Shown piece after piece: positions 1-64,000 of a stretch of DNA of 64,000 nucleotides. The translations under genes were made by a program, and so were the position numbers. The stretch comes from Catenuloplanes niger (lineage in GTDB: Bacteria; Actinomycetota; Actinomycetes; Mycobacteriales; Micromonosporaceae): positions 5,031,001 through 5,095,000 of the forward strand of contig NZ_JAVDYC010000001.1 of assembly GCF_031458255.1 (NCBI RefSeq). The letters run 5' to 3'. The notes beneath the pieces are model-generated. The model worked only from the letters and a program-made list of their open reading frames with translations, was not told where the DNA came from and made no database searches. Each line of letters opens with the position of its first letter. Within the stretch, counting starts at the first letter, position 1.

Positions 1-87
1 GAACTGGGGTGGGTCCCGGCCAAGCCGACGCTGCAGGCGATGATCGGTGACGCTTGGACCTTCTACCGGGAGCACGTGGCGGCATGA
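1..87 (+). CDS. galE: UDP-glucose 4-epimerase, C-terminal end (partial)
   Basis: Only the last 28 codons are in the window. They read LGWVPAKPTLQAMIGDAWTF and then end. This matches the usual C-terminus of GalE-type SDR epimerases, where an (E)LGW segment is followed by a helix with (D)AW. GalE interconverts UDP-galactose and UDP-glucose in the Leloir pathway in the cytoplasm. galK lies just downstream, which supports the call. The stop codon overlaps the start of a 26-codon mini-ORF as ATGA. The call rests on a short tail plus context, so another sugar-nucleotide epimerase of the same family is possible. Confidence 0.7.
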   Translation, partial: ELGWVPAKPTLQAMIGDAWTFYREHVAA

Positions 88-184
88 GTGAGCTTGCGAA
101 CGAATCGGCCAGCTCAGGGCCCGACGAATGTCGTCGGGGGAGCGAAGCGGAGGAGACGGCATGAGTGAGCTTGCGAACGAATCG
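80..184 (+). repeat. 28-bp perfect direct repeat flanking the mini-ORF
   Basis: Bases 80-107 and 157-184 are identical, offset by 77 bp. The mini-ORF and galK therefore begin with the same codons (MSELANES). The arrangement looks like a duplication created when the hairpin-bearing element entered the galE-galK junction, or a slippage product. Confidence 0.85.
84..164 (+). CDS. 26-aa mini-ORF coupling galE to galK (repeat element copy 1)
   Basis: The ORF starts with ATG overlapping the galE stop (ATGA) and ends with TGA overlapping the galK start (ATGA). It begins MSELANES and ends GSEAEETA. It contains a perfect hairpin at 120-138 (CCCGACGA, three-base loop, TCGTCGGG), followed by GGAGGAG that serves as the galK ribosome site. 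A second element with the same hairpin, ribosome site and C-terminal EETA lies at 18126-18194 between cdd and deoA. Both copies keep the ATGA overlaps at each end, so the likely role is translational coupling. Whether the peptide itself acts is unknown. Confidence 0.55.
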   Translation: MSELANESASSGPDECRRGSEAEETA

Positions 185-1315
185 TCGGCTGCGCACTTCG
201 CGTCGATCTTCTCCGGCGCGCCGGAGGGCACCTGGGTCGCGCCGGGCCGGGTGAACCTGATCGGCGAGCACACCGACTACAACGACGGCTTCGTGCTGCC
301 CTTCGCCATCCCGCAGCGGACCGAGGTGTCCGCCGCCCGGCTCCCCGGGAAGTCCTGGGAGGCGTGGTCCGCGCTGAACGGCGAGACCATCCGCTTCACC
401 GAGGACGACCTCACACCCGGCGGCGTCCCCGGCTGGGGCGCCTATGTGGCCTCGGTCGTCTGGGCGCTGCGCGAGCGGGGGTACGACGTGCCCGGTGCCC
501 GCCTGGCGATCACCTCGAACGTGCCGCTCGGCGCCGGCCTGTCGTCCTCCGCGTCGCTGGAGTCCGCCGTGCTGGGCGCACTCGTCGACCTGGGCGGGCT
601 GGACGTGCCGGTCGAGGAGCGGCCGGCGATCGCGCAGCTCGGTGAGAACGGATACGTCGGCATGCCCAGCGGCATCCTGGACCAGTCCGCGTCGATCCGC
701 TGCCGGGAGGGCCACGCGCTGTTCCTGGACTGCCGCACGCTGGAGGTCGAGCACATCCCGTTCGACCTGGCCGCGGCCGGCCTGGCGATCCTCGTGATCA
801 ACAGCAACGCGCCGCACCAGCTGGTCGACGGGGAGTACGCGGAGCGCCGGGCCAGCTGTGAGGCGGCCGCGGCCGCGCTCGGCGTGCCCGCGCTGCGCGA
901 CGTGGAGCTGTCCGGGCTGGACGACGCGCTGGCCCGGCTGGACGACGACGTGCTGCGCCGCCGGACCCGGCACATCGTCACGGAGGACGACCGGGTGCTG
1001 CGCACGGTGGAGCTGCTGCGGGCCGGCGACGTGCGCGGCATCGGCCCGCTGATGACCGCGTCGCACGCGTCCATGCGCGACGACTTCGAGATCACGGTGG
1101 AGCAGGTGGACCTGGCGGTCTCCGCGGCGCTGGAAGCCGGCGCGTTCGGCGCCCGGATGACCGGCGGCGGCTTCGGCGGGTGCGTGCTCGCGCTGGTCGA
1201 GGTGTCCGCGGCGGACGAGGTCCGGGCCGCGGTGGAGAAGGCCTACGCGGCCCGCTCGTTCACGCCGCCGACCACGTTCGCCGCCACCGCGGCGCCGGGC
1301 GCGCACCGCCGCTGA
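161..1315 (+). CDS. galK: Galactokinase
   Basis: This 384-residue GHMP kinase phosphorylates galactose to galactose-1-phosphate with ATP in the cytoplasm. The galactokinase signature GRVNLIGEHTDYNDG is near residue 30. The GHMP ATP loop LGAGLSSSASLE lies near residue 125, and the third motif MTGGGFGGC is near residue 340. An in-frame ATG at 128 exists, but 161 is preferred because GGAGGAG lies nine bases before it and it makes an ATGA overlap with the mini-ORF. The first eight residues copy those of the mini-ORF and are probably a recent N-terminal addition. The gene is linked to galE, as in Leloir operons. Confidence 0.95.
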   Translation: MSELANESSAAHFASIFSGAPEGTWVAPGRVNLIGEHTDYNDGFVLPFAIPQRTEVSAARLPGKSWEAWSALNGETIRFTEDDLTPGGVPGWGAYVASVVWALRERGYDVPGARLAITSNVPLGAGLSSSASLESAVLGALVDLGGLDVPVEERPAIAQLGENGYVGMPSGILDQSASIRCREGHALFLDCRTLEVEHIPFDLAAAGLAILVINSNAPHQLVDGEYAERRASCEAAAAALGVPALRDVELSGLDDALARLDDDVLRRRTRHIVTEDDRVLRTVELLRAGDVRGIGPLMTASHASMRDDFEITVEQVDLAVSAALEAGAFGARMTGGGFGGCVLALVEVSAADEVRAAVEKAYAARSFTPPTTFAATAAPGAHRR

Positions 1316-1370
1316 CCCCGGCCCGTGATCGAGGCGTCCCGCGGCACGGGGGCGCCCGGTCCCGGTCGTG

Positions 1371-1403
1371 CGAATGGCCCCGGGCGACGCCCGGGGCCAT
1401 TCG
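1371..1403. terminator. Bidirectional terminator hairpin
   Basis: A perfect 15-bp stem (1371-1385 with 1389-1403) has a GAC loop. It sits between the convergent ends of galK and the gene at 1431-2705. There is no long T tract, as is common in actinomycetes. Confidence 0.8.
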
Positions 1404-1430
1404 CGTGTCGCGCCCAGAAGGGCGGGCGCG

Positions 1431-2705
1431 TCAGGTGATCCAGAGTTTCTGCCAGGTGAGTCCGTCGGTGGAGAACGCGACGTAGCCGGCGCCGTAGAGG
1501 TTCTCGGCGACCCAGCCGGCCGTGGTCCGGCGCAGCTCGCCGACGGTCGGCAGCGAGCCGGTCAGCTTCGTGAACGTGGCGCCGTGGTCGGCGCTGACCC
1601 ACCAGGTGGCGCCGCCGTTGGCGACCAGCAGCCGGCCGTCCGGCAGCGGCACCGCCTCGCCGGACACCGAACCCGGCCGGTCGGCGCCGCCGGCCGTGCG
1701 CGTGGCGTGGAACGAGCCGCCGCCGTCGGTGGAGTGGTGGATCGCCAGCACCGCGTCGTCCTTGCCGGTGACGATCACGTAGACGTGCTCGTTGCGGACC
1801 GCGACCGAGATGCCCTCGACGCCGCCGGTGCCGAACGAGCGCAGGTCCCAGCTCTTGCCCGCGTCGTGGGTGACCGCGACCGCGGCCCGGCCGGCGTGGT
1901 CGACGCCCGCGACCCACCACGCGCGCGAGGCGGTGGCGGCCGGCGCGACCCAGCGCACGTCCAGCGCGGGCTGGGTGGCCAGTGCGACCGCGCGGCCGCC
2001 GGTGGACAGCGCCGCGGTCCGGAACGCGCCGCTCTCGGCCTGACGGCGGCACATCACGTCGCCGTCGGTCAGCGAGTTCGTGGACGCGGCGTCGTTCGGC
2101 ACGCGGGTCCAGTCCCGGCCGGAGTTGCCGGAGACCAGCGACTCGGTCTTCGAGCCGAGGACCACGGTGCCGCCGGCGAACGCGTTCAGCTCGGTGATCT
2201 CCAGGTCGGTGTCGACCGGGCTGGTCTCCCACGTCCGGCCGCCGTCCGTGGTCCGGGCCAGCGTGCGGGCGCAGCGCGGGTCGCCGGTGCAGTCGTTCAG
2301 CACGTACCCGGTGGTCTTGTCGACGAACGCGACCTGGCCGATCCGGCCGGGCAGCTCGGTGATCTCGGCGCGGTCCTCCAGGCCGATCAGCGTGATGCCG
2401 TCGCTGCTGGTGACGGACGTGTCCGGCGTCGGGCCGGCGGCACCGGACGGGCTCGCGGTGACCGGGACGGCCGCGATCGGCGCGCCCCGGCCGGTGTCGC
2501 CGCCGAGCTGCGGGCGCAGCGCGACCACGCCGCCGGTCAGGACCGCGAGCGTGGCGACCGCGGCGGTGGCGACGCGCCGGCGACGGGCGCGGTGGGCGTG
2601 CGCCCGGGCCCGCAGCGCGCCGAGCGGTGGCTGCGAGATGCGGCCGAGCACGTCGTTGCGGGCGGCGTCGAGGCGCTCGTCCAGCGACGGGTCCTCAGCG
2701 GGCAC
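1431..2705 (-). CDS. Membrane-anchored BNR/sialidase-like propeller protein
   Basis: This 424-residue protein has a short basic cytoplasmic N-terminus with RRRR near residue 42. One transmembrane segment follows (VATAAVATLAVLTGGVVAL, residues 46-64). The large outer domain holds repeated (T)xDGGxTW or (S)xDxGxxW blades, for example RTTDGGRTWE, HDAGKSWD, STDGGGSFH and SADHGATFT. These are typical of BNR/photosystem-stability-type propellers. It starts with GTG and overlaps the ECF sigma gene by 11 bases, so the two are co-translated. By position it could act as a sensor or anti-sigma partner, but no zinc anti-sigma motif (HxxxCxxC) is seen. Confidence 0.6.
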   Translation of the reverse strand: MPAEDPSLDERLDAARNDVLGRISQPPLGALRARAHAHRARRRRVATAAVATLAVLTGGVVALRPQLGGDTGRGAPIAAVPVTASPSGAAGPTPDTSVTSSDGITLIGLEDRAEITELPGRIGQVAFVDKTTGYVLNDCTGDPRCARTLARTTDGGRTWETSPVDTDLEITELNAFAGGTVVLGSKTESLVSGNSGRDWTRVPNDAASTNSLTDGDVMCRRQAESGAFRTAALSTGGRAVALATQPALDVRWVAPAATASRAWWVAGVDHAGRAAVAVTHDAGKSWDLRSFGTGGVEGISVAVRNEHVYVIVTGKDDAVLAIHHSTDGGGSFHATRTAGGADRPGSVSGEAVPLPDGRLLVANGGATWWVSADHGATFTKLTGSLPTVGELRRTTAGWVAENLYGAGYVAFSTDGLTWQKLWIT

Positions 2706-3333
2706 GGACCACCTCCACCCCCGCGGCCGCGACCCCGGGCAGCGGGGCGGCCTTGCGTCGTACCGGTGCTGGCTTGGGCATTGTCTCGGTTTTCTCCGGT
2801 GCCGGTTCTGGTGCGTGCCCGGGGTAGTCCGCGAGCAGCTCGGACATCGCGGCCCGCCCCCGGTAGAGGCGGGACTTGACCGTGCCGGTGGGCAGGTCGA
2901 GGAGCGCGGCTATCTCCTCGACCGGCAGGTCGGCGAAGTAGTGCAGCGTGATCACCTGGCGGTAGCCGGCCGGGATCCGGGCCAGCGCCGCGTGCACGTC
3001 CGGCCGTTCCGGGCCGGGTGGCGGCGCGACGGCCTCGACCAGCGGACGGTCGCGCAGCAGGATCGTGTCGAGCAGCTTCCGCCGCCGCCAGCGCCGCCGG
3101 ACCACGTTGATCGCGACGGTACGCAGCCAGGCCTCCGGATTGTCCAGCGAGGTGAGCGTGCCCGGCCGGGCCAGGGCGCGGGCGAACGCCTCCTGCACCA
3201 CGTCCTGCGCCTCGGTCAGGTCCGTGGTGAACGCGTAGACCTGCGTCACGAGCCGCCGGTAGCAGGCGTGGTAGATCTCCGTGAGGGCGCGCTCGTCATC
3301 GTCGCCGATCTCCTCGTCGCGTTGTGCCAGCAA
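2695..3333 (-). CDS. ECF-type RNA polymerase sigma factor
   Basis: This 212-residue protein has region 2 (YRRLVTQVYAFTTDLTEAQDVVQEAFARAL) near residues 30-60. The region 2.4-type helix NPEAWLRTVAINVVRRRWRR follows. Region 4 shows IPAGYRQVITLHYFADLPVEEIA and the helix-turn-helix TGTVKSRLYRGRAAM near residue 175. It directs core polymerase to alternative promoters and is probably tied to the signal sensed by the overlapping downstream membrane protein. The start is taken at TTG 3333, since no ATG is better placed. The 40-residue Pro/Lys/Arg-rich C-terminal tail is unusual. Confidence 0.88.
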   Translation of the reverse strand: MLAQRDEEIGDDDERALTEIYHACYRRLVTQVYAFTTDLTEAQDVVQEAFARALARPGTLTSLDNPEAWLRTVAINVVRRRWRRRKLLDTILLRDRPLVEAVAPPPGPERPDVHAALARIPAGYRQVITLHYFADLPVEEIAALLDLPTGTVKSRLYRGRAAMSELLADYPGHAPEPAPEKTETMPKPAPVRRKAAPLPGVAAAGVEVVRAR

Positions 3334-3363
3334 CCGTGGCCTCCCGGCGTCGTCATCGCGATA

Positions 3364-3377
3364 GTTGAACCTTCAAC
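3364..3377. promoter_or_regulatory. Palindrome GTTGAA-CC-TTCAAC in the sigma/trpS intergenic region
   Basis: A perfect 6-bp inverted repeat with a 2-bp centre lies 30 bp upstream of the sigma-factor start and 63 bp upstream of trpS. It may be a regulator site or part of an ECF promoter. The function is inferred from position only. Confidence 0.35.
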
Positions 3378-3416
3378 CTACTCTCTCCATGCAGGGTACG
3401 ACCCATACCTGTGTGA

Positions 3417-4466
<1,050 letters not shown>

Positions 4467-4988
4467 GTGCCGCACACCACGAAGGTCGGCGTCGCGGTCG
4501 ACATCCCCGAGCCGTGGGGCAGCGTGCTCACCGCGCGCCGCGCCGAGGCCGGTGACCCGCAGGCCGCGTTCGTGCCCGCGCACGTCACGCTGCTCGGCCC
4601 GACCGAGATCGACGCGGACGCGCTGCCCGCCATCGAGAAGCACCTGGCGGCGGTCGCGTCCGCGCACCCGTCGTTCGAGCTGCACCTGCGCGGCACCGGC
4701 ACGTTCCGGCCGCTCACCCAGGTGGTGTTCGTGGCGGTCGCCACCGGCATCGGCGAGTGCGAGCGGCTGGCCTCGGCGATCGCGGCGGCCGAGGACATCG
4801 ACCGGCAGCTCAAGTTCCCGTACCACCCGCACGTCACGATCGCCCAGGACGTGACGCCCGAGGCGCTGGACGCGGCGTACGAGGACCTGGCGGACTTCGA
4901 GGCGCGCTTCGAGGTTGACGCGTTCACGCTGTTCCTGCACAACGGCGAAGGCGCCTGGCAGCCCCGACGCGACTTTCCGCTGCGCTAG
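4467..4988 (+). CDS. 2'-5' RNA ligase family (2H phosphoesterase) protein
   Basis: This 173-residue protein shows both H-x-T motifs of the 2H phosphoesterase superfamily: HVTLLGPT near residue 32 and HVTIAQD near residue 115. Such proteins act on 2',5'- or cyclic-phosphate nucleic acid ends, but the in-vivo substrate is unknown. The GTG start follows the trpS stop with no gap, and the end overlaps the next gene by one base. This points to translational coupling with trpS. Confidence 0.85.
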   Translation: MPHTTKVGVAVDIPEPWGSVLTARRAEAGDPQAAFVPAHVTLLGPTEIDADALPAIEKHLAAVASAHPSFELHLRGTGTFRPLTQVVFVAVATGIGECERLASAIAAAEDIDRQLKFPYHPHVTIAQDVTPEALDAAYEDLADFEARFEVDAFTLFLHNGEGAWQPRRDFPLR

Positions 4989-5884
4989 TGCTCGGCCGGG
5001 TGCTCCACGCGGTGGACGACACCGTCGTGCGCGCCCGCCGGGCCAGCCGCGTCTTCGATCACTTCTGGCTGGCCCAGGAACGGTACGGCGAGGTGCTGGC
5101 CGGCCGGTGCGCGGCCGCGATCGCGTACTACTCGTTCTTCGCGCTGTTCGCGATCGGCCTGCTGGCGTACTCCGTCTTCGGGTTCCTGCTCAGCTTCAAC
5201 CTGGACCTGTTCGACGCGGTCCGGCACTATCTGTCGCAGAACATGCAGATCATCGACCCGAACGCGATCCTGGACAGCCGCGGCCGGGTCGGCCTGATCG
5301 GAGTGTTCGGGTTGCTCTTCTCCGGCATCGGCTGGGTCGAGGCGATCCGCTCGTCGCAGCGGCTGATCTGGCGGCTCGACCAGCAGCCCGGCAACCTGAT
5401 CGTCCGGCGCCTGGTCGACCTGGGCGTGCTGCTCGGCATCCTGATCATGCTGGCCGCGTCGATCGCGGCGGTGGACGCGCTGGAGGGCCTGATCGGCTGG
5501 CTGGCCGGCGGACTCAACTTCCTCACCTCCGCGTTCGCCTGGCTGATGCAGCTGATGCTCAACATGCTGCTCGGCGCCGCGCTGCTGGTGGCCGTGCCGC
5601 GGCTGCGGATGACACTGCGCCGGGTGGCGCCGTCGGTGCTGCAGGTCGGCGTCGGCGTGACGCTGCTCAACACGGTCGGCCGGTACGTGATCGGGCTCGC
5701 CCAGCACAACCCGGCGTACACGGTGGTCACCGGCGCGGTCGGCCTGCTGGTCTACCTCTACCTGCTCAACCAGATGCTGCTGTTCGCGGCCGCGTGGGCG
5801 GCGACCAGTCCGCACGGCAAGGTCTGGGACTACTCCGGCGGCCCGGTCGAGAATCATGACGGCGACCGGCTCCACTTGGCATGA
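4988..5884 (+). CDS. YihY/BrkB family membrane protein
   Basis: This 298-residue integral membrane protein has about six hydrophobic segments: residues 40-65, 95-120, 145-170, 185-210, 225-245 and 250-270. The family hallmark RCAAAIAYYSFFALF is near residue 35. Despite the old name ribonuclease BN, the family is of uncertain function and probably involves envelope transport. GTG overlaps the preceding stop by one base, and the 3' end overlaps the next gene by ATGA. Confidence 0.85.
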   Translation: MLGRVLHAVDDTVVRARRASRVFDHFWLAQERYGEVLAGRCAAAIAYYSFFALFAIGLLAYSVFGFLLSFNLDLFDAVRHYLSQNMQIIDPNAILDSRGRVGLIGVFGLLFSGIGWVEAIRSSQRLIWRLDQQPGNLIVRRLVDLGVLLGILIMLAASIAAVDALEGLIGWLAGGLNFLTSAFAWLMQLMLNMLLGAALLVAVPRLRMTLRRVAPSVLQVGVGVTLLNTVGRYVIGLAQHNPAYTVVTGAVGLLVYLYLLNQMLLFAAAWAATSPHGKVWDYSGGPVENHDGDRLHLA

Positions 5885-6318
5885 TGAGGCCCATGGGGGC
5901 TTTGGTGACGCTTGACCTGCCGGACGATTCGCCGACGCTGGACCTGCCGTGGATCATCACGTTCGGGCCGCTGTCCGACGACGACGAGTGGGAACCGGTG
6001 GTCTGCGGGCCGTACGAGCGGCAGCACGCGCTGTCGTTGGCCGAGTCCGTGGTGGCGGACGAGCAGCTGATGGCCGTGGTGGAACCGCTGCTGCCGTCCA
6101 CGGCCGCGGCCGAGATCCGCGACGAGATCGAGAAGGCGCGTCGGCTGGCCGAGGAGGAGCCGCCGCAGCTCGGCGACGAGAGCTTCGGCGACACGGGCCT
6201 GTCCGGCCTGCTCGACGAGGACGGTCACGACCACGATCACCTGGAGGCGGCTGAGCCGCCCACGTCCGCGGAGATCAAGGCGGGCATGCGGCGGATCGCG
6301 GCCAAGCTCTCCGCCTGA
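5881..6318 (+). CDS. Small acidic hypothetical protein
   Basis: This 145-residue soluble protein is acidic, with clusters such as DEDGHDHDH near residue 115. The start at 5881 overlaps the YihY gene by ATGA. A second ATG at 5893 is also plausible. No catalytic motif is recognised. It is the last gene of the trpS-led chain and meets the LacI gene tail to tail. Confidence 0.6.
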   Translation: MMRPMGALVTLDLPDDSPTLDLPWIITFGPLSDDDEWEPVVCGPYERQHALSLAESVVADEQLMAVVEPLLPSTAAAEIRDEIEKARRLAEEEPPQLGDESFGDTGLSGLLDEDGHDHDHLEAAEPPTSAEIKAGMRRIAAKLSA

Positions 6319-6345
6319 CCGATCGGACCCGGCCCGGGCACGGAC

Positions 6346-7383
6346 TCAGGCGGGGACCGCCAGCGTGGTGCGGGCGGCGGCGGTGGAGCCGCGGACGACC
6401 AGCTCGGGACGGAACACGTACTCCGAGCGCGGCGCCGCGTGGCCGTTGATCTCGTCGACCAGCGCGCGCACCGCGGCCACCGCCATCGGGTGCACGGGCT
6501 GGCGCAGCGTGGTCAGCGGCGGGTCGGTGAACGCGGTCAGCGGTGAGTCGTCGAAACCCACCACGGACAGGTCGCCGGGCACCGAGAGCCCGCGTCGCCG
6601 GCCGGCCCGCACCGCGCCCAGCGCCATCAGGTCCGAGCCGGAGATGATCGCGGTGACGCCCGCGTCCAGCAGCCGGGTGGTGGCCGCGTCGCCACCCTCC
6701 ACACCGAACAGCAGGGACAGCGAGATCAGCGGGTCCAGCTCCGGGCCGGGCGTGCCGGTCAGCCGGGTCATGGCCGCGCGGAACCCCTCGATCTTGCGGC
6801 GCACCGGCGTGAACCGGTCCGGGCCGGAGATGAAGCCGATCCGCCGGTGGCCGAGCGCGACCAGGTGGGCGACGGCCAGTTCGGCGGCGTCCCGGTCGTC
6901 GCAGGAGATGAACGGCGCGTCCACGTCCGGCGTGTAGCCGTTGATCAGCACGATCGGCAGCGGGCGGGTGGTGAGCCGCCGGTATCGCTCCAGGTCGGCC
7001 GTGGTGTCCGCGTGCAGGCCGGAGACGAAGACGATGCCGGAGACCTGGCGGTCCAGCAGCATCTCCACGTACTCGTCCTCGGTGACGCCGCCGGGCGTCT
7101 GCGTGCACAGGACCGGCGTGTAACCGGTCTGGGACAGGCTCGACTCGATCTCCTGCGCGAACGCCGGAAAGATCGGATTGTTCAGCTCCGGCACGATCAG
7201 GCCGACCAGGCCGGCGCTGCGCTTGCGCAGGCGGGCCGGACGCTCGTAACCCAGCACGTCGAGCGCGGTGAGCACGGCCTGGCGCGTGTCGCCGGCGACG
7301 CCCGGCCGGTCGTTCAGGACGCGGGACACGGTCGCCTCGCTGACCTGCGCCTGCTGGGCGATGTCCGACAGACGTGCGCGCAT
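6346..7383 (-). CDS. LacI family transcriptional regulator
   Basis: This 345-residue repressor has the N-terminal LacI helix-turn-helix (LSDIAQQAQVSEATVSRVLNDRPGV, residues 4-28). A hinge and a periplasmic-binding-like sugar domain follow, with typical landmarks AELAVAHLVALGHRRIGFISGP and VVGFDDSPLTAFTDPPLTTLRQP. The start is placed at ATG 7383, since six extra residues from 7401 would precede the conserved DNA-binding helix. It is divergent from the secreted LVIVD protein, and two dyads lie between them. The effector is unknown but probably a sugar. Confidence 0.9.
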   Translation of the reverse strand: MRARLSDIAQQAQVSEATVSRVLNDRPGVAGDTRQAVLTALDVLGYERPARLRKRSAGLVGLIVPELNNPIFPAFAQEIESSLSQTGYTPVLCTQTPGGVTEDEYVEMLLDRQVSGIVFVSGLHADTTADLERYRRLTTRPLPIVLINGYTPDVDAPFISCDDRDAAELAVAHLVALGHRRIGFISGPDRFTPVRRKIEGFRAAMTRLTGTPGPELDPLISLSLLFGVEGGDAATTRLLDAGVTAIISGSDLMALGAVRAGRRRGLSVPGDLSVVGFDDSPLTAFTDPPLTTLRQPVHPMAVAAVRALVDEINGHAAPRSEYVFRPELVVRGSTAAARTTLAVPA

Positions 7384-7465
7384 TCGAGAACAGTAACCCA
7401 TCGGCAGGTCGCCGCGGGGTCCTGCGCAACCTGGTTGACCGGCCGCTCAGTTATGACGGTCCTGT

Positions 7466-7526
7466 TGCGTAACGAACGCAGAGTGGTGGGAAGTTCACAA
7501 CGGGCTGGTATTTGCGGAGTGCAAAT
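7466..7526. promoter_or_regulatory. Two dyads in the LacI/LVIVD divergent region
   Basis: TGCGT-AACGA-ACGCA lies at 7466-7480 and ATTTGC-GGAGT-GCAAAT at 7510-7526. Both are perfect inverted repeats with 5-bp centres, which is the geometry of a repressor operator. They sit between the LacI gene start (7383) and the LVIVD gene start (7580). Either could be the LacI-family operator. Confidence 0.4.
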
Positions 7527-7579
7527 GCTTCGATGTCCAGGTACGGCAGCCGCGCCGTCCTGATCGAAGGGCAGTGTGT

Positions 7580-9376
7580 ATGACCAGCCACACCCCACGA
7601 GGGTTACGCAGGCTCAGTCTCGCCGGGTTCGCCGCGACCGCCGCCACGCTCGTGGCCGTGGCCTCGGCACCCACCGCCGCCTATGCTGCGGAGATCCCCG
7701 GCGTCGACGAGATCGTCCACAGTGACAACCTCACCCAGCTGGCGAACGTGCCGAAGTCGGCCGCGTTCGGCCAGCTGAACTCCGACCTGGCGTTCCAGGG
7801 GAAGTACGCGTTCTCCGGAAACTACAACGGTTTCGTCGTCTACGACATCAGCGTCCCGGCGGCGCCGGCGGTCGTCAGCGAGGTCGTCTGCGTGGGTGCG
7901 CAGAACGACATCTCGGTCCTCGGCAACCTGCTCTTCCTCTCCACCGACTCGTCCCGCAGCGACGACTCGTGCAACAGCACGGCTCTCCCGGCGTCGGACA
8001 AGAACGCGTGGGAGGGCATCAAGATCTTCGACATCACCGACAAGGCCGCGCCGAAGTACATAAAGTCGGTCGAGACCAACTGCGGGTCGCACACGCACAC
8101 GCTGGTGCCGTCCAAGAAGGACGTGTACGTCTACGTCTCGTCGTACTCGCCGTCCGCGACGTACCCGGACTGCCTCCCGCCGCACGATTCCATCTCGATC
8201 ATCAAGGTGCCGCTGGACAAGCCGACGGACGCGGCGGTGATCACCGCGCCGAACCTGTTCCCGGACGGCGGCAACCCGGGCGGCAACGGCAGCTCCGCGA
8301 CGACCGGCTGCCACGACATCACGGCGTACCCGGCGAAGAAGATCGCGGCGGGTGCCTGCATGGGTGACGGCATCCTGCTGGACATCTCCGACCCGGCGGC
8401 GCCGGTCGTCACCGAGCGGGTGCGGGACCTGACGAACTTCGCGTTCTGGCACTCCGCCTCGTTCAACAACGCCGGCACCAAGGTGATCTTCACCGACGAG
8501 CTCGGCGGCGGTGGGCTCGCCACCTGCAACCCGGAGATCGGGCCGACCCGGGGCGCGGACGCGGTCTACGACCTGACCGGCGGCAAGCTCGAGTTCAAGA
8601 GCTACTTCAAGATCCCGCGTGAGAACGCGTGGAACGAGAACTGCGTCGCGCACAACGGCTCGATCATCCCCGCGTTCGGCCGGGACATCCTGGTCCAGGC
8701 GTGGTACCAGGGCGGCGTCTCGGTCTGGGACTTCACCGACTCGGCGAACCCGGTGGAGCTCGGCTACTGGGAGCGCGGCCCGCTCAGCACCACCGGCACG
8801 GCCACCGGTGGATCGTGGTCGGCGTACTACTACAACGGCCTGATCTACTCGAACGACATCGCGAAGGGCTTCGACGTGCTGAAGCTCGACGACCCGCGGA
8901 CGAACAGCGCGGCGGCCGTCCGGTTCAGCGAGCTGAACGTCCAGACGCAGCCGCAGTACCCGGCCTGTGACACGGTCCTGCGCGACGCGTCCCGCAGCAT
9001 CACCGTCAAGCGCGGTGTCACCTGCGTCGACGGCGGCACGATCCGCGGCAAGGTGGAGGTGTCGAAGGGCGCTACGCTGCTGGCCTACGGCGCGACCGTG
9101 GCCGGCGACGTGCGGGTCACCGGCGGCGGCACGTTCTCGCTGCTGGACAGCAGCGTCACGGGTGACGTCTGGGCGGACGAGCTGGCCCAGGTGTACGTGG
9201 CGGGCAACCGGATCTCCGGCGACCTGGACGTGCACGACACCAAGGGTGCGGTCGTCATCGCCGGCAACACGATCGGCGGCAGCCTGGAGTGTGAGTACAA
9301 CAAGGTCGCCCCGGTCAACGACGGTGTGCGGAACACCGTGGACCACCGCGAGCCGGGCGCCTGCGCCGAGCTGTAA
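7580..9376 (+). CDS. Secreted LVIVD-repeat propeller protein with right-handed-repeat tail
   Basis: This 598-residue exported protein has a signal peptide at residues 1-35 (RRLSLAGFAATAATLVAVASAP) ending near AYA-AEI. Residues 60-430 carry LVIVD-type blades (YDISVPAAPAVVSEV, FDITDKAAPKYIKSV, LDISDPAAPVVTERV, WDFTDSANPVELGYW). Residues 465-580 form short repeats (GTIRGKVEVSKGATLLAYGA, GDVRVTGGG, GDVWADELAQVYVAGN, GDLDVHD) like polymer-forming or beta-helix cytoskeletal modules. GAAGGG supports ATG 7580 over GTG 7574. It is probably a surface or matrix protein. Its divergent LacI regulator may control it. The function is not established. Confidence 0.75.
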   Translation: MTSHTPRGLRRLSLAGFAATAATLVAVASAPTAAYAAEIPGVDEIVHSDNLTQLANVPKSAAFGQLNSDLAFQGKYAFSGNYNGFVVYDISVPAAPAVVSEVVCVGAQNDISVLGNLLFLSTDSSRSDDSCNSTALPASDKNAWEGIKIFDITDKAAPKYIKSVETNCGSHTHTLVPSKKDVYVYVSSYSPSATYPDCLPPHDSISIIKVPLDKPTDAAVITAPNLFPDGGNPGGNGSSATTGCHDITAYPAKKIAAGACMGDGILLDISDPAAPVVTERVRDLTNFAFWHSASFNNAGTKVIFTDELGGGGLATCNPEIGPTRGADAVYDLTGGKLEFKSYFKIPRENAWNENCVAHNGSIIPAFGRDILVQAWYQGGVSVWDFTDSANPVELGYWERGPLSTTGTATGGSWSAYYYNGLIYSNDIAKGFDVLKLDDPRTNSAAAVRFSELNVQTQPQYPACDTVLRDASRSITVKRGVTCVDGGTIRGKVEVSKGATLLAYGATVAGDVRVTGGGTFSLLDSSVTGDVWADELAQVYVAGNRISGDLDVHDTKGAVVIAGNTIGGSLECEYNKVAPVNDGVRNTVDHREPGACAEL

Positions 9377-9392
9377 CCCGGTCCCGCCGACG

Positions 9393-9424
9393 ACGGGCCC
9401 GCTCCCTGCCGGGGGCGGGCCCGT
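9393..9424. terminator. Hairpin terminator between convergent genes
   Basis: ACGGGCCCGC (9393-9402) pairs with GCGGGCCCGT (9415-9424) around a 12-base loop. It lies 16 bp after the LVIVD gene stop and just before the convergent membrane-protein gene end. Confidence 0.75.
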
Positions 9425-9443
9425 TCCGTCGCCACCCTCGCGA

Positions 9444-9725
9444 TCAGCGAGACGGGCGCGCCAGGCCGGTGGGCGGGCGGCGGGCCGCGGCGGCGATCCG
9501 GGCGATGGTGACCGTGCCGATGGCGACCCAGACGACGTTCAGCGCCGCGGACGGCCAGGCGCCGAAGAACGCGGAGTTGACGGCGAGCGCCAGGCCGCCG
9601 GCCAGGTTCAGCGCCTGGAACCGCCAGCCGTCGCCGGCCAGCCGTTTCGTGGAGACCAGCGCGTACGCCAGCAGCAGCACACCGGCACCGGCCCAGCCGA
9701 GGATCGCGATCAACGAGATGTCCAT
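9444..9725 (-). CDS. Small CBU_0592-like membrane protein
   Basis: This 93-residue protein has three hydrophobic segments: residues 4-24, 39-54 and 60-80. The pattern GWRFQALNLAGGLALAVNSAFFGAWPSAALNVVW matches the CBU_0592-type small membrane domain of unknown function. It is divergent from the LysR regulator and could be its target. Confidence 0.65.
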   Translation of the reverse strand: MDISLIAILGWAGAGVLLLAYALVSTKRLAGDGWRFQALNLAGGLALAVNSAFFGAWPSAALNVVWVAIGTVTIARIAAAARRPPTGLARPSR

Positions 9726-9799
9726 GCCGTCGATGCTGACGGACAGGACCGCTAACGTGGAAGCGAGACTTCCTTAAGCGAAACTGTAGGCGGACTTCA

Positions 9800-10684
9800 G
9801 TGGACCTCGATCCACGTCGATTGCGGGTGCTGGCGGCGATCGCCCGGCGCGGCAGCCTGGCCGGCGCCGCCGCGGCGCTGCACGTCACGCCGTCCGCGGT
9901 GTCCCAGCAGCTGGCCCAGCTGGAGCACAGCGTCGGCCGGCCGCTCGTCGACCGCACCGGCCGCCGGGCCGTGCTGACCGCGGCCGGCCGCCTGCTCGCC
10001 GCGCGGGCCGAGACGATCGAACGTGAGCTGACCGAGGCGCAGCGCGAGCTGGAAGGGCTGGGTGGGCAGGCCGCCGGGCGGGTCCGGGTGGCCGCGTTCT
10101 CCACGGTCATCCGGCACCTGCTGGTGCCGGCGCTCACGCTGCTGGCCGCCGAGCATCCGGCCGTGGCCTGCACGATCGTCGAGATCGAGGGCGCGCCCGC
10201 GCTGCGTGAACTGCGGCTCGGCGGGATCGACCTGATGCTCTTCGAACGGGACGAGAGCCTCGGGCTGGACACCCGGCGGCAGGTGACGGTGGTGCCGCTG
10301 CGCGCGGACCCGTACCGGATCGTCGTGCCGGCGCGGTGGCCGGCGCCGGACTCGTACGCGGACCTCGCGGACCGGCCGTGGGTCGGCTCGCCGGCGTCGT
10401 CCGCGGCCGGGCAGGCACTGGAGCGGATCGCCCGCGAACACGGCTTCGTGCCCCGGCGCGCGCACTCCTGCCTGGACTTCCCGGCCATGCTGTCGCTGGT
10501 CGCGGCCGGGCAGGGCGCCGCGGTCGTGCCGGACCTGGCGCTGCGCGGCGTGGACACCGCCGCGATCCGGGTCACCGCGCTACCCGGCGCCGGCGCCCGC
10601 CGCCTGGACGCCCTGGTCAGCTCCGGCCGGGCCGGCCGCCCCGCCGTCGAGACGCTCCTGGCCGCCCTGCACCGGGTCCCCTGA
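9800..10684 (+). CDS. LysR family transcriptional regulator
   Basis: This 294-residue protein has the LysR winged helix-turn-helix at residues 6-60 (LRVLAAIARRGSLAGAAAAL, HVTPSAVSQQLAQLE). A two-lobed effector domain starts near residue 90. GTG 9800 is the start. It is transcribed away from the small membrane protein, with a 74-bp shared control region containing CTTAAG at 9773. This is the usual LysR autoregulatory layout. The inducer is unknown. Confidence 0.9.
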   Translation: MDLDPRRLRVLAAIARRGSLAGAAAALHVTPSAVSQQLAQLEHSVGRPLVDRTGRRAVLTAAGRLLAARAETIERELTEAQRELEGLGGQAAGRVRVAAFSTVIRHLLVPALTLLAAEHPAVACTIVEIEGAPALRELRLGGIDLMLFERDESLGLDTRRQVTVVPLRADPYRIVVPARWPAPDSYADLADRPWVGSPASSAAGQALERIAREHGFVPRRAHSCLDFPAMLSLVAAGQGAAVVPDLALRGVDTAAIRVTALPGAGARRLDALVSSGRAGRPAVETLLAALHRVP

Positions 10685-10690
10685 CGACCC

Positions 10691-10840
10691 GGCGCCATGC
10701 CCGTCCGGGCGCCATGCCCGTCCGGGCGCCATGCCCGTCCGGGCGCCATGCCCGTCCGGGCGCCATGCCCGTCCGGGCGCCATGCCCGTCCGGGCGCCAT
10801 GCCCGTCCGGGCGCCATGCCCGTCCGGGCGCCATGCCCGT
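10691..10840. repeat. 17-bp tandem repeat, nearly nine copies
   Basis: The unit ATGCCCGTCCGGGCGCC recurs every 17 bp from 10697 to 10833 with no mismatch in the core. It starts seven bases after the LysR stop and ends three bases before the convergent DUF305 stop. Each unit contains short complementary GGGC/GCCC arms, so it could also fold as a terminator. A 17-bp unit shifts frame, so it is not a coding repeat. Confidence 0.95.
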
Positions 10841-10842
10841 GC

Positions 10843-11544
10843 TCAGCCGATGACGATGGCGCTCATCCGGTCGATCTCGACGCCCTGTTCGTGGGCGACG
10901 GAGGTGGCGGTCTGCTGGATCCAGGTGTTCGTGCCGCCGCGCAGTGCCTCGTTCGCCATCGCGATCGCGCCGGCGTGGTGGTCGGTCATCATCTCCACGA
11001 AGCGGCGGTCGAACTCGTCACCCTCGAGGGCGGCCAGCTCCGCCATGCGCTCGGCGCTCTGCATGCCGGGCATGGTGTCGTGGTCGTGGCCGGGCAGGTC
11101 CTCGCCGAGGTTGTGCTGACGCAGCCAGCCGCGGAACGAGCCGATCTCCAGCGTCTGGGTGTCCGAGATGCGCTCGGCCAGCGCGACGAGCTGCGGGTTG
11201 GCGGCCCGGCCGGGGGCCAGCGCGGAGATCTCCAGCGCCTGCTGGTGGTGCGGGATCATCTTGCGCAGGAAGTCGGCGTCGGCCTGGTTCCACGGGTCGG
11301 TGGCGCCGGGCGCCTCGGAGCCGGGCGGTGCCGGGGTGGGCAGGATGACCTGCGCGGACTCGCCGGGGCGGCCGGGCAGGATCGCGGAGCGGCGCGGCGC
11401 CGGGGTGGCCTCGGCCGCGGGCGGGGCGGCGGCGCCCGGACCGTCGTCGCCGGAGGTGGACGCGAACGCGATGCCGGTGACGGCGATCGCCAGCGCCACG
11501 ATCGCGCCGGCGCCGATGAGGACCCGCCGGTCCGTCAGTCGCAT
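10843..11544 (-). CDS. DUF305 family exported protein
   Basis: This 233-residue protein has an N-terminal hydrophobic anchor or signal (VLIGAGAIVALAIAVTGIAFA, residues 8-28). A Pro/Ala-rich linker follows, then a DUF305 fold with two paired motifs: FLRKMIPHHQQALEISALA near residue 103 and FVEMMTDHHAGAIAMANEAL near residue 183. The paired histidines (PHH and DHH) suggest metal binding, and DUF305 proteins are often linked to metal stress. No metal operon is adjacent. The stop lies at the edge of the 17-bp repeat. Confidence 0.88.
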   Translation of the reverse strand: MRLTDRRVLIGAGAIVALAIAVTGIAFASTSGDDGPGAAAPPAAEATPAPRRSAILPGRPGESAQVILPTPAPPGSEAPGATDPWNQADADFLRKMIPHHQQALEISALAPGRAANPQLVALAERISDTQTLEIGSFRGWLRQHNLGEDLPGHDHDTMPGMQSAERMAELAALEGDEFDRRFVEMMTDHHAGAIAMANEALRGGTNTWIQQTATSVAHEQGVEIDRMSAIVIG

Positions 11545-12008
11545 GAGGACTCCCCGGGGATGGTCGGTGTGTCGTCACATCCACCCGATCCTATCCGTCG
11601 CCGCGTCCTGACCGATAGTGATCGATTCCGCATAAATGCAAGATCGAAACGGCGCGGGGCGGGGGAGTGCGGGCGGCCCGGTGGGAGGTGGCGTGCGTAC
11701 CCTCGGGTGGCCTCGATCTTGATCTTGACGTTGGGTTACCGGTTCGTAAAATTTTTTCCGGGCGGCCGGGGTCGTTCGGTCACCGTTGGGTCACGGGTGG
11801 CCGGCGGGATCCGTGCGACATGTGGCGAATTCCCCCACGAAGCCCCGGATCGGCGGTGCAATGTTGATCAGGAGAGTTACGTGCGGGTAACGGTGCTCCA
11901 ACAGGTAGTGCACGGTTGTCTAACCCGTGACCTGGGGCAGCGTACGCTCTCCGTCTCGTGGGATTCACCGCCCGTCGTGCGGTGTGCAGTGATTGGAAGG
12001 AGACCCTC
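11545..12008 (+). promoter_or_regulatory. 464-bp control region before the nucleoside-uptake operon, with promoter candidate at 11725
   Basis: This gene-free stretch is AT-rich relative to its surroundings at 11620-11650 and 11725-11757. A good sigma-70-like pair is TTGACG (11725-11730) with a 16-base spacer to TAAAAT (11747-11752), followed by a T run. GGAAGGAG at 11995-12002 is the ribosome site for the lipoprotein gene. No riboswitch fold was recognised. Confidence 0.5.
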
Positions 12009-13091
12009 TTGCGCGCTGCGCGTGGGATTCAGATTCTTGCGGTGCTGGCGGCCTCCGGGCTCGCCCTCTCCGCGTGTGGCGAGGCTCCGGAGGAGAACGC
12101 CGCCGGCGGTGGCGACGCCCCCGCCTACAGCACCTGCATGGTCACCGACACCGGTGGCATCGACGACAAGTCGTTCAACGCGTCCGCCTGGGCCGGCCTG
12201 GAGGCCGCCAAGGCCGAGGCCAGCAACATCAGCACGAAGTTCACCGCGTCCAACGCGATCGCGGACTACGAGCCGAACCTGACCGACTTCGCGGCCCAGA
12301 AGTGCAACCTGATCCTCGCGGTCGGCGGCCTGATGACCGACGCCACGAAGAAGATCGCGGCCGCGAACCCGAACTCGCAGTTCGCGATCGTCGACGCGGC
12401 GATCCCGGACGCGACGAACGTCTACCCGCTGCAGTTCGACACCGCGCAGGCGTCGTACCTGGCCGGTTACCTGGCCGCGGGCTACTCGAAGTCCGGCACG
12501 GTGGCCACCTACGGCGGCATGAACATCCCGCCGGTGACCATCTTCATGGACGGCTTCGTCGACGGCGTCGCGAAGTACAACGAGGTCAAGGGCAAGTCCG
12601 TCAAGGTGCTCGGCTGGGACAAGGCCACCCAGAAGGGCACGTTCGCGGAGGACTTCACCAGCCAGGCCAAGGGCAAGGCGATCTCCGACACGTTCGTCGG
12701 CCAGGGCGCGGACGTGATCCTGCCGGTCGCCGGCGGCACCGGCCTGGGCACCGCGGCCGCGGCCGCCGAGTCCGGCGGCAAGTACAGCGTGATCTGGGTC
12801 GACTCGGACGGCTGCGAGGTCGCGGCGCAGTACTGCTCGGCGTTCCTCAGCACGGTCGTCAAGAGCGTCTCCGGCGGCGTCAAGGACGCGGCGCTGAAGG
12901 GCTCGAAGGGCGAGAAGCTCGACGCGGCCGTCGGCTACAAGGGCACGCTGGAGAACGGCGGCGTCTCGCTCGGCGCCTACCACGAGTTCGACAGCAAGGT
13001 CCCGGCCGAGCTCAAGGCCGAGATCGACCAGCTCAAGAACGACATCATCGCCGGCACGATCAAGGTTGAGTCGGAAGCCGCGCCGAAGTGA
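12009..13091 (+). CDS. BMP/PnrA-type nucleoside-binding lipoprotein
   Basis: This 360-residue substrate-binding protein of the Bmp/PnrA family delivers nucleosides to the ABC transporter encoded downstream. The start is TTG 12009, six bases after GGAAGGAG. That choice puts a compact lipoprotein signal (ILAVLAASGLALSAC, Cys near residue 21) at the N-terminus. Using ATG 11958 would add 17 residues before the signal. Family motifs include TDTGGIDDKSFNASAWAGL near residue 48 and AGYLAAGYSKSGTVATYGG near residue 155. A strong hairpin follows the gene, which fits higher expression of the binding protein than of the membrane parts. Confidence 0.9.
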   Translation: MRAARGIQILAVLAASGLALSACGEAPEENAAGGGDAPAYSTCMVTDTGGIDDKSFNASAWAGLEAAKAEASNISTKFTASNAIADYEPNLTDFAAQKCNLILAVGGLMTDATKKIAAANPNSQFAIVDAAIPDATNVYPLQFDTAQASYLAGYLAAGYSKSGTVATYGGMNIPPVTIFMDGFVDGVAKYNEVKGKSVKVLGWDKATQKGTFAEDFTSQAKGKAISDTFVGQGADVILPVAGGTGLGTAAAAAESGGKYSVIWVDSDGCEVAAQYCSAFLSTVVKSVSGGVKDAALKGSKGEKLDAAVGYKGTLENGGVSLGAYHEFDSKVPAELKAEIDQLKNDIIAGTIKVESEAAPK

Positions 13092-13110
13092 TGATCTGAT
13101 AGCAGTGAGA

Positions 13111-13181
13111 ATCGTTCGGTGCGGTGCCGGCCGGCTCGCTGACCCACGGTCACGGGCCGGCCGGCACCGGCGCTGAACGAT
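13111..13181 (+). terminator. Large intercistronic hairpin (attenuator) after the binding-protein gene
   Basis: A 12-bp perfect stem GGTGCCGGCCGG/CCGGCCGGCACC (13123-13134 with 13157-13168) is enclosed by an outer ATCGTTC/GAACGAT pair (13111-13117 with 13175-13181). It lies inside the operon, so partial termination or 3'-end protection of the lipoprotein mRNA is likely. Confidence 0.75.
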
Positions 13182-13358
13182 CCTCGGCATCACCCGGCCG
13201 CCGCGCGGAGATCCGTGCGGCGGCCGGCCCGGATGTGGTCCCGGCGGGGCCGCCGGGCATCCGCGCGCGCGGGTGTCCCGCAGCATCGCCGGCCCCGAAC
13301 ACCGCCTCGCCCCCCAGCGGCCACCAGCCGCCGAGGCACCGGATCCAGGAGGTCCGCC

Positions 13359-14873
13359 CTGAAGCTTGAACTGCGTGGCATCACCAAGCGGTTCGGTGAC
13401 CTGGTCGCCAACGACCACATCGACCTGACGGTGGAGCCGGGAGAGATTCACGCCCTGCTGGGCGAGAACGGCGCGGGCAAGTCGACCCTGATGAACGTGC
13501 TCTACGGGCTGTTGCAGCCGGACGAGGGCGAGATCGTGGTCGACGGCGAGCCCGTGCAGATCAAGGGACCGCGCGACGCGATCGCGGCCGGCATCGGCAT
13601 GGTGCACCAGCACTTCATGCTGGTCCCGGTCTTCGACGTGGCGGAGAACGTGATGCTCGGCGCCGAGCACGTCCGCGGCGGCCGGCTCGGCTGGCTGGAC
13701 CGCCGCCGGGCGCGCAAGGAGATCAAGGAGGTCTCCGAGCGGTACGGCCTGCGCGTCGACCCGGACGCGCTGGTCGAGGACCTGCCGGTCGGCGTCCAGC
13801 AGCGCGTCGAGATCATCAAGGCGCTCACCCGCAACGTGGACCTGCTGATCCTGGACGAGCCGACCGCCGTGCTCACGCCGCAGGAGACCGAGGAGCTCCT
13901 CGCGGTGATGCGCACGCTCAAGGCGTCCGGCAAGTCGATCGTCTTCATCACCCACAAGCTCCAGGAGGTGAAGGCGATCGCCGACCGGATCACCGTGATC
14001 CGGCGCGGCCGGACCGTGGGCACCGCGTCCCCGGAGTCGACCAAGGACGAGCTGGCCGCGCTGATGGTCGGCCGTGACGTGGTGCTCGAGGTGCAGAAGG
14101 CGCCGGCCACGCCGGGTGAGCCGGTGCTGGAGGTGTCCGGGCTGACCGTCCGGGACGACCGCGGCACCGTGCAGGTCGCCGGCGTGGACCTGACCGTGCG
14201 GGCCGGCGAGGTGCTGGGCATCGCGGGCGTGCAGGGCAACGGGCAGACCGAGCTGATCGAGGCCCTGATGGGCCTGCGCGAGATCGAGGCCGGCACGGTC
14301 ACGCTGGCCGGCGCGCCGATGGCCGGTCGCTCCACCCGGCAGGTGCTGCGGGCCGGCGTCGGCTACGTGCCGGAGGACCGCAGCGTCGACGGCGTGGTCA
14401 AGGAGTTCTCCGTCGCGGAGAACCTGGTGCTGGACGTCTACGACCAGGCGCCGTACGCCCGGGGCATGGTGCTCAACCCGGAGCGGATCGCGGCGAACGC
14501 GGCCGAGCGGATCGAGAAGTTCGACGTGCGCACGCCGTCCGCGGACGCGCCGGTCGGCACGCTGTCCGGCGGCAACCAGCAGAAGGTGATCGTGGCGCGG
14601 GAGATGTCCCGCCCGCTGAAGCTGTTCATCGCCTGCCAGCCCACCCGCGGCGTGGACGTCGGCTCGATCGAGTTCATCCACGCGCAGATCGTGCACGAGC
14701 GGGACGTCGGCACCGGCGTGCTGCTGGTCTCCAGCGAGCTGGACGAGGTGATCGGGCTCGCGGACCGGATCGCGGTGATGTACCGGGGCCGGATCCTCGC
14801 GATCGTCGGCCCGGACACCCCGGTGGAGAAGATCGGCCTGCTGATGGCCGGCGTTACTGAGGACGCGGCATGA
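13359..14873 (+). CDS. Nucleoside ABC transporter ATP-binding protein (two domains)
   Basis: This 504-residue protein fuses two ATPase domains, as in RbsA/NupA proteins. The first has GENGAGKST (Walker A, near residue 35), [15 protein letters not shown] (a signature-like segment) and [11 protein letters not shown] (Walker B). The second has the degenerate loop GVQGNGQTE and the signature [14 protein letters not shown] near residue 405. No ATG, GTG or TTG fits well. CTG 13359 follows AGGAGG by six bases and gives [15 protein letters not shown], so a CTG start is inferred. It energises uptake with the two permeases downstream and overlaps the first by ATGA. Confidence 0.88.
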
Positions 14874-16084
14874 AGGTGGAAGAGTCCCGGCGTGAGCTCA
14901 CGGCCGGGCGGATCGTCACGGCCATCTGGTCGGCGAACACGGTCACGGTGACGGTGCTGGCGATCATCGCGGCGCTGCTGATCGGCGCCGTGCTGATCAT
15001 CCTGTCCGACCCGGACGTGCTGGCCACCTACGGCTACTTCACGGCCCGGCCGACGGACGCGCTGACCGCGAGCTGGGAGCTGGTCAGCGAGGCGTACGCG
15101 AACCTGTTCAAGGGCGCGATCTTCGACCCGGACGCGGCCTCGGCGAGCACCGCGCTGCGGCCGATCTCGGAGACGCTGACCTACGCGGCGCCGATCGTGT
15201 TCACCGGCCTCGCGGTCACGCTGGCGTTCCGCGGCGGCCTGTTCAACATCGGCGCCCAGGGCCAGGCGATCATGGGCTGCATCGCGGCCGCGCTGGCCGG
15301 CTTCCTGATCCCGCTGCCGATCGGCGTGCACCTGGTGGTCGCGCTGGTCGCGGGCGCGGCCGGCGGCGCGTTCTGGGGCTTCCTGCCCGGCATCCTGAAG
15401 GCCCGGTTCGGCGCGCACGAGGTGATCACCTCGATCATGCTGAACTACATCGCCGCCCTGTTCCTCGGCTGGATCATCATGCAGGCGGGCGTGCACGACC
15501 CGAACCGGCAGGACGCGATCAGCAAGCCGGTCGAGTCCTCCGCGCAGCTGCCCGCCCTGCTCGGCGGCGACCAGCGCGTGCACCTCGGCATCGTGCTGGC
15601 CGCGCTGGCCACCTGGGGCGTGTCCTGGTTGCTGAACCGGTCGACGTTCGGCTTCGAGCTGCGCGCCGTCGGTGCGAACCCGGACGCGGCGAAAACGGCC
15701 GGCATCAGCGTCACCGCGACGTACGCGCTGCTGATGACCGTCTCCGGCACGCTGGGCGGCCTCGGCGGTGCCACCCAGGTGCTCGGCACCGGTTACGCCC
15801 TGAACCCGCTGGTGGCCGCGAACATCGGCTTCGACGGCCTGCTGGTCGCGCTGCTCGGCCGCGGCAAGCCGTGGGGCGTGCTGTGGGCCGCGATCCTGTT
15901 CGGCGCGCTGCGCGCCGGCGGCAACCGCATGCAGTCGTACGCCAGTGTCTCGCTGGAACTGGTGACCGTGCTGCAGGCGCTCATCGTCATCTTCATCGCG
16001 GCACCCGCCCTGGTGAAGGCCATCTTCCGGCTGCGGGCCGCGCGCGCGGCCCGGCTGTCGACCAGCATCGCGAAGGGTTGGTGA
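14870..16084 (+). CDS. Nucleoside ABC transporter permease 1
   Basis: This 404-residue membrane protein of the BPD_transp_2 type has about eight to ten hydrophobic segments starting near residue 25. Family landmarks are [17 protein letters not shown] near residue 118 and [18 protein letters not shown] near residue 320. It forms the pore with the next permease. The ATG overlaps the ATPase stop by ATGA, so the three subunits are translationally coupled. Confidence 0.9.
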
Positions 16085-16086
16085 CC

Positions 16087-17349
16087 ATGTCCACGACCCT
16101 TCTCACGGTGGACGACCTGGCGCCCGCTAAGTACTGGACGCGGGAGCGCCGGAGCGGCGCCGTGCTGGTCGTCATCGGCCTGCTCGCCGCGGTCGGCTTC
16201 GCGCTGCTGGCCGAGTCCGCGCCGGCCCGGTTCACGCTCGGCGAGGACGCCACCGGCGCCGCGCTCAGCATCGACGGCAAGCTCGGCGCGGCCGTGTTCG
16301 GCGCGCTCACCGTGGCCGCGGGCGTCGGCCTGCTGGTCGGCGTGGCCCGGCGGTGGTTCACCGTGCTGCTGGTCGCCGGCGTGCTCGGCTTCGTGCTGTC
16401 CTTCCTCTGCTGGCAGGTGGCCGGCAACTTCCTGCCGCTGGTCGGCACCGCGAGCAGCTCGCTCGGCCTGGCCGTGCCGCTGATCCTGGGCGCGCTCTGC
16501 GGCGTGCTCTGCGAGCGCACCGGCGTGGTCAACATCGGTATCGAGGGTCAGCTGCTGATGGGCGCGTTCGGCGCGGCGCTGATCGGCACGATGACCGCGA
16601 GCGTCTGGCTGGGCGTGCTCGGCGCGGTCACCGGCGGCGTACTGATCGCGGCACTGCTGGCCGTGCTGGCGATCCGGTTCCTGGTCGACCAGGTGGTGAT
16701 CGGCACGGTGCTCAACCTGCTGGCGCTCGGCGTCACCGGGTTCCTCTACGAGCGGCTGATGCAGACCGACGCGGCCGCGTTCAACACGCCGCCGCGCATG
16801 CAGAACCTGCGCATCCCCGTGCTGGCCGACATCCCGGTTGTCGGGCCGGTGCTGTTCGACACCAGCCCGCTGGTCTACATCGCGCTGATCCTGGTCGCGG
16901 TCATCCACTTCGGGCTGGCCCGGACCCGGTGGGGTCTGCGGACCCGCGCGGTCGGCGAGCACCCGACCGCGGCCGACACGGTCGGCATCCGGGTGCGCGG
17001 CACGCGTTACCTGAACGTGCTGCTCGGCGGCGTGGTGGCGGGCCTCGGTGGCGCGTTCTTCACGCTCGTCTCGACCGGCGCGTTCGGCAAGAACATGACC
17101 GCCGGCGCCGGCTTCATCGCGCTCGCGGCGCTGATCTTCGGTGGGTTCCGGCCGGTGGGCGCGCTGCTCGCGGCGCTGTTCTTCGGCTTCGCGAACACGC
17201 TGGCGATCTACCTGAGCGCGATCGGCAGTCCGGTGCCGAGCCAGTTCCTGAACATGCTGCCGTACATCGCGACGATCGTGGCGGTGGCCGGACTGGTCGG
17301 CCGGGTGCGCGCGCCGGCCGCGGACGGCAAGCCCTACGTCAAGAGCTAG
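16087..17349 (+). CDS. Nucleoside ABC transporter permease 2
   Basis: This 420-residue permease partner has LCERTGVVNIGIEGQLLMGAFGAAL near residue 140 and GAGFIALAALIFGGFRPVGALLAALFFG near residue 340, both family signatures. It carries an extra N-terminal hydrophobic block at residues 20-125 before the core. The start is ATG 16087, two bases after the previous stop; GTG 16081 is an alternative. The gene is followed by cytidine deaminase, so imported nucleosides are probably fed directly to salvage. Confidence 0.9.
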   Translation: MSTTLLTVDDLAPAKYWTRERRSGAVLVVIGLLAAVGFALLAESAPARFTLGEDATGAALSIDGKLGAAVFGALTVAAGVGLLVGVARRWFTVLLVAGVLGFVLSFLCWQVAGNFLPLVGTASSSLGLAVPLILGALCGVLCERTGVVNIGIEGQLLMGAFGAALIGTMTASVWLGVLGAVTGGVLIAALLAVLAIRFLVDQVVIGTVLNLLALGVTGFLYERLMQTDAAAFNTPPRMQNLRIPVLADIPVVGPVLFDTSPLVYIALILVAVIHFGLARTRWGLRTRAVGEHPTAADTVGIRVRGTRYLNVLLGGVVAGLGGAFFTLVSTGAFGKNMTAGAGFIALAALIFGGFRPVGALLAALFFGFANTLAIYLSAIGSPVPSQFLNMLPYIATIVAVAGLVGRVRAPAADGKPYVKS

Positions 17350-17427
17350 CGTTGCGGGTCCCGGGCGTCCATGCTTCGTTACGGACGCCCGGATCCGTGC
17401 GCATACGTCAGGATTGAGGGCGTGACT

Positions 17428-18129
17428 ATGGAGATCGACTGGGCCGAACTGCGCGCCGCTGCCGTCGAGGTGATGCAGCGGGCGTACGCGCCCTACTCGC
17501 GATTCCCGGTCGGCGCGGCCGCGCTGGTCGACGACGGCCGGGTGATCGTCGGCTGCAACGTGGAGAACGCCGGGTACGGTGTGGCGCTCTGCGCCGAGTG
17601 CGGCGTGGTGTCCCAGCTGCACGCGAGCGGCGGCGGCCGGATCGTGGCGATCTCCTGCGTGGACGCCACCGGTCAGCCGATCATGCCGTGCGGCCGGTGC
17701 CGTCAGCTGCTGTGGGAGAACGGCGGGCCGAGCTGCCTGGTCGAGGCGTACCCGAGCCCGCTGCTGATGGACGAGCTGATGCCGCACGGCTTCGGCCCGG
17801 CGGACCTGGCCGTGGTGACCAGCTCGCCGGCGCCGAGCGTGCCGGTGCGGCTGTCCAGCTGGATCGGCCAGGGCACCGTCTTCATCCACCCGGAGCTGGA
17901 CGGTGGCAAGCAGGTGTGGACCGGGTACTGGGACCGCTCCAGCGGTGCCGAGGAGTCCGAGCGCGCCGGGATCCTGGAGGAGGGCCCGATCTGGCCGGAC
18001 ACCGAGGAGGGTGTCCGGTGGGGCCGGGCGCGGACGCCACGCGTGGTCGTGGTGGACGCGGAGGGCGCGATGTCGTGGGCGGGCGAGGGCGACCCGCCGG
18101 CCGCGTTCAACGAGGGAATTCCGGCATGA
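17428..18129 (+). CDS. cdd: Cytidine deaminase with C-terminal extension
   Basis: This enzyme deaminates cytidine and deoxycytidine to uridine forms. The zinc motifs are complete: NVENAGYGVALCAECG near residue 40 and PCGRCRQLL near residue 90. GAGGG seven bases upstream supports ATG 17428. The catalytic domain ends near residue 130, but the protein runs to 233 residues. The extra 100 residues include SWIGQGTVFIHPELDGGKQV, WTGYWDRSSG and RTPRVVVVDAEGAMSW, which I do not recognise as a known domain. It ends in an ATGA overlap with mini-ORF copy 2. Confidence 0.9.
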   Translation: MEIDWAELRAAAVEVMQRAYAPYSRFPVGAAALVDDGRVIVGCNVENAGYGVALCAECGVVSQLHASGGGRIVAISCVDATGQPIMPCGRCRQLLWENGGPSCLVEAYPSPLLMDELMPHGFGPADLAVVTSSPAPSVPVRLSSWIGQGTVFIHPELDGGKQVWTGYWDRSSGAEESERAGILEEGPIWPDTEEGVRWGRARTPRVVVVDAEGAMSWAGEGDPPAAFNEGIPA

Positions 18130-18194
18130 CAGAACGTGCTGGCGCAGGGTCCGACGACGGTCGTCGGGGAAGCGCGGCGGAGGAGACGGCATGA
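18126..18194 (+). CDS. 22-aa mini-ORF coupling cdd to deoA (repeat element copy 2)
   Basis: The ATG overlaps the cdd stop and the TGA overlaps the deoA start, both as ATGA. The peptide starts MTERAGAG and ends GSAAEETA. It holds a hairpin at 18151-18167 (CCGACGA, CGG, TCGTCGG) and then GGAGGAG, the deoA ribosome site. The last 47 or so bases closely match copy 1 before galK. This supports a repeated coupling element rather than a chance ORF. Confidence 0.55.
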   Translation: MTERAGAGSDDGRRGSAAEETA

Positions 18195-19498
18195 GTTTCG
18201 CGGCGGTCGACGTGATCCGGGCCAAGCGGGACGGTCAGGTGCTCAGCGACGCGCAGATCGACTGGGTGATCGACGCGTACACCCGCGGCGTGGTCGCGGA
18301 CGAGCAGATGTCCGCGCTGGCCATGGCGATCCTGCTGCGCGGCATGACCGGGCCGGAGATCGCGCGCTGGACCGCGGCGATGATCGCCAGCGGCGAGCGG
18401 CTGGACCTGAGCGCGGCCGGCCGCCCCACCGCGGACAAGCACTCCACCGGCGGCGTCGGTGACAAGATCACGCTGCCGCTCACCCCGCTGGTGGCCGCGT
18501 GCGGCGTCGCGGTGCCGCAGCTGTCCGGCCGCGGCCTCGGCCACACCGGCGGCACGCTGGACAAGCTGGAGTCGATCCCCGGCTGGCGCGCCCGGCTGAG
18601 CAACGAGGAGTTCCGCACCCAGCTGCGCGACGTCGGCGCGGTCATCTGCGCGGCCGGCGACGGGCTCGCACCGGCCGACCGCAAGCTCTACGCGCTGCGC
18701 GACGTGACCGGCACGGTCGAGGCGATCCCACTGATCGCGAGTTCCATCATGAGCAAGAAGATCGCCGAGGGCACCGGTGCGCTGGTGCTGGACGTGAAGG
18801 TCGGCTCCGGCGCGTTCATGAAGAACCTGGACGACGCGCGCGAGCTGGCCCGCACCATGGTGGAGCTGGGCGGCGCGCACGGCGTGAACACGGTCGCGGT
18901 GCTGACCGACATGTCCACGCCGCTCGGCCTCGCGATCGGCAACGCGATCGAGGTCGAGGAGTCCGTCGAGGTGCTGGCCGGCGGCGGCCCGGCGGACGTG
19001 GTCGAGCTGACGCTGAGCCTGGCCCGGGAGATGCTGGCCGCGGCCGGCCGGACCGACGTGGACCCGGCGGACGTGCTGGCCGGGGGCGGTGCGATGGACC
19101 GCTGGCGGGACATGATCCGCGCACAGGGCGGCGACCCGGACGCGCCGCTGCCGGTCGCTCCGGAGACCGAGACGCTGTACGCGGCCGCGGACGGCTACGT
19201 GACCGCGATGGACGCGTACGACATCGGGGTGGCCGCGTGGCGGCTCGGCGCGGGCCGGGCGCGCAAGGAGGACGCGGTCAGCGCGGGCGCCGGGATCATG
19301 CTGAAGGTGAAGCCGGGCGACCCGGTGCGGCGCGGTCAGCCGCTGCTGGAACTGCGCGCGGACGACGCGGCGCGGATCGAGGGGGCGCGCGAACTCGCGC
19401 ACGGTGCGATTACCATCGCGGACCAGCCGGCCGCGCGGACGCCACTCATCATTGAGCGGATCGGACTGCCCATGGTGCAGGCGTCGCTGACCAGCTAA
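18191..19498 (+). CDS. deoA: Thymidine phosphorylase
   Basis: This 435-residue enzyme phosphorolyses thymidine and related pyrimidine deoxynucleosides to base plus deoxyribose-1-phosphate. The signature DKHSTGGVGDKITLPL is at residues 80-95. SGRGLGHTGGTLDKLESIPG and the lysine-rich SSIMSKKIAEG near residue 185 are also typical. ATG 18191 has GGAGGAG at 18179-18185. The product can flow to deoC (46204-47142) elsewhere in the window. Confidence 0.93.
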   Translation: MSFAAVDVIRAKRDGQVLSDAQIDWVIDAYTRGVVADEQMSALAMAILLRGMTGPEIARWTAAMIASGERLDLSAAGRPTADKHSTGGVGDKITLPLTPLVAACGVAVPQLSGRGLGHTGGTLDKLESIPGWRARLSNEEFRTQLRDVGAVICAAGDGLAPADRKLYALRDVTGTVEAIPLIASSIMSKKIAEGTGALVLDVKVGSGAFMKNLDDARELARTMVELGGAHGVNTVAVLTDMSTPLGLAIGNAIEVEESVEVLAGGGPADVVELTLSLAREMLAAAGRTDVDPADVLAGGGAMDRWRDMIRAQGGDPDAPLPVAPETETLYAAADGYVTAMDAYDIGVAAWRLGAGRARKEDAVSAGAGIMLKVKPGDPVRRGQPLLELRADDAARIEGARELAHGAITIADQPAARTPLIIERIGLPMVQASLTS

Positions 19499-19594
19499 GG
19501 TTTCCGGCCGAGAGCATTGGGGTGCTGTGTCGACAGTCCCGGCGTTCTGTGCCGCAGGTGGGGGAGCACCGGCGGTCCCGCCGGGCAGGACGCG

Positions 19595-20290
19595 ATGGGG
19601 AAGGATGCTGTGGTCCTAGCCGTTCCCGACCCCCAGGCGGTACGTGCGGCCAGTCTCGAGGAGCTGCGCCGACTGCGTCTTCCGGTGCCGCCGGACGGGT
19701 TTCCGCTGGTGTGGGAGCCGGGCGACGAGGTGGAGCTGCGGCCCACCGATCAGGTGGAGGCGCGCGCGGCGATCCTGCACGTCGTGCTGGCCCGGTGTTT
19801 CGGGATGCCGCCCGACGCCGCGATGAGCTGGCTGCTCGGGTCGCATCTGGTGGAGAGCGTCACCGGCCCGGAGTGGCAGTTCGTGATGGGCGGCCGGGGT
19901 GACCACCGCTCGTTCGTGCTGCACCACGACGCGGTCTTCGCGCTGGCCTGGGTGCTCGGCCTGACCAAGCACCTGGACCCGATGGAGCCGCCGGACGGGC
20001 GCCTGATGGGCCTGCTGCCGAACCTCGCGGCCGGTGAGACCTACCGGCAGTGGCGGTCCCGCACGCTGGTCGCGCCGCGCGACGCGGTGGAGGCGGCCGC
20101 GCTGCTCGACCTCTACTACTGCCTGGACTACGCGTACCTGGAGGCGGAACGGCTCGGGCTGCCGTCACCCGGTGCGATAGACGCGAACGCGATCGGGCAG
20201 CGGCGCTGGGCGCTGGAGTGGGCGATCGTGTTCCGCGGGCCGTACCACGAGCCGCCGGTCGGCTGGGAGGAGATCGACCTGTCAGTCTGA
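19595..20290 (+). CDS. DUF4272-like protein
   Basis: This 231-residue soluble protein has an N-terminal ASLEELRRLRLPVP segment and a central helical block with WVLGLTKHLDPMEPPD near residue 120. It ends with YYCLDYAYLEAERLG and RRWALEWAIVF, a pattern I associate with DUF4272. The function is unknown. ATG 19595 follows a GCAGGA site. Upstream ATG 19517 would add 26 residues of poor quality. The 3' end overlaps the convergent methyltransferase gene by nine bases. Confidence 0.55.
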   Translation: MGKDAVVLAVPDPQAVRAASLEELRRLRLPVPPDGFPLVWEPGDEVELRPTDQVEARAAILHVVLARCFGMPPDAAMSWLLGSHLVESVTGPEWQFVMGGRGDHRSFVLHHDAVFALAWVLGLTKHLDPMEPPDGRLMGLLPNLAAGETYRQWRSRTLVAPRDAVEAAALLDLYYCLDYAYLEAERLGLPSPGAIDANAIGQRRWALEWAIVFRGPYHEPPVGWEEIDLSV

Positions 20291-21109
20291 CGGCGCCCAG
20301 GTGCCGATCCGGACCGCGGCCGTGACCGTGGCGGCCGCCGCCGGGCCCGCGTGTGCGTGCCAGGCGCTCGGTCCCATGCCGACCACCGCGGCGACCTCGG
20401 CCGCGGTCAGGTGGAGCTCGCGCCGGTGGGTGGTGCCGGCCAGCTCGGTGAAGTGACCGCCGAGGCTGCGGGCGATCTTGTCGGGCTTGTCCGGGTCGAC
20501 CCGGAGCAGGCCCAGCGCGTCGACCAGCTCGCCCAGGTGGTCCGGCTCCGGCGTGACCACCAGCAGCCGGCCGTCCGCGCGCAGCACCCGCCGGAACTCG
20601 GCGCCGTTGCGCGGCGCGAACACGTTCAGCACCAGGCCGGCCGCGTCGTCCGCCAGCGGCAGCCCCGCCCAGGTGTCGGCCAGCGCGGCCGGGACCCGCC
20701 GGGCCGCGCGCCGCAGCGCCGGCTTGGAGACGTCGAGCGCCAGGCCGTCGGCCCCGGGCAGCGTGGCCAGCACGCCGGCCAGGTGCCGGCCGGTGCCGGC
20801 ACCGGCGTCCACGACCAGACCCACGCCGGGGTACGCCGTGCGCGCCGCCTCGCCGAGGGCGTCGATCACGAAGTCGTAGTGCCCGGCGCCGAGGAACTCC
20901 TCCCGGGCCGCGATCATCTCGGCGGTGTCGCCCACGTGCGGCGTCCGGCCGGTGCTGAGATTGACGTAACCCTGCCGGGCCACGTCGAAGCTGTGCCCGG
21001 CCGGGCAGCGCAGCGCGGCGCCGTCCCGGGGTTCGCTGGTCAGCGGGGCGCCGGCACCGCGGGCGGCGCAGACCGGGCAGCGGAGCCGGGCTAGCACGGA
21101 GGCGTTCAA
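20282..21109 (-). CDS. RlmA-type rRNA guanine-N1 methyltransferase family
   Basis: This 275-residue protein has an N-terminal zinc ribbon (RCPVC near residue 8, LRCPAGHSFD near residue 35). QGYVNLS near residue 48 is the family hallmark. A SAM-binding Rossmann core follows (VVDAGAGTGRHLAGVL near residue 100). Members modify G745 or G748 of 23S rRNA, and TlrB-type members give macrolide resistance, which cannot be assigned here. TTG 21109 is chosen because a GGAAAGGAAA site precedes it and because starting at 21160 would overlap the divergent add gene. Confidence 0.85.
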   Translation of the reverse strand: MNASVLARLRCPVCAARGAGAPLTSEPRDGAALRCPAGHSFDVARQGYVNLSTGRTPHVGDTAEMIAAREEFLGAGHYDFVIDALGEAARTAYPGVGLVVDAGAGTGRHLAGVLATLPGADGLALDVSKPALRRAARRVPAALADTWAGLPLADDAAGLVLNVFAPRNGAEFRRVLRADGRLLVVTPEPDHLGELVDALGLLRVDPDKPDKIARSLGGHFTELAGTTHRRELHLTAAEVAAVVGMGPSAWHAHAGPAAAATVTAAVRIGTWAPSD

Positions 21110-21150
21110 ACCGGCCTGATTTCCTTTCCGGGAGGCACTAATGTCTCTCC

Positions 21151-22239
21151 ATGGTCGCAATTCCGTACGACGAGATCGTCAAAGCACCCAAGGCCCTGCT
21201 CCACGACCACCTGGACGGCGGTCTGCGGCCCGCAACGATAGTCGAACTGGCCGACGGCATCGGGCACCCGCTGCCGGAGACCGACCCGGCCGCGCTCGGC
21301 GAATGGTTCGTCACCGCGGCCAACTCCGGCTCGCTGGAGCGCTACCTGGAGACGTTCGCGCACACCGTGGCCGTGATGCAGACCGAGGAGGGCCTGCACC
21401 GGGTGGCCCGGGAGTGCGCGCTCGACCTCGCGGCCGACGGCGTGGTCTACGCCGAGGTCCGCTACGCGCCGGAGCAGCACCTGGAGCGCGGGCTCAGCCT
21501 GGACGCCGTGGTGGAGGCCGTGCTCGCCGGGTTCCGGGACGGCACGGCGGAGGCGGCCGCGGCCGGCCGGACGATCCGGGTCGGCACGCTGGTCACCGCG
21601 ATGCGGCACGCGGCCCGCTCACAGGAGATCGCGGAGCTGGCGGTCCGGCACCGGGACTCGGGCGTGGTCGGCTTCGACATCGCCGGTGCGGAGGCCGGCT
21701 TCCCGCCCACCCGGCACCTGGACGCATTCGAGTACCTGCAGCGGGAGAACTTCCACTTCACCATCCACGCCGGCGAGGCGTTCGGCCTGCCGTCGATCTG
21801 GCAGGCGATCCAGTGGTGCGGCGCGGACCGGCTGGGCCACGGCGTGCGGATCGTCGACGACATCACCGGTGAGTCCGCGCCGGTGCTCGGCCGGCTCGCG
21901 TCGTACGTGCGGGACAAGCGCATCCCGCTCGAGCTGTGCCCGTCGTCGAACGTGCAGACCGGCGCCGCGCCGTCGATCGCGGAACACCCGATCGGGCTGC
22001 TGCGCGATCTGCGATTCCGGGTCACCGTCAACACGGACAATCGGCTGATGAGCGGAACGTCGATGTCGCGCGAGATGGCGCTGCTCTCCGAGGCGTTCGG
22101 CTACGGATGGGCCGAGATGCAGTGGTTCACCATTAATGCCATGAAGAGCGCGTTCGTCCCGTTCGACGAACGCCTCTCGATCATCAACGAAGTGATCAAG
22201 CCGGCCTACTCAAAGTTGATCACAGAGCGGCCGCTGTAA
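21151..22239 (+). CDS. add: Adenosine deaminase
   Basis: This 362-residue zinc enzyme converts (deoxy)adenosine to (deoxy)inosine. Metal and catalytic motifs are [10 protein letters not shown] near residue 17, [15 protein letters not shown] near residue 205 and [15 protein letters not shown] near residue 290. ATG 21151 is used. GGGAGG lies 15 bases upstream, somewhat far. The gene belongs functionally with the uptake and salvage block just upstream. Confidence 0.93.
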
Positions 22240-22286
22240 AAGATCTGTTACGACTTGCTTTGCGGTTCCTTAGCGGTCGTGCACCG

Positions 22287-22919
22287 TCAGTTGACCGCGG
22301 GCTCGCCGTGCGTCCCGGCCGGGTCCGGGGCGCCGGCCATCGCCCGCACCTCGCGCACGATCCGCCCGGCGCTCGCGGCCCGGCAGCCGAGCGCCACCTG
22401 ACGGCGGAGCACCACCGGCTCGGCCCGCAGCAACTGCAGCCCGCGCCGGACCAGCAGGGCCGGGGGCTTGCGCCGTTCGGTCAGGTCGCGGCTCAGCCGG
22501 CGGGCGAACGTGACGGTCCGCGATCGCCGGAGTGCGTATGCCTCGGCCAGTAGCCCTCGGTCCCGAAGCTCGCGTACGATCTCGGCGGCAAATATCCCCT
22601 CGGCCATAAAAATTGGCGAACCGGCCAGGTCGAGCAGCCGAGTGGCTATCCGCCGATCTACCCCAATTGCGTAAACCGGCACTTCGGCCCGGCCACTCTC
22701 GGCCAGGCGGGCGATCGTCTCGACCGCCATGGCAGAATCCCAGGCTTGAGGCGACTCCCAATCCGTCCCTTCGGCCGTTCGAGGTAGCGTCGGGTCGTCG
22801 CCATCCTTGTAAAAGTCGTCAAGGCAAAGCACAGGAAAGCCGGCTCGCCGGGCTATGTAGGACTTGCCGGACCCCGAGGGTCCGGCCAGCAGAACGACGC
22901 GGGCAGGAGAATTGGTCAC
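22287..22919 (-). CDS. Uridine kinase-like P-loop kinase
   Basis: This 210-residue protein has Walker A GPSGSGKSYIARR at residues 13-25 and a Walker-B-like region VLCLDDFYKDGDDP near residue 30. WESPQAWD near residue 55 follows, a pattern of uridine/cytidine kinases. It probably phosphorylates nucleosides, fitting the nearby salvage genes. It is convergent with add and divergent from the sensor kinase. Bases 22920-23109 form the shared promoter region. Confidence 0.75.
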   Translation of the reverse strand: MTNSPARVVLLAGPSGSGKSYIARRAGFPVLCLDDFYKDGDDPTLPRTAEGTDWESPQAWDSAMAVETIARLAESGRAEVPVYAIGVDRRIATRLLDLAGSPIFMAEGIFAAEIVRELRDRGLLAEAYALRRSRTVTFARRLSRDLTERRKPPALLVRRGLQLLRAEPVVLRRQVALGCRAASAGRIVREVRAMAGAPDPAGTHGEPAVN

Positions 22920-23109
22920 TATGGGTAGCTCCGGGAAGACACGTTGCAGTCAAACGTCATGAACATCCCACCACACTCCCAGTCCGACCCAACCTGGGCT
23001 TTCTCTTTGACACTCGTCGTGATGGAATCTCGAAGGTTCGGCCCACCCGGGTCGAACTATGTTCGGCGGCCACCCACTCGGGGTGGCGCGGATGCTGAGG
23101 GGCGGTGAC

Positions 23110-26100
23110 GTGAGCGAGCAGCCAAGGAAGAGGGCGGCGGGAGCCGTCTCTTCACGTCTCCGTTGGCCTGGCAGCCGACTCCGCGACCTGCCGATCTGGT
23201 CCAAGCTCGGACTGATCATGATCGTGCCGACCATGGCGACGATCGTCGTGGGTACCAGCGGTCTGATCGACCACATCGAAGAGGCGCGCGACGCCGACCA
23301 GGCGCGCACGATCGCCCAGCTGGAGCAGTACTCCGGCGAGCTGATCGACAGCCTGCAGAACGAGCGGGCCGCGGCTGCCCGGTTCCTGAGCACGCCGAAC
23401 TCGCAGCGCGACGCCAAGGCGGGCCTGCTGGAGACGTTCAACCAGACGCACGCCGTCGTGGACGCCGCGAAGAAGCCCTACTCGCAGCAGCGCACGCTGC
23501 TCACCGACCTGCCGGACAGCAACTTCGAGACGCTGCTCGACACGGCCGACGCGAGCCTGGAGGAGCTGCCCGCGACGCGCAGTCAGGTCAGCAACAACTC
23601 GCTGCAGCTGTCGTTCGCCAAGCAGAGCTACGACGGCATCATCAACGGTCTCCTGCAGATCCGTAACTCCGCCTCCCAGCTCGCCGGTGACCCGGGCCTG
23701 AGCGACCGCATGCGGGCCAGCGCCGCGCTGGCGCAGGAGAAGGAGTACCTCTCCACCCAGCGCGTCATCGTGCACAGCGCGTTTGCCCAGGGCGAGATCA
23801 CCCCAAACCTCCGCAAGGACTACATCGCGACGCTGACCGGTCAGAACCAGGCGGCCGCCGCGTTCGAGACCGTCGCCACCCGGGAGGACCGGGACTACAA
23901 GCGACAGGTGATCGCCGGCCCGGACGAGCGTGAGGCGAAGTCCAACGCCGGTAAGATCGAGGCGAACCAGGACGGTGACATCACGTCGCTCGGCTTCTCC
24001 GCGGAGGAGTGGGACGAGGGGATGGCCGGCAAGAACAACCTGTTCCGCACGGTGGAGAAGCGACTGGACGAGCAGACCGTCACCGAGGCTACGACGCTGC
24101 GCAACGACGTGCAGCGGCGAGTCCTCGTGGAGACCGGTGTGCTGCTCGGCATGCTCCTCCTCGCGATCCTCTTCGCCTGGCTCGTGGCCCGGTCGATGGC
24201 CCGCTCGCTGCGCGAGCTCCGGCACGGCGCGCTCTCCGTCGCGCAGTACGGCCTGCCGCAGGCGGTCGCCCGGCTCCGTGACCCGGCGATCTCCGCGCAG
24301 CTGTCGCCGGTGCAGGTGGCCAACCAGATCGCCGAGCCGCTGCCGGTCCGCAGCCGGGACGAGTTCGGTCAGGTGACCGAGGCGTTCAACGCGGTCCACC
24401 TGGAGGCGGTGCGCACCGCGGCCGAGCAGGCCGTGCTCCGCGCGTCCGTCTCCACCATGTTCGTCAACCTCGCCCGCCGTTCGCAGATCCTGGTCGACCG
24501 GCTCATCGGTCACCTGGACCGGCTGGAGCGCGGCGAGGAGGACCCGGACCGGTTGGCCGAGCTCTTCCAGCTCGACCACCTGGCCACCCGAATGCGCCGC
24601 AACGACGAGAACCTCCTGGTGCTCGCGGGTGCGGACTCCACCCGCGTGCAGCGCGAGCCGGCCGCCCTGATCGACGTGCTGCGCGCCGCGCAGTCCGAGG
24701 TCGAGCACTACACCCGGATCGACTTCGGCAACATCGACAAGGACATCGAGATCTCGGCGCACGCCGTCAACGACCTCGTGCACCTCGTCGCCGAGCTGTT
24801 CGACAACGCGACCGCGTTCTCGCCGCCGGACTCGCAGGTCATCGTCGAGGCCCGGATCTACGGTGACCGCGCGACGCTGTCCGTCGAGGACCGTGGCATC
24901 GGCATCGCGCCGGACCAGATGCGCGACCTGAACGAGCGGCTGCAGCGTCCGCCGACCGTGGACGTCACGGTCTCCCGGATGATGGGCCTGGTCGTGGTCG
25001 CCCGCCTGGCGGCCCGGCACGGCGTCAAGGTCGAGCTGCGCTCCGCCAAGGAGCGCGGCACCGTCGCCGAGGTCACGCTGCCCACGGCGGTGCTGGCGTC
25101 GCACACGGCCGTCGGCGGTGGCCGGACCCCGGCCACGGTGGGCGGTGCCCGGCCCGAGCCGGCGGCGTTCGGCGGCGGTCCGGGCGGCTTCGGCTCGCCG
25201 CTGGCGCTGGAGGGTGGCTCCGGCCGCCCGCCGTCGCAGCGGGAGTCCGCGCCGTCGCTCGGCGGCTTCGCGAGCGAGCCGCTCCCGTCGTTCGGCGGGT
25301 TCGGCAACGACCCGGCGCCCACCTCGGGCGGCCCCACCCGGTCCATGCCGGCCTGGTCCGACCTGACCGGCGCCGCGCCGGGCGGTGGCACCAACGGGTC
25401 GAACGGCGGCCCCTCGAACGGCAACAACGGCAACAACGGCTTCGGCAGCTTCAACGGCTTCGGTGGCGGCCCGGCCGGTGGCGGCCCGCGCAACGGTCGT
25501 GCGACCGACGCGTTCGGCGCCAACGGCAGCCGTGCCGAGGGCCTGCCGCAGCGCCCGCGCCAGGACGGCCCGGCGCCGATGGACGACTTCGCCGGACCGG
25601 CGTCGCCGACCATCCCGCGGCAGAAGCCGGCCACGCCGGAGCAGCAGCGCGGCCCGGTGCCGCCGCTCTCCGTCCCGCCGGTCGCGTCGGCCCCGCCGGC
25701 GAGCGGCCCGACGTCGGCGCCCTCGGCACCGCCCGTGTGGCCGCCGATCGCACCCGCGGCGGAGAACCCGGCACCCCCGGTGCCGGAGAAGCTCGCCTCG
25801 TCGCTGGACCTGACCGCCGAGATCCCGCGGTACCGTCCGGAGAACGGCGCACCCACGGTGCCGCCGGTCGCCGCGGTCCCGTCGTCGGCGCAGCCGATCC
25901 CGTCCCCGGTGTCTCCGGCCACGCCCGCTCAGCCGGCCCCCCAGGCCGCGCCGAGGCAGCAGCCGGTGGTGGACGAGACCATGGAGCTGCCGATCTTCCG
26001 GGAGCTCGAGTCGGCCTGGTTCCGCACGCAGAAGGCGTCCGGTAAGCCGGCCACCGGTCCGACCGGTGCGGCGGCCACGCCCAGCCCGGCCGAGGCCGCG

Positions 26101-26580
26101 AGCGCCCCGACCCAGCAGTACGGGACGATCGAGGCGAGAAAGCGTAGTCTTCCCACGCCGGGTGGTGCAGCGCGCACGCCGGAGCCGGTCACCGCCGGGT
26201 CCGGGGCGCCGGTCACCACCGGCGACGGCGCCACGTCGCAGCGGATCTCCACCGAGCCTTCCGGGTGGCGGACCGCGGCCGACGAGGGCTGGCGGACGGC
26301 CGCCTCGGTCGCCGCGGCCGCGGGTGACACGGCGTCTGAGACCACCCAGGCGGGCCTGCCGAAGCGCAAGCCGATGGCACAGCTCGTTCCTGGTGGAATC
26401 GAGAAGGGGACCACGGTCGTCAACAAGCGGTCGCCCGAGGGGGTGCGCGGACTTCTGTCCGCCTACCACCGCGGCGTGCAGCGCGGGCGTACCACGGGTC
26501 CCAAGGACAACCCGACCGGTTCAGAGGGAACATTGGACGGGCAGCAATCCTCGCAGGCTGGCAAGGAGCATGAGGGATGA
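23110..26580 (+). CDS. cvnA: Conservon sensor histidine kinase (NIT-HAMP-HATPase)
   Basis: This large 1156-residue membrane kinase has TM1 near residues 37-58. An outer NIT-type sensing domain follows ([18 protein letters not shown] near residue 80), with TM2 near 345-370 and HAMP near 370-450. A phospho-acceptor region has [18 protein letters not shown] near residue 490. The ATPase shows [17 protein letters not shown] and [13 protein letters not shown]. Residues 680-1100 are disordered, rich in Gly, Pro and Asn. The C-terminus has [15 protein letters not shown] and a final RGVQRGR. GTG 23110 follows GAGGGG. It heads a cvnABCD operon and probably signals to the small GTPase. Confidence 0.9.
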
Positions 26581-26981
26581 CAACAACGCAGGACCTCGGT
26601 TGGTTGCTGGCGAACTTCGCCGACCGCGTTCCGGGTGTCGCGCATGCGGTCGCCGTATCCGCCGACGGTCTGCTTCTCGCCGGGTCCCGTGATCTTCCGC
26701 GGGACCGGGCCGACCAGCTGGCGGCCATCGCGTCCGGTCTGGTCAGCCTGACTCAGGGCGCGGCCCGCTGCTTCGAGGGCGGCGCCGTGCTCCAGACGGT
26801 CGTGGAGATGGACAACGGGTTTCTCTTCCTGATGTCGATCTCCGATGGCTCGTCCTTCGCCGTGCTGGCCGCGCGGAGCTGTGACGTCGGCCAGGTCGGT
26901 TACGAGATGGCCCTGCTGGTGGACCGGGTGGGCGACGCCCTGACCCCGGCTCCGCGTACCGCGGCGGGGATGGTTGGCTAA
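26577..26981 (+). CDS. cvnB: Roadblock/LC7 domain protein of the conservon
   Basis: This 134-residue Roadblock/LC7 protein has the typical core [34 protein letters not shown] near residues 24-57. In conservons these proteins form membrane complexes with the kinase and modulate the GTPase. ATG overlaps the cvnA stop by ATGA, indicating tight coupling. Confidence 0.9.
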
Positions 26982-26995
26982 CAAGCCGAGGCGAT

Positions 26996-27029
26996 GGCCG
27001 GCGCGAGCCGGCCGGAGCACTATATAAAT
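26996..27029 (+). promoter_or_regulatory. Hairpin and AT-rich box between cvnB and cvnC
   Basis: GGCCGGC-GCGA-GCCGGCC (26996-27013) is a perfect hairpin, followed by TATATAAAT (27021-27029). Such AT content is rare in this DNA. The 112-bp gap breaks an otherwise overlapping operon. It may be an attenuator or an internal promoter for cvnCD. Confidence 0.4.
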
Positions 27030-27093
27030 GCGACGACGGGTTTCCGCGATCTTGAAACCGCTACCTAGGAAACAGAGGGGGTGAACGGCGACG

Positions 27094-27471
27094 ATGGCCG
27101 AACGCGAAGAGCCGACCGGCGCGCTGGTCAGGCCGTACGCCGTTACCCGAGGCCGGACCCGGCCACGGTTGGAGATCGCACTCGAAGCGCTGATTGAGAC
27201 GACGGTACGGGGCCGGTCCTCCGGCTCCAACAACGGCGGACACGGTCGAGAGCATCAATACATAGCCGCGCTGTGTGACGGCCGGCTGCAGTCACTCGCG
27301 GAGATCGCCGCGCGGATGTCACTTCCGCTCGGGGTCGCTCGGGTCCTCATCGCCGACATGGCCGCCGACGGCCTTGTCGCGGTGTATGAGCCGACGTCCC
27401 TGGAGGATGCGAACGACGCGGTGGGCACGGAATTGCTGGAGAGGGTGCTGAGTGGACTTCGCAGGCTCTGA
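27094..27471 (+). CDS. cvnC: DUF742 protein of the conservon
   Basis: This 125-residue DUF742 protein has RPYAVTRGRTRP near residue 10 and YIAALCDGRLQSLAEIAARMSLPLGVARVLIADMAADGLV near residues 52-92, a winged-helix-like pattern. GAGGGGG precedes ATG 27094. It is the third conservon component, and the last 20 bases overlap cvnD. Confidence 0.9.
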   Translation: MAEREEPTGALVRPYAVTRGRTRPRLEIALEALIETTVRGRSSGSNNGGHGREHQYIAALCDGRLQSLAEIAARMSLPLGVARVLIADMAADGLVAVYEPTSLEDANDAVGTELLERVLSGLRRL

Positions 27472-28063
27472 CACGGCGCACCGCCCTATGGCCGGGCGCG
27501 TGACATCGGCGAAGATTGTCATCGCCGGTGGGTTCGGCGTCGGAAAGACGACGCTGGTCGGCTCGGTCTCGGAAATCACTCCGCTGACCACCGAGGCCAT
27601 CATGACGTCGGCGGGCGTGGGCGTGGACGACACCCGGCAGGTGCCGGGCAAGACCACCACCACCACGGTCGCCATGGACTTCGGTCGAATCACGATCGAT
27701 CGCGACCTGATCCTGTACCTGTTCGGTACGCCGGGTCAGACGCGTTTCTGGTTCATGTGGGATGAACTGGTGCGCGGCGCGATCGGTGCGGTGGTGCTGG
27801 TGGACACCCGCCGGCTCGCGGACTGTTTCGCGGCGATCGACTTCTTCGAGCACCGGCGGCTGCCGTACCTCGTGGCCATCAACTGCTTCGACGGGATGCA
27901 GTACCACAACGCTCAGGATGTGCGGGACGCGCTCGCCATCTCCAGCGAGGTGCCCGTGGTGAGCTGCGACGCGCGTAACCGCGAGTCGACGAAGCACGTG
28001 TTGATCTCCCTGGTGGAGTACGTGCTGTCGATGCGCCGTTCGCGCGCGGTCGCGCCGGCCTGA
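27452..28063 (+). CDS. cvnD: Small GTP-binding protein of the conservon
   Basis: This 203-residue Ras-like GTPase of the conservon type has the P-loop GGFGVGKTTLVGSVSEI near residue 28. The switch region is TTTTVAMDFGRI near residue 66, LFGTPGQTRFW (G3) is near residue 90, and the G4-like INCFDG is near residue 147. GTG 27452 gives a 20-base overlap with cvnC. With cvnABC it resembles a GPCR-like signalling module of actinomycetes. Its target is unknown. Confidence 0.92.
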   Translation: MDFAGSDTAHRPMAGRVTSAKIVIAGGFGVGKTTLVGSVSEITPLTTEAIMTSAGVGVDDTRQVPGKTTTTTVAMDFGRITIDRDLILYLFGTPGQTRFWFMWDELVRGAIGAVVLVDTRRLADCFAAIDFFEHRRLPYLVAINCFDGMQYHNAQDVRDALAISSEVPVVSCDARNRESTKHVLISLVEYVLSMRRSRAVAPA

Positions 28064-28092
28064 CCACCGGGTCCAACGGCGAAAGACCCATC

Positions 28093-28119
28093 GGGGGTAC
28101 GGGATCATTCCGTACCCCC
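28093..28119 (+). terminator. Conservon operon terminator
   Basis: GGGGGTACGG (28093-28102) pairs perfectly with CCGTACCCCC (28110-28119) across a seven-base loop, followed by a T run at 28125-28129. It lies 30 bp after cvnD. Confidence 0.85.
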
Positions 28120-28143
28120 GCAGGTTTTTCCGCGGTCACGAAA

Positions 28144-28171
28144 AAACGCCCCACCGGACGGCGGGGCGTTT
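28144..28171 (-). terminator. Rho-independent terminator of the binding-lipoprotein gene
   Basis: AAACGCCCC (28144-28152) pairs with GGGGCGTTT (28163-28171). Read on the minus strand it is followed by six T. It lies ten bases after the stop of the gene at 28181-29380. Confidence 0.88.
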
Positions 28172-28180
28172 CGTCGTGCG

Positions 28181-29380
28181 TCAGGACGTGCGCACCCAGC
28201 TGTTCAGGTTGACGCTGAAGACGCCCAGCGAGTCGGCCTCCATGCCGCCGTGCCGGATCGTGGTCAGCGCGTAGGCGCCGGCCATGCCCTCCAGCGACGA
28301 CCGCTCCAGGTAGGCGCGCAGCCGGCCGCGGTCGACGCTCTTCGCCTGGAACGCGGCCTGGATCAGCAGGCTGATGCCGTCCCCGGCGTACGGCGCGAAG
28401 CCCTTGAACGAGCCGTACTGCGTCACGTACCGCTGGATCAGGTCGCGGCGGCGCTGACCCTCCGGGCCGGTCTCGGTCAGCGACGAGGCGCCGAGCGAGC
28501 CGGGGCTGATCGCGTACGAGCCCTCCACCGCGTCCGCGTTCTCCTCGGAGAGCGTCTCCTCGGTGACCGCCTCCGGCGTGAAGAAGAAGCGGCCCGTGTA
28601 ACCGGCCGCACGAAGCGCACGAGCGGCCTTTCCGGCGTCGGGCGACATCGCCCATATGATGATGGCCCCCGGGCGCCCCAGGACCGCCTCAGCGGCCGCG
28701 GCGGCGAAGTCCTGATCACCGGCGGGCAGCCGGACCGTGCTGCCGAGCGTGATGTCCCGGCTGGCGAGCGCGGAACCCATGTGCCGCACGCCCGCGTCGC
28801 CGTGCCGGCCGGTGCCGGCCAGGATCGACGCCTTCGCGATCTCCTGCCGGTCGATCTCCTGCGCCAGCGCCTGCGCGACGTCCCGGGCGTCCGGCGTCAC
28901 CTTGAACGTGTAGGTGCGCGCGGACAGCGGCGTCAGGATGTCGTCCGCGGACGCGAGCGACAGGAACGGCACCTGCAGCTCCTGCGCCACGTCGGAGATC
29001 GCGCTGGAGGTCTCCGGCACGGTGCCGCCGATGAGCGCGTTGACGCCGTCCCGGTTGGCCAGCTGCTGGGCCAGCTCGCCGGCCTTCTTCGGATCACCGC
29101 CGCTGTCCACGATCTTCAGCTGCAGCGTGCGGCGCTGCGTGCCGACCTGAAAGCCCTCCGCGTTCACCTGGACCTGGAACAGCTCCATCGCGCGGGCCTG
29201 GAGCTCGCCCATGGCGGTGCCGGTCCCGGTGCGTTCCAGGATGCCGCCGATCACGAGGTCGGTGCTGGAGGCGGTCCTGGGGCCGGTCGACTCGTCGTCG
29301 GTGCCGCAGGCGGCCACGGTGAGCGCGGACGCGGTCGCCACGAGCAGGCCCCGCCGCGTGATGGTGGGCCGGTTGAGCAT
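28181..29380 (-). CDS. Branched-chain-amino-acid-type substrate-binding lipoprotein
   Basis: This 399-residue type-I periplasmic-binding-fold protein starts at ATG 29380. The N-terminus carries a twin-arginine-like signal and a lipobox (TRRGLLVATASALTVAAC, Cys near residue 25). Family landmarks include GGILERTGTGTAMGELQARAM and LVDSGGDPKKAGELA-type strands (here IVDSGGDPKKAGELAQQL), and AYALTTIRHGG near the end. No permease or ATPase lies next to it, so it is an orphan binding protein, perhaps a sensor component. Upstream ATG 29473 would place extra residues before the signal and is not favoured. Confidence 0.82.
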   Translation of the reverse strand: MLNRPTITRRGLLVATASALTVAACGTDDESTGPRTASSTDLVIGGILERTGTGTAMGELQARAMELFQVQVNAEGFQVGTQRRTLQLKIVDSGGDPKKAGELAQQLANRDGVNALIGGTVPETSSAISDVAQELQVPFLSLASADDILTPLSARTYTFKVTPDARDVAQALAQEIDRQEIAKASILAGTGRHGDAGVRHMGSALASRDITLGSTVRLPAGDQDFAAAAAEAVLGRPGAIIIWAMSPDAGKAARALRAAGYTGRFFFTPEAVTEETLSEENADAVEGSYAISPGSLGASSLTETGPEGQRRRDLIQRYVTQYGSFKGFAPYAGDGISLLIQAAFQAKSVDRGRLRAYLERSSLEGMAGAYALTTIRHGGMEADSLGVFSVNLNSWVRTS

Positions 29381-29539
29381 GGTTCCAAGCCTTTCGCCAC
29401 GGGGTGGCGACAAGGGATGTGGAGCCGCCACGCCCCCAGCAGAATCGTGCTTGTTATCACGCCCTGTAGTCAATAGCCCGACATGTGGGCAACGACACCG
29501 AGGTCAGTGGGCAGATGAGGAGAACTACTCAAAGTGACA

Positions 29540-31903
29540 TTATGAGCGATATGTCGCCGAGCGGAACTCGTACTCGTCGTCGTTGGTGTCGTCCACCCGG
29601 CTGCCCTGATCGCGGGTGAAGTCCCAGCCGCCGGCCGACTCGCGGCCCGGGCGGCCACCGACCGCGAACCCGCCGATCTCCTGCCCGCGACGCCAGCCGC
29701 GGAAGTATCCGGTGGTGTTCGCCGCCAGCGACTGGGCGTCGCGGACGATGCGCAGCTGCCGGTCCTCGCGGAGCGCGGAGCCGGGCACCAGGTTGGCCTG
29801 CGGGACGCGCTTGGGCAGACCGGCGTTGGTCTCGGCGCCGACGGCCGGGCGGGCCGCCTGCTCCGCGGCCTGCCAGGCGGAGTCCATCCGCCCCCAGTTC
29901 GGCTCCGCCTCGGTCTCCACCACCGGGTCTTCCTTGCTGTGCCCGGTGAACCAGGCCGACGCGGTGGCGGAGAAGATCAGCAGGTCGCCGTCGCCCTCGT
30001 CGACCGGCAGCGGGGTCGAGCTGTCAAGCGCGTCCGCGACGCGCCGGGTCGGGTCGACGAGGCGCAGCGGCGGCGTGTACGACTCGGTGCCGAGCGACGG
30101 ATCGTCGCCACGGCCGTTGACCGGCTCGACCAGTCGCAGCACCGGCGGCTCCGGCGGCAGGTCGTCCGACTGCCACGGCGGCCGGACGCGCAGCGTCTCC
30201 GCCATCGTCGGCGCCTCCGGGCCGGCCGGCCCGCGCAGCTGCGGCTGCTCGCCGGTGTGCGCGCGCTCGTCGGCGTCCTGGTGCGTCGGCCACGCGGCCC
30301 GGGAGCCCGGCTCCGGCGCCGGCGGCGGCGGCGTGGTCCGGGACGGCGGCATGCCGAGCCTTATGTCGGTCAGGCCACCACCGGCGGGCGGCGGCGTGTT
30401 GATGCCGTTCGCCGCGGGCAGGTCGGTGTCGCGCGAGGTCAGCTCCGCCATCCGCTGCCGGTGCTCGGCGCGGCTGCTGTTGATCGCGGCCGTGGTCAGC
30501 GGCGCGCGGAACGGCTCGCCGGAGTCGGCCGGGCTCGGCGTACGCGTCGGCGGCTTCGGCCCGGGACGGACACCGGGGTGTATCGGCGTGAGGCCCGGCG
30601 GCGGGGGCGGCGGCGCGGAGACCGGCCGGTTGGCCAGGCTGTCGGGGCGGCGGCCGGCCGGGCTGACCGGCACGTTCTCGCCGGTGCCCTCGCGCGCGGC
30701 GCGGCGGCCCGCGGTCAGGTCGACGCGCCGGAACGCGCCGGTCGTCGAGTCCAGCTGGATCGAGGACGTGTCGGGGCGGCTCAGCGGGCTGAGCGAGGTG
30801 TCCGGGCCGGTCATGTCGCTGGACGCGGCCACCGCGAACGGGGGCGGCCCGGTCGGCACCGGCGCGCCCGGCGTCTGACCCTCCGACGCCTGGATGCGGG
30901 CCCGGCGGCTGCCCATGGCGGCCGCGGCTCCACCGCCACGCACCGGGTGCAGCGGCGCCGCGGACGGGGCGGCCGCCGCCGGCTCCGCGGACGCGCCGAG
31001 CAGACGGCGGTCCGTGGCCGGTGCCGGCGCGACGATCCGGGAGGCCAGCGTGGCGACCAGCGTCTCGCAGGCGGCGTCGCAGGCCCGGACGGCCGCGACG
31101 GCCTGCCGGACGGTCTCGGCGACGGTGGGGGCGAGCGCGCGGTTGACGCCGCGGCGGGCGGCCTCGTTCACCGAGGCCTGCAACGCGGTGATCGCGGCGT
31201 GCACCTGCTCGGCCGGCGCGACGCCGTCGGCGACGATCTGCGAGGCGATCGCCTCGGTGGTGACGGTGATCTCGCGGTCCCGGCCGGGCGCGCCGCCACC
31301 GAGCCGGCTCGGCTCGGGGACGGCCGCCAGCACGGCCAGCACGAGCGGGTCGGCCGGGTCCGGGTAGGCCCGCAACGCGGCCGGGTAGAGCTCGCGCAGC
31401 ACCTCGCGCAGCGCCACCGCGGCGGCGTGCCGCCCGATGGCGAGCGCGGCGTGCGCGTTGAGGACCGGCTGGTAGCCGACCAGGCCGGCCGGCGGCGCCA
31501 CGTTTATCGCGGTGAGCGCGCCGGCCTGCAACGCCCGGGCCAGCCCGACCGCGCGGCGCGCCCCGGGGGAGGACGGGGCCTCGTCGCCGGCGAACCGGGA
31601 GGCGAAGTCGTCGGCGTCGTCGTCGTCCGCCACGGCCAGCGGGCGTCCCGCGGCCGTGAGCAGCGAGGTGACCAGCAGGTCGTCGCTGTCGGCGGCGACC
31701 GACACGCTGGGAGAACCACTGGCGCGCTCCGCGAGCAGCGAGCTGAGCCGGGCGAACCCGGACGCGTCGTCGCTTATCTCGGAGACGTGCAGCTGCCGGC
31801 CGGCGTCGTCCACCACGGCCACCATGAGGGACTGACCCTCGGTGGCCCGCCGCGCGGACGAATCCGCCGACGCCAGACCGCAGTACACCCGCACGAGCGC
31901 CAC
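29540..31903 (-). CDS. IS110-type RuvC-like domain protein, probably catalytically dead, with disordered tail
   Basis: This protein has 787 residues from GTG 31903, chosen because GGGAGGAGG precedes it (MALVRVYCGLASAD). Residues 1-180 line up with the DEDD domain of IS110-family transposases: MVAVVDDAGRQLHVSEISDD, SVSVAADSDDLLVTSLLTAA, GRPLAVADDDDADDFASRF and AVGLARALQAGAL. The usual catalytic Asp/Glu positions appear replaced, for example GID by GLA and E by A. No IS110 C-terminal domain or terminal repeats are seen. Residues 330-700 are Pro/Gly-rich. The C-terminus has GLPKRVPQANLVPG and a later RGWRRGQ, like the conservon kinase. It is probably a domesticated protein of unknown role. Confidence 0.55.
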   Translation of the reverse strand: MALVRVYCGLASADSSARRATEGQSLMVAVVDDAGRQLHVSEISDDASGFARLSSLLAERASGSPSVSVAADSDDLLVTSLLTAAGRPLAVADDDDADDFASRFAGDEAPSSPGARRAVGLARALQAGALTAINVAPPAGLVGYQPVLNAHAALAIGRHAAAVALREVLRELYPAALRAYPDPADPLVLAVLAAVPEPSRLGGGAPGRDREITVTTEAIASQIVADGVAPAEQVHAAITALQASVNEAARRGVNRALAPTVAETVRQAVAAVRACDAACETLVATLASRIVAPAPATDRRLLGASAEPAAAAPSAAPLHPVRGGGAAAAMGSRRARIQASEGQTPGAPVPTGPPPFAVAASSDMTGPDTSLSPLSRPDTSSIQLDSTTGAFRRVDLTAGRRAAREGTGENVPVSPAGRRPDSLANRPVSAPPPPPPGLTPIHPGVRPGPKPPTRTPSPADSGEPFRAPLTTAAINSSRAEHRQRMAELTSRDTDLPAANGINTPPPAGGGLTDIRLGMPPSRTTPPPPAPEPGSRAAWPTHQDADERAHTGEQPQLRGPAGPEAPTMAETLRVRPPWQSDDLPPEPPVLRLVEPVNGRGDDPSLGTESYTPPLRLVDPTRRVADALDSSTPLPVDEGDGDLLIFSATASAWFTGHSKEDPVVETEAEPNWGRMDSAWQAAEQAARPAVGAETNAGLPKRVPQANLVPGSALREDRQLRIVRDAQSLAANTTGYFRGWRRGQEIGGFAVGGRPGRESAGGWDFTRDQGSRVDDTNDDEYEFRSATYRS

Positions 31904-31964
31904 GGCGTCGTCCTCCTCCCAGGACACATGTCGTGTGCCAAAGACTGATGCTCCCCGTAAAGGG

Positions 31965-33014
31965 TCAGTCGCGCCAGTCCACGACAGCAGAGATCTTGCC
32001 GATGATGGTGCGCCAGCCGAGGCTCGCCTGTTGCGCACCGATGCGCTTGAGACGGCGCCGGCCCATGAAGCCACCGATGCCACCTCGCGACGCGGACCGC
32101 AGCGCCTCGTCCAGGTCGTCCAGCGGAGAGCCCGGGGAGAGCGCGGTCAGCACCGGCGCCAACCGAAGAGCGTAGCCGAGGTCGCGGGCGACCTCGCCGG
32201 CCTCGATCAGCAGACCGAGGTCCCACGCGTCCGCGCCACCCCGGAGGTTCTCCACCACCAGGTCCAGGCCGTAGTCGTCGTCCTCGAGCGGAACGACGTC
32301 CGCCGGCTGGAGACGCTCTGCCAGTGTGCCCCAAGTATCGAGCTGAGCGAGGTCGTGCGGGGCACCCGAACGGACGAAAGCGACGAGCGATTCGGGGCTC
32401 TTGAACAGCAGGAGCTTGCCCTTGTGGGTCAGGAAGGCCGGGACCTCCTCGGCCTCCTCCTCCTTTTCGGCCGCCGCGGTGTCCGAGTCGGCGTCCTTGT
32501 CGGCCGAGTCGGCGTCCTCGTCGTCCGAGTCGCCGGACTTCTCGTCCTTCTCGGCCTCCTCGAACAGCTCCTTGGCCTCCTCGTCGAGGATGACCACCTC
32601 GCCGTCCTCGTCGTCGTCGAGCTCGTCCTCGTCCTCGTCGCGCAGCCGGCGGGCGCGCGCGGCGAACGGGTCGTCGTCGTCCGCGGCCTCGATCTCGGTC
32701 GGCGTCAGCTCGGTGGCCGGCCGGTACGCCCGGAGCGTGTAACCGACGCCGGACGGCAACGCGATCGACACCGGGTCGATCCTCGTCTCCTCCCAGAGCG
32801 AGCGGTCGATCTCGGCGGTGGTGTCGTCGTCCTCCACCGCGGTCGTGTCGCCGGCCTCGACGGCGGTGGTGTCGTCGTCCTCGACCGCCGCACTCGTCAC
32901 GGCGTCGTCAACGCCGGTCTCGGGCTCGTCGGCATCCTGCCGGTTGGGCGTCTGGGCGGCCACGGTGACCTCCGTATGGCTCTCGTGTTCGGCGCGCTGC
33001 GGCGGTGCAGGCAT
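31965..33014 (-). CDS. Acidic conserved hypothetical protein
   Basis: This 349-residue protein has residues 30-70 with repeated (A)VEDDDTT units and residues 110-200 very rich in Asp/Glu. A better ordered C-terminal half follows: VPAFLTHKGKLLLFKSPESL, LVVENLRGGADAWDLGLL and a basic GFMGRRRLKRIGAQ end. It lies 61 bp upstream of the IS110-like gene on the same strand, so co-transcription is likely. Some related proteins may be labelled primosomal in databases, but nothing here shows that function. I do not recognise a catalytic motif. Confidence 0.6.
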   Translation of the reverse strand: MPAPPQRAEHESHTEVTVAAQTPNRQDADEPETGVDDAVTSAAVEDDDTTAVEAGDTTAVEDDDTTAEIDRSLWEETRIDPVSIALPSGVGYTLRAYRPATELTPTEIEAADDDDPFAARARRLRDEDEDELDDDEDGEVVILDEEAKELFEEAEKDEKSGDSDDEDADSADKDADSDTAAAEKEEEAEEVPAFLTHKGKLLLFKSPESLVAFVRSGAPHDLAQLDTWGTLAERLQPADVVPLEDDDYGLDLVVENLRGGADAWDLGLLIEAGEVARDLGYALRLAPVLTALSPGSPLDDLDEALRSASRGGIGGFMGRRRLKRIGAQQASLGWRTIIGKISAVVDWRD

Positions 33015-33107
33015 CCGGATCGGTGACGTCGCGCACAGGACACCCTAGTGTGCCGGGAATGAACGTGAACGCCTCACCCCGGTTCGGTGAGGCCACCGGG
33101 CTCTATT

Positions 33108-33122
33108 AGTAGCCTAGCTACT
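33108..33122. promoter_or_regulatory. Dyad AGTAGC-CTA-GCTACT before the PadR gene
   Basis: A perfect 6-bp inverted repeat with a 3-bp centre ends one base before the GTG start of the PadR gene. No Shine-Dalgarno site is present, so the transcript may be leaderless and the dyad may be the autoregulatory operator. Confidence 0.5.
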
Positions 33123-33123
33123 T

Positions 33124-33456
33124 GTGAAGGCGCACTCGTTGCACGGCCACCTCGACGCTCTCCTGCTCGCGGTCCTGGAGGGCGACACGATGCACGGCTA
33201 CGCCATCATCGAGGCGCTGAAGGCCCGCAGCGGCGGCACCCTCGACCTGCCCACCGGCACCATCTACCCCGCGCTGCGCCGTCTTGAACGCGCCGGGCAC
33301 GTGGAGAGCGAGTGGAGCACCGTCAACGGGCGGGACCGCCGGACGTACCGGCTGACCGACGCCGGCCGCCGCGCGCTCGCCGGTGAGCGGGCCGGCTGGG
33401 CGGAGCTGAGCAGCACGATCGGCCGTTTTCTGGGCGGACAGACCCGGCATACGTGA
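33124..33456 (+). CDS. PadR family transcriptional regulator
   Basis: This 110-residue repressor has the PadR winged helix: LLLAVLEGDTMHGYAIIEAL near residue 12, LPTGTIYPALRRLERAGHV near residue 40, and RTYRLTDAGRRAL near residue 75. The start is GTG 33124, directly after the dyad. It is followed by an MFS exporter gene, the usual PadR-controlled target. Members sense drugs or phenolics. Confidence 0.9.
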   Translation: MKAHSLHGHLDALLLAVLEGDTMHGYAIIEALKARSGGTLDLPTGTIYPALRRLERAGHVESEWSTVNGRDRRTYRLTDAGRRALAGERAGWAELSSTIGRFLGGQTRHT

Positions 33457-33596
33457 CGGTCGTGACATCCGGTGTGGGATAGCTCTCCACCGGTCAGTTG
33501 CGATCACGTTGTACCGCCCGCCCCGCCCGAAGGACCCGCGGCACCCCGCCGAAGGAACACGCGTCACCGTCGTTCCGCACAGGGGGTACCGCCGCT

Positions 33597-35207
33597 TTGG
33601 CTCCGATGTTCTCGCCGCTCCGCGAGCGCAACTACCGGCTCTGGGCCGCTTCCGACATCGTCTCGATCGGCGGCACCTGGATGCAGGTACTGGGCCTGAA
33701 CTGGCTGGTGCTCAGCGCCACCGGGTCCGCGACCGCGATGGGCCTCATCGTGATGCTGCAGTCGCTGCCGGTCCTGCTGCTCGGCAGCTGGGGCGGCGCG
33801 CTCGCCGACCGGCTGCCGTCCCGCCCGGTGCTGGTGATCAGCCAGGCGATCCGCGCGGCACTGTCGGTCGCGCTGGTCGCCGCCACCGTGGCCGGCTCCG
33901 ACGCGCTCTGGCCGATCTACGGCGTCGCGCTGCTCTCCGGCGTGATCAGCTCGATCGAGGGCCCGGCGCTCGGCCGCTTCGGCTCCGCGCTGGTCCCGCG
34001 TGACTCGCTCGCCCCGGCGCTGGCGCTCGGCTCCGTCCTCAGCTCCGGCGGCCGCATCGTCGGCATGGCGCTCGGCGGCGTGCTGGTCGGCCTCTCCGGC
34101 CCCGGCGTGCTCTTCGCGATCAACGCGGCCAGCTTCGGCGTGGTGATCCTCGCGCTGGGCATGATGCGCCCCGCCGAGATGTACCCGCTGGCCCGCGCGG
34201 AGGCCGGCTCCGCCGACGCCGGCGTCCGGGCCGGCCTGCGCTACCTGTTCACCCAGCCGGTCGTGCTGGTGATCCTGGCGCTCGCGTTCGTGATCGGCTC
34301 GCTCGGCCGCAACTACCAGGTCACCATGGCCGCCATGGTCGCCGGTCCGCTGCACGGCGGCGCGGGCGGCTACGGCATCACCTCCACCGTCTTCGCGGTC
34401 GGCGCGGTCCTCGGCGGCCTGCTGCTGGCCAGCACCGGCAGGGCCACGCACCGGGTGCTGATCGTCGCCGGCGCGGTGATCAGCGTGCTCCAGCTGTTCT
34501 CCGCCGCCGCCCCGAACCTGATCACGTTCTCGCTGCTGATCCTGCCGATCGCGGCCGGCGCGGTCATCTTCGACACCGTCGTCTGCACCCGCATCCAGCT
34601 GGACACCCGCGAGGACATGCGCGGCCGCATCCTGGCCTCGCTCGGCCTGGTCTCCTCGCTGGCCGGCATCGTCGGCGCGCCCGTGCTCGGCTGGCTCTGC
34701 GACGCGCTCGGCGCCCGCGGCGCGCTCGGCCTGGCCGGCGCGGTCACCACCGTCGCCGCAGTCGTCGGCGCGCTGGTCCTGGCCCGGGTCAAGGGCGTCC
34801 CGGTGCCGGCGCTGCGCACGGTCCGCCGCGGTCTGCGCCGCGTCGTCCGGCGCCGCGTCCCGGTCGTGCCGCCCGTCACCACCGCGGTCGTCCCGACCGA
34901 CGCCGTGGTCCCGGCCCGGTCGCTGCTCACCGCCGCGGCCGTGGTCGCGGCCCCGGCCGGCCCGTCCCGGCGTCCGCTGACCGGGGTCGCGGCGGTCCCG
35001 GCCCCGCCGGCCGCGCTGCCCCACCACGGCTCGACGCACCCCGGCCCGTCCCGACCGGTCGCGCCGTCCCGTCCGGCCGTGCTCGCCCACGCGGCCGAGC
35101 AGCCGGCCCGCCGCCGTCGCTCGCTGCTGTCCTTCGGCACCGGCCGGCGCGGCCGCACGGTCACCGACGCGGTCGACTACCTCGACCGTCCCGTCACGCT
35201 CCGCTGA
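33597..35207 (+). CDS. MFS transporter (EntS-like)
   Basis: This 536-residue exporter has about 12 transmembrane segments in residues 10-400, and its N-terminus RERNYRLWAASDIVSIGGTWMQ is typical of the MFS_3/EntS group. The loop GALADRLPSRPVL near residue 63 is motif A. The last 130 residues are a basic, Pro/Val/Arg-rich tail of low complexity and unclear use. TTG 33597 is selected because AGGGGG lies ten bases upstream; ATG 33606 is an alternative. It probably exports a toxic compound under PadR control. Confidence 0.85.
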   Translation: MAPMFSPLRERNYRLWAASDIVSIGGTWMQVLGLNWLVLSATGSATAMGLIVMLQSLPVLLLGSWGGALADRLPSRPVLVISQAIRAALSVALVAATVAGSDALWPIYGVALLSGVISSIEGPALGRFGSALVPRDSLAPALALGSVLSSGGRIVGMALGGVLVGLSGPGVLFAINAASFGVVILALGMMRPAEMYPLARAEAGSADAGVRAGLRYLFTQPVVLVILALAFVIGSLGRNYQVTMAAMVAGPLHGGAGGYGITSTVFAVGAVLGGLLLASTGRATHRVLIVAGAVISVLQLFSAAAPNLITFSLLILPIAAGAVIFDTVVCTRIQLDTREDMRGRILASLGLVSSLAGIVGAPVLGWLCDALGARGALGLAGAVTTVAAVVGALVLARVKGVPVPALRTVRRGLRRVVRRRVPVVPPVTTAVVPTDAVVPARSLLTAAAVVAAPAGPSRRPLTGVAAVPAPPAALPHHGSTHPGPSRPVAPSRPAVLAHAAEQPARRRRSLLSFGTGRRGRTVTDAVDYLDRPVTLR

Positions 35208-35658
35208 CCCGGCCGACCCCGTCCCGGCGCCCATCGCTCCCGCGGTGGGCGCCGGTTCCGTCTCCGCACGATCCACCACCCGCCACGGTACGGCCGACAG
35301 CTCCCGCCGGACCGCGCGAATCCAGCACCCCGCCCGGTCACGCCGGCACGTCCGGCCCGCGCCGGGCGGCCGTCCCGCGGCTCCCGCTCCGTCACGGCGA
35401 GTGACCCCGACGGCTCGCGGCACCCTCCGGTCCGCCCACTCCCGACGTGCGTGGGACCTTTGCTCTGCTTACCTGTCCATCTCCGCGCAAATCGCCCGGG
35501 GGCGCCGGGCGATACGTCCGGTAAGTCGGGCGTTCCCTCGCGGTAAGCAGAGCAAAGGGAGGCGGGTGCCGGCGGGTGGAGAACGGATCGCGGCGGTGGG
35601 CGGGTCGTCGACGGGCGTGACGGAGCGTGCGGACCGTCAGCCGGACGATCCGCTCCCG
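35208..35658. repeat. 451-bp intergenic region with inverted 15-bp motifs (cluster 1)
   Basis: TTTGCTCTGCTTACC at 35459-35473 is the exact reverse complement of GGTAAGCAGAGCAAA at 35542-35556. Between them lies a 9-bp hairpin (ATCGCCCGG at 35491-35499 with CCGGGCGAT at 35505-35513) and a degenerate copy near 35520. The same motif recurs at 50659-51169. Bases 35208-35450 show nothing notable. No convincing gene is present. Confidence 0.8.
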
Positions 35659-35659
35659 G

Positions 35660-38137
35660 TCAGGGTGCGACGGCGAGGTACCCGCGCTCCGCCGCCTCCT
35701 GGGCCAGCCAGGTGTCGGCGTACCAGCCGGGACGGGTGATCAGGTCGTCGTGGCGGCCGCACTGGATGATCCGGCCGCGGTCGAGCACCAGCACCTCGTC
35801 GAAGCCGGACAGGCCGCGCAGGCGGTGCGTCACCAGCAGCACCGCGGTCCGGGGCGGCAACGCGTCCAGCGCCTGCCGGAGCACCCGGTCGGCGGCCTGC
35901 GGGTCCAGTCCCTCGGTCGGCTCGTCGAGCAGCAGGTGACGGGGGGCGGCGAGCAGCGCGCGGGCCAGTGCCAGCCGCTGCCGCTGGCCGCCGGAGAGCT
36001 TGGCGCCGCCCTCGCCGACCAGCGTGTCCCAGCCGTCCGGCTGCTCCTCCACCCAGTCCAGCAGGTCCGCGGCGCGCATCGCGGCGGCCTGCTCCACCGG
36101 GTCCACCCCCTCCCGGCCGAGCAGCAGGTTCTCCCGGACGCCGGCGTGGAAGACGTGCGCCTCGGCCAGCAGGCCGCCGACCTGCCCGGGCAGGTCCCGC
36201 TCCGGGTACGCCGTGATCGGCACACCGTCCAGCGTCGCGGCACCGGACTCCGGCGTGACCGCGCCGATCAGCACGCCGAGCAGCGTGCTCTTGCCGGCGC
36301 CGCTCGGGCCCGCGATCGCGATCCGGGCACCGGCGGGGATGCGCAGGTCCACGCCGTCCAGCGCGGCCGCGTCACCGGCCCGGTAACGGACCACCACGTT
36401 CCGCAGCTCCAGCCCGGCACCGTCCGCGTTCCGCAGTTCCAGCCCGAGACCGTCGGCGTTCCGCAGCTCCGGTTCGGCACCGTCCGCGTTCCGCGGCTCA
36501 AGCCCCGCGCCGTCCGCGTTCCGCGGTTTCGGCCCGGTGCGGTCCGCGGACGCCGTGGCGGCCGTGGTTCCGGCGGGCGAACCGATGCCGGCGGGGGCGG
36601 TCGTGCCGGCCGGGGAGACGGTCCCGGCGCGGGTGTCCGGCTCCGCGGGTACGTCGGTGAGGGACGGCGCGGCCAGCAGCTCCGCGACGCGGGTCAGGCC
36701 GCCGCGCAACTGAGCCCACTGCCGGGCGGCCACGACCATCGCGAGCGTCGCCTCGACCGCGGCGAGCGTGCCGACCGCGAGCACGCCGACCTCGGCGCCG
36801 CTCGCGCCGGACCGCAGCGCGGTGACCAGCACGGCGGCCGAGGTCAGGCCGGAGACGAGCACACCGGCGCCGTCGACGGCCCAGCCGGTCAGCGCCAGCC
36901 GGCGCTCCAGCCGGGCCAGTTCACCGGCGCGGGCGGCGGCCGCGGCGAGCGCGTCACCGGTCGCGCCGAACGCGGCCAGGTCCGCCGCGCCGCGGGTCAG
37001 GTCGATCGCGTCCGCGGCCAGCTCGCCGCGCAGCGGTGCCATCCGGTCCGCGGTACGCCGGGTCAGCGCGACCGCGACCACCGGCAGCAGCAGGCCGGCG
37101 ACCAACAGCCCGGCGGCCAGCGGCAGCGTCGCGGCCGGTGCGATGAACGCGGCCCCGGCCACCGCCAGCACCGCCACGCAGGCCGCGGCGGCCGCCGGGA
37201 CCACCACGCGGATCAACAGATCCTGCACCGCGTCGACGTCGGAGACCAGCCGGCTGAGCGCGTCGCCGGAGTGCGCGTCCGGCGCGGGGGAGCGGCGGGC
37301 GGCGAGCGCGCCGAAGACCCGGGTGCGCACGTCGGTGAGCAGGCGCAGCACCGCGTCGTGGCCGGCCAGCCGCTCGGTGTAGCGCAGCACACCGCGCCCG
37401 ACGGCGAGCGCCCGCACGCAGACGATCGCGATGGTCAGCACCGGCAGCGGCGGCATGTCGGCCGCGGTGATCAGCAGCCAGGTCGCGGTCGCCATCAGCG
37501 CGAGACCGGCCAGTTCGGTGGCCGCGGCCAGCAGCCCCGCGCCGATCAGCCGCGCCAGGTAGGGCCGCGCCATCGCCAGCACGATCGCCTCCGGCCACCG
37601 GGCCGCGCGGTCCCGGCCGGCCGGCGCCCCATCGACTTCATCAGCGCCGCCGGCAGCCTCCGGCGAGGTGCCCGCGACCACCGTGCCGCCGCCTCCGGCG
37701 ATGCCGGCCCCCACGCCGGCGGTGGCGGCATCGGCCATGTCCACCCCGATCGAGCGGACACCACCGGCTCCGGTGCCCCGCCTGCCGATCATGCCGGCTG
37801 TCCCGGCCACACCACCGGCCGTGCCGGCTGTCCCGGCCACACCACCGGCCGTGCCGGCTGTTCGGGGTGCGCTACCGGCCGTGCCGGCTGTCCGGGGTGC
37901 GTCACCGGCCGTGCCGGCTGTTCGGGGTGCGCTACCGGCCGTGCCGGCTGCTCCGGGATCACCGTCGGCGCTGCCGAACGCGGTAGGTGCACCGCCACCG
38001 GAGTCGCCGCCGGTGCCGGTCGGCGGGTGGATGACGTCGGCCTCACCGGCTGTCGCCGGGACGCTGCCGGCTGCGCCGGCCGGGGCGGGGTCTCCGGCGG
38101 TGGCCGGGTTGTCGGGGTCGGGCCGCGTGGGGGTCAT
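35660..38137 (-). CDS. cydC: CydC-type ABC exporter subunit of the cytochrome bd assembly system
   Basis: This 825-residue protein fuses a membrane domain to an ATPase domain with GPSGAGKST, LSGGQRQRLALARALL and HLLLDEPTEGLD. CydDC exports thiols and is needed for cytochrome bd assembly. It sits in the order cydA-cydB-cydD-cydC on the minus strand and overlaps cydD by ATGA. The N-terminal 180 residues before the first TM are unusual and include 30-bp repeats (GTAG units). The linker before the ATPase carries repeated LELRNADGAG units. CydC homologues usually have about 560 residues, so this copy is enlarged. Confidence 0.88.
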   Translation of the reverse strand: MTPTRPDPDNPATAGDPAPAGAAGSVPATAGEADVIHPPTGTGGDSGGGAPTAFGSADGDPGAAGTAGSAPRTAGTAGDAPRTAGTAGSAPRTAGTAGGVAGTAGTAGGVAGTAGMIGRRGTGAGGVRSIGVDMADAATAGVGAGIAGGGGTVVAGTSPEAAGGADEVDGAPAGRDRAARWPEAIVLAMARPYLARLIGAGLLAAATELAGLALMATATWLLITAADMPPLPVLTIAIVCVRALAVGRGVLRYTERLAGHDAVLRLLTDVRTRVFGALAARRSPAPDAHSGDALSRLVSDVDAVQDLLIRVVVPAAAAACVAVLAVAGAAFIAPAATLPLAAGLLVAGLLLPVVAVALTRRTADRMAPLRGELAADAIDLTRGAADLAAFGATGDALAAAAARAGELARLERRLALTGWAVDGAGVLVSGLTSAAVLVTALRSGASGAEVGVLAVGTLAAVEATLAMVVAARQWAQLRGGLTRVAELLAAPSLTDVPAEPDTRAGTVSPAGTTAPAGIGSPAGTTAATASADRTGPKPRNADGAGLEPRNADGAEPELRNADGLGLELRNADGAGLELRNVVVRYRAGDAAALDGVDLRIPAGARIAIAGPSGAGKSTLLGVLIGAVTPESGAATLDGVPITAYPERDLPGQVGGLLAEAHVFHAGVRENLLLGREGVDPVEQAAAMRAADLLDWVEEQPDGWDTLVGEGGAKLSGGQRQRLALARALLAAPRHLLLDEPTEGLDPQAADRVLRQALDALPPRTAVLLVTHRLRGLSGFDEVLVLDRGRIIQCGRHDDLITRPGWYADTWLAQEAAERGYLAVAP
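36398..36547 (-). repeat. 30-bp tandem repeat in the cydC linker, five copies
   Basis: Units start with GTTCCGC at 36398, 36428, 36458, 36488 and 36518 (plus strand). They encode ten-residue units such as LELRNADGAG just before the first ATPase strand, LELRNVVVRY. The native strand appears to have been duplicated upstream. Confidence 0.9.
37793..37950 (-). repeat. 30-bp tandem repeat in the cydC 5' end, five copies plus partial
   Basis: Units begin GCCGGCTG at 37793, 37823, 37853, 37883, 37913 and 37943. They encode GTAG-rich ten-residue units in frame, in the N-terminal extension of CydC. Two unit variants alternate. Confidence 0.9.
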
Positions 38138-40260
38138 GTCGTCACCAGGGCGGGGAGTTCGGTCAGGTGGCCGTCCTCGATGCGGAGGATGCGGCCTGCC
38201 TCGGCGAGCAGTGCGGGGCGGTGGGCGACCAGCAGGGCGGTGCGGCCGGTCACCAGACGGCGGCTGGCGTCCAGGACCGCGGCCTCGGAGCCGCCGTCCA
38301 GGCGGGCGGTGGGCTCGTCCAGGAGCAGCAGCGGCGCGTCGGCGCGCAGGAACGCGCGGGCCAGCGCGACCCGCTGGCGCTGGCCGCTGGAGAGGCCGTG
38401 GCCGCGTTCGCCGAGGCGGGTGTCCAGTCCGTCGGGGAGGCCGGCGATCACGTCGTCGAGCAGCGCGGCGCTCGCGGCCGCGGCGACGTCGGCGTCGGGG
38501 GCGTCCGGTGCGCCGAGCCGGATGTTGCCGGCCATGGTGGTGGCGAACAGGTGGGCCTGCTGCGGCACCCAGGCGAGCCGGCGGCGCCACTGTTCCGGGT
38601 CGATCGTGGCCAGGTCGACGCCGTCGACCAGGACCCGGCCGGAAACCGGGGTGACGAAGCCGAGCAGCAGGCCGAGCAGCGTGCTCTTGCCGGCGCCGCT
38701 CGGGCCGACGATCGCGATCCGGTCGCCGGCGGTCACGGTCAGCGAGACGTCCCGCAGCGCGACCGTCCGGTCGTAGGCGACGGTGACGTCCTCGAAGACG
38801 ATCTCGTCGAACGCCGTCGGTGCCGGCCGCGTCGCCGCGAACCGTCCGGTGCCGGTCCCACGGGCACCGCCGGCGGCCGAGCCGGACGTCCGGGCGCCAC
38901 CGGAGAGCGCACCGACAGCACCGTCCTCGGCGACCGCCGCCCGATCGGCGGACGCGCCGCGGGAAATGCCTCCACCGATCGAGGCGCCACCGCCGCCGGA
39001 AGCACTCCCGCCGAGGGCGGCACCGCCGGAAGCAGCCCCGCCGACGGCAGCGCCGCGGGAAGCAGCGCCGCCGGAGGCGATCCCGCCGGTAACGGCACCG
39101 CCGAGGGTGACACCGCCGGCAACGGTGCCGTCGTCGGTGATCCCGCCGGCCGCGGTGTCGCGGGAAGTGACACCGCCACCGGAGGAAGGCCGGGAGCGAG
39201 CGGAGCTACCGGAAGCACCGGCGGAAGCGACACCGGCGGAAGCCAGGCCGGCGGGAACGGAACCGGCGGGGACCGGGTCGGTGGAAGCGGTGCCGGGGCC
39301 GTCCGTGGCCGGCGCGGTGGGCACGGTGGAGAGCGTGAACGCGGCGTCGAGCGCGGTCAGGCCCTCCATGCTGGCGTGGAATCGGGCGCCCGCGGCGCGC
39401 AGCGGCAGGTAGGCCTCCGGCGCCAGCAGCAGCAACAGCAGCGCGACCTGGAGCGTGAGCGCGCCGTCCAGCACGCGCAGGCCGACCGGCACCGCGACCA
39501 GCGCGACCGAGAGCGTGGAGACGAGTTCGAGTGCGAGCGCGGAGAGGAACGCGATGCGCAGCGTCTTCATGGTCGCGATCCGGTGGCCGTCGGCCATCCG
39601 CCGGACGACCTCGACCTGGGCCCGCGCGCGGCCGAAGACGCGCAGCGTGGGCAGGCCGGCGACCATGTCGAGGAAGTGGCCGCCGAGCATCGACAGCCGC
39701 CGCCACTGCCGCTCCGTCGCGGCCTGGGCCTGCCAGCCGAGCAGCGCGCCGAAGACCGGGATCAGCGGCAGCGTCGCGGCGATCGTGACGGCCGAGGTCA
39801 GGTCTGCGAAGACCAGCCGGGACAGCACCGCGACCGGCACGGTCACGCCCATGATGAGCTGCGGCAGGTAGCCGGTGAAGTAGTTGTCCAGCGCGTCCAG
39901 CCCGCGGCCGGCCAGTGTGGCGATCTCGCCGGCCCGCTGCCCGCTGAGCCAGCCGGGCCCGCGTGCGCCGACCGCGCCGAGCAGTTCCGCGCGCAGCGCC
40001 GCCTTCACGGTCGCGGCGCTGCGGGCCGCGACGACGCCCTGTGCCCAGGTCAGGCCCGCGCGCAGCACGATGATCGCGACGAACGCGGCGAGTGCGGTGG
40101 TGTCCAGCCGGCCCTGCCAGGCGGCGGTCAGCGCGGCCGCGAGCGCGGTCGCCTGCGAGATGATCAAAATCCCGGCGGCCACCCCGAACACACCCAGCAG
40201 GGCGAGGTGGCGCCGGGTCGCGGGCACTCGCCGCAGCAGGCGGGGATCGAACGGGCGCAT
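38134..40260 (-). CDS. cydD: CydD-type ABC exporter subunit
   Basis: This 708-residue protein has its membrane domain at residues 20-310. The ATPase domain (residues 480-700) has GPSGAGKSTLLGLLL, LSSGQRQRVALARAFL and LLLLDEPTARLDG. It works with CydC to move thiol reductants for cytochrome bd maturation. Between the domains lies about 170 residues of Gly/Ala/Ser-rich low-complexity sequence, longer than usual. ATG 40260 gives MRPFDPRLLRRVPATRRHL, the typical start. It begins five bases after cydB. Confidence 0.9.
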   Translation of the reverse strand: MRPFDPRLLRRVPATRRHLALLGVFGVAAGILIISQATALAAALTAAWQGRLDTTALAAFVAIIVLRAGLTWAQGVVAARSAATVKAALRAELLGAVGARGPGWLSGQRAGEIATLAGRGLDALDNYFTGYLPQLIMGVTVPVAVLSRLVFADLTSAVTIAATLPLIPVFGALLGWQAQAATERQWRRLSMLGGHFLDMVAGLPTLRVFGRARAQVEVVRRMADGHRIATMKTLRIAFLSALALELVSTLSVALVAVPVGLRVLDGALTLQVALLLLLLAPEAYLPLRAAGARFHASMEGLTALDAAFTLSTVPTAPATDGPGTASTDPVPAGSVPAGLASAGVASAGASGSSARSRPSSGGGVTSRDTAAGGITDDGTVAGGVTLGGAVTGGIASGGAASRGAAVGGAASGGAALGGSASGGGGASIGGGISRGASADRAAVAEDGAVGALSGGARTSGSAAGGARGTGTGRFAATRPAPTAFDEIVFEDVTVAYDRTVALRDVSLTVTAGDRIAIVGPSGAGKSTLLGLLLGFVTPVSGRVLVDGVDLATIDPEQWRRRLAWVPQQAHLFATTMAGNIRLGAPDAPDADVAAAASAALLDDVIAGLPDGLDTRLGERGHGLSSGQRQRVALARAFLRADAPLLLLDEPTARLDGGSEAAVLDASRRLVTGRTALLVAHRPALLAEAGRILRIEDGHLTELPALVTT

Positions 40261-40265
40261 CGCGG

Positions 40266-41141
40266 TCAAGTCAACCAGAGCCGGCCGAACTCCTGCGAGT
40301 GACCTTCTACCTGACTTCGCCGGGAACGTGTTCCCGCCAGGTGGGCCAGCAGCGCGAGCGGGAGCGCGGGCAGCGCGGCGAACGTCAGCAGCCGGAGCGT
40401 GGCCGGGTCCGCGAGCGTGTGCCGCCAGGTCTCGCCGCCGCTGCCGTCCGGCTCCGGGATCAACGCATAGGGCCAGGTCAGCAGCCCGACGACGAATACC
40501 GGCAGGGTGAGCGCGACCGCGATGCCGGCCCGCGTGAGCCGCCACCGGTGCCGTCGCGCGGCCGCTGCCGTCACCGCGAGCGCGCCCATCAGGACCACGA
40601 GCAGGAGCAGCCCGGCGTACGTGGTGGGAGTGTCCATCCGTACCGTGGCGATGGTCGCAACCACGACGGCACCGGCGGTGACGACACCCAGGGTGAGCAG
40701 AGCGATTCGGGTGGTGTTCGTGGTGTCGGCCCGCAGGGCCGCGCCCTGGGCCGCGGTCAGCGCGAGCACGGTCGTGGCCAGCACCGCGATGCCGGCCGGT
40801 TCGCCGGTGAGCAGCGCGCCGAGCAGCCCGCCCCAGCCGCCGGCCGCGACCGCGGAGCCGAGCGCGGCGAGCCGGCGGCGGCGCAGCGGGATCGCGACCG
40901 TGGCCAGCACGGTCCCGGCCAGCGCGGGGGTGACCACGGCGGCGTGCCGGGCCAGCAGTTCGCCCTCCAGCGCGGGGAACGCGCCGAGGAGCAGCCCGGC
41001 GGTGGCGACCAGCCAGACCTGACGGCCGAAGAAGTGCGGGTCGAACGGGCCGCGGTCGCCGAGCAGCGCCGGGCCGTAGTCACGGGCGGCGGCCGTCAGG
41101 TACGCGGTGAGGAGCGCGCCGAGCAGCAGGATCCAGAACAT
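40266..41141 (-). CDS. cydB: Cytochrome bd oxidase subunit II
   Basis: This 291-residue subunit has about eight transmembrane helices and starts MFWILLLGALLTAYL. The motif GRQVWLVATAGLLLGAFPALEGELLARH near residue 39 fits CydB, though the protein is shorter than the E. coli form. It supports the quinol oxidase CydA in the membrane. It begins three bases after the cydA stop. Confidence 0.88.
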   Translation of the reverse strand: MFWILLLGALLTAYLTAAARDYGPALLGDRGPFDPHFFGRQVWLVATAGLLLGAFPALEGELLARHAAVVTPALAGTVLATVAIPLRRRRLAALGSAVAAGGWGGLLGALLTGEPAGIAVLATTVLALTAAQGAALRADTTNTTRIALLTLGVVTAGAVVVATIATVRMDTPTTYAGLLLLVVLMGALAVTAAAARRHRWRLTRAGIAVALTLPVFVVGLLTWPYALIPEPDGSGGETWRHTLADPATLRLLTFAALPALPLALLAHLAGTRSRRSQVEGHSQEFGRLWLT

Positions 41142-41144
41142 GGG

Positions 41145-42392
41145 TCAGACCAGCGCCTTCGGGGTGGGTTCGGCGGCGGTGTCGGCCGGCCGGCCGAGCG
41201 GTGGGTCGTCCAGGCCGCGGCCGGCGACGCGGAGCAGCAGCGTCCAGTTGAGGACGCCGAGCGCGCCCACCAGGACCGTGAAGAGCAGGCAGGACGCGGC
41301 GGCCAGCGCGGGCGTCCGCGGCGTCATCGCGTCCGCGGCCGGCGACAGGCCGTAGATCGCGAACGGCGCGCGGCCGACCTCGCGCAGCAGCCAGCCGCAG
41401 ATCGCGGCCACGAACGGCAGCGGCGCGGCGCAGACGAGCAGCGTCAGGGACCAGCGCCGGCGCAGCAGCAGGTCGCGGAACAGCAGCGGCAGCAGGTAGA
41501 CGAAGATGCCCAGGCCGAACGCGGTGAACTGCATGATCTCGTACGGGATGTCGATCCACCCGGGCGGCAGGTAGTCGGCGGGCTGCCCGCCGAACCGGGC
41601 CGCGAAGCCGGTGGCGGCCGCGAGCTTCTCGGCCTCGTCGCCGTACTTGGTGGGCTGCACCGCGCCGACCGGGCCGAGTTGTGCCCAGCCGGAGTTGAAG
41701 CTGAGGTAGAGCCCGCCGAGCCCGGTGAGCAGGCCGAGCCGGGCGGTGGCGCGGAACGCGGTGGCCCGGTGGCGGAGCAGGTGCCAGGCGGAGACGCCGG
41801 CCATCAGGAAGCCACCGCAGGCGAGCGCGGCGCCGGCCACGTGCACCAGCGCGAGGGTGAGCGCCGGGTTGGTCAGCAGCGCGCCCGGGTCGGTCAGCAC
41901 GGCCGTGCCGTCCGGGCGGATTCGCTGACCGGCCGGGTTCTGCAGGTAGGCGTTGGCCACCATGATCCAGAAGACCGAGAGGTACGCGGTGAGCGCGACG
42001 CCGCAGATCAGCAGCAGGTGCGCCCACGGCCGGACCCGGTGCCAGCCGGCGATCCAGAGCCCGAGCAGCGTGGACTCCAGCACGAACGCGACCAGCGTCT
42101 CGATCGCGAGCGGCGCGCCGATCACGTTGCCGGCGACCCGGGAGATGCCGTTCCAGTTCAGCCCGAGCTGGAACTCCAGCACGATTCCGGAGGCGATGCC
42201 GACCACGTAGTTGATCACGTAGAGCGTGCCCCAGAAGCGCAGCGCGCGCCGCGCACCGGGGCGGCCGGTGATCACCCAGGCGGCCTCGATCGCCACCAGC
42301 AGCGTGACCAGGCCGAGCGTGACCAGGACGAACAGGAAGTGCACTCCCGCCGTCACGCCGAACTGCACCCGTGCCCACTCGACCGCGTCCAT
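41145..42392 (-). CDS. cydA: Cytochrome bd oxidase subunit I
   Basis: This 415-residue heme subunit reduces oxygen with quinol at high affinity. The heme ligand region near residue 18 is GVHFLFVLVTLGLVTLL. Other landmarks are GIVLEFQLGLNWNG near residue 67, ALETLVAF-type text (here AIETLVAFVLESTLLGLW) and QPTKYG near residue 223. It is the first cyd gene and is preceded by a CTACATGTAG palindrome and another CTACA box, so repression by the neighbouring BlaI protein is plausible. Confidence 0.92.
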   Translation of the reverse strand: MDAVEWARVQFGVTAGVHFLFVLVTLGLVTLLVAIEAAWVITGRPGARRALRFWGTLYVINYVVGIASGIVLEFQLGLNWNGISRVAGNVIGAPLAIETLVAFVLESTLLGLWIAGWHRVRPWAHLLLICGVALTAYLSVFWIMVANAYLQNPAGQRIRPDGTAVLTDPGALLTNPALTLALVHVAGAALACGGFLMAGVSAWHLLRHRATAFRATARLGLLTGLGGLYLSFNSGWAQLGPVGAVQPTKYGDEAEKLAAATGFAARFGGQPADYLPPGWIDIPYEIMQFTAFGLGIFVYLLPLLFRDLLLRRRWSLTLLVCAAPLPFVAAICGWLLREVGRAPFAIYGLSPAADAMTPRTPALAAASCLLFTVLVGALGVLNWTLLLRVAGRGLDDPPLGRPADTAAEPTPKALV

Positions 42393-42430
42393 CCGCGCGT
42401 CCTCCCCCGTGGCTCCGTCGTGTCCACAGG

Positions 42431-42454
42431 CTACATGTAGGAACGCTACATATG
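42431..42454. promoter_or_regulatory. CTACATGTAG palindrome and CTACATATG box upstream of cydA
   Basis: A perfect 10-bp palindrome at 42431-42440 is followed by CTACATAT at 42446-42453. It lies about 40 bp upstream of the cydA ATG, between cydA and the 3' end of the M56 peptidase gene. CTACA/TGTAG half-sites match what is known of BlaI-type operators, which suggests control by the BlaI gene at 43394. Confidence 0.5.
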
Positions 42455-42491
42455 GGATCGGGTTTCTCCCGGAGGGGGAGTACCGGATGTC

Positions 42492-43397
42492 CTACGAGAG
42501 GAACAGCGAGATCGGCAGCGCGACCAGCATGGTCGCGGCGGCCAGCGTCACCGCGCCGCGGACCCGGGCCGGCCGGCGGCGCACCAGCAGCCGCTGCACC
42601 CGCGCCTCCACGTCCCGGTCGGCCGCGCCCAGTGCGCCGCTCGGCGTCAGTCGCGGCCCGGCCCCGGCGAACCGGAGCAGCGCCGAGGCCAGCGGCCCCT
42701 CCGCGTGCTTGTCCAGCGCCCGGTCGTCCGCGCGCATCTCCACCAGCAGCGCGACCATCGCGGCCGCGGCGTGCAGCCAGCCCGCCCACGGCAGCGCCCG
42801 GCACAGCGCGGTGAACGGCAGCAGCACCAGGTCGTGCCGCTCGTCCGCGTGCGCGCGCTCGTGCTCCAGCACGGCGGCGAGCTGCGCGCGGTCGAGCAGA
42901 CTCAGCGTGCCGGCGCTGACCACCACGCGCGGGTGCAGGCCGGGCAGGCAGTACGCGGCCGCGCTCGGGTGGTCGAGCACCAGCGCGCCGGGCGCGGCCG
43001 GATCGTCCCGGGCGACCAGGGTCAGCAGGTCGCGGTGGCGGCGCTGGGCCCGTACCGCCCGGACCAGGCTGTTGATCGTGGTCCCGATCAGGGTGGCGCC
43101 GATGCCGAGGCTGACCGCGATCGCGGCGAGATGCCCGACGCCCAGCCCGGCGGGCAGCCGCCCACCGGTCAGGTCCGCGGCCAGCATGCGCAGCGCGGTG
43201 CCGGGAGCCGCGTCATAGGGCACCAGACCGAGCGCCAGCGGTACGCCGATCGCGCTCAGCCCGAAGCCCAACCCGATCAGCTGCCAGGAGACGATCGCGA
43301 CGCGCGGGATCCGCCAGGTCCACCGGGCCCGGGCCAGCACCCGCGCGGTCAGGTAGGCGAGCAGCGCCCCGCCCGCGAAGTGCAGCGCGTGGATCAT
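42492..43397 (-). CDS. M56/M48-type membrane metallopeptidase (BlaR1-like)
   Basis: This 301-residue protein has TM segments near residues 5-20, 38-60, 95-115 and 285-300. The zinc motif is HERAH (LAAVLEHERAHADERHD, near residue 180). It overlaps the BlaI-type repressor gene by ATGA. Such pairs often sense a signal and cleave the repressor. It lacks the long penicillin-binding domain of true BlaR1. Confidence 0.82.
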   Translation of the reverse strand: MIHALHFAGGALLAYLTARVLARARWTWRIPRVAIVSWQLIGLGFGLSAIGVPLALGLVPYDAAPGTALRMLAADLTGGRLPAGLGVGHLAAIAVSLGIGATLIGTTINSLVRAVRAQRRHRDLLTLVARDDPAAPGALVLDHPSAAAYCLPGLHPRVVVSAGTLSLLDRAQLAAVLEHERAHADERHDLVLLPFTALCRALPWAGWLHAAAAMVALLVEMRADDRALDKHAEGPLASALLRFAGAGPRLTPSGALGAADRDVEARVQRLLVRRRPARVRGAVTLAAATMLVALPISLFLS

Positions 43398-43762
43398 CGT
43401 TGCCCGCCTCCGGCCTCGTCCGACAGCGCGCTGCGCAGCACCTCGGCCTCGGTCCCGCTCACCGACCGGGCGAACCGCACCAGCGCCGCGTCCCGGCTCC
43501 CGGCCAGGTCCAGCGCGTCCAGCATGAGCTGCGCGATGTACGCCTCGCGCGCCGCGGCCGCCCGGTAGCTCCAGGCCCGGCCCGCGCGCTCGCGCTCCAC
43601 CATGCCCTTGCCGGCCAGCCGGTCCAGCACCGTCATCACGGTCGTGTACGCCAGCCCGCGGTCCTTCAGCGCATCCGCCACGTCCCGCACCGTGTGACCC
43701 CCGCCGGCCCCGTCCCACAGGACGTCCATCACCGCACGCTCAAGGTCACCCAGCCGTATCAC
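43394..43762 (-). CDS. BlaI/MecI/CopY family repressor
   Basis: This 122-residue winged-helix repressor has RLGDLERAVMDVLWDG at its start, and HTVRDVADALKDRGLAYTTVMTVLDRLAGKGMVER near residues 25-59, the family signature. It is co-translated with the metallopeptidase. It is convergent with nothing and lies 1.3 kb upstream of cydA, where matching boxes occur. Confidence 0.9.
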   Translation of the reverse strand: MIRLGDLERAVMDVLWDGAGGGHTVRDVADALKDRGLAYTTVMTVLDRLAGKGMVERERAGRAWSYRAAAAREAYIAQLMLDALDLAGSRDAALVRFARSVSGTEAEVLRSALSDEAGGGQR

Positions 43763-43771
43763 ACCGCAATC

Positions 43772-43790
43772 CTACCGCCCGTAGTACATC
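43772..43790. promoter_or_regulatory. Candidate BlaI autoregulatory site
   Basis: CTAC-N5-GTAG at 43772-43784, continuing GTAGTACATC, lies ten bases before the BlaI gene start. The spacing differs from the cydA palindrome, so the match is only partial. Confidence 0.35.
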
Positions 43791-43798
43791 GGGCGGCG

Positions 43799-43876
43799 TC
43801 AGCCGAGACCGTTCTGTTCCAGATCGGTCAGCGTCGACTTCTGTCGCTCGGCATCGGGCAGGTGCAGCGTAGTCAT
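43799..43876 (-). CDS. 25-aa small ORF upstream of the BlaI gene
   Basis: The minus-strand ATG at 43876 is preceded by GGAGG with six-base spacing. The peptide starts MTTLHLPDAERQ and ends LEQNGLG. It lies between the aldehyde dehydrogenase stop (43910) and the BlaI start (43762) on the same strand. No similarity is recognised. It may be a leader peptide or a small protein. Confidence 0.4.
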   Translation of the reverse strand: MTTLHLPDAERQKSTLTDLEQNGLG

Positions 43877-43909
43877 CGGCGCCTCCGTTCGCTGCCCCGA
43901 GCGTGCGGG

Positions 43910-44770
43910 CTACATCCCCTTCGGGTGCCAGACGGTTTTGGTCTCGAGGTGGGCCTTGAGACGGCGGAGGCCGGGGTCGGCGAACCAGTCGGTGGGGGCC
44001 GGGCGCAGGACGCGGGTGAGCGTGTCGGCGGCGGCGGTCTCCAGGGTGGCGGCCAGGTCGGGGTCGGCGCCGGCCAGGTCCAGGGTGTTGACGTCGGCGT
44101 GCGCGGCGAGCCAGGGCGCGGTCTCGGCGGGCCGGCCGGTGAGGACGTTGACCACGCCGGCCGGGACGTCGGAGGTGGCCAGCGCCTCGGCGACGGTGAT
44201 CGCGGTCAGCGGGTGGGCCTCGGCGGCGAGCAGCACGACCGTGTTGCCGGTGACGATCGCGGGCGCGACCGTGGACACCAGCCCGAGCAGCGCGGAGTCG
44301 ACGGGCGCGAGCACGCCGGCCACGCCGGACGGCTCCGGGGCGGAGATGTTGAAGTACGGGCCGGCGACCGGGTTCGCACCGCCGAGCACCTGGGCGATCT
44401 TGTCGCTCCAGCCGGCGTACCAGACCAGGCGGTCGACCGCGGCGTCCACCTCGTGGGCCGGCACGCCGAGCGCCTTGAACTCCTTGCGCCGGGCCTCGAC
44501 CATCTCGGCGATCCGGTAGACCACCTGGCCGCGGTTGTAGGCGGTGGCACCGGACCAGCCGGGGAAGGCCTTGCGCGCGGCGACGACCGCGTCCCGGAGG
44601 TCCTTGCGCGACGCGAGCGCGACGTTGCTGTCGTTCACGGGATAGGTCCGCCCTGACTCGCTGCGCGGGAACTTTCCACCGATGAAGAGCTTGTACGTCT
44701 TGCGCACGGCAAGACGCGAGCCGGACCGCACACCGGCCTCCGCGCTCTGGCTGGGGGTGTGGCTAGACAT
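43910..44770 (-). CDS. Truncated aldehyde-dehydrogenase-like protein (non-catalytic partner)
   Basis: This 286-residue protein has the N-terminal NAD-binding part of an aldehyde dehydrogenase (KLFIGGKFPRSESGRTYPV near residue 28, PSGVAGVLAPVDSALLGLV near residue 147, TGNTVVLLAAE). It stops before the catalytic cysteine region and has no ELGGK glutamate motif. It overlaps the full-length dehydrogenase gene by eight bases. It is probably a structural subunit or a degenerate copy, and the conserved overlap argues for a subunit role. Confidence 0.75.
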   Translation of the reverse strand: MSSHTPSQSAEAGVRSGSRLAVRKTYKLFIGGKFPRSESGRTYPVNDSNVALASRKDLRDAVVAARKAFPGWSGATAYNRGQVVYRIAEMVEARRKEFKALGVPAHEVDAAVDRLVWYAGWSDKIAQVLGGANPVAGPYFNISAPEPSGVAGVLAPVDSALLGLVSTVAPAIVTGNTVVLLAAEAHPLTAITVAEALATSDVPAGVVNVLTGRPAETAPWLAAHADVNTLDLAGADPDLAATLETAAADTLTRVLRPAPTDWFADPGLRRLKAHLETKTVWHPKGM

Positions 44771-46199
44771 CGAGGTACGCCTCCAGGCCGTGGCGACCGC
44801 CCTCGCGGCCGTAACCGGACTCCTTGTAACCGCCGAACGGCGAGGCCGGGTCGAACTTGTTGAACGTGTTGGCCCAGACCACGCCGGCCCGGAGTCGGTC
44901 CGCGACCGCGAGGATCCGCGAGCCCTTCTCGGTCCAGATGCCGGCGGACAGTCCGTACGGCGTGTTGTTGGCCTTCTCGATCGCCTCGGCCGGGGTGCGG
45001 AACGTGAGCACGGACAGCACCGGGCCGAACACCTCGTCCTGCGCGATCCGGTGCGCCTGCGAGACGCCGGTGAACAGCGTCGGCCGGAACCAGTAGCCGC
45101 GGTCCGGCAGCTCGCACGCGGGCGACCAGCGCGTGGCGCCCTCCGACTCGCCCACGTCCGACATCTCCGCGATGCGGGACAGCTGCTCGGCGGAGTTGAT
45201 CGCGCCGACGTCGGTGTTCTTGTCCAGCGGGTCGCCCACCCGCAGCTGGGACATGCGCCGCTTCAGGGACTCGATCAGCTCGTCCGCGATCGACTCCTGG
45301 ACCAGCAGCCGCGACCCGGCGCAGCACACGTGCCCCTGGTTGAAGAAGATCCCGTCGACGATGCCCTCGACCGCCTGGGAGATCGGCGCGTCGTCGAACA
45401 CGATGTTCGCCGCCTTGCCGCCCAGTTCCAGCGTGAGCCGCTTGGACGTGCCGGCCACCGCGCGGGCGATCTCCCGGCCGACCGCGGTCGAGCCGGTGAA
45501 CGCGACCTTGTTCACCCCGGGGTGCGCCACCAGGTACCGCCCGGTCCGGCCGGCGCCGGTGACGATGTTGACCACGCCGGCCGGCAGTTCCGCCTGCTGG
45601 CAGATCTCCGCGAACAGCAGCGCGGTCAGCGGGGTGGTCTCGGCCGGCTTGAGCACCACCGTGTTGCCCGCGGCGAGCGCCGGCGCGATCTTCCAGGCCA
45701 GCATGAGCAGCGGGAAGTTCCACGGGATGACCTGGCCGGCCACGCCGAGCGGGGCCGGCGCGGGGCCGAACCCGGCGTAACCGAGCTTGTCCGCCCAGCC
45801 GGCGTAGTAGAAGAAGTGAGCGGCGGCCAGCGGCACGTCGACGTCGCGCGACTCGCGGATCGGCTTGCCGTTGTCCAGCGACTCCAGCACCGCGAACTCG
45901 CGGGCCCGCTCCTGCAGCAGCCGGGCGACGCGGAACAGGTACTTGGCCCGCTCGGCGCCCGGCATCGGCCCCCAGACGTGCGTGAACGCGGACCGGGCCG
46001 CGGCCACCGCACGGTCCACGTCCGCCTCGCCGGCCTCGGCGACCTCGGACAGGACCTCCTCGGTCGCCGGGTTCACCGTCTTGATCACTCCGCCGTCCTG
46101 CGGGCCGGTGAACGTACCGTCGATGAACAGGCCGTAGGACGGCTTGATCTCGACGACCGACCGGGACTCGGGTGCGGGCGCGTACTCGAAGGCTGCCAT
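44763..46199 (-). CDS. Aldehyde dehydrogenase
   Basis: This 478-residue NAD(P)-dependent enzyme has VIPWNFPLLMLAWKIAPALAAGNTVVLKPAE near residue 148, LTLELGGKAANIVFDDA (catalytic Glu, near residue 243) and FFNQGHVCCAGSRLLV (catalytic Cys, near residue 280). ATG 46199 is the start. It lies four bases after deoC, so it likely oxidises the acetaldehyde that DeoC releases. Confidence 0.9.
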   Translation of the reverse strand: MAAFEYAPAPESRSVVEIKPSYGLFIDGTFTGPQDGGVIKTVNPATEEVLSEVAEAGEADVDRAVAAARSAFTHVWGPMPGAERAKYLFRVARLLQERAREFAVLESLDNGKPIRESRDVDVPLAAAHFFYYAGWADKLGYAGFGPAPAPLGVAGQVIPWNFPLLMLAWKIAPALAAGNTVVLKPAETTPLTALLFAEICQQAELPAGVVNIVTGAGRTGRYLVAHPGVNKVAFTGSTAVGREIARAVAGTSKRLTLELGGKAANIVFDDAPISQAVEGIVDGIFFNQGHVCCAGSRLLVQESIADELIESLKRRMSQLRVGDPLDKNTDVGAINSAEQLSRIAEMSDVGESEGATRWSPACELPDRGYWFRPTLFTGVSQAHRIAQDEVFGPVLSVLTFRTPAEAIEKANNTPYGLSAGIWTEKGSRILAVADRLRAGVVWANTFNKFDPASPFGGYKESGYGREGGRHGLEAYLDV

Positions 46200-46203
46200 G
46201 GCT

Positions 46204-47142
46204 TCAGTCCAGGGTGACGTAGTCGGGGCCGGTGTAGTGGCCGGTGGCGAGCTTGCTGCGCTGCATGAGCAGGTCGTTGAGGAGCGTGGACGCGCCGAAC
46301 CGGAACCGGTCCGGGTCCAGCCAGGCCTCGCCGGCCGTCTCGTTGACCAGCACCAGGTACTTGATCGCGTCCTTGGTGGTGCGGATGCCACCGGCCGGCT
46401 TCACGCCGACCGTGCGACCGGTCTGCGCCAGGAAGTCACGGACCGCCTCCAGCATGATCATCGTGACCGGCGGCGTGGCCGCGACCGGGACCTTGCCGGT
46501 CGAGGTCTTGATGAAGTCGCCACCGGCCAGCATCGCCAGCCAGGACGCGCGGCGCACGTTGTCGTACGTGACCAGCTCGCCGGTCTCCAGGATCACCTTC
46601 AGGTGCGCGTCGCCGCACGCCTCCTTGACCGCCACGATCTCCTCGAAGACCTCGGTGTAGCGGCCGGACAGGAACGCACCCCGGTTGATCACCATGTCGA
46701 TCTCGTCCGCGCCGGCCTCGACCGCGGCCCGGGTGTCCGCGAGCTTCACGCTCAGCGGGGCCTGCCCGGACGGGAACGCGGTCGCCACGCTGGCCAGGTG
46801 CACGCCGCTGCCGCGCAGCACCTCGTGCGCGACCGGCACCATGGCCGGGTAGACGCAGACCGCGGCGACCCGGGGCGCGCCGTGCCCCGGGTGCAGTGCC
46901 TTCTGGCACAGGTTGCGTACCTTGCCGGGGGTGTCCGCACCCTCCAGCGTCGTGAGATCCACCATTCGGGTGGCGAGATCGATTGCCCACGCCTTGGCGG
47001 AGGTCTTGATCGAACGGGTGCCGAGCACGGCCGCGCGCTGGTCGGCACCGACCTTGTCCACGCCCGGCAGGCCGTGCAGGAACGCCCGCAGGCTGGCCTC
47101 CGAGCGGGCCACGTCCGCGAGGGCACTCGGTGAAACCGTCAT
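46204..47142 (-). CDS. deoC: Deoxyribose-phosphate aldolase
   Basis: This 312-residue class I aldolase cleaves 2-deoxyribose-5-phosphate to acetaldehyde and glyceraldehyde-3-phosphate. The Schiff-base lysine lies in GGDFIKTSTGKVPVAATPP near residue 208. EIDMVINRGAFLSG (near residue 145) and VGVKPAGGIRT (near residue 246) are typical. It begins an operon with two aldehyde dehydrogenase genes and complements deoA, cdd and add upstream. Confidence 0.94.
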   Translation of the reverse strand: MTVSPSALADVARSEASLRAFLHGLPGVDKVGADQRAAVLGTRSIKTSAKAWAIDLATRMVDLTTLEGADTPGKVRNLCQKALHPGHGAPRVAAVCVYPAMVPVAHEVLRGSGVHLASVATAFPSGQAPLSVKLADTRAAVEAGADEIDMVINRGAFLSGRYTEVFEEIVAVKEACGDAHLKVILETGELVTYDNVRRASWLAMLAGGDFIKTSTGKVPVAATPPVTMIMLEAVRDFLAQTGRTVGVKPAGGIRTTKDAIKYLVLVNETAGEAWLDPDRFRFGASTLLNDLLMQRSKLATGHYTGPDYVTLD

Positions 47143-47262
47143 GACCCGGAGTCTACGCAGGTCTCACGTTTCATGATCAATCACGGCCGGATAGGCAGTC
47201 TTCATCGTTCTGAGAGGTAATTGACACTTGACGTTGACCGACGGCTCCGATTGTCTCTCGCT

Positions 47263-48690
47263 GTGCGAGTAGTGCACTTCTCCGATACGTACCTGCCCCG
47301 CCGCGACGGCGTGATCACGTCCATCCGGACGCTCACCACCGCGCTCGCCGAGCAGGGTCACCCCGGCATGACCATCGTGCCCCGGCACCCCGACCAGGTG
47401 GCGGAGGACAATCTGCTGACGCTGCGTGCCCTGCCGTGCGGGGTGGCAAACCTGCGACTGTCGCCCTGGCTGCTCCGGGAGACCGGGGCCAGCGCCACCC
47501 TCGACCAGATCGAGGCGTTCCGGCCGGACATCGTGCACGTGCACACGCCGGGGACGATCGGACTGCTCGGCGTGGTCGCGGCGCGCAAGCTCGGGCTGCC
47601 GATGATCCACACGTATCACACCGACCTGCACGCGTACGCGGACGCCTACCGGGTCCCGGCCAGCGCGCTGAACGCGATCACCAAGCTCTACGCGCGCCGC
47701 CTCGGCGTGCCGGTGCGCGACCCGCACCTGCTCCCGGTCACCGGCCCGCGCGCGGTCCGCTACGCCCGCCGCGCCGCCGCGCGCACCCGCCTGGTGGCCG
47801 GGCGCGCCGCCAGCGGTGCGGCCAGCGTCGCCGGCCGGGCCGCCAGCGTGGCCCGCCGCGCCACCGGCCGGCGCCCGGCCCGGATCGCGCCGGAGCGGAT
47901 CAGCAGCCGGCACGAGGCCGTCGACAACTACAACCGGCTGCTCCTCGGTGACGCGGACGCGGTGATCGTGCCGACCCGCGCCGCGCTCAACCGGATCACG
48001 CTGCCGGTGCCCGACGAGCGGATCTTCCTGGTCCCGACCGGGGTGGCCGCGCGGCCCACGACACCGGAGGCGGTCGCGGCGTTCCGCGCCGAGCACGGCA
48101 TCGCGGAGTCCGACCGGGTGCTGCTCTTCGTCGGCCGGGTCAACCGGGAGAAGGGCGTCGACCTGCTGATCGAGAGCTTCGGCAGGATCGCCGCGCGTGA
48201 CCCGCACGCCCGGCTGGTGCTGGTCGGCGCGGTCTTCGAGCGTCGCTGGCTGGCCGGGCTGATCGAGGCGGCCGGCCCGGCGGCCGCGGACCGGATCACG
48301 GTCGCCGGCGAGCAGCCGTCGCACGTGGTCGCGGCCGCGTACGGCACCGCGGACGCGTTCGTCTTCCCGTCGCTGTCCGACACCCAGGCGCTGGTGCTGC
48401 AGGAGGCCGCGCTGGCCGGCGTGCCCGCGGTGATGTGCGACGAGGTGCTGCACGGCCAGGGCCCGCTCGGCGGCGCCGCCGTGCTCGCCCGCCCGGAGCC
48501 GGGACACTTCGCCGACACGGTCCTGGACCTGCTGGCCGACCCGGATCGGGCGCGCACCATCGGCGCGGCCGCGGCCGTGCAGGCCGCGCGGCACACTCCG
48601 GCGGCGTACGCGGAGACGATGTGTGAGGTCTACTCGTTCGCGTCGGCCGCTGCCGGTAGGTTGAACGACCGTGGACGTACTCGTCGTTGA
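47263..48690 (+). CDS. Glycosyltransferase family 4 protein
   Basis: This 475-residue GT-B enzyme has the N-terminal motif [23 protein letters not shown] and the donor domain [20 protein letters not shown] near residue 290. The [15 protein letters not shown] end motif is near residue 385. It resembles mannosyl- or glucosyltransferases of the PimB/MgtA group. Residues 165-215 form an Ala/Arg-rich insertion ([20 protein letters not shown]) absent from the usual fold. GTG 47263 is chosen because it opens directly on [11 protein letters not shown]; the TTG at 47221 adds 14 residues. The 3' end overlaps upp by 20 bases. Confidence 0.85.
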
Positions 48691-49303
48691 TCATCCCCTT
48701 GCCCAATCCCGGCTGACCGCGATGCGCGACGCGCGCACCGACTCGGCCGCGTTCCGTGCGGCGCTCACCGAGCTCACCACCATGCTCGTCTACGAGGCCG
48801 CGCGCACGTTCGACGTCGAGCAGTTCCCGGTGCAGACGCCGGTCGCGCCCACGTCCGGCACCCGCCTGGCCAAGCCGCCGCTGATCGTGCCGGTGCTGCG
48901 CGCCGGGCTGGGCATGGCCGACTCCGCGCTCGCGCTGCTGCCCGAGTCGTCGATGGGCTTCGTCGGCCTGGCCCGCGACGAGGTGACGTTCGAGCCCCGG
49001 GCGTACATGGAGTCGCTCCCGGTCGACCTCACCGGTCACCCGGTGCTGGTCCTCGACCCGATGCTGGCCACCGGCGGCTCGCTGGAGCACTGCTGCCGCC
49101 TGCTGACCGACCGCGGCTGCACCGACATCATCGTGGTGTGCGTGCTGGCCGCGCCGCCCGGCATCGAGCGCCTGCGCGCCTCCGGTCTGCCGTTGCGCCT
49201 GGTCACCGCGTCGATCGACGAGAAGCTCAACGAGCACAAGTTCATCGTGCCGGGCCTCGGCGACGCCGGCGACCGCCAGTTCGGCGGCATGCCCCGCTTC
49301 TGA
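48671..49303 (+). CDS. upp: Uracil phosphoribosyltransferase
   Basis: This 210-residue enzyme makes UMP from uracil and PRPP. The PRPP loop is [16 protein letters not shown] near residue 120, and [18 protein letters not shown] near residue 74 is the family signature. GTG 48671 overlaps the glycosyltransferase by 20 bases. It recovers uracil formed by nucleoside phosphorolysis. Confidence 0.95.
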
Positions 49304-49314
49304 GCGCACCGCGG

Positions 49315-49350
49315 TCGAGGCGGGCTCCGGCGACCCCGGGCCCGCCCCGA
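49315..49350. terminator. Hairpin between upp and the NUDIX gene
   Basis: TCGAGGCGGGC (49315-49325) pairs with GCCCGCCCCGA (49340-49350) with one mismatch. It lies between convergent gene ends. Confidence 0.7.
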
Positions 49351-49357
49351 CCGGTGG

Positions 49358-49852
49358 TCAGTCGGAGTAGCTCCAGGACAGCGCCCGGCCCGCGGCGAAC
49401 GGCATCACGCCGTGGAAGACCCGCGGCCGCTCCGCGAAGACCAGCGGCAGGAAGTGCCGGTCGCTCTCCCACATCGGCACCGCACCGGCCAGCACGTCCT
49501 CGACCGGCGTCCAGACCAGCGTGCCCTCCGGGTTCGACTCCAGCGGCGTGCCGGACCACTCGGTGATCCGGAAGACGAAGCCGAACCAGTTCTCCCCGTC
49601 GCGTCCGAAACCGGGCCACGAGATCGTCCCGGCCAGGTCCAGCGCGTCGCAGGCGATGCCGGCCTCCTCCCGGATCTCGCGTCGCATTCCGGACACCACG
49701 TCCTCGTCCGGCTCGAGCTTGCCGCCGAGGCCGTTGTAGTACCCGAAGTGCACGTCGTCCGGGCGCGCGTCCCGTCTGATCATGAGAACTTCCCGCCGGT
49801 CGGCGGAGAACACGTAGCCCAGCGTGGCGATGATGGCCTGCACCGGCATCAC
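49358..49852 (-). CDS. NUDIX hydrolase (8-oxo-dGTP-type)
   Basis: This 164-residue protein carries the NUDIX box GGKLEPDEDVVSGMRREIREEAGI near residues 42-66. Both N-terminal Met residues are possible starts. It probably cleans oxidised nucleotides such as 8-oxo-dGTP. VYTP-type details cannot settle the exact substrate. It is divergent from the GPP34 gene with a short gap. Confidence 0.85.
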   Translation of the reverse strand: MMPVQAIIATLGYVFSADRREVLMIRRDARPDDVHFGYYNGLGGKLEPDEDVVSGMRREIREEAGIACDALDLAGTISWPGFGRDGENWFGFVFRITEWSGTPLESNPEGTLVWTPVEDVLAGAVPMWESDRHFLPLVFAERPRVFHGVMPFAAGRALSWSYSD

Positions 49853-49890
49853 CCTAGCCAGCCCCTACCGCGCTCTTGGGGGCGGCCACT

Positions 49891-50583
49891 ATGGTCATGG
49901 CCATGGCTCCCATTACGTTGCCCGAGGAATTGCTGGTCCTGGCGTACGACGACAAGTCGGGGCGCGCGGTCGGGTCGCGGATCGCGCTCGACCTCGGCAT
50001 GGCCGCGGCGGTCCTGGTGGAGCTGGCGCTGGTGGGCCGTCTGACCATGTCGGGCGACTCGCTCGTGGTGAAGGACAACACCCCGGTCGGCGACTCGATC
50101 CTCGACGCGGTCCTCGCGAAGATCGACTCGGACACGCCGCACACGTCCTCGTCCTGGCTGCAGCGCCTCCGGCACGGCCTGCGCGACCGGGTGCTGGCCG
50201 ACCTGGTCGAGCGCGGCGTGGTGCGCGACGTGGACGAGACCGCGATGGGCGGCGTGATCCACCTGCACCGCTACCCGACCGCCGACCACAGCCACGAGCA
50301 GGGCATCCGCGCCCGCCTCGCCGAGGCGCTGACCGGCCAGTCCCTCCCCGACGAGCGCACCGCCGCACTGGCCACGCTGCTCGCCGCGACGCGCATGGAG
50401 CCCACGCTCGGCCTGGACAACGAGGCCCTGGAGCAGGCACACAAGCGCCTGGAGGAGATCGCGTCCGGCGCCGGCTTCGGCGGCGGCGTGAGCATGGAGG
50501 AGTCCACCATCCGGCCGAGCGTCTCCCTGGTCATCGCCGCACTCGGCCGCGCGATCAACCAGGCCCTCGGCTCCCGCGCCTGA
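49891..50583 (+). CDS. GPP34 family phosphoprotein
   Basis: This protein has about 230 residues. It starts MAPITLPEELLVLAYDDKSG in its core and continues RIALDLGMAAAVLVELALVGRL, the GPP34 (GOLPH3-like) helical fold. Actinomycetes often carry several copies, likely for membrane phosphoinositide-like binding or unknown signalling. ATG 49891, 49897 and 49903 are all possible, and GGGGG precedes the first. Confidence 0.85.
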   Translation: MVMAMAPITLPEELLVLAYDDKSGRAVGSRIALDLGMAAAVLVELALVGRLTMSGDSLVVKDNTPVGDSILDAVLAKIDSDTPHTSSSWLQRLRHGLRDRVLADLVERGVVRDVDETAMGGVIHLHRYPTADHSHEQGIRARLAEALTGQSLPDERTAALATLLAATRMEPTLGLDNEALEQAHKRLEEIASGAGFGGGVSMEESTIRPSVSLVIAALGRAINQALGSRA

Positions 50584-51214
50584 AGACCCAAACCCTTCCC
50601 ACGGGGTACGAGCGGGTCGCACCCGGCCCGCTCCGAGCCCGTCGCGTTCGCGCGGCCGTTTGCTCTGCTTACCATCACCTCCGCGCCCGTTCCGGGGCAA
50701 ATGTCCGACGGTTGATCCCCACCGCGGCGTCCCGGAGATCCACCCAACGCCCCGCGCGGTCCGGGTGGGTGGTGCGACGCCCGGCGCGGTCCGGGTGGGC
50801 GGTGCGACCTCGACCGCACCGGGACGACGCTGCGGCCCGGTGGCGGAGCGGTGCCTCGAAGCGTCCGGCGGGCCGCCCTTGAGGCGGCGACTCGGGGGTT
50901 CGGCAGCCCGGTCGCGGCGTGGTAAGCAGAGCAAATCGGCCCACTCGGCGTCCGGTTTGTGCCGGTAAGCAGGGTGGAGCGGCACCTGCGCCGCGCCTGC
51001 CGTCCGGTGCGGCTGGAACGCGTCTCGGGGCGGTCGAAGTGCCCGCTTTGCGCTGGTAAGCAGAGCAAATCGGCCCGGCGCCGCGCCTGATGCCCGACGG
51101 CGCCGGTAAGCAGAGCGAAGGGGCCCGTGCCGAGCGCGGCGCCCGCTGTGGGCCGGTGAGCAGAGCAAAGCCGGCCGGCGTCCGATGTGGGTGGGTATGT
51201 GACGGCAGGCGGGT
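50584..51214. repeat. 631-bp intergenic region with dispersed 15-bp motifs (cluster 2)
   Basis: TTTGCTCTGCTTACC lies at 50659-50673. GGTAAGCAGAGCAAA or close variants start at 50921, 50964 (degenerate), 51055, 51105 (one change) and 51155 (one change). The last three are exactly 50 bp apart and have GC-rich intervals. No gene fits this stretch on either strand. The first motif is followed by CTCCGCGC, as in cluster 1. Confidence 0.85.
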
Positions 51215-52234
51215 TCAGCGTGGCGGGCGGGTGGCGACGGCCGTGAGGAGCGCGTCCGCGGCGCGGACCCGGCCGTCGCCGTCGACCTCGGCCCAGCCGC
51301 GTGCGGCCAGGGCGTGCCGCCGTTCCGGGGAGGTCAGCGCCGTGCGCAGCGTCCGCAGCGCGGCGGGGGAGGGCAGGTCCGCGACCGCGCCCAGGCCGAA
51401 GCCGAGGCCGCGGGCCAGTATCGCGTCGTAGCCGAGCCGCTGGTTGTCCGCGACCGTCACCAGGGCGGGGCAGACGCCCAGGCAGAGCAGTTCCCAGGTG
51501 GACGTGCCGGCCGCGGACACCACCAGGTCGGCGCGGTCCAGCAGCGCGGGCAGGTCCGGCGTGTTCGGCACGAACCGGAAGGTCTGCCCGGGCCCGGCCG
51601 GCACGCTCGGCGCTGTTGCCGGGGAGACCACGGTGGCGTCCAGCGGCACCCCGGTCTCGGCCAGCATCACGGCCAGCACCGGCGCCGCGCCGGCCGGGTC
51701 GGTCCCGCCGAGGAAGCAGACCACGGACGGCGGACCGGCGGTCGGCCGCGGCCGGGGCGCGGGCGGGCGGCGGGACCGGACCGAGTCGCGGAGCAGCACG
51801 TACGGCAGCCCGGCCAGCCGGACCGCACCCGGCGGGAGCGGCGGTGCGGACAGTTCGGCGTCCAGGTTCTGATCCAGGTAGAGGTCCGCTGACTGGCCGC
51901 GGAGGTCGCCGTCGACGATCGCCAGCACCGTGACCCCGTCGGCGCGCAGCGCGGCCGCGCAGTCCGGGTCCGTCACGTACGAGTCGATCACCACGGCGTC
52001 CAGGCCGAGCCGCCACGCGGTCAGCGCCAGCGCGGCCGGGTCCGCGGGTGCGGCGACGACCGGCAGGCCGAGCCGGTCGATCTCCCGGGCGGTCCACGGC
52101 ACCGCGCCGACGTCGCCGAGCAGCACCACCCGACAGCCGCGGGCGAGCAGTTCCTCCGCGAGCGCCAGGCACCGGACCAGGTGGCCGACGCCCATCGTCA
52201 CGCCCGCGTCGCAGCGCAGCCCGACCGCGGTCAC
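51215..52234 (-). CDS. PseG-like UDP-sugar hydrolase (glycan biosynthesis)
   Basis: This 339-residue GT-B-like protein has GVGHLVRCLALAEELLARG near residues 16-34, the PseG motif. VVSAAGTSTWELLCLGVCPALVTVADNQ near residue 238 supplies the UDP-binding end. PseG-type enzymes remove UDP from acetamido sugars in nonulosonic acid pathways. It overlaps the SpsF-like gene by ATGA. No NeuB-type synthase occurs in the window, so the final sugar is unknown. Confidence 0.8.
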   Translation of the reverse strand: MTAVGLRCDAGVTMGVGHLVRCLALAEELLARGCRVVLLGDVGAVPWTAREIDRLGLPVVAAPADPAALALTAWRLGLDAVVIDSYVTDPDCAAALRADGVTVLAIVDGDLRGQSADLYLDQNLDAELSAPPLPPGAVRLAGLPYVLLRDSVRSRRPPAPRPRPTAGPPSVVCFLGGTDPAGAAPVLAVMLAETGVPLDATVVSPATAPSVPAGPGQTFRFVPNTPDLPALLDRADLVVSAAGTSTWELLCLGVCPALVTVADNQRLGYDAILARGLGFGLGAVADLPSPAALRTLRTALTSPERRHALAARGWAEVDGDGRVRAADALLTAVATRPPR

Positions 52235-52977
52235 CGGTCGGCCAGCGCCTTCTGCCGCACCTCACCGTTCAGCGCGCGGACGTCCGGGTTCGCGTCCAGC
52301 CAGGCGGACAGCTCGGCCACCCCGATGATCCGGTCGCCGAAGTGGGTGACCACGGCCTCGATCAGCCGCCAGTCCTCGATCGTGTCCAGCGTGACGCGCA
52401 GCCCGGATCGGTCCGGCGGCAGCGCGATGCCGGTGACCGTGAAGTCCTCCGGATGGGTGTACACGTACGAGGTGACGTGGGTGCGGTGGAACCCGGTCGC
52501 GAGCCGGTCCGCGCGGCGCAGCGCGTCCACCGAGACGATCTCCACGTCCGTGCCGAGCGGCAGCACCCGGTGCAGCGACGTGCTCAGGTAGTCGAGGCCG
52601 GGCGAGGCCGCGAAGTGCCGGACCGCGGTGCGGATCACGTCCGGGTCGAGCAGCGGGCAGTCCGCGTTGAACCGCATCACCGCGTCGACTCCGCGGCTCT
52701 GCGCGGGCAGCACGCCGGACAGCGCGCCCACGAAACGGGTCAGCACGTCCTCGGCCGGGCCGCGGAACACCCGTACGCCCAGCGTGGCGCACTCGGCGGC
52801 GACGGCCGCGTCCTCGGGGCGGTCGCTGGTCGCGACGATCAGGTCGTCGAGGCAGCCGGCGGCGCGCGCGGCGCGGATCACCCAGGCGAGCACGCTGCGC
52901 TCCCCGAGCGGCCGCAGCACCTTGCCGGGCAGCCGTTCGGAGCCCATCCGGGCCTGGACGATTCCGACGATCCGCAT
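52231..52977 (-). CDS. SpsF/NeuA-like cytidylyltransferase
   Basis: This 248-residue protein has the nucleotidyltransferase signature VGIVQARMGSERLPGKVLRPL at its N-terminus and RFNADCPLLDPDVI near residue 105, which binds metal and donor. It would activate a sugar acid with CTP. ATG 52977 is preferred to 53031. It is divergent from the LuxE-like gene and works with the PseG-like product. Confidence 0.8.
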   Translation of the reverse strand: MRIVGIVQARMGSERLPGKVLRPLGERSVLAWVIRAARAAGCLDDLIVATSDRPEDAAVAAECATLGVRVFRGPAEDVLTRFVGALSGVLPAQSRGVDAVMRFNADCPLLDPDVIRTAVRHFAASPGLDYLSTSLHRVLPLGTDVEIVSVDALRRADRLATGFHRTHVTSYVYTHPEDFTVTGIALPPDRSGLRVTLDTIEDWRLIEAVVTHFGDRIIGVAELSAWLDANPDVRALNGEVRQKALADR

Positions 52978-53057
52978 CCGTGTCGCTCCCGCTCTCGTTT
53001 CATCTCCTGGGGCAACAGCCCCGAGGGTCAACGAGCTTCAGAGACGGGGGTGACCGC

Positions 53058-54146
53058 GTGCCGACCGACACCCTGGGCGCGCCGGAGGTCTTCCGGCTGA
53101 CACAGCCGGCCAAGGAGGAACGGCTGCTGCCGGAGATCGTCGAGCGGCTGACGGCGCACCGGGCCGGCTGCCCGCCGTACCGCCAGATCATGGACGCGAT
53201 CGGGCACGACTCCGGCCGGCGCTATCAGCGGATCGAGGAGCTGCCCTGGCTGCCGGTCCGGATGTTCAAGACGCACGCGCTGAAGAGCATCCCGGACGCG
53301 GCCGTCTTCAAGACGCTGACCAGCAGCGGGACCACCGGGACGCCGAGCCGGATCTTCCTGGACCAGCACGCCGCGGCCGCGCAGAGCCGCATGCTGTCCC
53401 GGACCATGCAGACCGTGCTCGGCCCGCACCGGTTGCCGATGCTGCTGGTCGACACGCGCGCGATCCTGGCCGACCGGCGCACGTTCTCCGCGCGCGGCGC
53501 CGGGGTGCTCGGCATGATGGGTTTCGGCCGGGACCACGCGTGGGCGCTGGACGCGGACGGCGCCGTCGAGCCGGACACCGTCGAGGCGTTCCTCGGCAAG
53601 CACGGCGACCGGCCGTTCCTGATCTTCGGGTTCACCTTCATGGTCTGGTTGCATCTCTACGAGCTGGCCCGGGATCGCGGCTGGGACCTGAGCAACGGCG
53701 TGCTGGTCCACTCCGGTGGGTGGAAGAAGCTGCAGGACCAGGCGGTGTCGCCGGCCGAGTTCCGGTCCCGGTTCACCGCGGACACCGGGCTGCGGCGGAT
53801 CCACAACTTCTACGGCATGGTCGAGCAGATCGGCACGGTCTTCCTGGAGGGGCCGGACGGCGGCGGCCTGTACTGCCCGGACTTCGCCGACGTGATCATC
53901 CGGGATCCGCGCACCTGGGCCGAGCAGCCGGCCGGCACGCCGGGCCTGATCGAGCTGGTCAGCACGCTGCCCACGTCGTACCCGGGCAACGTGCTGCTCA
54001 CCGAGGACCTCGGCGTGGTGCACGGCGTCGACGACGGGGTCTGGCCGGGCAAGCGGTTCGAGGTGCTCGGCCGGCTGCCGCGGGCCGAGGCGCGCGGTTG
54101 CAGTGACGTCTACGCCGTACCGGCACAGGGGAGGGCCGCGCTGTGA
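53058..54146 (+). CDS. LuxE-like acyl-protein synthetase
   Basis: This 362-residue protein has the adenylate-forming loop SSGTTGTPSRIF near residue 95. The C-terminal half has VLVHSGGWKKL near residue 220 and NFYGMVEQIGTVFLEG near residue 250. LuxE activates a carboxylate and hands it to LuxC. GTG 53058 follows GGGGGTG. The 3' end overlaps the LuxC-like gene by GTGA. No luciferase genes are nearby, so this is not bioluminescence. Confidence 0.85.
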   Translation: MPTDTLGAPEVFRLTQPAKEERLLPEIVERLTAHRAGCPPYRQIMDAIGHDSGRRYQRIEELPWLPVRMFKTHALKSIPDAAVFKTLTSSGTTGTPSRIFLDQHAAAAQSRMLSRTMQTVLGPHRLPMLLVDTRAILADRRTFSARGAGVLGMMGFGRDHAWALDADGAVEPDTVEAFLGKHGDRPFLIFGFTFMVWLHLYELARDRGWDLSNGVLVHSGGWKKLQDQAVSPAEFRSRFTADTGLRRIHNFYGMVEQIGTVFLEGPDGGGLYCPDFADVIIRDPRTWAEQPAGTPGLIELVSTLPTSYPGNVLLTEDLGVVHGVDDGVWPGKRFEVLGRLPRAEARGCSDVYAVPAQGRAAL

Positions 54147-55339
54147 TCGTCCGTTTCCCGGCGACCGCCGAGGGGCTGCTGCCGGCCGAGGACGCGCTGA
54201 CCGTGGGCGACCCGCGCGTGGTCGGCTTCCTCGGCGCGCTCTCCGCCCGGCTGCTCGCGCCGTCCGTCGCGCGCGCCCACCCGGAGCTGGGCTCGCTCGG
54301 CTTCTTCCTGCGCCGCGCCGAGCTGGCCCGGACCGCCGCCCACCTGCGAAGGGCCGACCCGCACACGGTACGCCGCCCGCGCGGCCTGGTGTTCCACGTG
54401 CCACCGGCCAACGTGGACACCGTGTTCGTCTACTCCTGGGCGCTGAGCGCGCTGGCCGGCAACCGTAACGTGGTGCGCCTGTCCAGCCGGTCCGCCGGTG
54501 CCGCGGACACCGTGCTGGCCGCGCTGAACGACGCGCTCGCGGACGCCGACCCGGTGATCGCGCGCACCCAGCGGATGGTCTCCTACGGCCGGGACGACGC
54601 GCTCACCGCGGAGCTGTCCGCCGCCTGTGACCTGCGCGTGCTCTGGGGCGGCGACGCCAGCGTGACGGAGTTGCGCCGGTACCCGCTGCACCCGCTGGCC
54701 CGCGACCTGACGTTCCCGGACCGGTCGTCGTTCGCGGTGCTGTCCGCGGCCGGCTGGCTGGCCGCGCCCGGTGACGCGCAGCGCGCCGCCGCGGACGGCT
54801 ACGCGAACGACGTCTACTGGTTCGACCAGGCGGCTTGCTCGTCGCCGCGCACGCTCTACGTGACCGGCCCGGCCGCGGACGCGGAGAAGGCGCTGGACGG
54901 CTTCTGCCGGGAACTCACCGACGCCGTGCACCGTCGCGGCTGGACGGTCGACGCCGCGATGGCCGTGGAGAAGCGGATCCGCACGTACGGGCTGGCCGCG
55001 GACGGCCGGGCCGCCGGCGTGCGCTTCCCCAGCAACGAGCTGGCCTGGCTGCACCTGGCGGACGGCGCCGAGCCGCCCCGCGACTGGCTCGGCACCGGCG
55101 TGGTCGCGGTCGCCCGCCTCGACGCCCTGCGCGACCTGGCACCGCTGATCACCCCGCGCGACCAGACGCTGAGCCACTTCGGCTTCACCGGCGACGAGTT
55201 GCGGGAGCTGGTCACCGCGATCCCCGGCCGCGGCCTGGACCGGATCGTGCCGTTCGGCCAGGCGCTCTCCTTCGCCCCGGTCTGGGACGGCCACGACCTG
55301 CTGGAGGAGTTCACCACCCGGACCACGATCAGGTCCTGA
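54143..55339 (+). CDS. LuxC-like acyl-CoA reductase
   Basis: This 398-residue member of the LuxC family reduces an activated acid to aldehyde with NADPH. The catalytic cysteine is in WFDQAACSSPRTLYV near residue 233. VFHVPPANVDTVFVYSWALSALAGNRNVVRL near residue 83 binds the cofactor region. With LuxE it forms a two-protein carboxylic acid reductase. The pair may reduce a sugar acid or acyl group for the glycan made by neighbouring genes. Confidence 0.85.
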   Translation: MIVRFPATAEGLLPAEDALTVGDPRVVGFLGALSARLLAPSVARAHPELGSLGFFLRRAELARTAAHLRRADPHTVRRPRGLVFHVPPANVDTVFVYSWALSALAGNRNVVRLSSRSAGAADTVLAALNDALADADPVIARTQRMVSYGRDDALTAELSAACDLRVLWGGDASVTELRRYPLHPLARDLTFPDRSSFAVLSAAGWLAAPGDAQRAAADGYANDVYWFDQAACSSPRTLYVTGPAADAEKALDGFCRELTDAVHRRGWTVDAAMAVEKRIRTYGLAADGRAAGVRFPSNELAWLHLADGAEPPRDWLGTGVVAVARLDALRDLAPLITPRDQTLSHFGFTGDELRELVTAIPGRGLDRIVPFGQALSFAPVWDGHDLLEEFTTRTTIRS

Positions 55340-55426
55340 CCGGCCACCGCGGAACCGGTGCCCGCGGGAGCACTCGGAACCCGGCCACGCCGGAAGCGGG
55401 AAAAGCGGCTTCTGAAGGGTTTTCCG

Positions 55427-55463
55427 CCCGGGGCGGAGTTCGAGAACCGGACTCCGCCCCGGG
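55427..55463. terminator. Bidirectional terminator hairpin
   Basis: CCCGGGGCGGAGT (55427-55439) pairs perfectly with ACTCCGCCCCGGG (55451-55463). It separates the convergent LuxC-like and methyltransferase-like genes. Confidence 0.8.
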
Positions 55464-55468
55464 CCCGG

Positions 55469-57334
55469 TCAGATCACGTCGCCGGGCTGCGGGAAGGCGA
55501 GGTCGCGCTTGGCGCGGCGGGCGGCGGCGCGGCGTTTGCTGATCTTCTTGGAGAGCTTGCGGGTGTCGCTGCGGACCAGCTTGTAGCCGCTGCGCGCGAC
55601 CATCAGGAAGCGGCCCGGCCAGGACTTCCGGTAGAGCTGGATCTCCCAGTCCATCTTGGACAGGTGCAGGTCGCGGGAGCGGATGATCTGCTCGGTCCAC
55701 TCCATCTGGGCCAGCAGGTGGCTGACCTGGTAGCGCTGCCGCCACAGCGCCTCGGCCAGTTCGCGGTAGCCGGGCACGTCGATGGTGGCGGCACCGGGCG
55801 CGAGTGCCAGCAGTTCCCGGCGGCGGCCGTCGCGCTCGGCGAGCGGCAGGCCGGACAGGTCGAGTTCGAGCTCGATCGCGGCGCGCAGCGAGTCCGCGCG
55901 GAGCGTGCGGTCGATCATGCCGAGCAGCAGCCCGGTCAGGTCCACGGCGCTGCTGGTGATCGGCCACGGGTGCGGCTGGCCGGACGTGATCAGCCGCGCG
56001 GCGAACCGCCACGCCACCCGGGTCAGCACCGTCTCCACCGGCACCGGCCGATCCGGCGACCAGCGCGGCGGGGCCAGGCCGAGCTGGGCGCCGTCGTCCA
56101 GCAGTTCACCGGCGTCGGCCAGCGCCATCGGGCCGCTCACCCAGCCGTCCCGGGACTGCCCGTCCAGCCAGGCCGCGAGCCGGCGCAGCTCGGTGCGCAG
56201 GCCGACCAGGTCGGCGCGCGCGCACAGTCCGAGCAGCCGCTCCTCCAGCACCACGCCGGCGGGCACCGGGAACGCGCCGTTCACCCGGCGCAGGCCACCC
56301 CGGCGCACCGACTCGTCCGCCGGGACCAGCGTGGTCGCGGTCGCACCCCAGTCCGCGGGCGTCAGCGTGTACGCGTGCGGCCCGTCCGCGTCGCCGGCCA
56401 GCAGCGCGTGCGACGGCACCTCGCCGGCCGCGCGGGACACGGTCACCCAGGCCGGGGCCAGCACCGCCTCCGCACCCGCGCGCAGCGCCCGCCCGGCGAT
56501 CCGGCGCGGGTCGCTGAGCACCGGCCGGTCCCGGTAGGCGTCCGTGAACGCGCGGGCCAGCACGGCCTGCACCGGACCGCGCAGCGGCGCGCCGACCTCG
56601 CCCAGCAGGCCCGGTCCGATCAGGACGGTGGGATTGCCGGGCGTGGGGAACGCGGCGTAGCCGGCGGTGGAGTGCAGCCCGAAGATCGCCAGGCGGGTGG
56701 TCAGCTCGGCCAGCGACGCCGGCCGGTCGGCCGCCGAACCCGGCGGGTACCAGGCCGAGTCGGACCGCTCCCGGGCGCCCGGGTCGAGCTCCACGGCCGT
56801 GTGCACGCCGAGCGGGTTCTCGTGCCGGAGCACCAGCGTGCCGTCCGGCGCGACCGCCTTCGCGAGCGTGGCCAGCAGGTCGTCGTCGGTCAGCGGCGTG
56901 CCCTCGGCCGAGTTCAGCCGCTCCAAGCCGTCCAGGCAGACCACCAGGGCGTAACGGGTGATCGGGTCCAGCCGGGACGCGCCGCCGCAGAGCACGGTCA
57001 CCGCGGGGAACCGCAGCGCCAGCGCCTCCGCGTCGCCCAGCGACCGGACCAGGCAGGTCACGGCCGCGCCCGCGTCGTGCAGCACGGTGATCAGCTCGTC
57101 GTGGTGCGGGCCGGCGACCAGCACCGGCGCGCCGGGTGCCGGCACCAGCGTGCGCAGCAGGTACCGGAGCGCGCCGCCGCAGCCGGCCGTGGGATCGGAC
57201 CAGGCGAACATCTCACCGCCGATCCGGGTCAGGTTCGCCAGTGCGGCCGCGGCCGGGTTGATCTGGCCCGGAATCGGCGGCTCCGGGGCCGCGTGGGCCG
57301 GCTCGGGCAGCAGAGCGGCGGGGCGGTCGGACAT
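55469..57334 (-). CDS. SAM-methyltransferase-like glycan protein with helical C-terminus
   Basis: This 621-residue protein has residues 60-180 looking like a class I methyltransferase: PVLVAGPHHDELITVLHDAG (loop I), YALVVCLDGLERLN and GTLVLRHENPLG. Residues 330-480 are helical. The C-terminus (residues 500-621) has SHLLAQMEWTEQIIRSRDLH and a basic SKKISKRRAAARRAKRD tail. ATG 57334 is chosen because it follows GGAGAGG by eight bases and overlaps the upstream gene stop. A role in modifying the glycan is inferred from position. Confidence 0.6.
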   Translation of the reverse strand: MSDRPAALLPEPAHAAPEPPIPGQINPAAAALANLTRIGGEMFAWSDPTAGCGGALRYLLRTLVPAPGAPVLVAGPHHDELITVLHDAGAAVTCLVRSLGDAEALALRFPAVTVLCGGASRLDPITRYALVVCLDGLERLNSAEGTPLTDDDLLATLAKAVAPDGTLVLRHENPLGVHTAVELDPGARERSDSAWYPPGSAADRPASLAELTTRLAIFGLHSTAGYAAFPTPGNPTVLIGPGLLGEVGAPLRGPVQAVLARAFTDAYRDRPVLSDPRRIAGRALRAGAEAVLAPAWVTVSRAAGEVPSHALLAGDADGPHAYTLTPADWGATATTLVPADESVRRGGLRRVNGAFPVPAGVVLEERLLGLCARADLVGLRTELRRLAAWLDGQSRDGWVSGPMALADAGELLDDGAQLGLAPPRWSPDRPVPVETVLTRVAWRFAARLITSGQPHPWPITSSAVDLTGLLLGMIDRTLRADSLRAAIELELDLSGLPLAERDGRRRELLALAPGAATIDVPGYRELAEALWRQRYQVSHLLAQMEWTEQIIRSRDLHLSKMDWEIQLYRKSWPGRFLMVARSGYKLVRSDTRKLSKKISKRRAAARRAKRDLAFPQPGDVI

Positions 57335-58167
57335 CAGGCGCACCTCTCCAGGGGCGCCGACCAGCCGAGCATGCTCCGCAGCTCCGCCGGCCGGGCCAGA
57401 TTGTCGGCGCCGAGCTCCCGGCGGGCCAGGGCTCGGCAGGTTTCACGGTCGGTGGCGTAGCCGTAGACCTCGGGCCACTGACGGCGCAGCCGGGGCTCGC
57501 CGCCGAACGTCATGTCGCCGTCCTCCAGCACCATCGGGTCGCCGTAGACGGCCGCGTCCGCGCCGGTGAGCAGCCCGTACCAGATCGCGCTGCACAGCCG
57601 GTTGGACACCACCCGGCGGTGCCGGCGCAGCTCGCCCAGCTGCCGGACCAGGAACTCACGGTCGTGGTCGCGCCACCAGAAGCCGCGGTAGCCGTGGCAG
57701 ATCACCCGGAAGCCGGCCCGCTCGTAGAGCCGGCGGACGCCGCGGACCCGGTGCTCGTTCCAGTACAGACAGACGGTGACCGGACCGTCCTCGACGGACT
57801 TCACCTCGTCGATCAGCCGCTGGTGGTCGCCCAGCACCTGCTGACCCTCCCAGCCGTGGAACGGGTAGAAGATCGTGCCGTCCCGCTCCGTCCCGGCCGG
57901 GGGTTCGAGCTCGTGCAGGTACGCGAACGGCGACCCGATCGCGATCACGTTGCGGCGGCCCTGCGACACCGCGCGGCGGCGGGTCTCCTCGGACCAGACG
58001 AACAGCGGGCTGCCGTCCACGAACGGCACGCCCGGCGCCAGCCCGTCCCCGATGTTCCAACCGTGCTGCAGGTAGCCCAGCATCCGCGGCGGGTGCGCCG
58101 GGTCGGCGAGGCCGCAGTAGCGGGCGAGTACGTGCGCATGCCCGTAGTAGTAGTTCGCGTGATGCAT
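57334..58167 (-). CDS. Conserved hypothetical glycan-cluster protein
   Basis: This 277-residue protein starts MHHANYYYGHAHVLARYCG. Other landmarks are GYLQHGWNIGDGLAPGVPFV near residue 32, VWSEETRRRAVSQGRRNVIAI near residue 58 and a late AVYGDPMVLEDGDM. I read these as GT-B-like or polysaccharide-transfer features, but no family is certain. ATG 58167 is chosen over upstream options that overlap the aldo/keto reductase region. The stop overlaps the next gene by one base. Confidence 0.55.
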   Translation of the reverse strand: MHHANYYYGHAHVLARYCGLADPAHPPRMLGYLQHGWNIGDGLAPGVPFVDGSPLFVWSEETRRRAVSQGRRNVIAIGSPFAYLHELEPPAGTERDGTIFYPFHGWEGQQVLGDHQRLIDEVKSVEDGPVTVCLYWNEHRVRGVRRLYERAGFRVICHGYRGFWWRDHDREFLVRQLGELRRHRRVVSNRLCSAIWYGLLTGADAAVYGDPMVLEDGDMTFGGEPRLRRQWPEVYGYATDRETCRALARRELGADNLARPAELRSMLGWSAPLERCA

Positions 58168-58261
58168 GGGCAGGCCCAGCGCTCCCGGGACTCGACGGCG
58201 ACGTTTCCGCAGTGCCCAACGCGTCGCGCACCCGTTCGGTGACTTCACCGTTGGTCAGTGC

Positions 58262-59206
58262 ATGACGGACCTGCGCGCAGCGCTGCCCGTGCGAGACCGC
58301 GGCGGCTATCGGCAGTCGGCGCTCGTGCTCGGCGGCGCTCAGCTCGGCGGCGCCTACGGCATCGCGAACTCGACCGGTGGTCCCACCGACGCGTCGGCCG
58401 CGGCGTTGCTGCACGCGGCCGCCGACCTGGGGATCACGCACGTGGACACGGCCCGCGCGTACGGCGAGAGCGAGCGCCGGATCGGCGCGGCCGGTGCCGG
58501 ACTACGCGCGGTCACCAAGGTCGCGCCGCTCGGCGCGGTGGCCAGCTGCGAGTCGTCGCTGGCGCAGGCGGTCACCACCAGCGTGGCGCGCAGTGCCGAG
58601 CATCTCGGCGAACCGCTGACCATCCTGCTGCACCGGGCCGCGGACGCGCTCGCGGTCGGCGGCGCCGCCTGGAAGACCCTTCGCCGGTACGCGGAGAGCG
58701 GGCTCGCCGAACGCGTCGGCGTGAGCGTGCAGTCACCGGCCGAGCTGCGTGCGGTGCTGCGCCTGCCCGGCCTCGGCTACGTGCAGCTGCCGTGCAACGT
58801 GCTGGACCGGCGGTGGCTCGCGCCCGACCTGGCGGACACGCTGGCCGAGCGGCCGGACCTGGTGGTCACCGTGCGCAGCGTCTACCTGCAGGGGCTGCTG
58901 GTGGCGGGCCGGATGGTGCGCTGGCCGCACCTGGACCCGGCCGCGCGGAACACGGTGGTGGAGACGCTGGACCGGGTCGCGCTGGAGCTGGGCCGCGCGG
59001 ACCGGGCGGACCTGTGCATGGCGTACGTGCTGGGCCTGCCCTGGGTGACGTCCGTGGTGGTGGGCGCGGACACCGAGGCCCAGCTGCGGGCGAACGCGAT
59101 GCTGGCGTCCCGGTCGCCGCTGTCCGGGGCGGAGCGCGCACACGTGCTGTCCGTGCTGCCGAACGTGCCGCTGGAGCTGCTCGACCCGAGCCGATGGACG
59201 CCGTGA
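58262..59206 (+). CDS. Aldo/keto reductase
   Basis: This 314-residue NAD(P)H-dependent TIM-barrel protein has LGGAQLGGAYGIANSTGG near residue 24. GITHVDTARAYGESERRIG near residue 60 (catalytic Asp and Tyr) and VVTVRSVYLQGLLV near residue 203 follow. It probably reduces a sugar carbonyl in the glycan pathway. ATG 58262 has a weak ribosome site. The SDR gene overlaps its end by GTGA. Confidence 0.85.
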   Translation: MTDLRAALPVRDRGGYRQSALVLGGAQLGGAYGIANSTGGPTDASAAALLHAAADLGITHVDTARAYGESERRIGAAGAGLRAVTKVAPLGAVASCESSLAQAVTTSVARSAEHLGEPLTILLHRAADALAVGGAAWKTLRRYAESGLAERVGVSVQSPAELRAVLRLPGLGYVQLPCNVLDRRWLAPDLADTLAERPDLVVTVRSVYLQGLLVAGRMVRWPHLDPAARNTVVETLDRVALELGRADRADLCMAYVLGLPWVTSVVVGADTEAQLRANAMLASRSPLSGAERAHVLSVLPNVPLELLDPSRWTP

Positions 59207-59952
59207 CCGATCTGTTCGACCTGAGCGGCCGCACCGCCGTGGTGACCGGCGCGACCGGGCGGCTCGGCCGCACGTTCGCGTCCGTGCTGGCCGCGGCCGG
59301 CGCGACGGTGTGGGCGGTGTCCCGCTCCGGCGACGCGGTGGCCGGCTGCCACCCGTTCGTCTGCGACGTGACCTCGGACGCGGCCGTGACCGCGCTCGGT
59401 GCGGCGCTGCGGGACCGTGCCGGACGACTGGACGTGCTGGTGCACGCGGCGCACGTGGGCCGCGCCGGTTCGCTGGTCACGGCCTCGTCCGCGGACTACG
59501 CGGAGGCGGCGGACCTGGCACTGACCGCGTTCCAGCGGCTGCTGTCCGCCACCCGCGACCTGCTGTGCAAGGCCGCGGTGGACGGGTCGCCGTCGGTGAT
59601 CGCGGTGTCGTCCATGTACGGCCTGGTCAGCCCGCGTCCGGTCTACGACGACCCGGCCGCGGGCAACCCGCCCTACTACGGCGCGGTCAAGGCCGGCGTG
59701 GTGCAGCTGGCCCGGTACGCGGCCGCGGAGCTGGGCCCGCTGGGCGTGCGGGTGAACACGCTGACCCCGGGCGCGTTCCCCGGGCCGGGCGCGGACCCGG
59801 GCCTGGTCGGCCGGCTGGGCGCGCAGACGCCGCTGGGCCGGGTGGGCGAGCCGGCCGAGCTGGCGACCGCGCTGCTGTTCCTGGCCTCGCCGCGATCGAC
59901 GTATGTGACCGGTGCGAACGTTGTCGTCGATGGTGGCCGGACCGCCTGGTAG
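59203..59952 (+). CDS. Short-chain dehydrogenase/reductase
   Basis: This 249-residue Rossmann oxidoreductase has VVTGATGRLGRTFA near residue 13 (cofactor), VIAVSSMYGLVSP near residue 129 (catalytic Ser) and PPYYGAVKAGVVQ near residue 152 (YxxxK). GTG 59203 overlaps the previous stop. It pairs with the aldo/keto reductase as the end of the glycan cluster. It resembles SDR proteins in nonulosonic acid loci such as PtmA. Confidence 0.88.
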   Translation: MTDLFDLSGRTAVVTGATGRLGRTFASVLAAAGATVWAVSRSGDAVAGCHPFVCDVTSDAAVTALGAALRDRAGRLDVLVHAAHVGRAGSLVTASSADYAEAADLALTAFQRLLSATRDLLCKAAVDGSPSVIAVSSMYGLVSPRPVYDDPAAGNPPYYGAVKAGVVQLARYAAAELGPLGVRVNTLTPGAFPGPGADPGLVGRLGAQTPLGRVGEPAELATALLFLASPRSTYVTGANVVVDGGRTAW

Positions 59953-60117
59953 AAGCGGGCCGGAACCGTCGTGATGTGACCAAATCGGGACTCGGCAGCG
60001 CAAGTCACGACCGATATGCGCGAAACGCCAACAATCACCCTCTGTGCTGGCTTACCTTACGGAGAGTCTCCGCCGGTCAACTCAGGTGCCGGCCGCACCC
60101 ACACGGGGGTAGGAAGA

Positions 60118-62847
60118 ATGTCGATAGTCCATGGCGGCGAGCGCGCAACGCGCTCACGCTGGGCACCACGGGAAGGTTTGAGCGCCCGTCTCGGCGCTGT
60201 GGCCTTCGCGGGTGCTCTCTCTACAACCCTGCTGGCGGCACCGGCCGCCGCGGCGCTGGCCGCCCCCACCGGGGTGACCGTCACGCCGAAGCAGGAATCG
60301 GTCTGGGTCACGTGGAACGCGATCCCGGGCGCGACCGTCCACCACTACATCGCCACCGCGACGGACACTGACGGTGACACGGCCACCTGTAACGTCACCA
60401 CGACCAGCTGCCTGATCGGTGGCCTCGAGCCCCGTAAGACGGTCTCGGTGACGGTCGCCGGCTACGAGACCGCCGAGGAGACGTCGAAGGGCACCTCGGC
60501 GAACGCCTCGACCACCGCGACGCCCGGCCCGCCGGAGAAGCCGGTCTGGGCCATGGGTTACCCGACGGTCACCGGCTCCGGCAAGGTGGACCTGCAGTGG
60601 CTGCCCGCGGCCGGTGCGGCGTCCTACACGGTCACCACCACGCCGGCCAGCGGCGGCTGCGCCACCTCGGGCACGTCCTGCGTGGTCGAGGGGCTCGACC
60701 CGGCCAAGTCGTACAAGTTCTGGGTGAACGCCATCGGCGGCGGGGACACCGGCATCACGTCCTCGGCCGCGTCCCCGGCGCTCACGCCGGGCCGGCCGGG
60801 TGCGCCGCTCGACGTGATCGTGAACGCGACCACGGACAGCGCCGGTGTCGGCACCACGCACGACGGCGAGGTCTGGTGGACGCCCGCGACGTCCGGCGGC
60901 CCGGTGGTGGACTACACCGTCACCGTCGCCGAGACCACCGCGGACCCGCTGACGGCCGACCCGACCTACTCGTGCGGCAACGTCATCACCAACTGCCCGG
61001 TGACCGGCTTCGTGGACGGTAAGCAGTACACCGTGCGCGTCGTCGCGAACAACGCGGTCGGCGGCTCGGACGCGGCGGCCACCACCTACTACGGTGGCTC
61101 GCCGTCGATGCCGGTGATCTCGAACCCGGAGCTGATGACCGGCACCGCGATCCTGCTCAAGTGGGCCGCGCCGGTCAACAACCCGACCGCGCAGAAGGGT
61201 TACCCGTCGGGGCTGTACTCGGTGGAGGCGTCGCCGACCGTCAAGTCGGTCAGTGACACCTGCCAGAACATCACCACGCCGAGCTGTGGCATCACCGGTC
61301 TGGAGGCCGGCCGAAGCTACAAGTTCAAGGTGAAGGCGCAGGGCGGTGTGATCAGTGGTACCACCACGAACTACACCGACTCCTACGACGTGGTCGGCCG
61401 TCCGGCCGCCCCGACCGGCGTCAAGGTCGAGCCGGTCGACACCGACACGGTGAAGGTCACCTGGGCGCTGCCGACCGGCAACCAGGTGCCGGTGGACTCG
61501 CTCCGCGTGTACAACAGCGCGGACGGCGAGATCTCGGGCGCCTGCAACAAGCTGACCGGTGTGAGCGCCACGTCGACCGAGTGCGAGTACGACATCGTCG
61601 GCGCGCCGGGCACCCGCTCCTACTGGGTGCGGGCGCTCTCCTCCGACCCGAACTACTACTCGGACAGCGAGAAGGTCACCTCGGCCACCGGTGCGCCGGG
61701 CATCCCGTACCTCGCCGGTGCCACGCCGGCCGGTGCGGGCGCGGTCAAGGTCAGCTTCCGCCGGCCGGCCGACCTGGGCGCGGGTATCGCGTCCTACACG
61801 GTCACCTCGACGCCGGACGGCAAGACCTGCACCGCGGCCTACGTCTCCAGTGACGACGTGGTCAGCTGCACCGTCAACGGCCTGACCAGCGGCACCAGCT
61901 ACACGTTCGCCATCAAGTCGCTGGGTGTCGCCGGTAACGACGACTCCAAGACGGTGACCAGCAGCGCCGTGGTCGCCGGTCCGCCCGGACCGGTCACCGA
62001 GGCCAAGGCCGAGGCCGTCGAGGGCGGCAAGGTCAAGGTTTCCTGGAAGCCGCCGACCAGCACCGCGCTCGCCATCACCAGCTACACGGTGAAGTCGAAC
62101 CCGGCCGGTAACTCCTGCGAGATCCTGGCCTCGGCCACCCCGCTGGAGTGCACCTTCGACACCGCCACGGCGGGTACGAAGTACATGATCTGGGCGAACA
62201 CCGCCGCCGCGGGCAGCTCCGAGGTGACCATCGACGGCCCGGGCACCGTGCCGGGCGGCAAGCCGGGCATCCCGGCCGACGTCAAGGTGACCAACGTGGC
62301 GCAGGGCCTGCGGGTCGAGTGGAACGGCGTCACCGGTGCCACCAAGTACCAGGCGATGGCCGTCGCCGCCGGCAAGTCGTTCTGGTGCGCCGCGGTCGGT
62401 GCCGAGAACAAGGTCTGCACCATCCGCGGCCTGATGGGCGGCACGCAGTACACGGTCACGGTCCGCGCGGTCAACGGTGCGGTCAACGGCGACTGGTCCA
62501 CGGGTGTCACCGGTACGCCGGACGCCGCCCTGCCGACCATCGTGTGGCCGGCGATCTCGCCCGCCGGTGGCGGCCTGTCGAGCAGCGGTGGGTACGTCCT
62601 GTACCGCAACTCGCGGACCACCATCACCGGCTACGGCTTCAAGCCGGGCGAGTCGGTCTGGCTCTACCTGTACTCGGGCAGCATGAAGGTCCGGGTCGGC
62701 GGCGCGACCGCGAAGGCGGACGGCACGTTCGCCTCGGCCATCCAGATCCCGGCGAACGCCACCAAGGGCGGCAAGCGCGTCCTGGCCGGCGGCTGGGACA
62801 AGGACGGCAAGGTGCGCTGGCAGAACGCGTACCTGACGATCAAGTAA
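60118..62847 (+). CDS. Large secreted FN3-repeat protein
   Basis: This 909-residue exported protein has a signal peptide near residues 20-48 (LGAVAFAGALSTTLLAAPAAA). Eight fibronectin type III-like repeats start near APTGVTVTP, PEKPVWAM, GAPLDVI, SMPVISN, APTGVKVEP, GIPYLAGA, GPVTEAKAE and GIPADVKVT. Each has a Cys pair 7-14 residues apart (for example ATCNVTTTSC and GGCATSGTSC). The C-terminal 110 residues resemble an IPT-like domain (ITGYGFKPGESVWLYLYSG). AGGAAG precedes ATG 60118. It is probably a surface adhesin or matrix protein. Confidence 0.82.
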   Translation: MSIVHGGERATRSRWAPREGLSARLGAVAFAGALSTTLLAAPAAAALAAPTGVTVTPKQESVWVTWNAIPGATVHHYIATATDTDGDTATCNVTTTSCLIGGLEPRKTVSVTVAGYETAEETSKGTSANASTTATPGPPEKPVWAMGYPTVTGSGKVDLQWLPAAGAASYTVTTTPASGGCATSGTSCVVEGLDPAKSYKFWVNAIGGGDTGITSSAASPALTPGRPGAPLDVIVNATTDSAGVGTTHDGEVWWTPATSGGPVVDYTVTVAETTADPLTADPTYSCGNVITNCPVTGFVDGKQYTVRVVANNAVGGSDAAATTYYGGSPSMPVISNPELMTGTAILLKWAAPVNNPTAQKGYPSGLYSVEASPTVKSVSDTCQNITTPSCGITGLEAGRSYKFKVKAQGGVISGTTTNYTDSYDVVGRPAAPTGVKVEPVDTDTVKVTWALPTGNQVPVDSLRVYNSADGEISGACNKLTGVSATSTECEYDIVGAPGTRSYWVRALSSDPNYYSDSEKVTSATGAPGIPYLAGATPAGAGAVKVSFRRPADLGAGIASYTVTSTPDGKTCTAAYVSSDDVVSCTVNGLTSGTSYTFAIKSLGVAGNDDSKTVTSSAVVAGPPGPVTEAKAEAVEGGKVKVSWKPPTSTALAITSYTVKSNPAGNSCEILASATPLECTFDTATAGTKYMIWANTAAAGSSEVTIDGPGTVPGGKPGIPADVKVTNVAQGLRVEWNGVTGATKYQAMAVAAGKSFWCAAVGAENKVCTIRGLMGGTQYTVTVRAVNGAVNGDWSTGVTGTPDAALPTIVWPAISPAGGGLSSSGGYVLYRNSRTTITGYGFKPGESVWLYLYSGSMKVRVGGATAKADGTFASAIQIPANATKGGKRVLAGGWDKDGKVRWQNAYLTIK

Positions 62848-62864
62848 GCACGGAACCAGGGGAG

Positions 62865-62894
62865 CGCCCCGTCGGCCACACGGCCGGCGGGGCG
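62865..62894 (+). terminator. Terminator of the FN3 gene
   Basis: CGCCCCGTCGGCC (62865-62877) pairs with GGCCGGCGGGGCG (62882-62894) with one G-U pair. It lies 17 bp after the FN3 gene stop. Confidence 0.85.
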
Positions 62895-63016
62895 TTCCGC
62901 GTCCCCGGCCGGGTCCCGGGCGCCGGAACGAGAATGAACAGCGGTTGGGCTTCCCCTGAGCTGTCGGGACATGTCAGCCTGCTCGACGGCGTACCCGCGT
63001 CCGGTCCTGAGGAGAG

Positions 63017-64000
63017 ATGGTCTTGTCTTTGTCTGGTGTTCTTCGCGGTGGCGCGGCCGTCGCGGTCGCGCTCCTGGCCACGGCCGGGTTCGGCGCTCCG
63101 GCCCGGGCCGGAGCGGCGCTGCCCACGGTGGACTACGTGGCGCTCGGCGACTCGTACGCGGCCGGCGTCGGCGCCGGGACACCGCTCGACGCCTGCCGGA
63201 ACACGGCCGGTGCCTACTCCCGGCTGTGGGCGGCCGCCGACGCGAAGCAGGTCCGGCTGACCGGTGCCGCCTGCAGTGGTGGCAAGGCGGCCGACGTGCT
63301 CACCGCGGCCGCCGCGATCAGCGACGAGACCGATCTGGTCAGCATCACGGCCGGCGCGAACGACCTGGGCGTGACCGGCGCGTTCGCGGCCTGCATGACG
63401 CCGGGCCGGGAGGCGGACTGCGCGGCGGCGCAGGCCGCGATCGAGACCGCGCTGCAGACCACGCTGCCGGCCGCGGTCGGCACCGTGCTGACCACGGTCA
63501 AGGAGAAGGCGCCGAAGGCGAAGGTCGTGCTCACCGGCTATCCGCAGCCGTTCTCGCCGGCCGGCACGTGTACCGGCCCGAACATCCCGGTGGAGATCCG
63601 GGCGCTGGGCAACCGCGTGATGGCCGGGCTGAACGCGGTGCTGGCCGCGCAGGCGAAGCTGGCCGGCGTGGCCTACGTGGACGTCGAGGACGCGTTCGCC
63701 GGTCACGAGATCTGCTCGGCGGCGCCGTGGGTGGTCGGCGTCGAGGGCCAGGCCGACGGCACGATCCTGCACCCGAACCTGGCCGGCCAGACCGAGGGTT
63801 ACCTGCCGCCGTTCACGAGGGCGGTCGGCACGCCGCAGGACGTGGCGCAGTGGATCGCGGAGCGGGACGCGCCCGCCTCGCCGTCGCCCGCGCCGACCGG
63901 GAGCGCGTCGCCGGCGCCGTCGGTCACCACCTCCGCGGTCGCGGCGCCGCCGAGGGACGACACCCCGACGCTGCCGATCACCGGTCCGGACGTGGTGCTG
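63017..64000 (+). CDS. SGNH/GDSL hydrolase with LPXTG sorting motif (cut by window end)
   Basis: This 328-codon N-terminal part has a signal peptide (GGAAVAVALLATAGFGAPARA). The SGNH blocks are complete: VDYVALGDSYAAGVG near residue 37 (nucleophile Ser), SITAGANDLG near residue 112 (Asn) and ADGTILHPNLAG near residue 252 (His). A Pro/Ala/Ser-rich spacer leads to TLPITGPD just before the window end, an LPXTG-type sortase motif. ATG 63017 is used; TTG 63023 has better spacing to GAGGAG. It is probably a cell-wall-anchored lipase or esterase. Confidence 0.85.
   Translation, partial: MVLSLSGVLRGGAAVAVALLATAGFGAPARAGAALPTVDYVALGDSYAAGVGAGTPLDACRNTAGAYSRLWAAADAKQVRLTGAACSGGKAADVLTAAAAISDETDLVSITAGANDLGVTGAFAACMTPGREADCAAAQAAIETALQTTLPAAVGTVLTTVKEKAPKAKVVLTGYPQPFSPAGTCTGPNIPVEIRALGNRVMAGLNAVLAAQAKLAGVAYVDVEDAFAGHEICSAAPWVVGVEGQADGTILHPNLAGQTEGYLPPFTRAVGTPQDVAQWIAERDAPASPSPAPTGSASPAPSVTTSAVAAPPRDDTPTLPITGPDVVL

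What the first reader, a model, noticed from the sequence alone, without database searches (positions are those of the whole stretch)
29540..31903. Domesticated, apparently dead IS110-type RuvC domain with a signalling-style tail
The first 180 residues follow the order of IS110-family DEDD domains (VVDDAGRQL, ADSDDLLVTSLLTAAGRPLAVADDDDADDF, GLARALQAGAL). The catalytic Asp and Glu positions appear substituted. There are no element ends, and the rest is a long disordered tail. Exaptation of a transposase fold by an actinomycete housekeeping locus would be novel, and IS110 proteins are RNA-guided recombinases.
Basis: partly seen in the sequence, partly recalled or inferred. Interest (0 to 1): 0.8.

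Follow-up and report, generated by a model that had tools for sequence, protein, structure and literature searches.

The report
Dead transposase turned signalling adaptor protein
A gene present in nearly every sampled genome of one soil-bacterium family descends from a jumping-gene enzyme that has lost its cutting residues and been fused to the tail of a neighbouring signalling kinase, so a mobile-element enzyme has apparently been turned into a building block of bacterial G-protein signalling.

Summary
The finding holds and grows. The minus-strand ORF 29540-31927 (795 aa) begins with a domain homologous to IS110 recombinases: an IS110 profile hits 80 of 80 named relatives and the window protein at 65.9 bits; the family profile hits IS110 proteins at up to 92 bits, 1530 shuffled or reversed controls at most 8.2. 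A template-free model of relative L121 matches IS621/ISCro4 RuvC (Z 10.4-10.6) and Nop5/Prp31-type coiled coils (Z 9.0-11.8).

The first catalytic Asp is Ala, Thr, Ser or Val in 116 of 116 scored rows, the Tnp domain is absent, the domain turned acidic. The gene is found in 197 of 200 genomes of its family (Micromonosporaceae), facing a conservon (actinobacterial G-protein operon) in 54 of 54 loci with enough flank.

Its last ~150 residues are homologous to the tail of that conservon's kinase (E 1.8e-15). Seven of seven deep-branch loci have a roadblock gene right after it, as kinase genes do in conservons.

Best reading: an exapted, dead IS110 fragment acting as dimeric adaptor of a conservon G-protein switch. 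Descent is firm (about 0.95); partner and mechanism are inferred.

The parts
29540..31927 (-). Exapted IS110-derived gene (795 aa), conserved start GTG 31927 (alternative GTG 31903), stop at 29540
31493..31927 (-). RuvC-like (DEDD, IS110) domain, residues 1 to about 145; catalytic D1 to Ala in CGLAS, Glu to Asp, D3/D4 loop without acidic residue
   Evidence: fold from the model of relative L121
31028..31492 (-). IS110/Nop-type helical coiled-coil region, residues ~146-300
30008..31027 (-). Pro/Ala/Ser-rich, probably disordered linker, residues ~301-640
   Evidence: composition; dN/dS; disorder itself not predicted
29543..29989 (-). Conserved C-terminal module, residues 647-795 (LLIFxxxxSAWFTG ... 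GLPKRVPQANLVPGS ... TGYFRGWRRGQEIGG...), homologous to the tail of the CvnA-type kinase
31965..33014 (-). SatS-like gene directly upstream (37 bp gap), conserved partner
   Evidence: NCBIfam SatS, E 2.4e-9, 36.7 bits, far below cut-off 700; found in 80 of 80 named loci
23059..26580 (+). CvnA-type sensor kinase (NIT, HAMP, HATPase) carrying the homologous tail at its C-terminus
26577..26981 (+). CvnB-type roadblock/LC7 protein
27094..27471 (+). CvnC-type DUF742 protein
27452..28063 (+). CvnD-type small GTPase (Pfam ATP_bind_1 best; named CvnD from its place)
28181..29473 (-). Periplasmic-binding-protein gene between the two units; optional (25 of 54 loci)

Best explanation
The protein is an exapted, catalytically dead fragment of an IS110-family recombinase: its RuvC-like domain plus its coiled coil. 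A long linker fuses it to the C-terminal tail module of a conservon (actinobacterial G-protein system) sensor kinase. Most likely it is a cytosolic dimeric adaptor. The coiled coil dimerises it, the inert RuvC domain is a protein-binding platform, and the kinase-type tail binds an MglB/CvnB-type roadblock protein, as the kinase's own tail would. It would thereby bring or withhold the roadblock regulator, and so tune the CvnD GTPase of the convergent conservon. Shown here: IS110 homology, loss of catalytic residues and Tnp domain, a RuvC + coiled-coil model of a relative, purifying selection, family-wide conserved place beside the conservon, tail homology with the kinase, and a dedicated adjacent roadblock gene in deep-branch relatives. 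Inferred: direction of descent, dimerisation, tail-roadblock binding, effect on the GTPase. Confidence about 0.95 for the descent, about 0.4 for the mechanism.
For: Homology; reciprocal search with an intact IS110 protein reaches the window gene (E 4.1e-4) and relatives; L042 scores 41.1 bits on PF01548, above its cut-off of 29. Fold of relative L121. Dead site: D1 is A 103, T 10, S 2, V 1 among 116 scored of 117 rows; the unscored row (L119) reads MYCGLA; the rows hold 108 distinct sequences over residues 21-220; IS110 D1 is Asp in 30 of 30. Tnp domain PF02371 present in the two IS110 proteins scanned, absent here and in L042. Host gene: 197 of 200 family genomes, 41 of 42 genera; purifying selection; one side of a branch, 100/100. 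Signalling link: conservon GTPase, DUF742 and roadblock in 54 of 54 loci with enough flank, kinase in 52; tail HMM hits the window kinase at E 1.8e-15 and 51 of 55 kinase ORFs in the named loci; at E <= 0.001 the tail is found at three places in the genome, the other two being kinases, each followed by a roadblock gene. Roadblock gene directly downstream on the same strand in 8 of 70 loci that could be judged, among them all 7 deep-branch ones.
Against: No interaction or phenotype was tested. The window and most relatives lack the dedicated roadblock gene (62 of 70 judged; 16 of 17 extended loci), and none of the nine roadblock proteins of the genome put in the tree (of ten places found) falls with it, so the proposed partner would have to be the conservon's own CvnB. 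In a conservon the kinase gene is followed by a roadblock gene anyway, so tail-roadblock pairing is not specific evidence. The gene is convergent to the conservon, not inside it. The kinase next door has its own NIT sensor domain, whereas the published CvnE/CvnF accessory proteins accompany kinases without one (PMC13343842). Foldseek alone gives no match at E <= 0.001; no convincing PDB chain by sequence (best E 0.48). The tree does not show that the family arose from within IS110 (AU p 0.26 for the alternative).
Confidence: 0.5

Rival explanations
1. An exapted RNA- or DNA-binding regulator: the dead RuvC plus coiled coil still binds nucleic acid, like TnpB-derived repressors, and the tail links that to the conservon.
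For: Homology to an RNA-guided recombinase family; fold match of relative L121 to Nop5/Prp31 coiled coils and to IS621/ISCro4.
Against: Tnp domain absent; 37 bp upstream; no Rfam match in the window; median net charge of the first 235 aa -17 (range -21 to -2, 115 rows) against +3 in IS110 (range -8 to 15, 30 rows), mean Lys 1.04 against 6.0. None of this tests binding.
Confidence: 0.12
2. A sensory or allosteric accessory of the kinase, like CvnF: the IS110-derived part binds a small ligand or the kinase and modulates CvnA, with the tail only anchoring it.
For: CvnF8 stimulates CvnA8 in Streptomyces coelicolor (PMC13343842, abstract and passages); conserved neighbourhood.
Against: No GAF or P450 domain; the neighbouring kinase has a NIT sensor.
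Confidence: 0.22
3. It works with the SatS-like protein upstream (export chaperone pathway), and the conservon neighbourhood is incidental.
For: SatS-like gene 37 bp upstream on the same strand; found in 80 of 80 named loci and in 6 of 7 deep-branch loci.
Against: SatS similarity is weak (36.7 bits, cut-off 700); the conserved tail is homologous to the conservon kinase tail.
Confidence: 0.13
4. Ordinary decaying IS110 pseudogene.
For: Catalytic residues lost, C-terminal domain lost.
Against: Long intact ORF with dN below dS in every segment of the seven pairs computed, 197 of 200 genomes, fixed neighbours.
Confidence: 0.01

Closest known systems
IS110-family recombinases (IS621, ISCro4), closest in sequence to the actinobacterial CGIDWxExHHDV kind
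   Same: Sequence of the RuvC-like domain and coiled coil; fold, by the model of L121
   Different: Catalytic D1 lost and D3/D4 substituted, no Tnp domain, 37-bp upstream gap, one copy at a conserved place, acidic, fused to a linker and a kinase tail
CvnA sensor kinases of conservons (actinobacterial G-protein systems)
   Same: C-terminal tail module; followed by a roadblock gene in deep-branch relatives
   Different: No NIT, HAMP or HATPase domain; IS110-derived N-terminal part instead
CvnE/CvnF accessory proteins of conservons
   Same: Extra conserved gene beside a conservon
   Different: Those are P450 and GAF proteins; this is IS110-derived and on the opposite strand
Nop5 / Nop56 / Nop58 / Prp31
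   Same: Coiled-coil fold by model; Nop5 also has an inactive RuvC that recruits fibrillarin (PMC12045711 passages)
   Different: No C-terminal RNA-binding Nop domain found here; no direct sequence relationship shown
TnpB-related RNA-guided repressors (TldR)
   Same: Nuclease-dead exapted transposon protein (the TldR abstract start was seen in the listing, PMC13418256; their TnpB origin is recalled)
   Different: Other protein family; RNA guidance not indicated here

Membership tests
IS110 family transposase/recombinase | DEDD RuvC-like domain by sequence | tested here: met
   (L042 above cut-off); the window protein itself is not reported by Pfam
IS110 family transposase/recombinase | Catalytic residues D, E, D, D | tested here: not met
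   D1 not Asp in 116 of 116 scored rows; Glu to Asp in 113 of 117 rows; D3/D4 substituted in most, register unsure by one residue; no acid in that loop in the window
IS110 family transposase/recombinase | C-terminal Tnp domain with catalytic Ser (PF02371) | tested here: not met
   not found in window protein and L042, found in two IS110 proteins
IS110 family transposase/recombinase | Non-coding region for bridge RNA next to the gene | tested here: inconclusive
   37 bp upstream; at most about 160 bp downstream, by ORF coordinates; no bridge-RNA structure search beyond Rfam
IS110 family transposase/recombinase | Mobility: several copies or varying places | tested here: not met
   one copy in the genome, fixed neighbours
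CvnA sensor kinase of conservons | Kinase core (HAMP, HATPase) | tested here: not met
   no Pfam family in the protein
CvnA sensor kinase of conservons | C-terminal tail module | tested here: met
   E 1.8e-15 with the window kinase; that this tail defines CvnA in general was not tested, and other conservon kinases of this genome do not show it at E <= 0.001
Conservon accessory proteins CvnE/CvnF | P450 or GAF domain | tested here: not met
Conservon accessory proteins CvnE/CvnF | Conserved location beside a conservon | tested here: met
   54 of 54 loci with enough flank
Conservon accessory proteins CvnE/CvnF | Acts on the kinase | not testable with these tools
   needs biochemistry
Nop5/Prp31 (Nop domain proteins) | Nop-type coiled coil | tested here: inconclusive
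   fold match of relative L121 only, Z 9.0-11.8 over 116-135 residues; the tool warns that helical matches under about 13 may be a common arrangement
Nop5/Prp31 (Nop domain proteins) | C-terminal Nop RNA-binding domain | tested here: not met
   no Pfam hit in the protein; low-complexity linker follows the coiled coil

The most novel reading that the evidence does not exclude
An RNA-guided recombinase was rebuilt into the receptor part of a bacterial G-protein switch: the dead RuvC plus Nop-type coiled coil still recognises an RNA or branched nucleic acid and, through the kinase-type tail and a roadblock protein, reports it to a Ras-like GTPase. It would be a kinase-free, transposon-derived CvnA analogue.
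Probability: 0.08. Interest if true: 0.92.

Novelty: new variant of a known kind. Interest (0 to 1): 0.74.

Why it matters
IS110 proteins are the recently described RNA-guided recombinases, and the literature searches made here listed no report of a domesticated one. This would be a core gene of a bacterial family made from one, wired to conservon G-protein signalling, whose signal path is still poorly understood. It gives a concrete test object: a non-kinase protein that shares the kinase's tail, so the function of that tail and of the roadblock protein can be tested directly.

Tried and rejected
Pfam, NCBIfam and PHROGs on the window protein alone: nothing significant (PHROGs best E 0.11); PADLOC nothing for two proteins. 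Profile of 23 members against PDB sequences: best E 0.48, unrelated. First AlphaFold2 model (window as target, 26 rows): mean pLDDT 58.9, RuvC part weak; Foldseek first rank was ISCro4 at E 0.39. Second model (relative L121 as target, 49 rows, window among them): pLDDT 72.5, pTM 0.69; Foldseek first rank again ISCro4, E 0.019, still not significant. So the fold claim rests on VIA-align Z-scores together with the sequence evidence, and on the relative, not on the window protein. VIA-align re-ranks Foldseek's own candidates. Helical Z-scores of this size can be a common arrangement; the RuvC match (118 residues, 2.9 A) is the stronger part. That the processome chains are Nop56/Nop58 is recalled; other rows name Nop5, Nop56/58, box C/D RNP and Prp31.

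Nested origin within IS110: the best tree puts the family beside one IS110 group with support 67/1, and the alternative at the base is not rejected (AU p 0.26). The direction IS110 to host gene rests on narrow distribution, lost residues and skewed similarity, not on tree support. IS110 rows of the L033 kind, present in this genome, score about 0 bits with the family profile.

D3/D4 register: MAFFT and the HMM alignment differ by one residue; of 117 rows 33 have no acid in the seven residues before the next helix motif, 72 have one, 12 have two or three; deep-branch L045-L048 keep a D-x-x-D there. Viral-contig scans for relatives found nothing. Profile hits outside the family that I read (L040, L183-L186; L187-L194 by their first residues) look like IS110 proteins; the rest I judged by score and ORF length only. 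In one search, 155 genomes without a match were not listed, so their families were not seen. Of 296 class genomes full-length hits came from the three family genomes listed. Rows include near-copies (117 rows, 108 distinct over residues 21-220).

Literature: listings; no paper linking IS110 with domestication or conservons was seen in them. Passages seen: PMC13343842, PMC12045711, PMC11208160 (words for domestication, exaptation, co-option 0 times), PMC11208158, PMC8987985 (IS110 and DEDD 0 times), PMC13015309. SatS papers: listing only.

Full report
What is there. The minus-strand ORF 29540-32083 is open; relatives conserve a start equal to GTG 31927, giving 795 aa. The window lies in a 9.74 Mb single-contig genome whose closest named relative at this gene is Catenuloplanes japonicus (86% identity; 80 best of 199 relatives kept). 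The genera named there belong to Micromonosporaceae in NCBI's list (Verrucosispora was not looked up), so I call the window genome's family, unnamed in the genome tool, Micromonosporaceae.

IS110 homology. Pfam and NCBIfam do not recognise the window protein. With 23 members aligned (A1), PF01548 DEDD_Tnp_IS110 matches 12 of 23 at E <= 1; of ten scanned one by one, four match at E <= 0.1 and L042 reaches 41.1 bits against a cut-off of 29. Profile-profile comparison with four IS110 proteins gives 99.4% and E 1.2e-21, collinear over residues 1-236. A home-made IS110 HMM (19 sequences) hits 80 of 80 named relatives (top 71.9 bits) and the window protein at 65.9 bits. Conversely the family HMM reaches IS110 proteins at up to 92.4 bits; 1530 shuffled or reversed controls reach at most 8.2. 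An intact 420-aa IS110 protein used as query finds the window gene (E 4.1e-4) and relatives. The similarity is to one kind of IS110 (CGIDWxExHHDV); the L033 kind scores about zero.

Fold. The second AlphaFold2 model (relative L121, 49 rows, no templates; pLDDT 72.5, pTM 0.69) shows strands and helices in RuvC order, then two long helices with a helical tip. VIA-align: residues 3-143 against ISCro4 Z 10.6 and IS621 Z 10.4 (118 residues, 2.9 A), T. thermophilus RuvC Z 8.8; residues ~140-298 against Nop5, Nop56/58 and Prp31 coiled coils Z 9.0-11.8. Foldseek's own E-values are not significant (first rank ISCro4, E 0.019). The model of the window protein itself is weak in the RuvC part. IS621 is RuvC 1-122, coiled coil 123-188, Tnp 189-326, with D11, E60, D102, D105 and S241 (PMC11208158 passages).

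Dead and truncated. The first catalytic Asp is A 103, T 10, S 2, V 1 in 116 scored of 117 rows (the unscored row reads MYCGLA; 108 distinct sequences). In 30 of 30 IS110 proteins it is Asp. The Glu position is Asp in 113 of 117 rows. In the D3/D4 loop the window reads SPGARRA, no acid; the register is unsure by a residue, 72 of 117 rows have one acid nearby, and deep-branch members L045-L048 keep a D-x-x-D. The Tnp domain PF02371 is not found in the window protein or L042 but is found in two IS110 proteins. The first 235 residues went from basic to acidic: median net charge -17 (115 rows, range -21 to -2) against +3 (30 IS110, range -8 to 15), mean Lys 1.04 against 6.0. The gap to the gene upstream is 37 bp; the window has no Rfam match.

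A host gene. In the same family 37 of 37 genomes match (the 38th match of 61 genomes, G049, is a broken IS110 copy) and 197 of 200 (188 of 191 among the best assemblies; 41 of 42 genera). The weakest of those 197 best matches is E 1.4e-33, beyond the strongest match outside the family, 2.1e-25; the three misses are draft assemblies of 360-780 contigs. In the order sample (249 genomes) the long matches listed lie in 42 genomes of the family. The family is one side of a branch, 100/100; whether it nests inside IS110 is not resolved (AU p 0.26). NG86 dN/dS by my script, seven pairs: against L049 RuvC (1-170) 0.060/0.278, coiled coil (150-300) 0.078/0.368, tail 0.130/0.376, linker 0.188/0.453; between L061 and L064 0/0.141, 0.003/0.297, 0.006/0.282, 0.055/0.390.

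Place. Of the 80 named loci 54 had enough flank: SatS-like gene upstream in 54 (and in 80 of 80 regardless of flank), convergent GTPase, DUF742 and roadblock in 54, kinase in 52, PadR in 46, binding protein in 25. GTPase, DUF742, roadblock and kinase are the conservon set CvnA-D (PMC13343842, abstract and passages). The window kinase has NIT, HAMP and HATPase domains. Terminator-like hairpins lie between the two convergent units at 28092-28120 (+) and 28160-28147 (-).

The tail. After a Pro/Ala-rich linker the last ~150 residues are strongly conserved even in deep branches (29 invariant columns in 20 sequences, mean column identity 61%; the N-terminal alignment of 23 has 51%). BLASTP with the window kinase tail: 38% over 53 residues, E 4e-5. 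An HMM of 71 tails hits the window kinase at E 1.8e-15 (search of 208 window ORFs) and 51 of 55 kinase ORFs in the named loci; 4 of 75 proteins were left out of it (L043 and L044 with a variant motif, L111 and L115 whose ORFs end without the tail). In the whole genome the tail is found at three places at E <= 0.001: this gene, the neighbouring kinase, and one other kinase, also followed by a roadblock gene.

The roadblock partner. In all seven deep-branch loci (L042-L048) and in L026 a roadblock gene follows directly on the same strand. Over 117 loci: 8 yes, 62 no, 47 could not be judged; 17 extended stretches: 1 yes (the same gene as L026), 16 no. These roadblock proteins (seven in the tree) stand apart, 100/100, from nine of the ten roadblock places of the window genome; the tenth, a weak match, was not in the tree. 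So no orthologue was found there. The ancestral unit was probably SatS-like, IS110-derived protein, roadblock: the protein stands where a kinase stands in a conservon.

Mechanism. Shown: homology, loss of the active site, truncation, selection, place, shared tail, roadblock neighbour in deep branches. Inferred: the coiled coil dimerises (it does so in IS621), the RuvC domain is a protein platform (as the inactive RuvC of Nop5, PMC12045711 passages), the tail binds a roadblock protein, and the result tunes the CvnD GTPase. In mycobacteria the roadblock protein MfpD is described in the text as GAP of the GTPase MfpB (PMC13015309 passages; a figure legend there gives the GAP and GEF roles the other way round). 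A plausible origin, not shown, is insertion of an IS110 element into a duplicated kinase-roadblock pair, fusing recombinase and tail.

Novelty. Searches listed no paper on a domesticated IS110 protein or on IS110 with conservons; subscription papers and most preprints are outside that library. Domesticated transposases and conservon accessory proteins are known kinds; this combination is a new variant.

Noticed in passing
window 31965-33014: SatS-like protein (NCBIfam SatS 36.7 bits, cut-off 700) beside the IS110-derived gene in 80 of 80 named loci; not detected in L048.
   Followed up: partly
alignment A3, window 29543-29690: The extra C-terminal stretch GGRPGREAAGGWDFSRD is present in the rows without an adjacent roadblock gene and absent in L042 and L045-L048, which have one; L026, with the gene, has a partial version.
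   Followed up: no
L213 (G000:C1:1672726-1673097): Roadblock gene, 63% identical to the window CvnB, without conservon neighbours in the 3.4 kb held.
   Followed up: no
L180/L214 (G000:C1:3557216-3557874): Second conservon whose kinase carries the same tail; its roadblock protein groups with the window CvnB (85/93).
   Followed up: partly
L045-L048: Deep-branch relatives keep a D-x-x-D in the D3/D4 loop although D1 is lost, as if decay of the active site were stepwise (register unsure).
   Followed up: partly
L031-L036 (G000): Six copies with the same score of another kind of IS110 element in the same genome; two of them tested score about 0 bits with the family profile.
   Followed up: no
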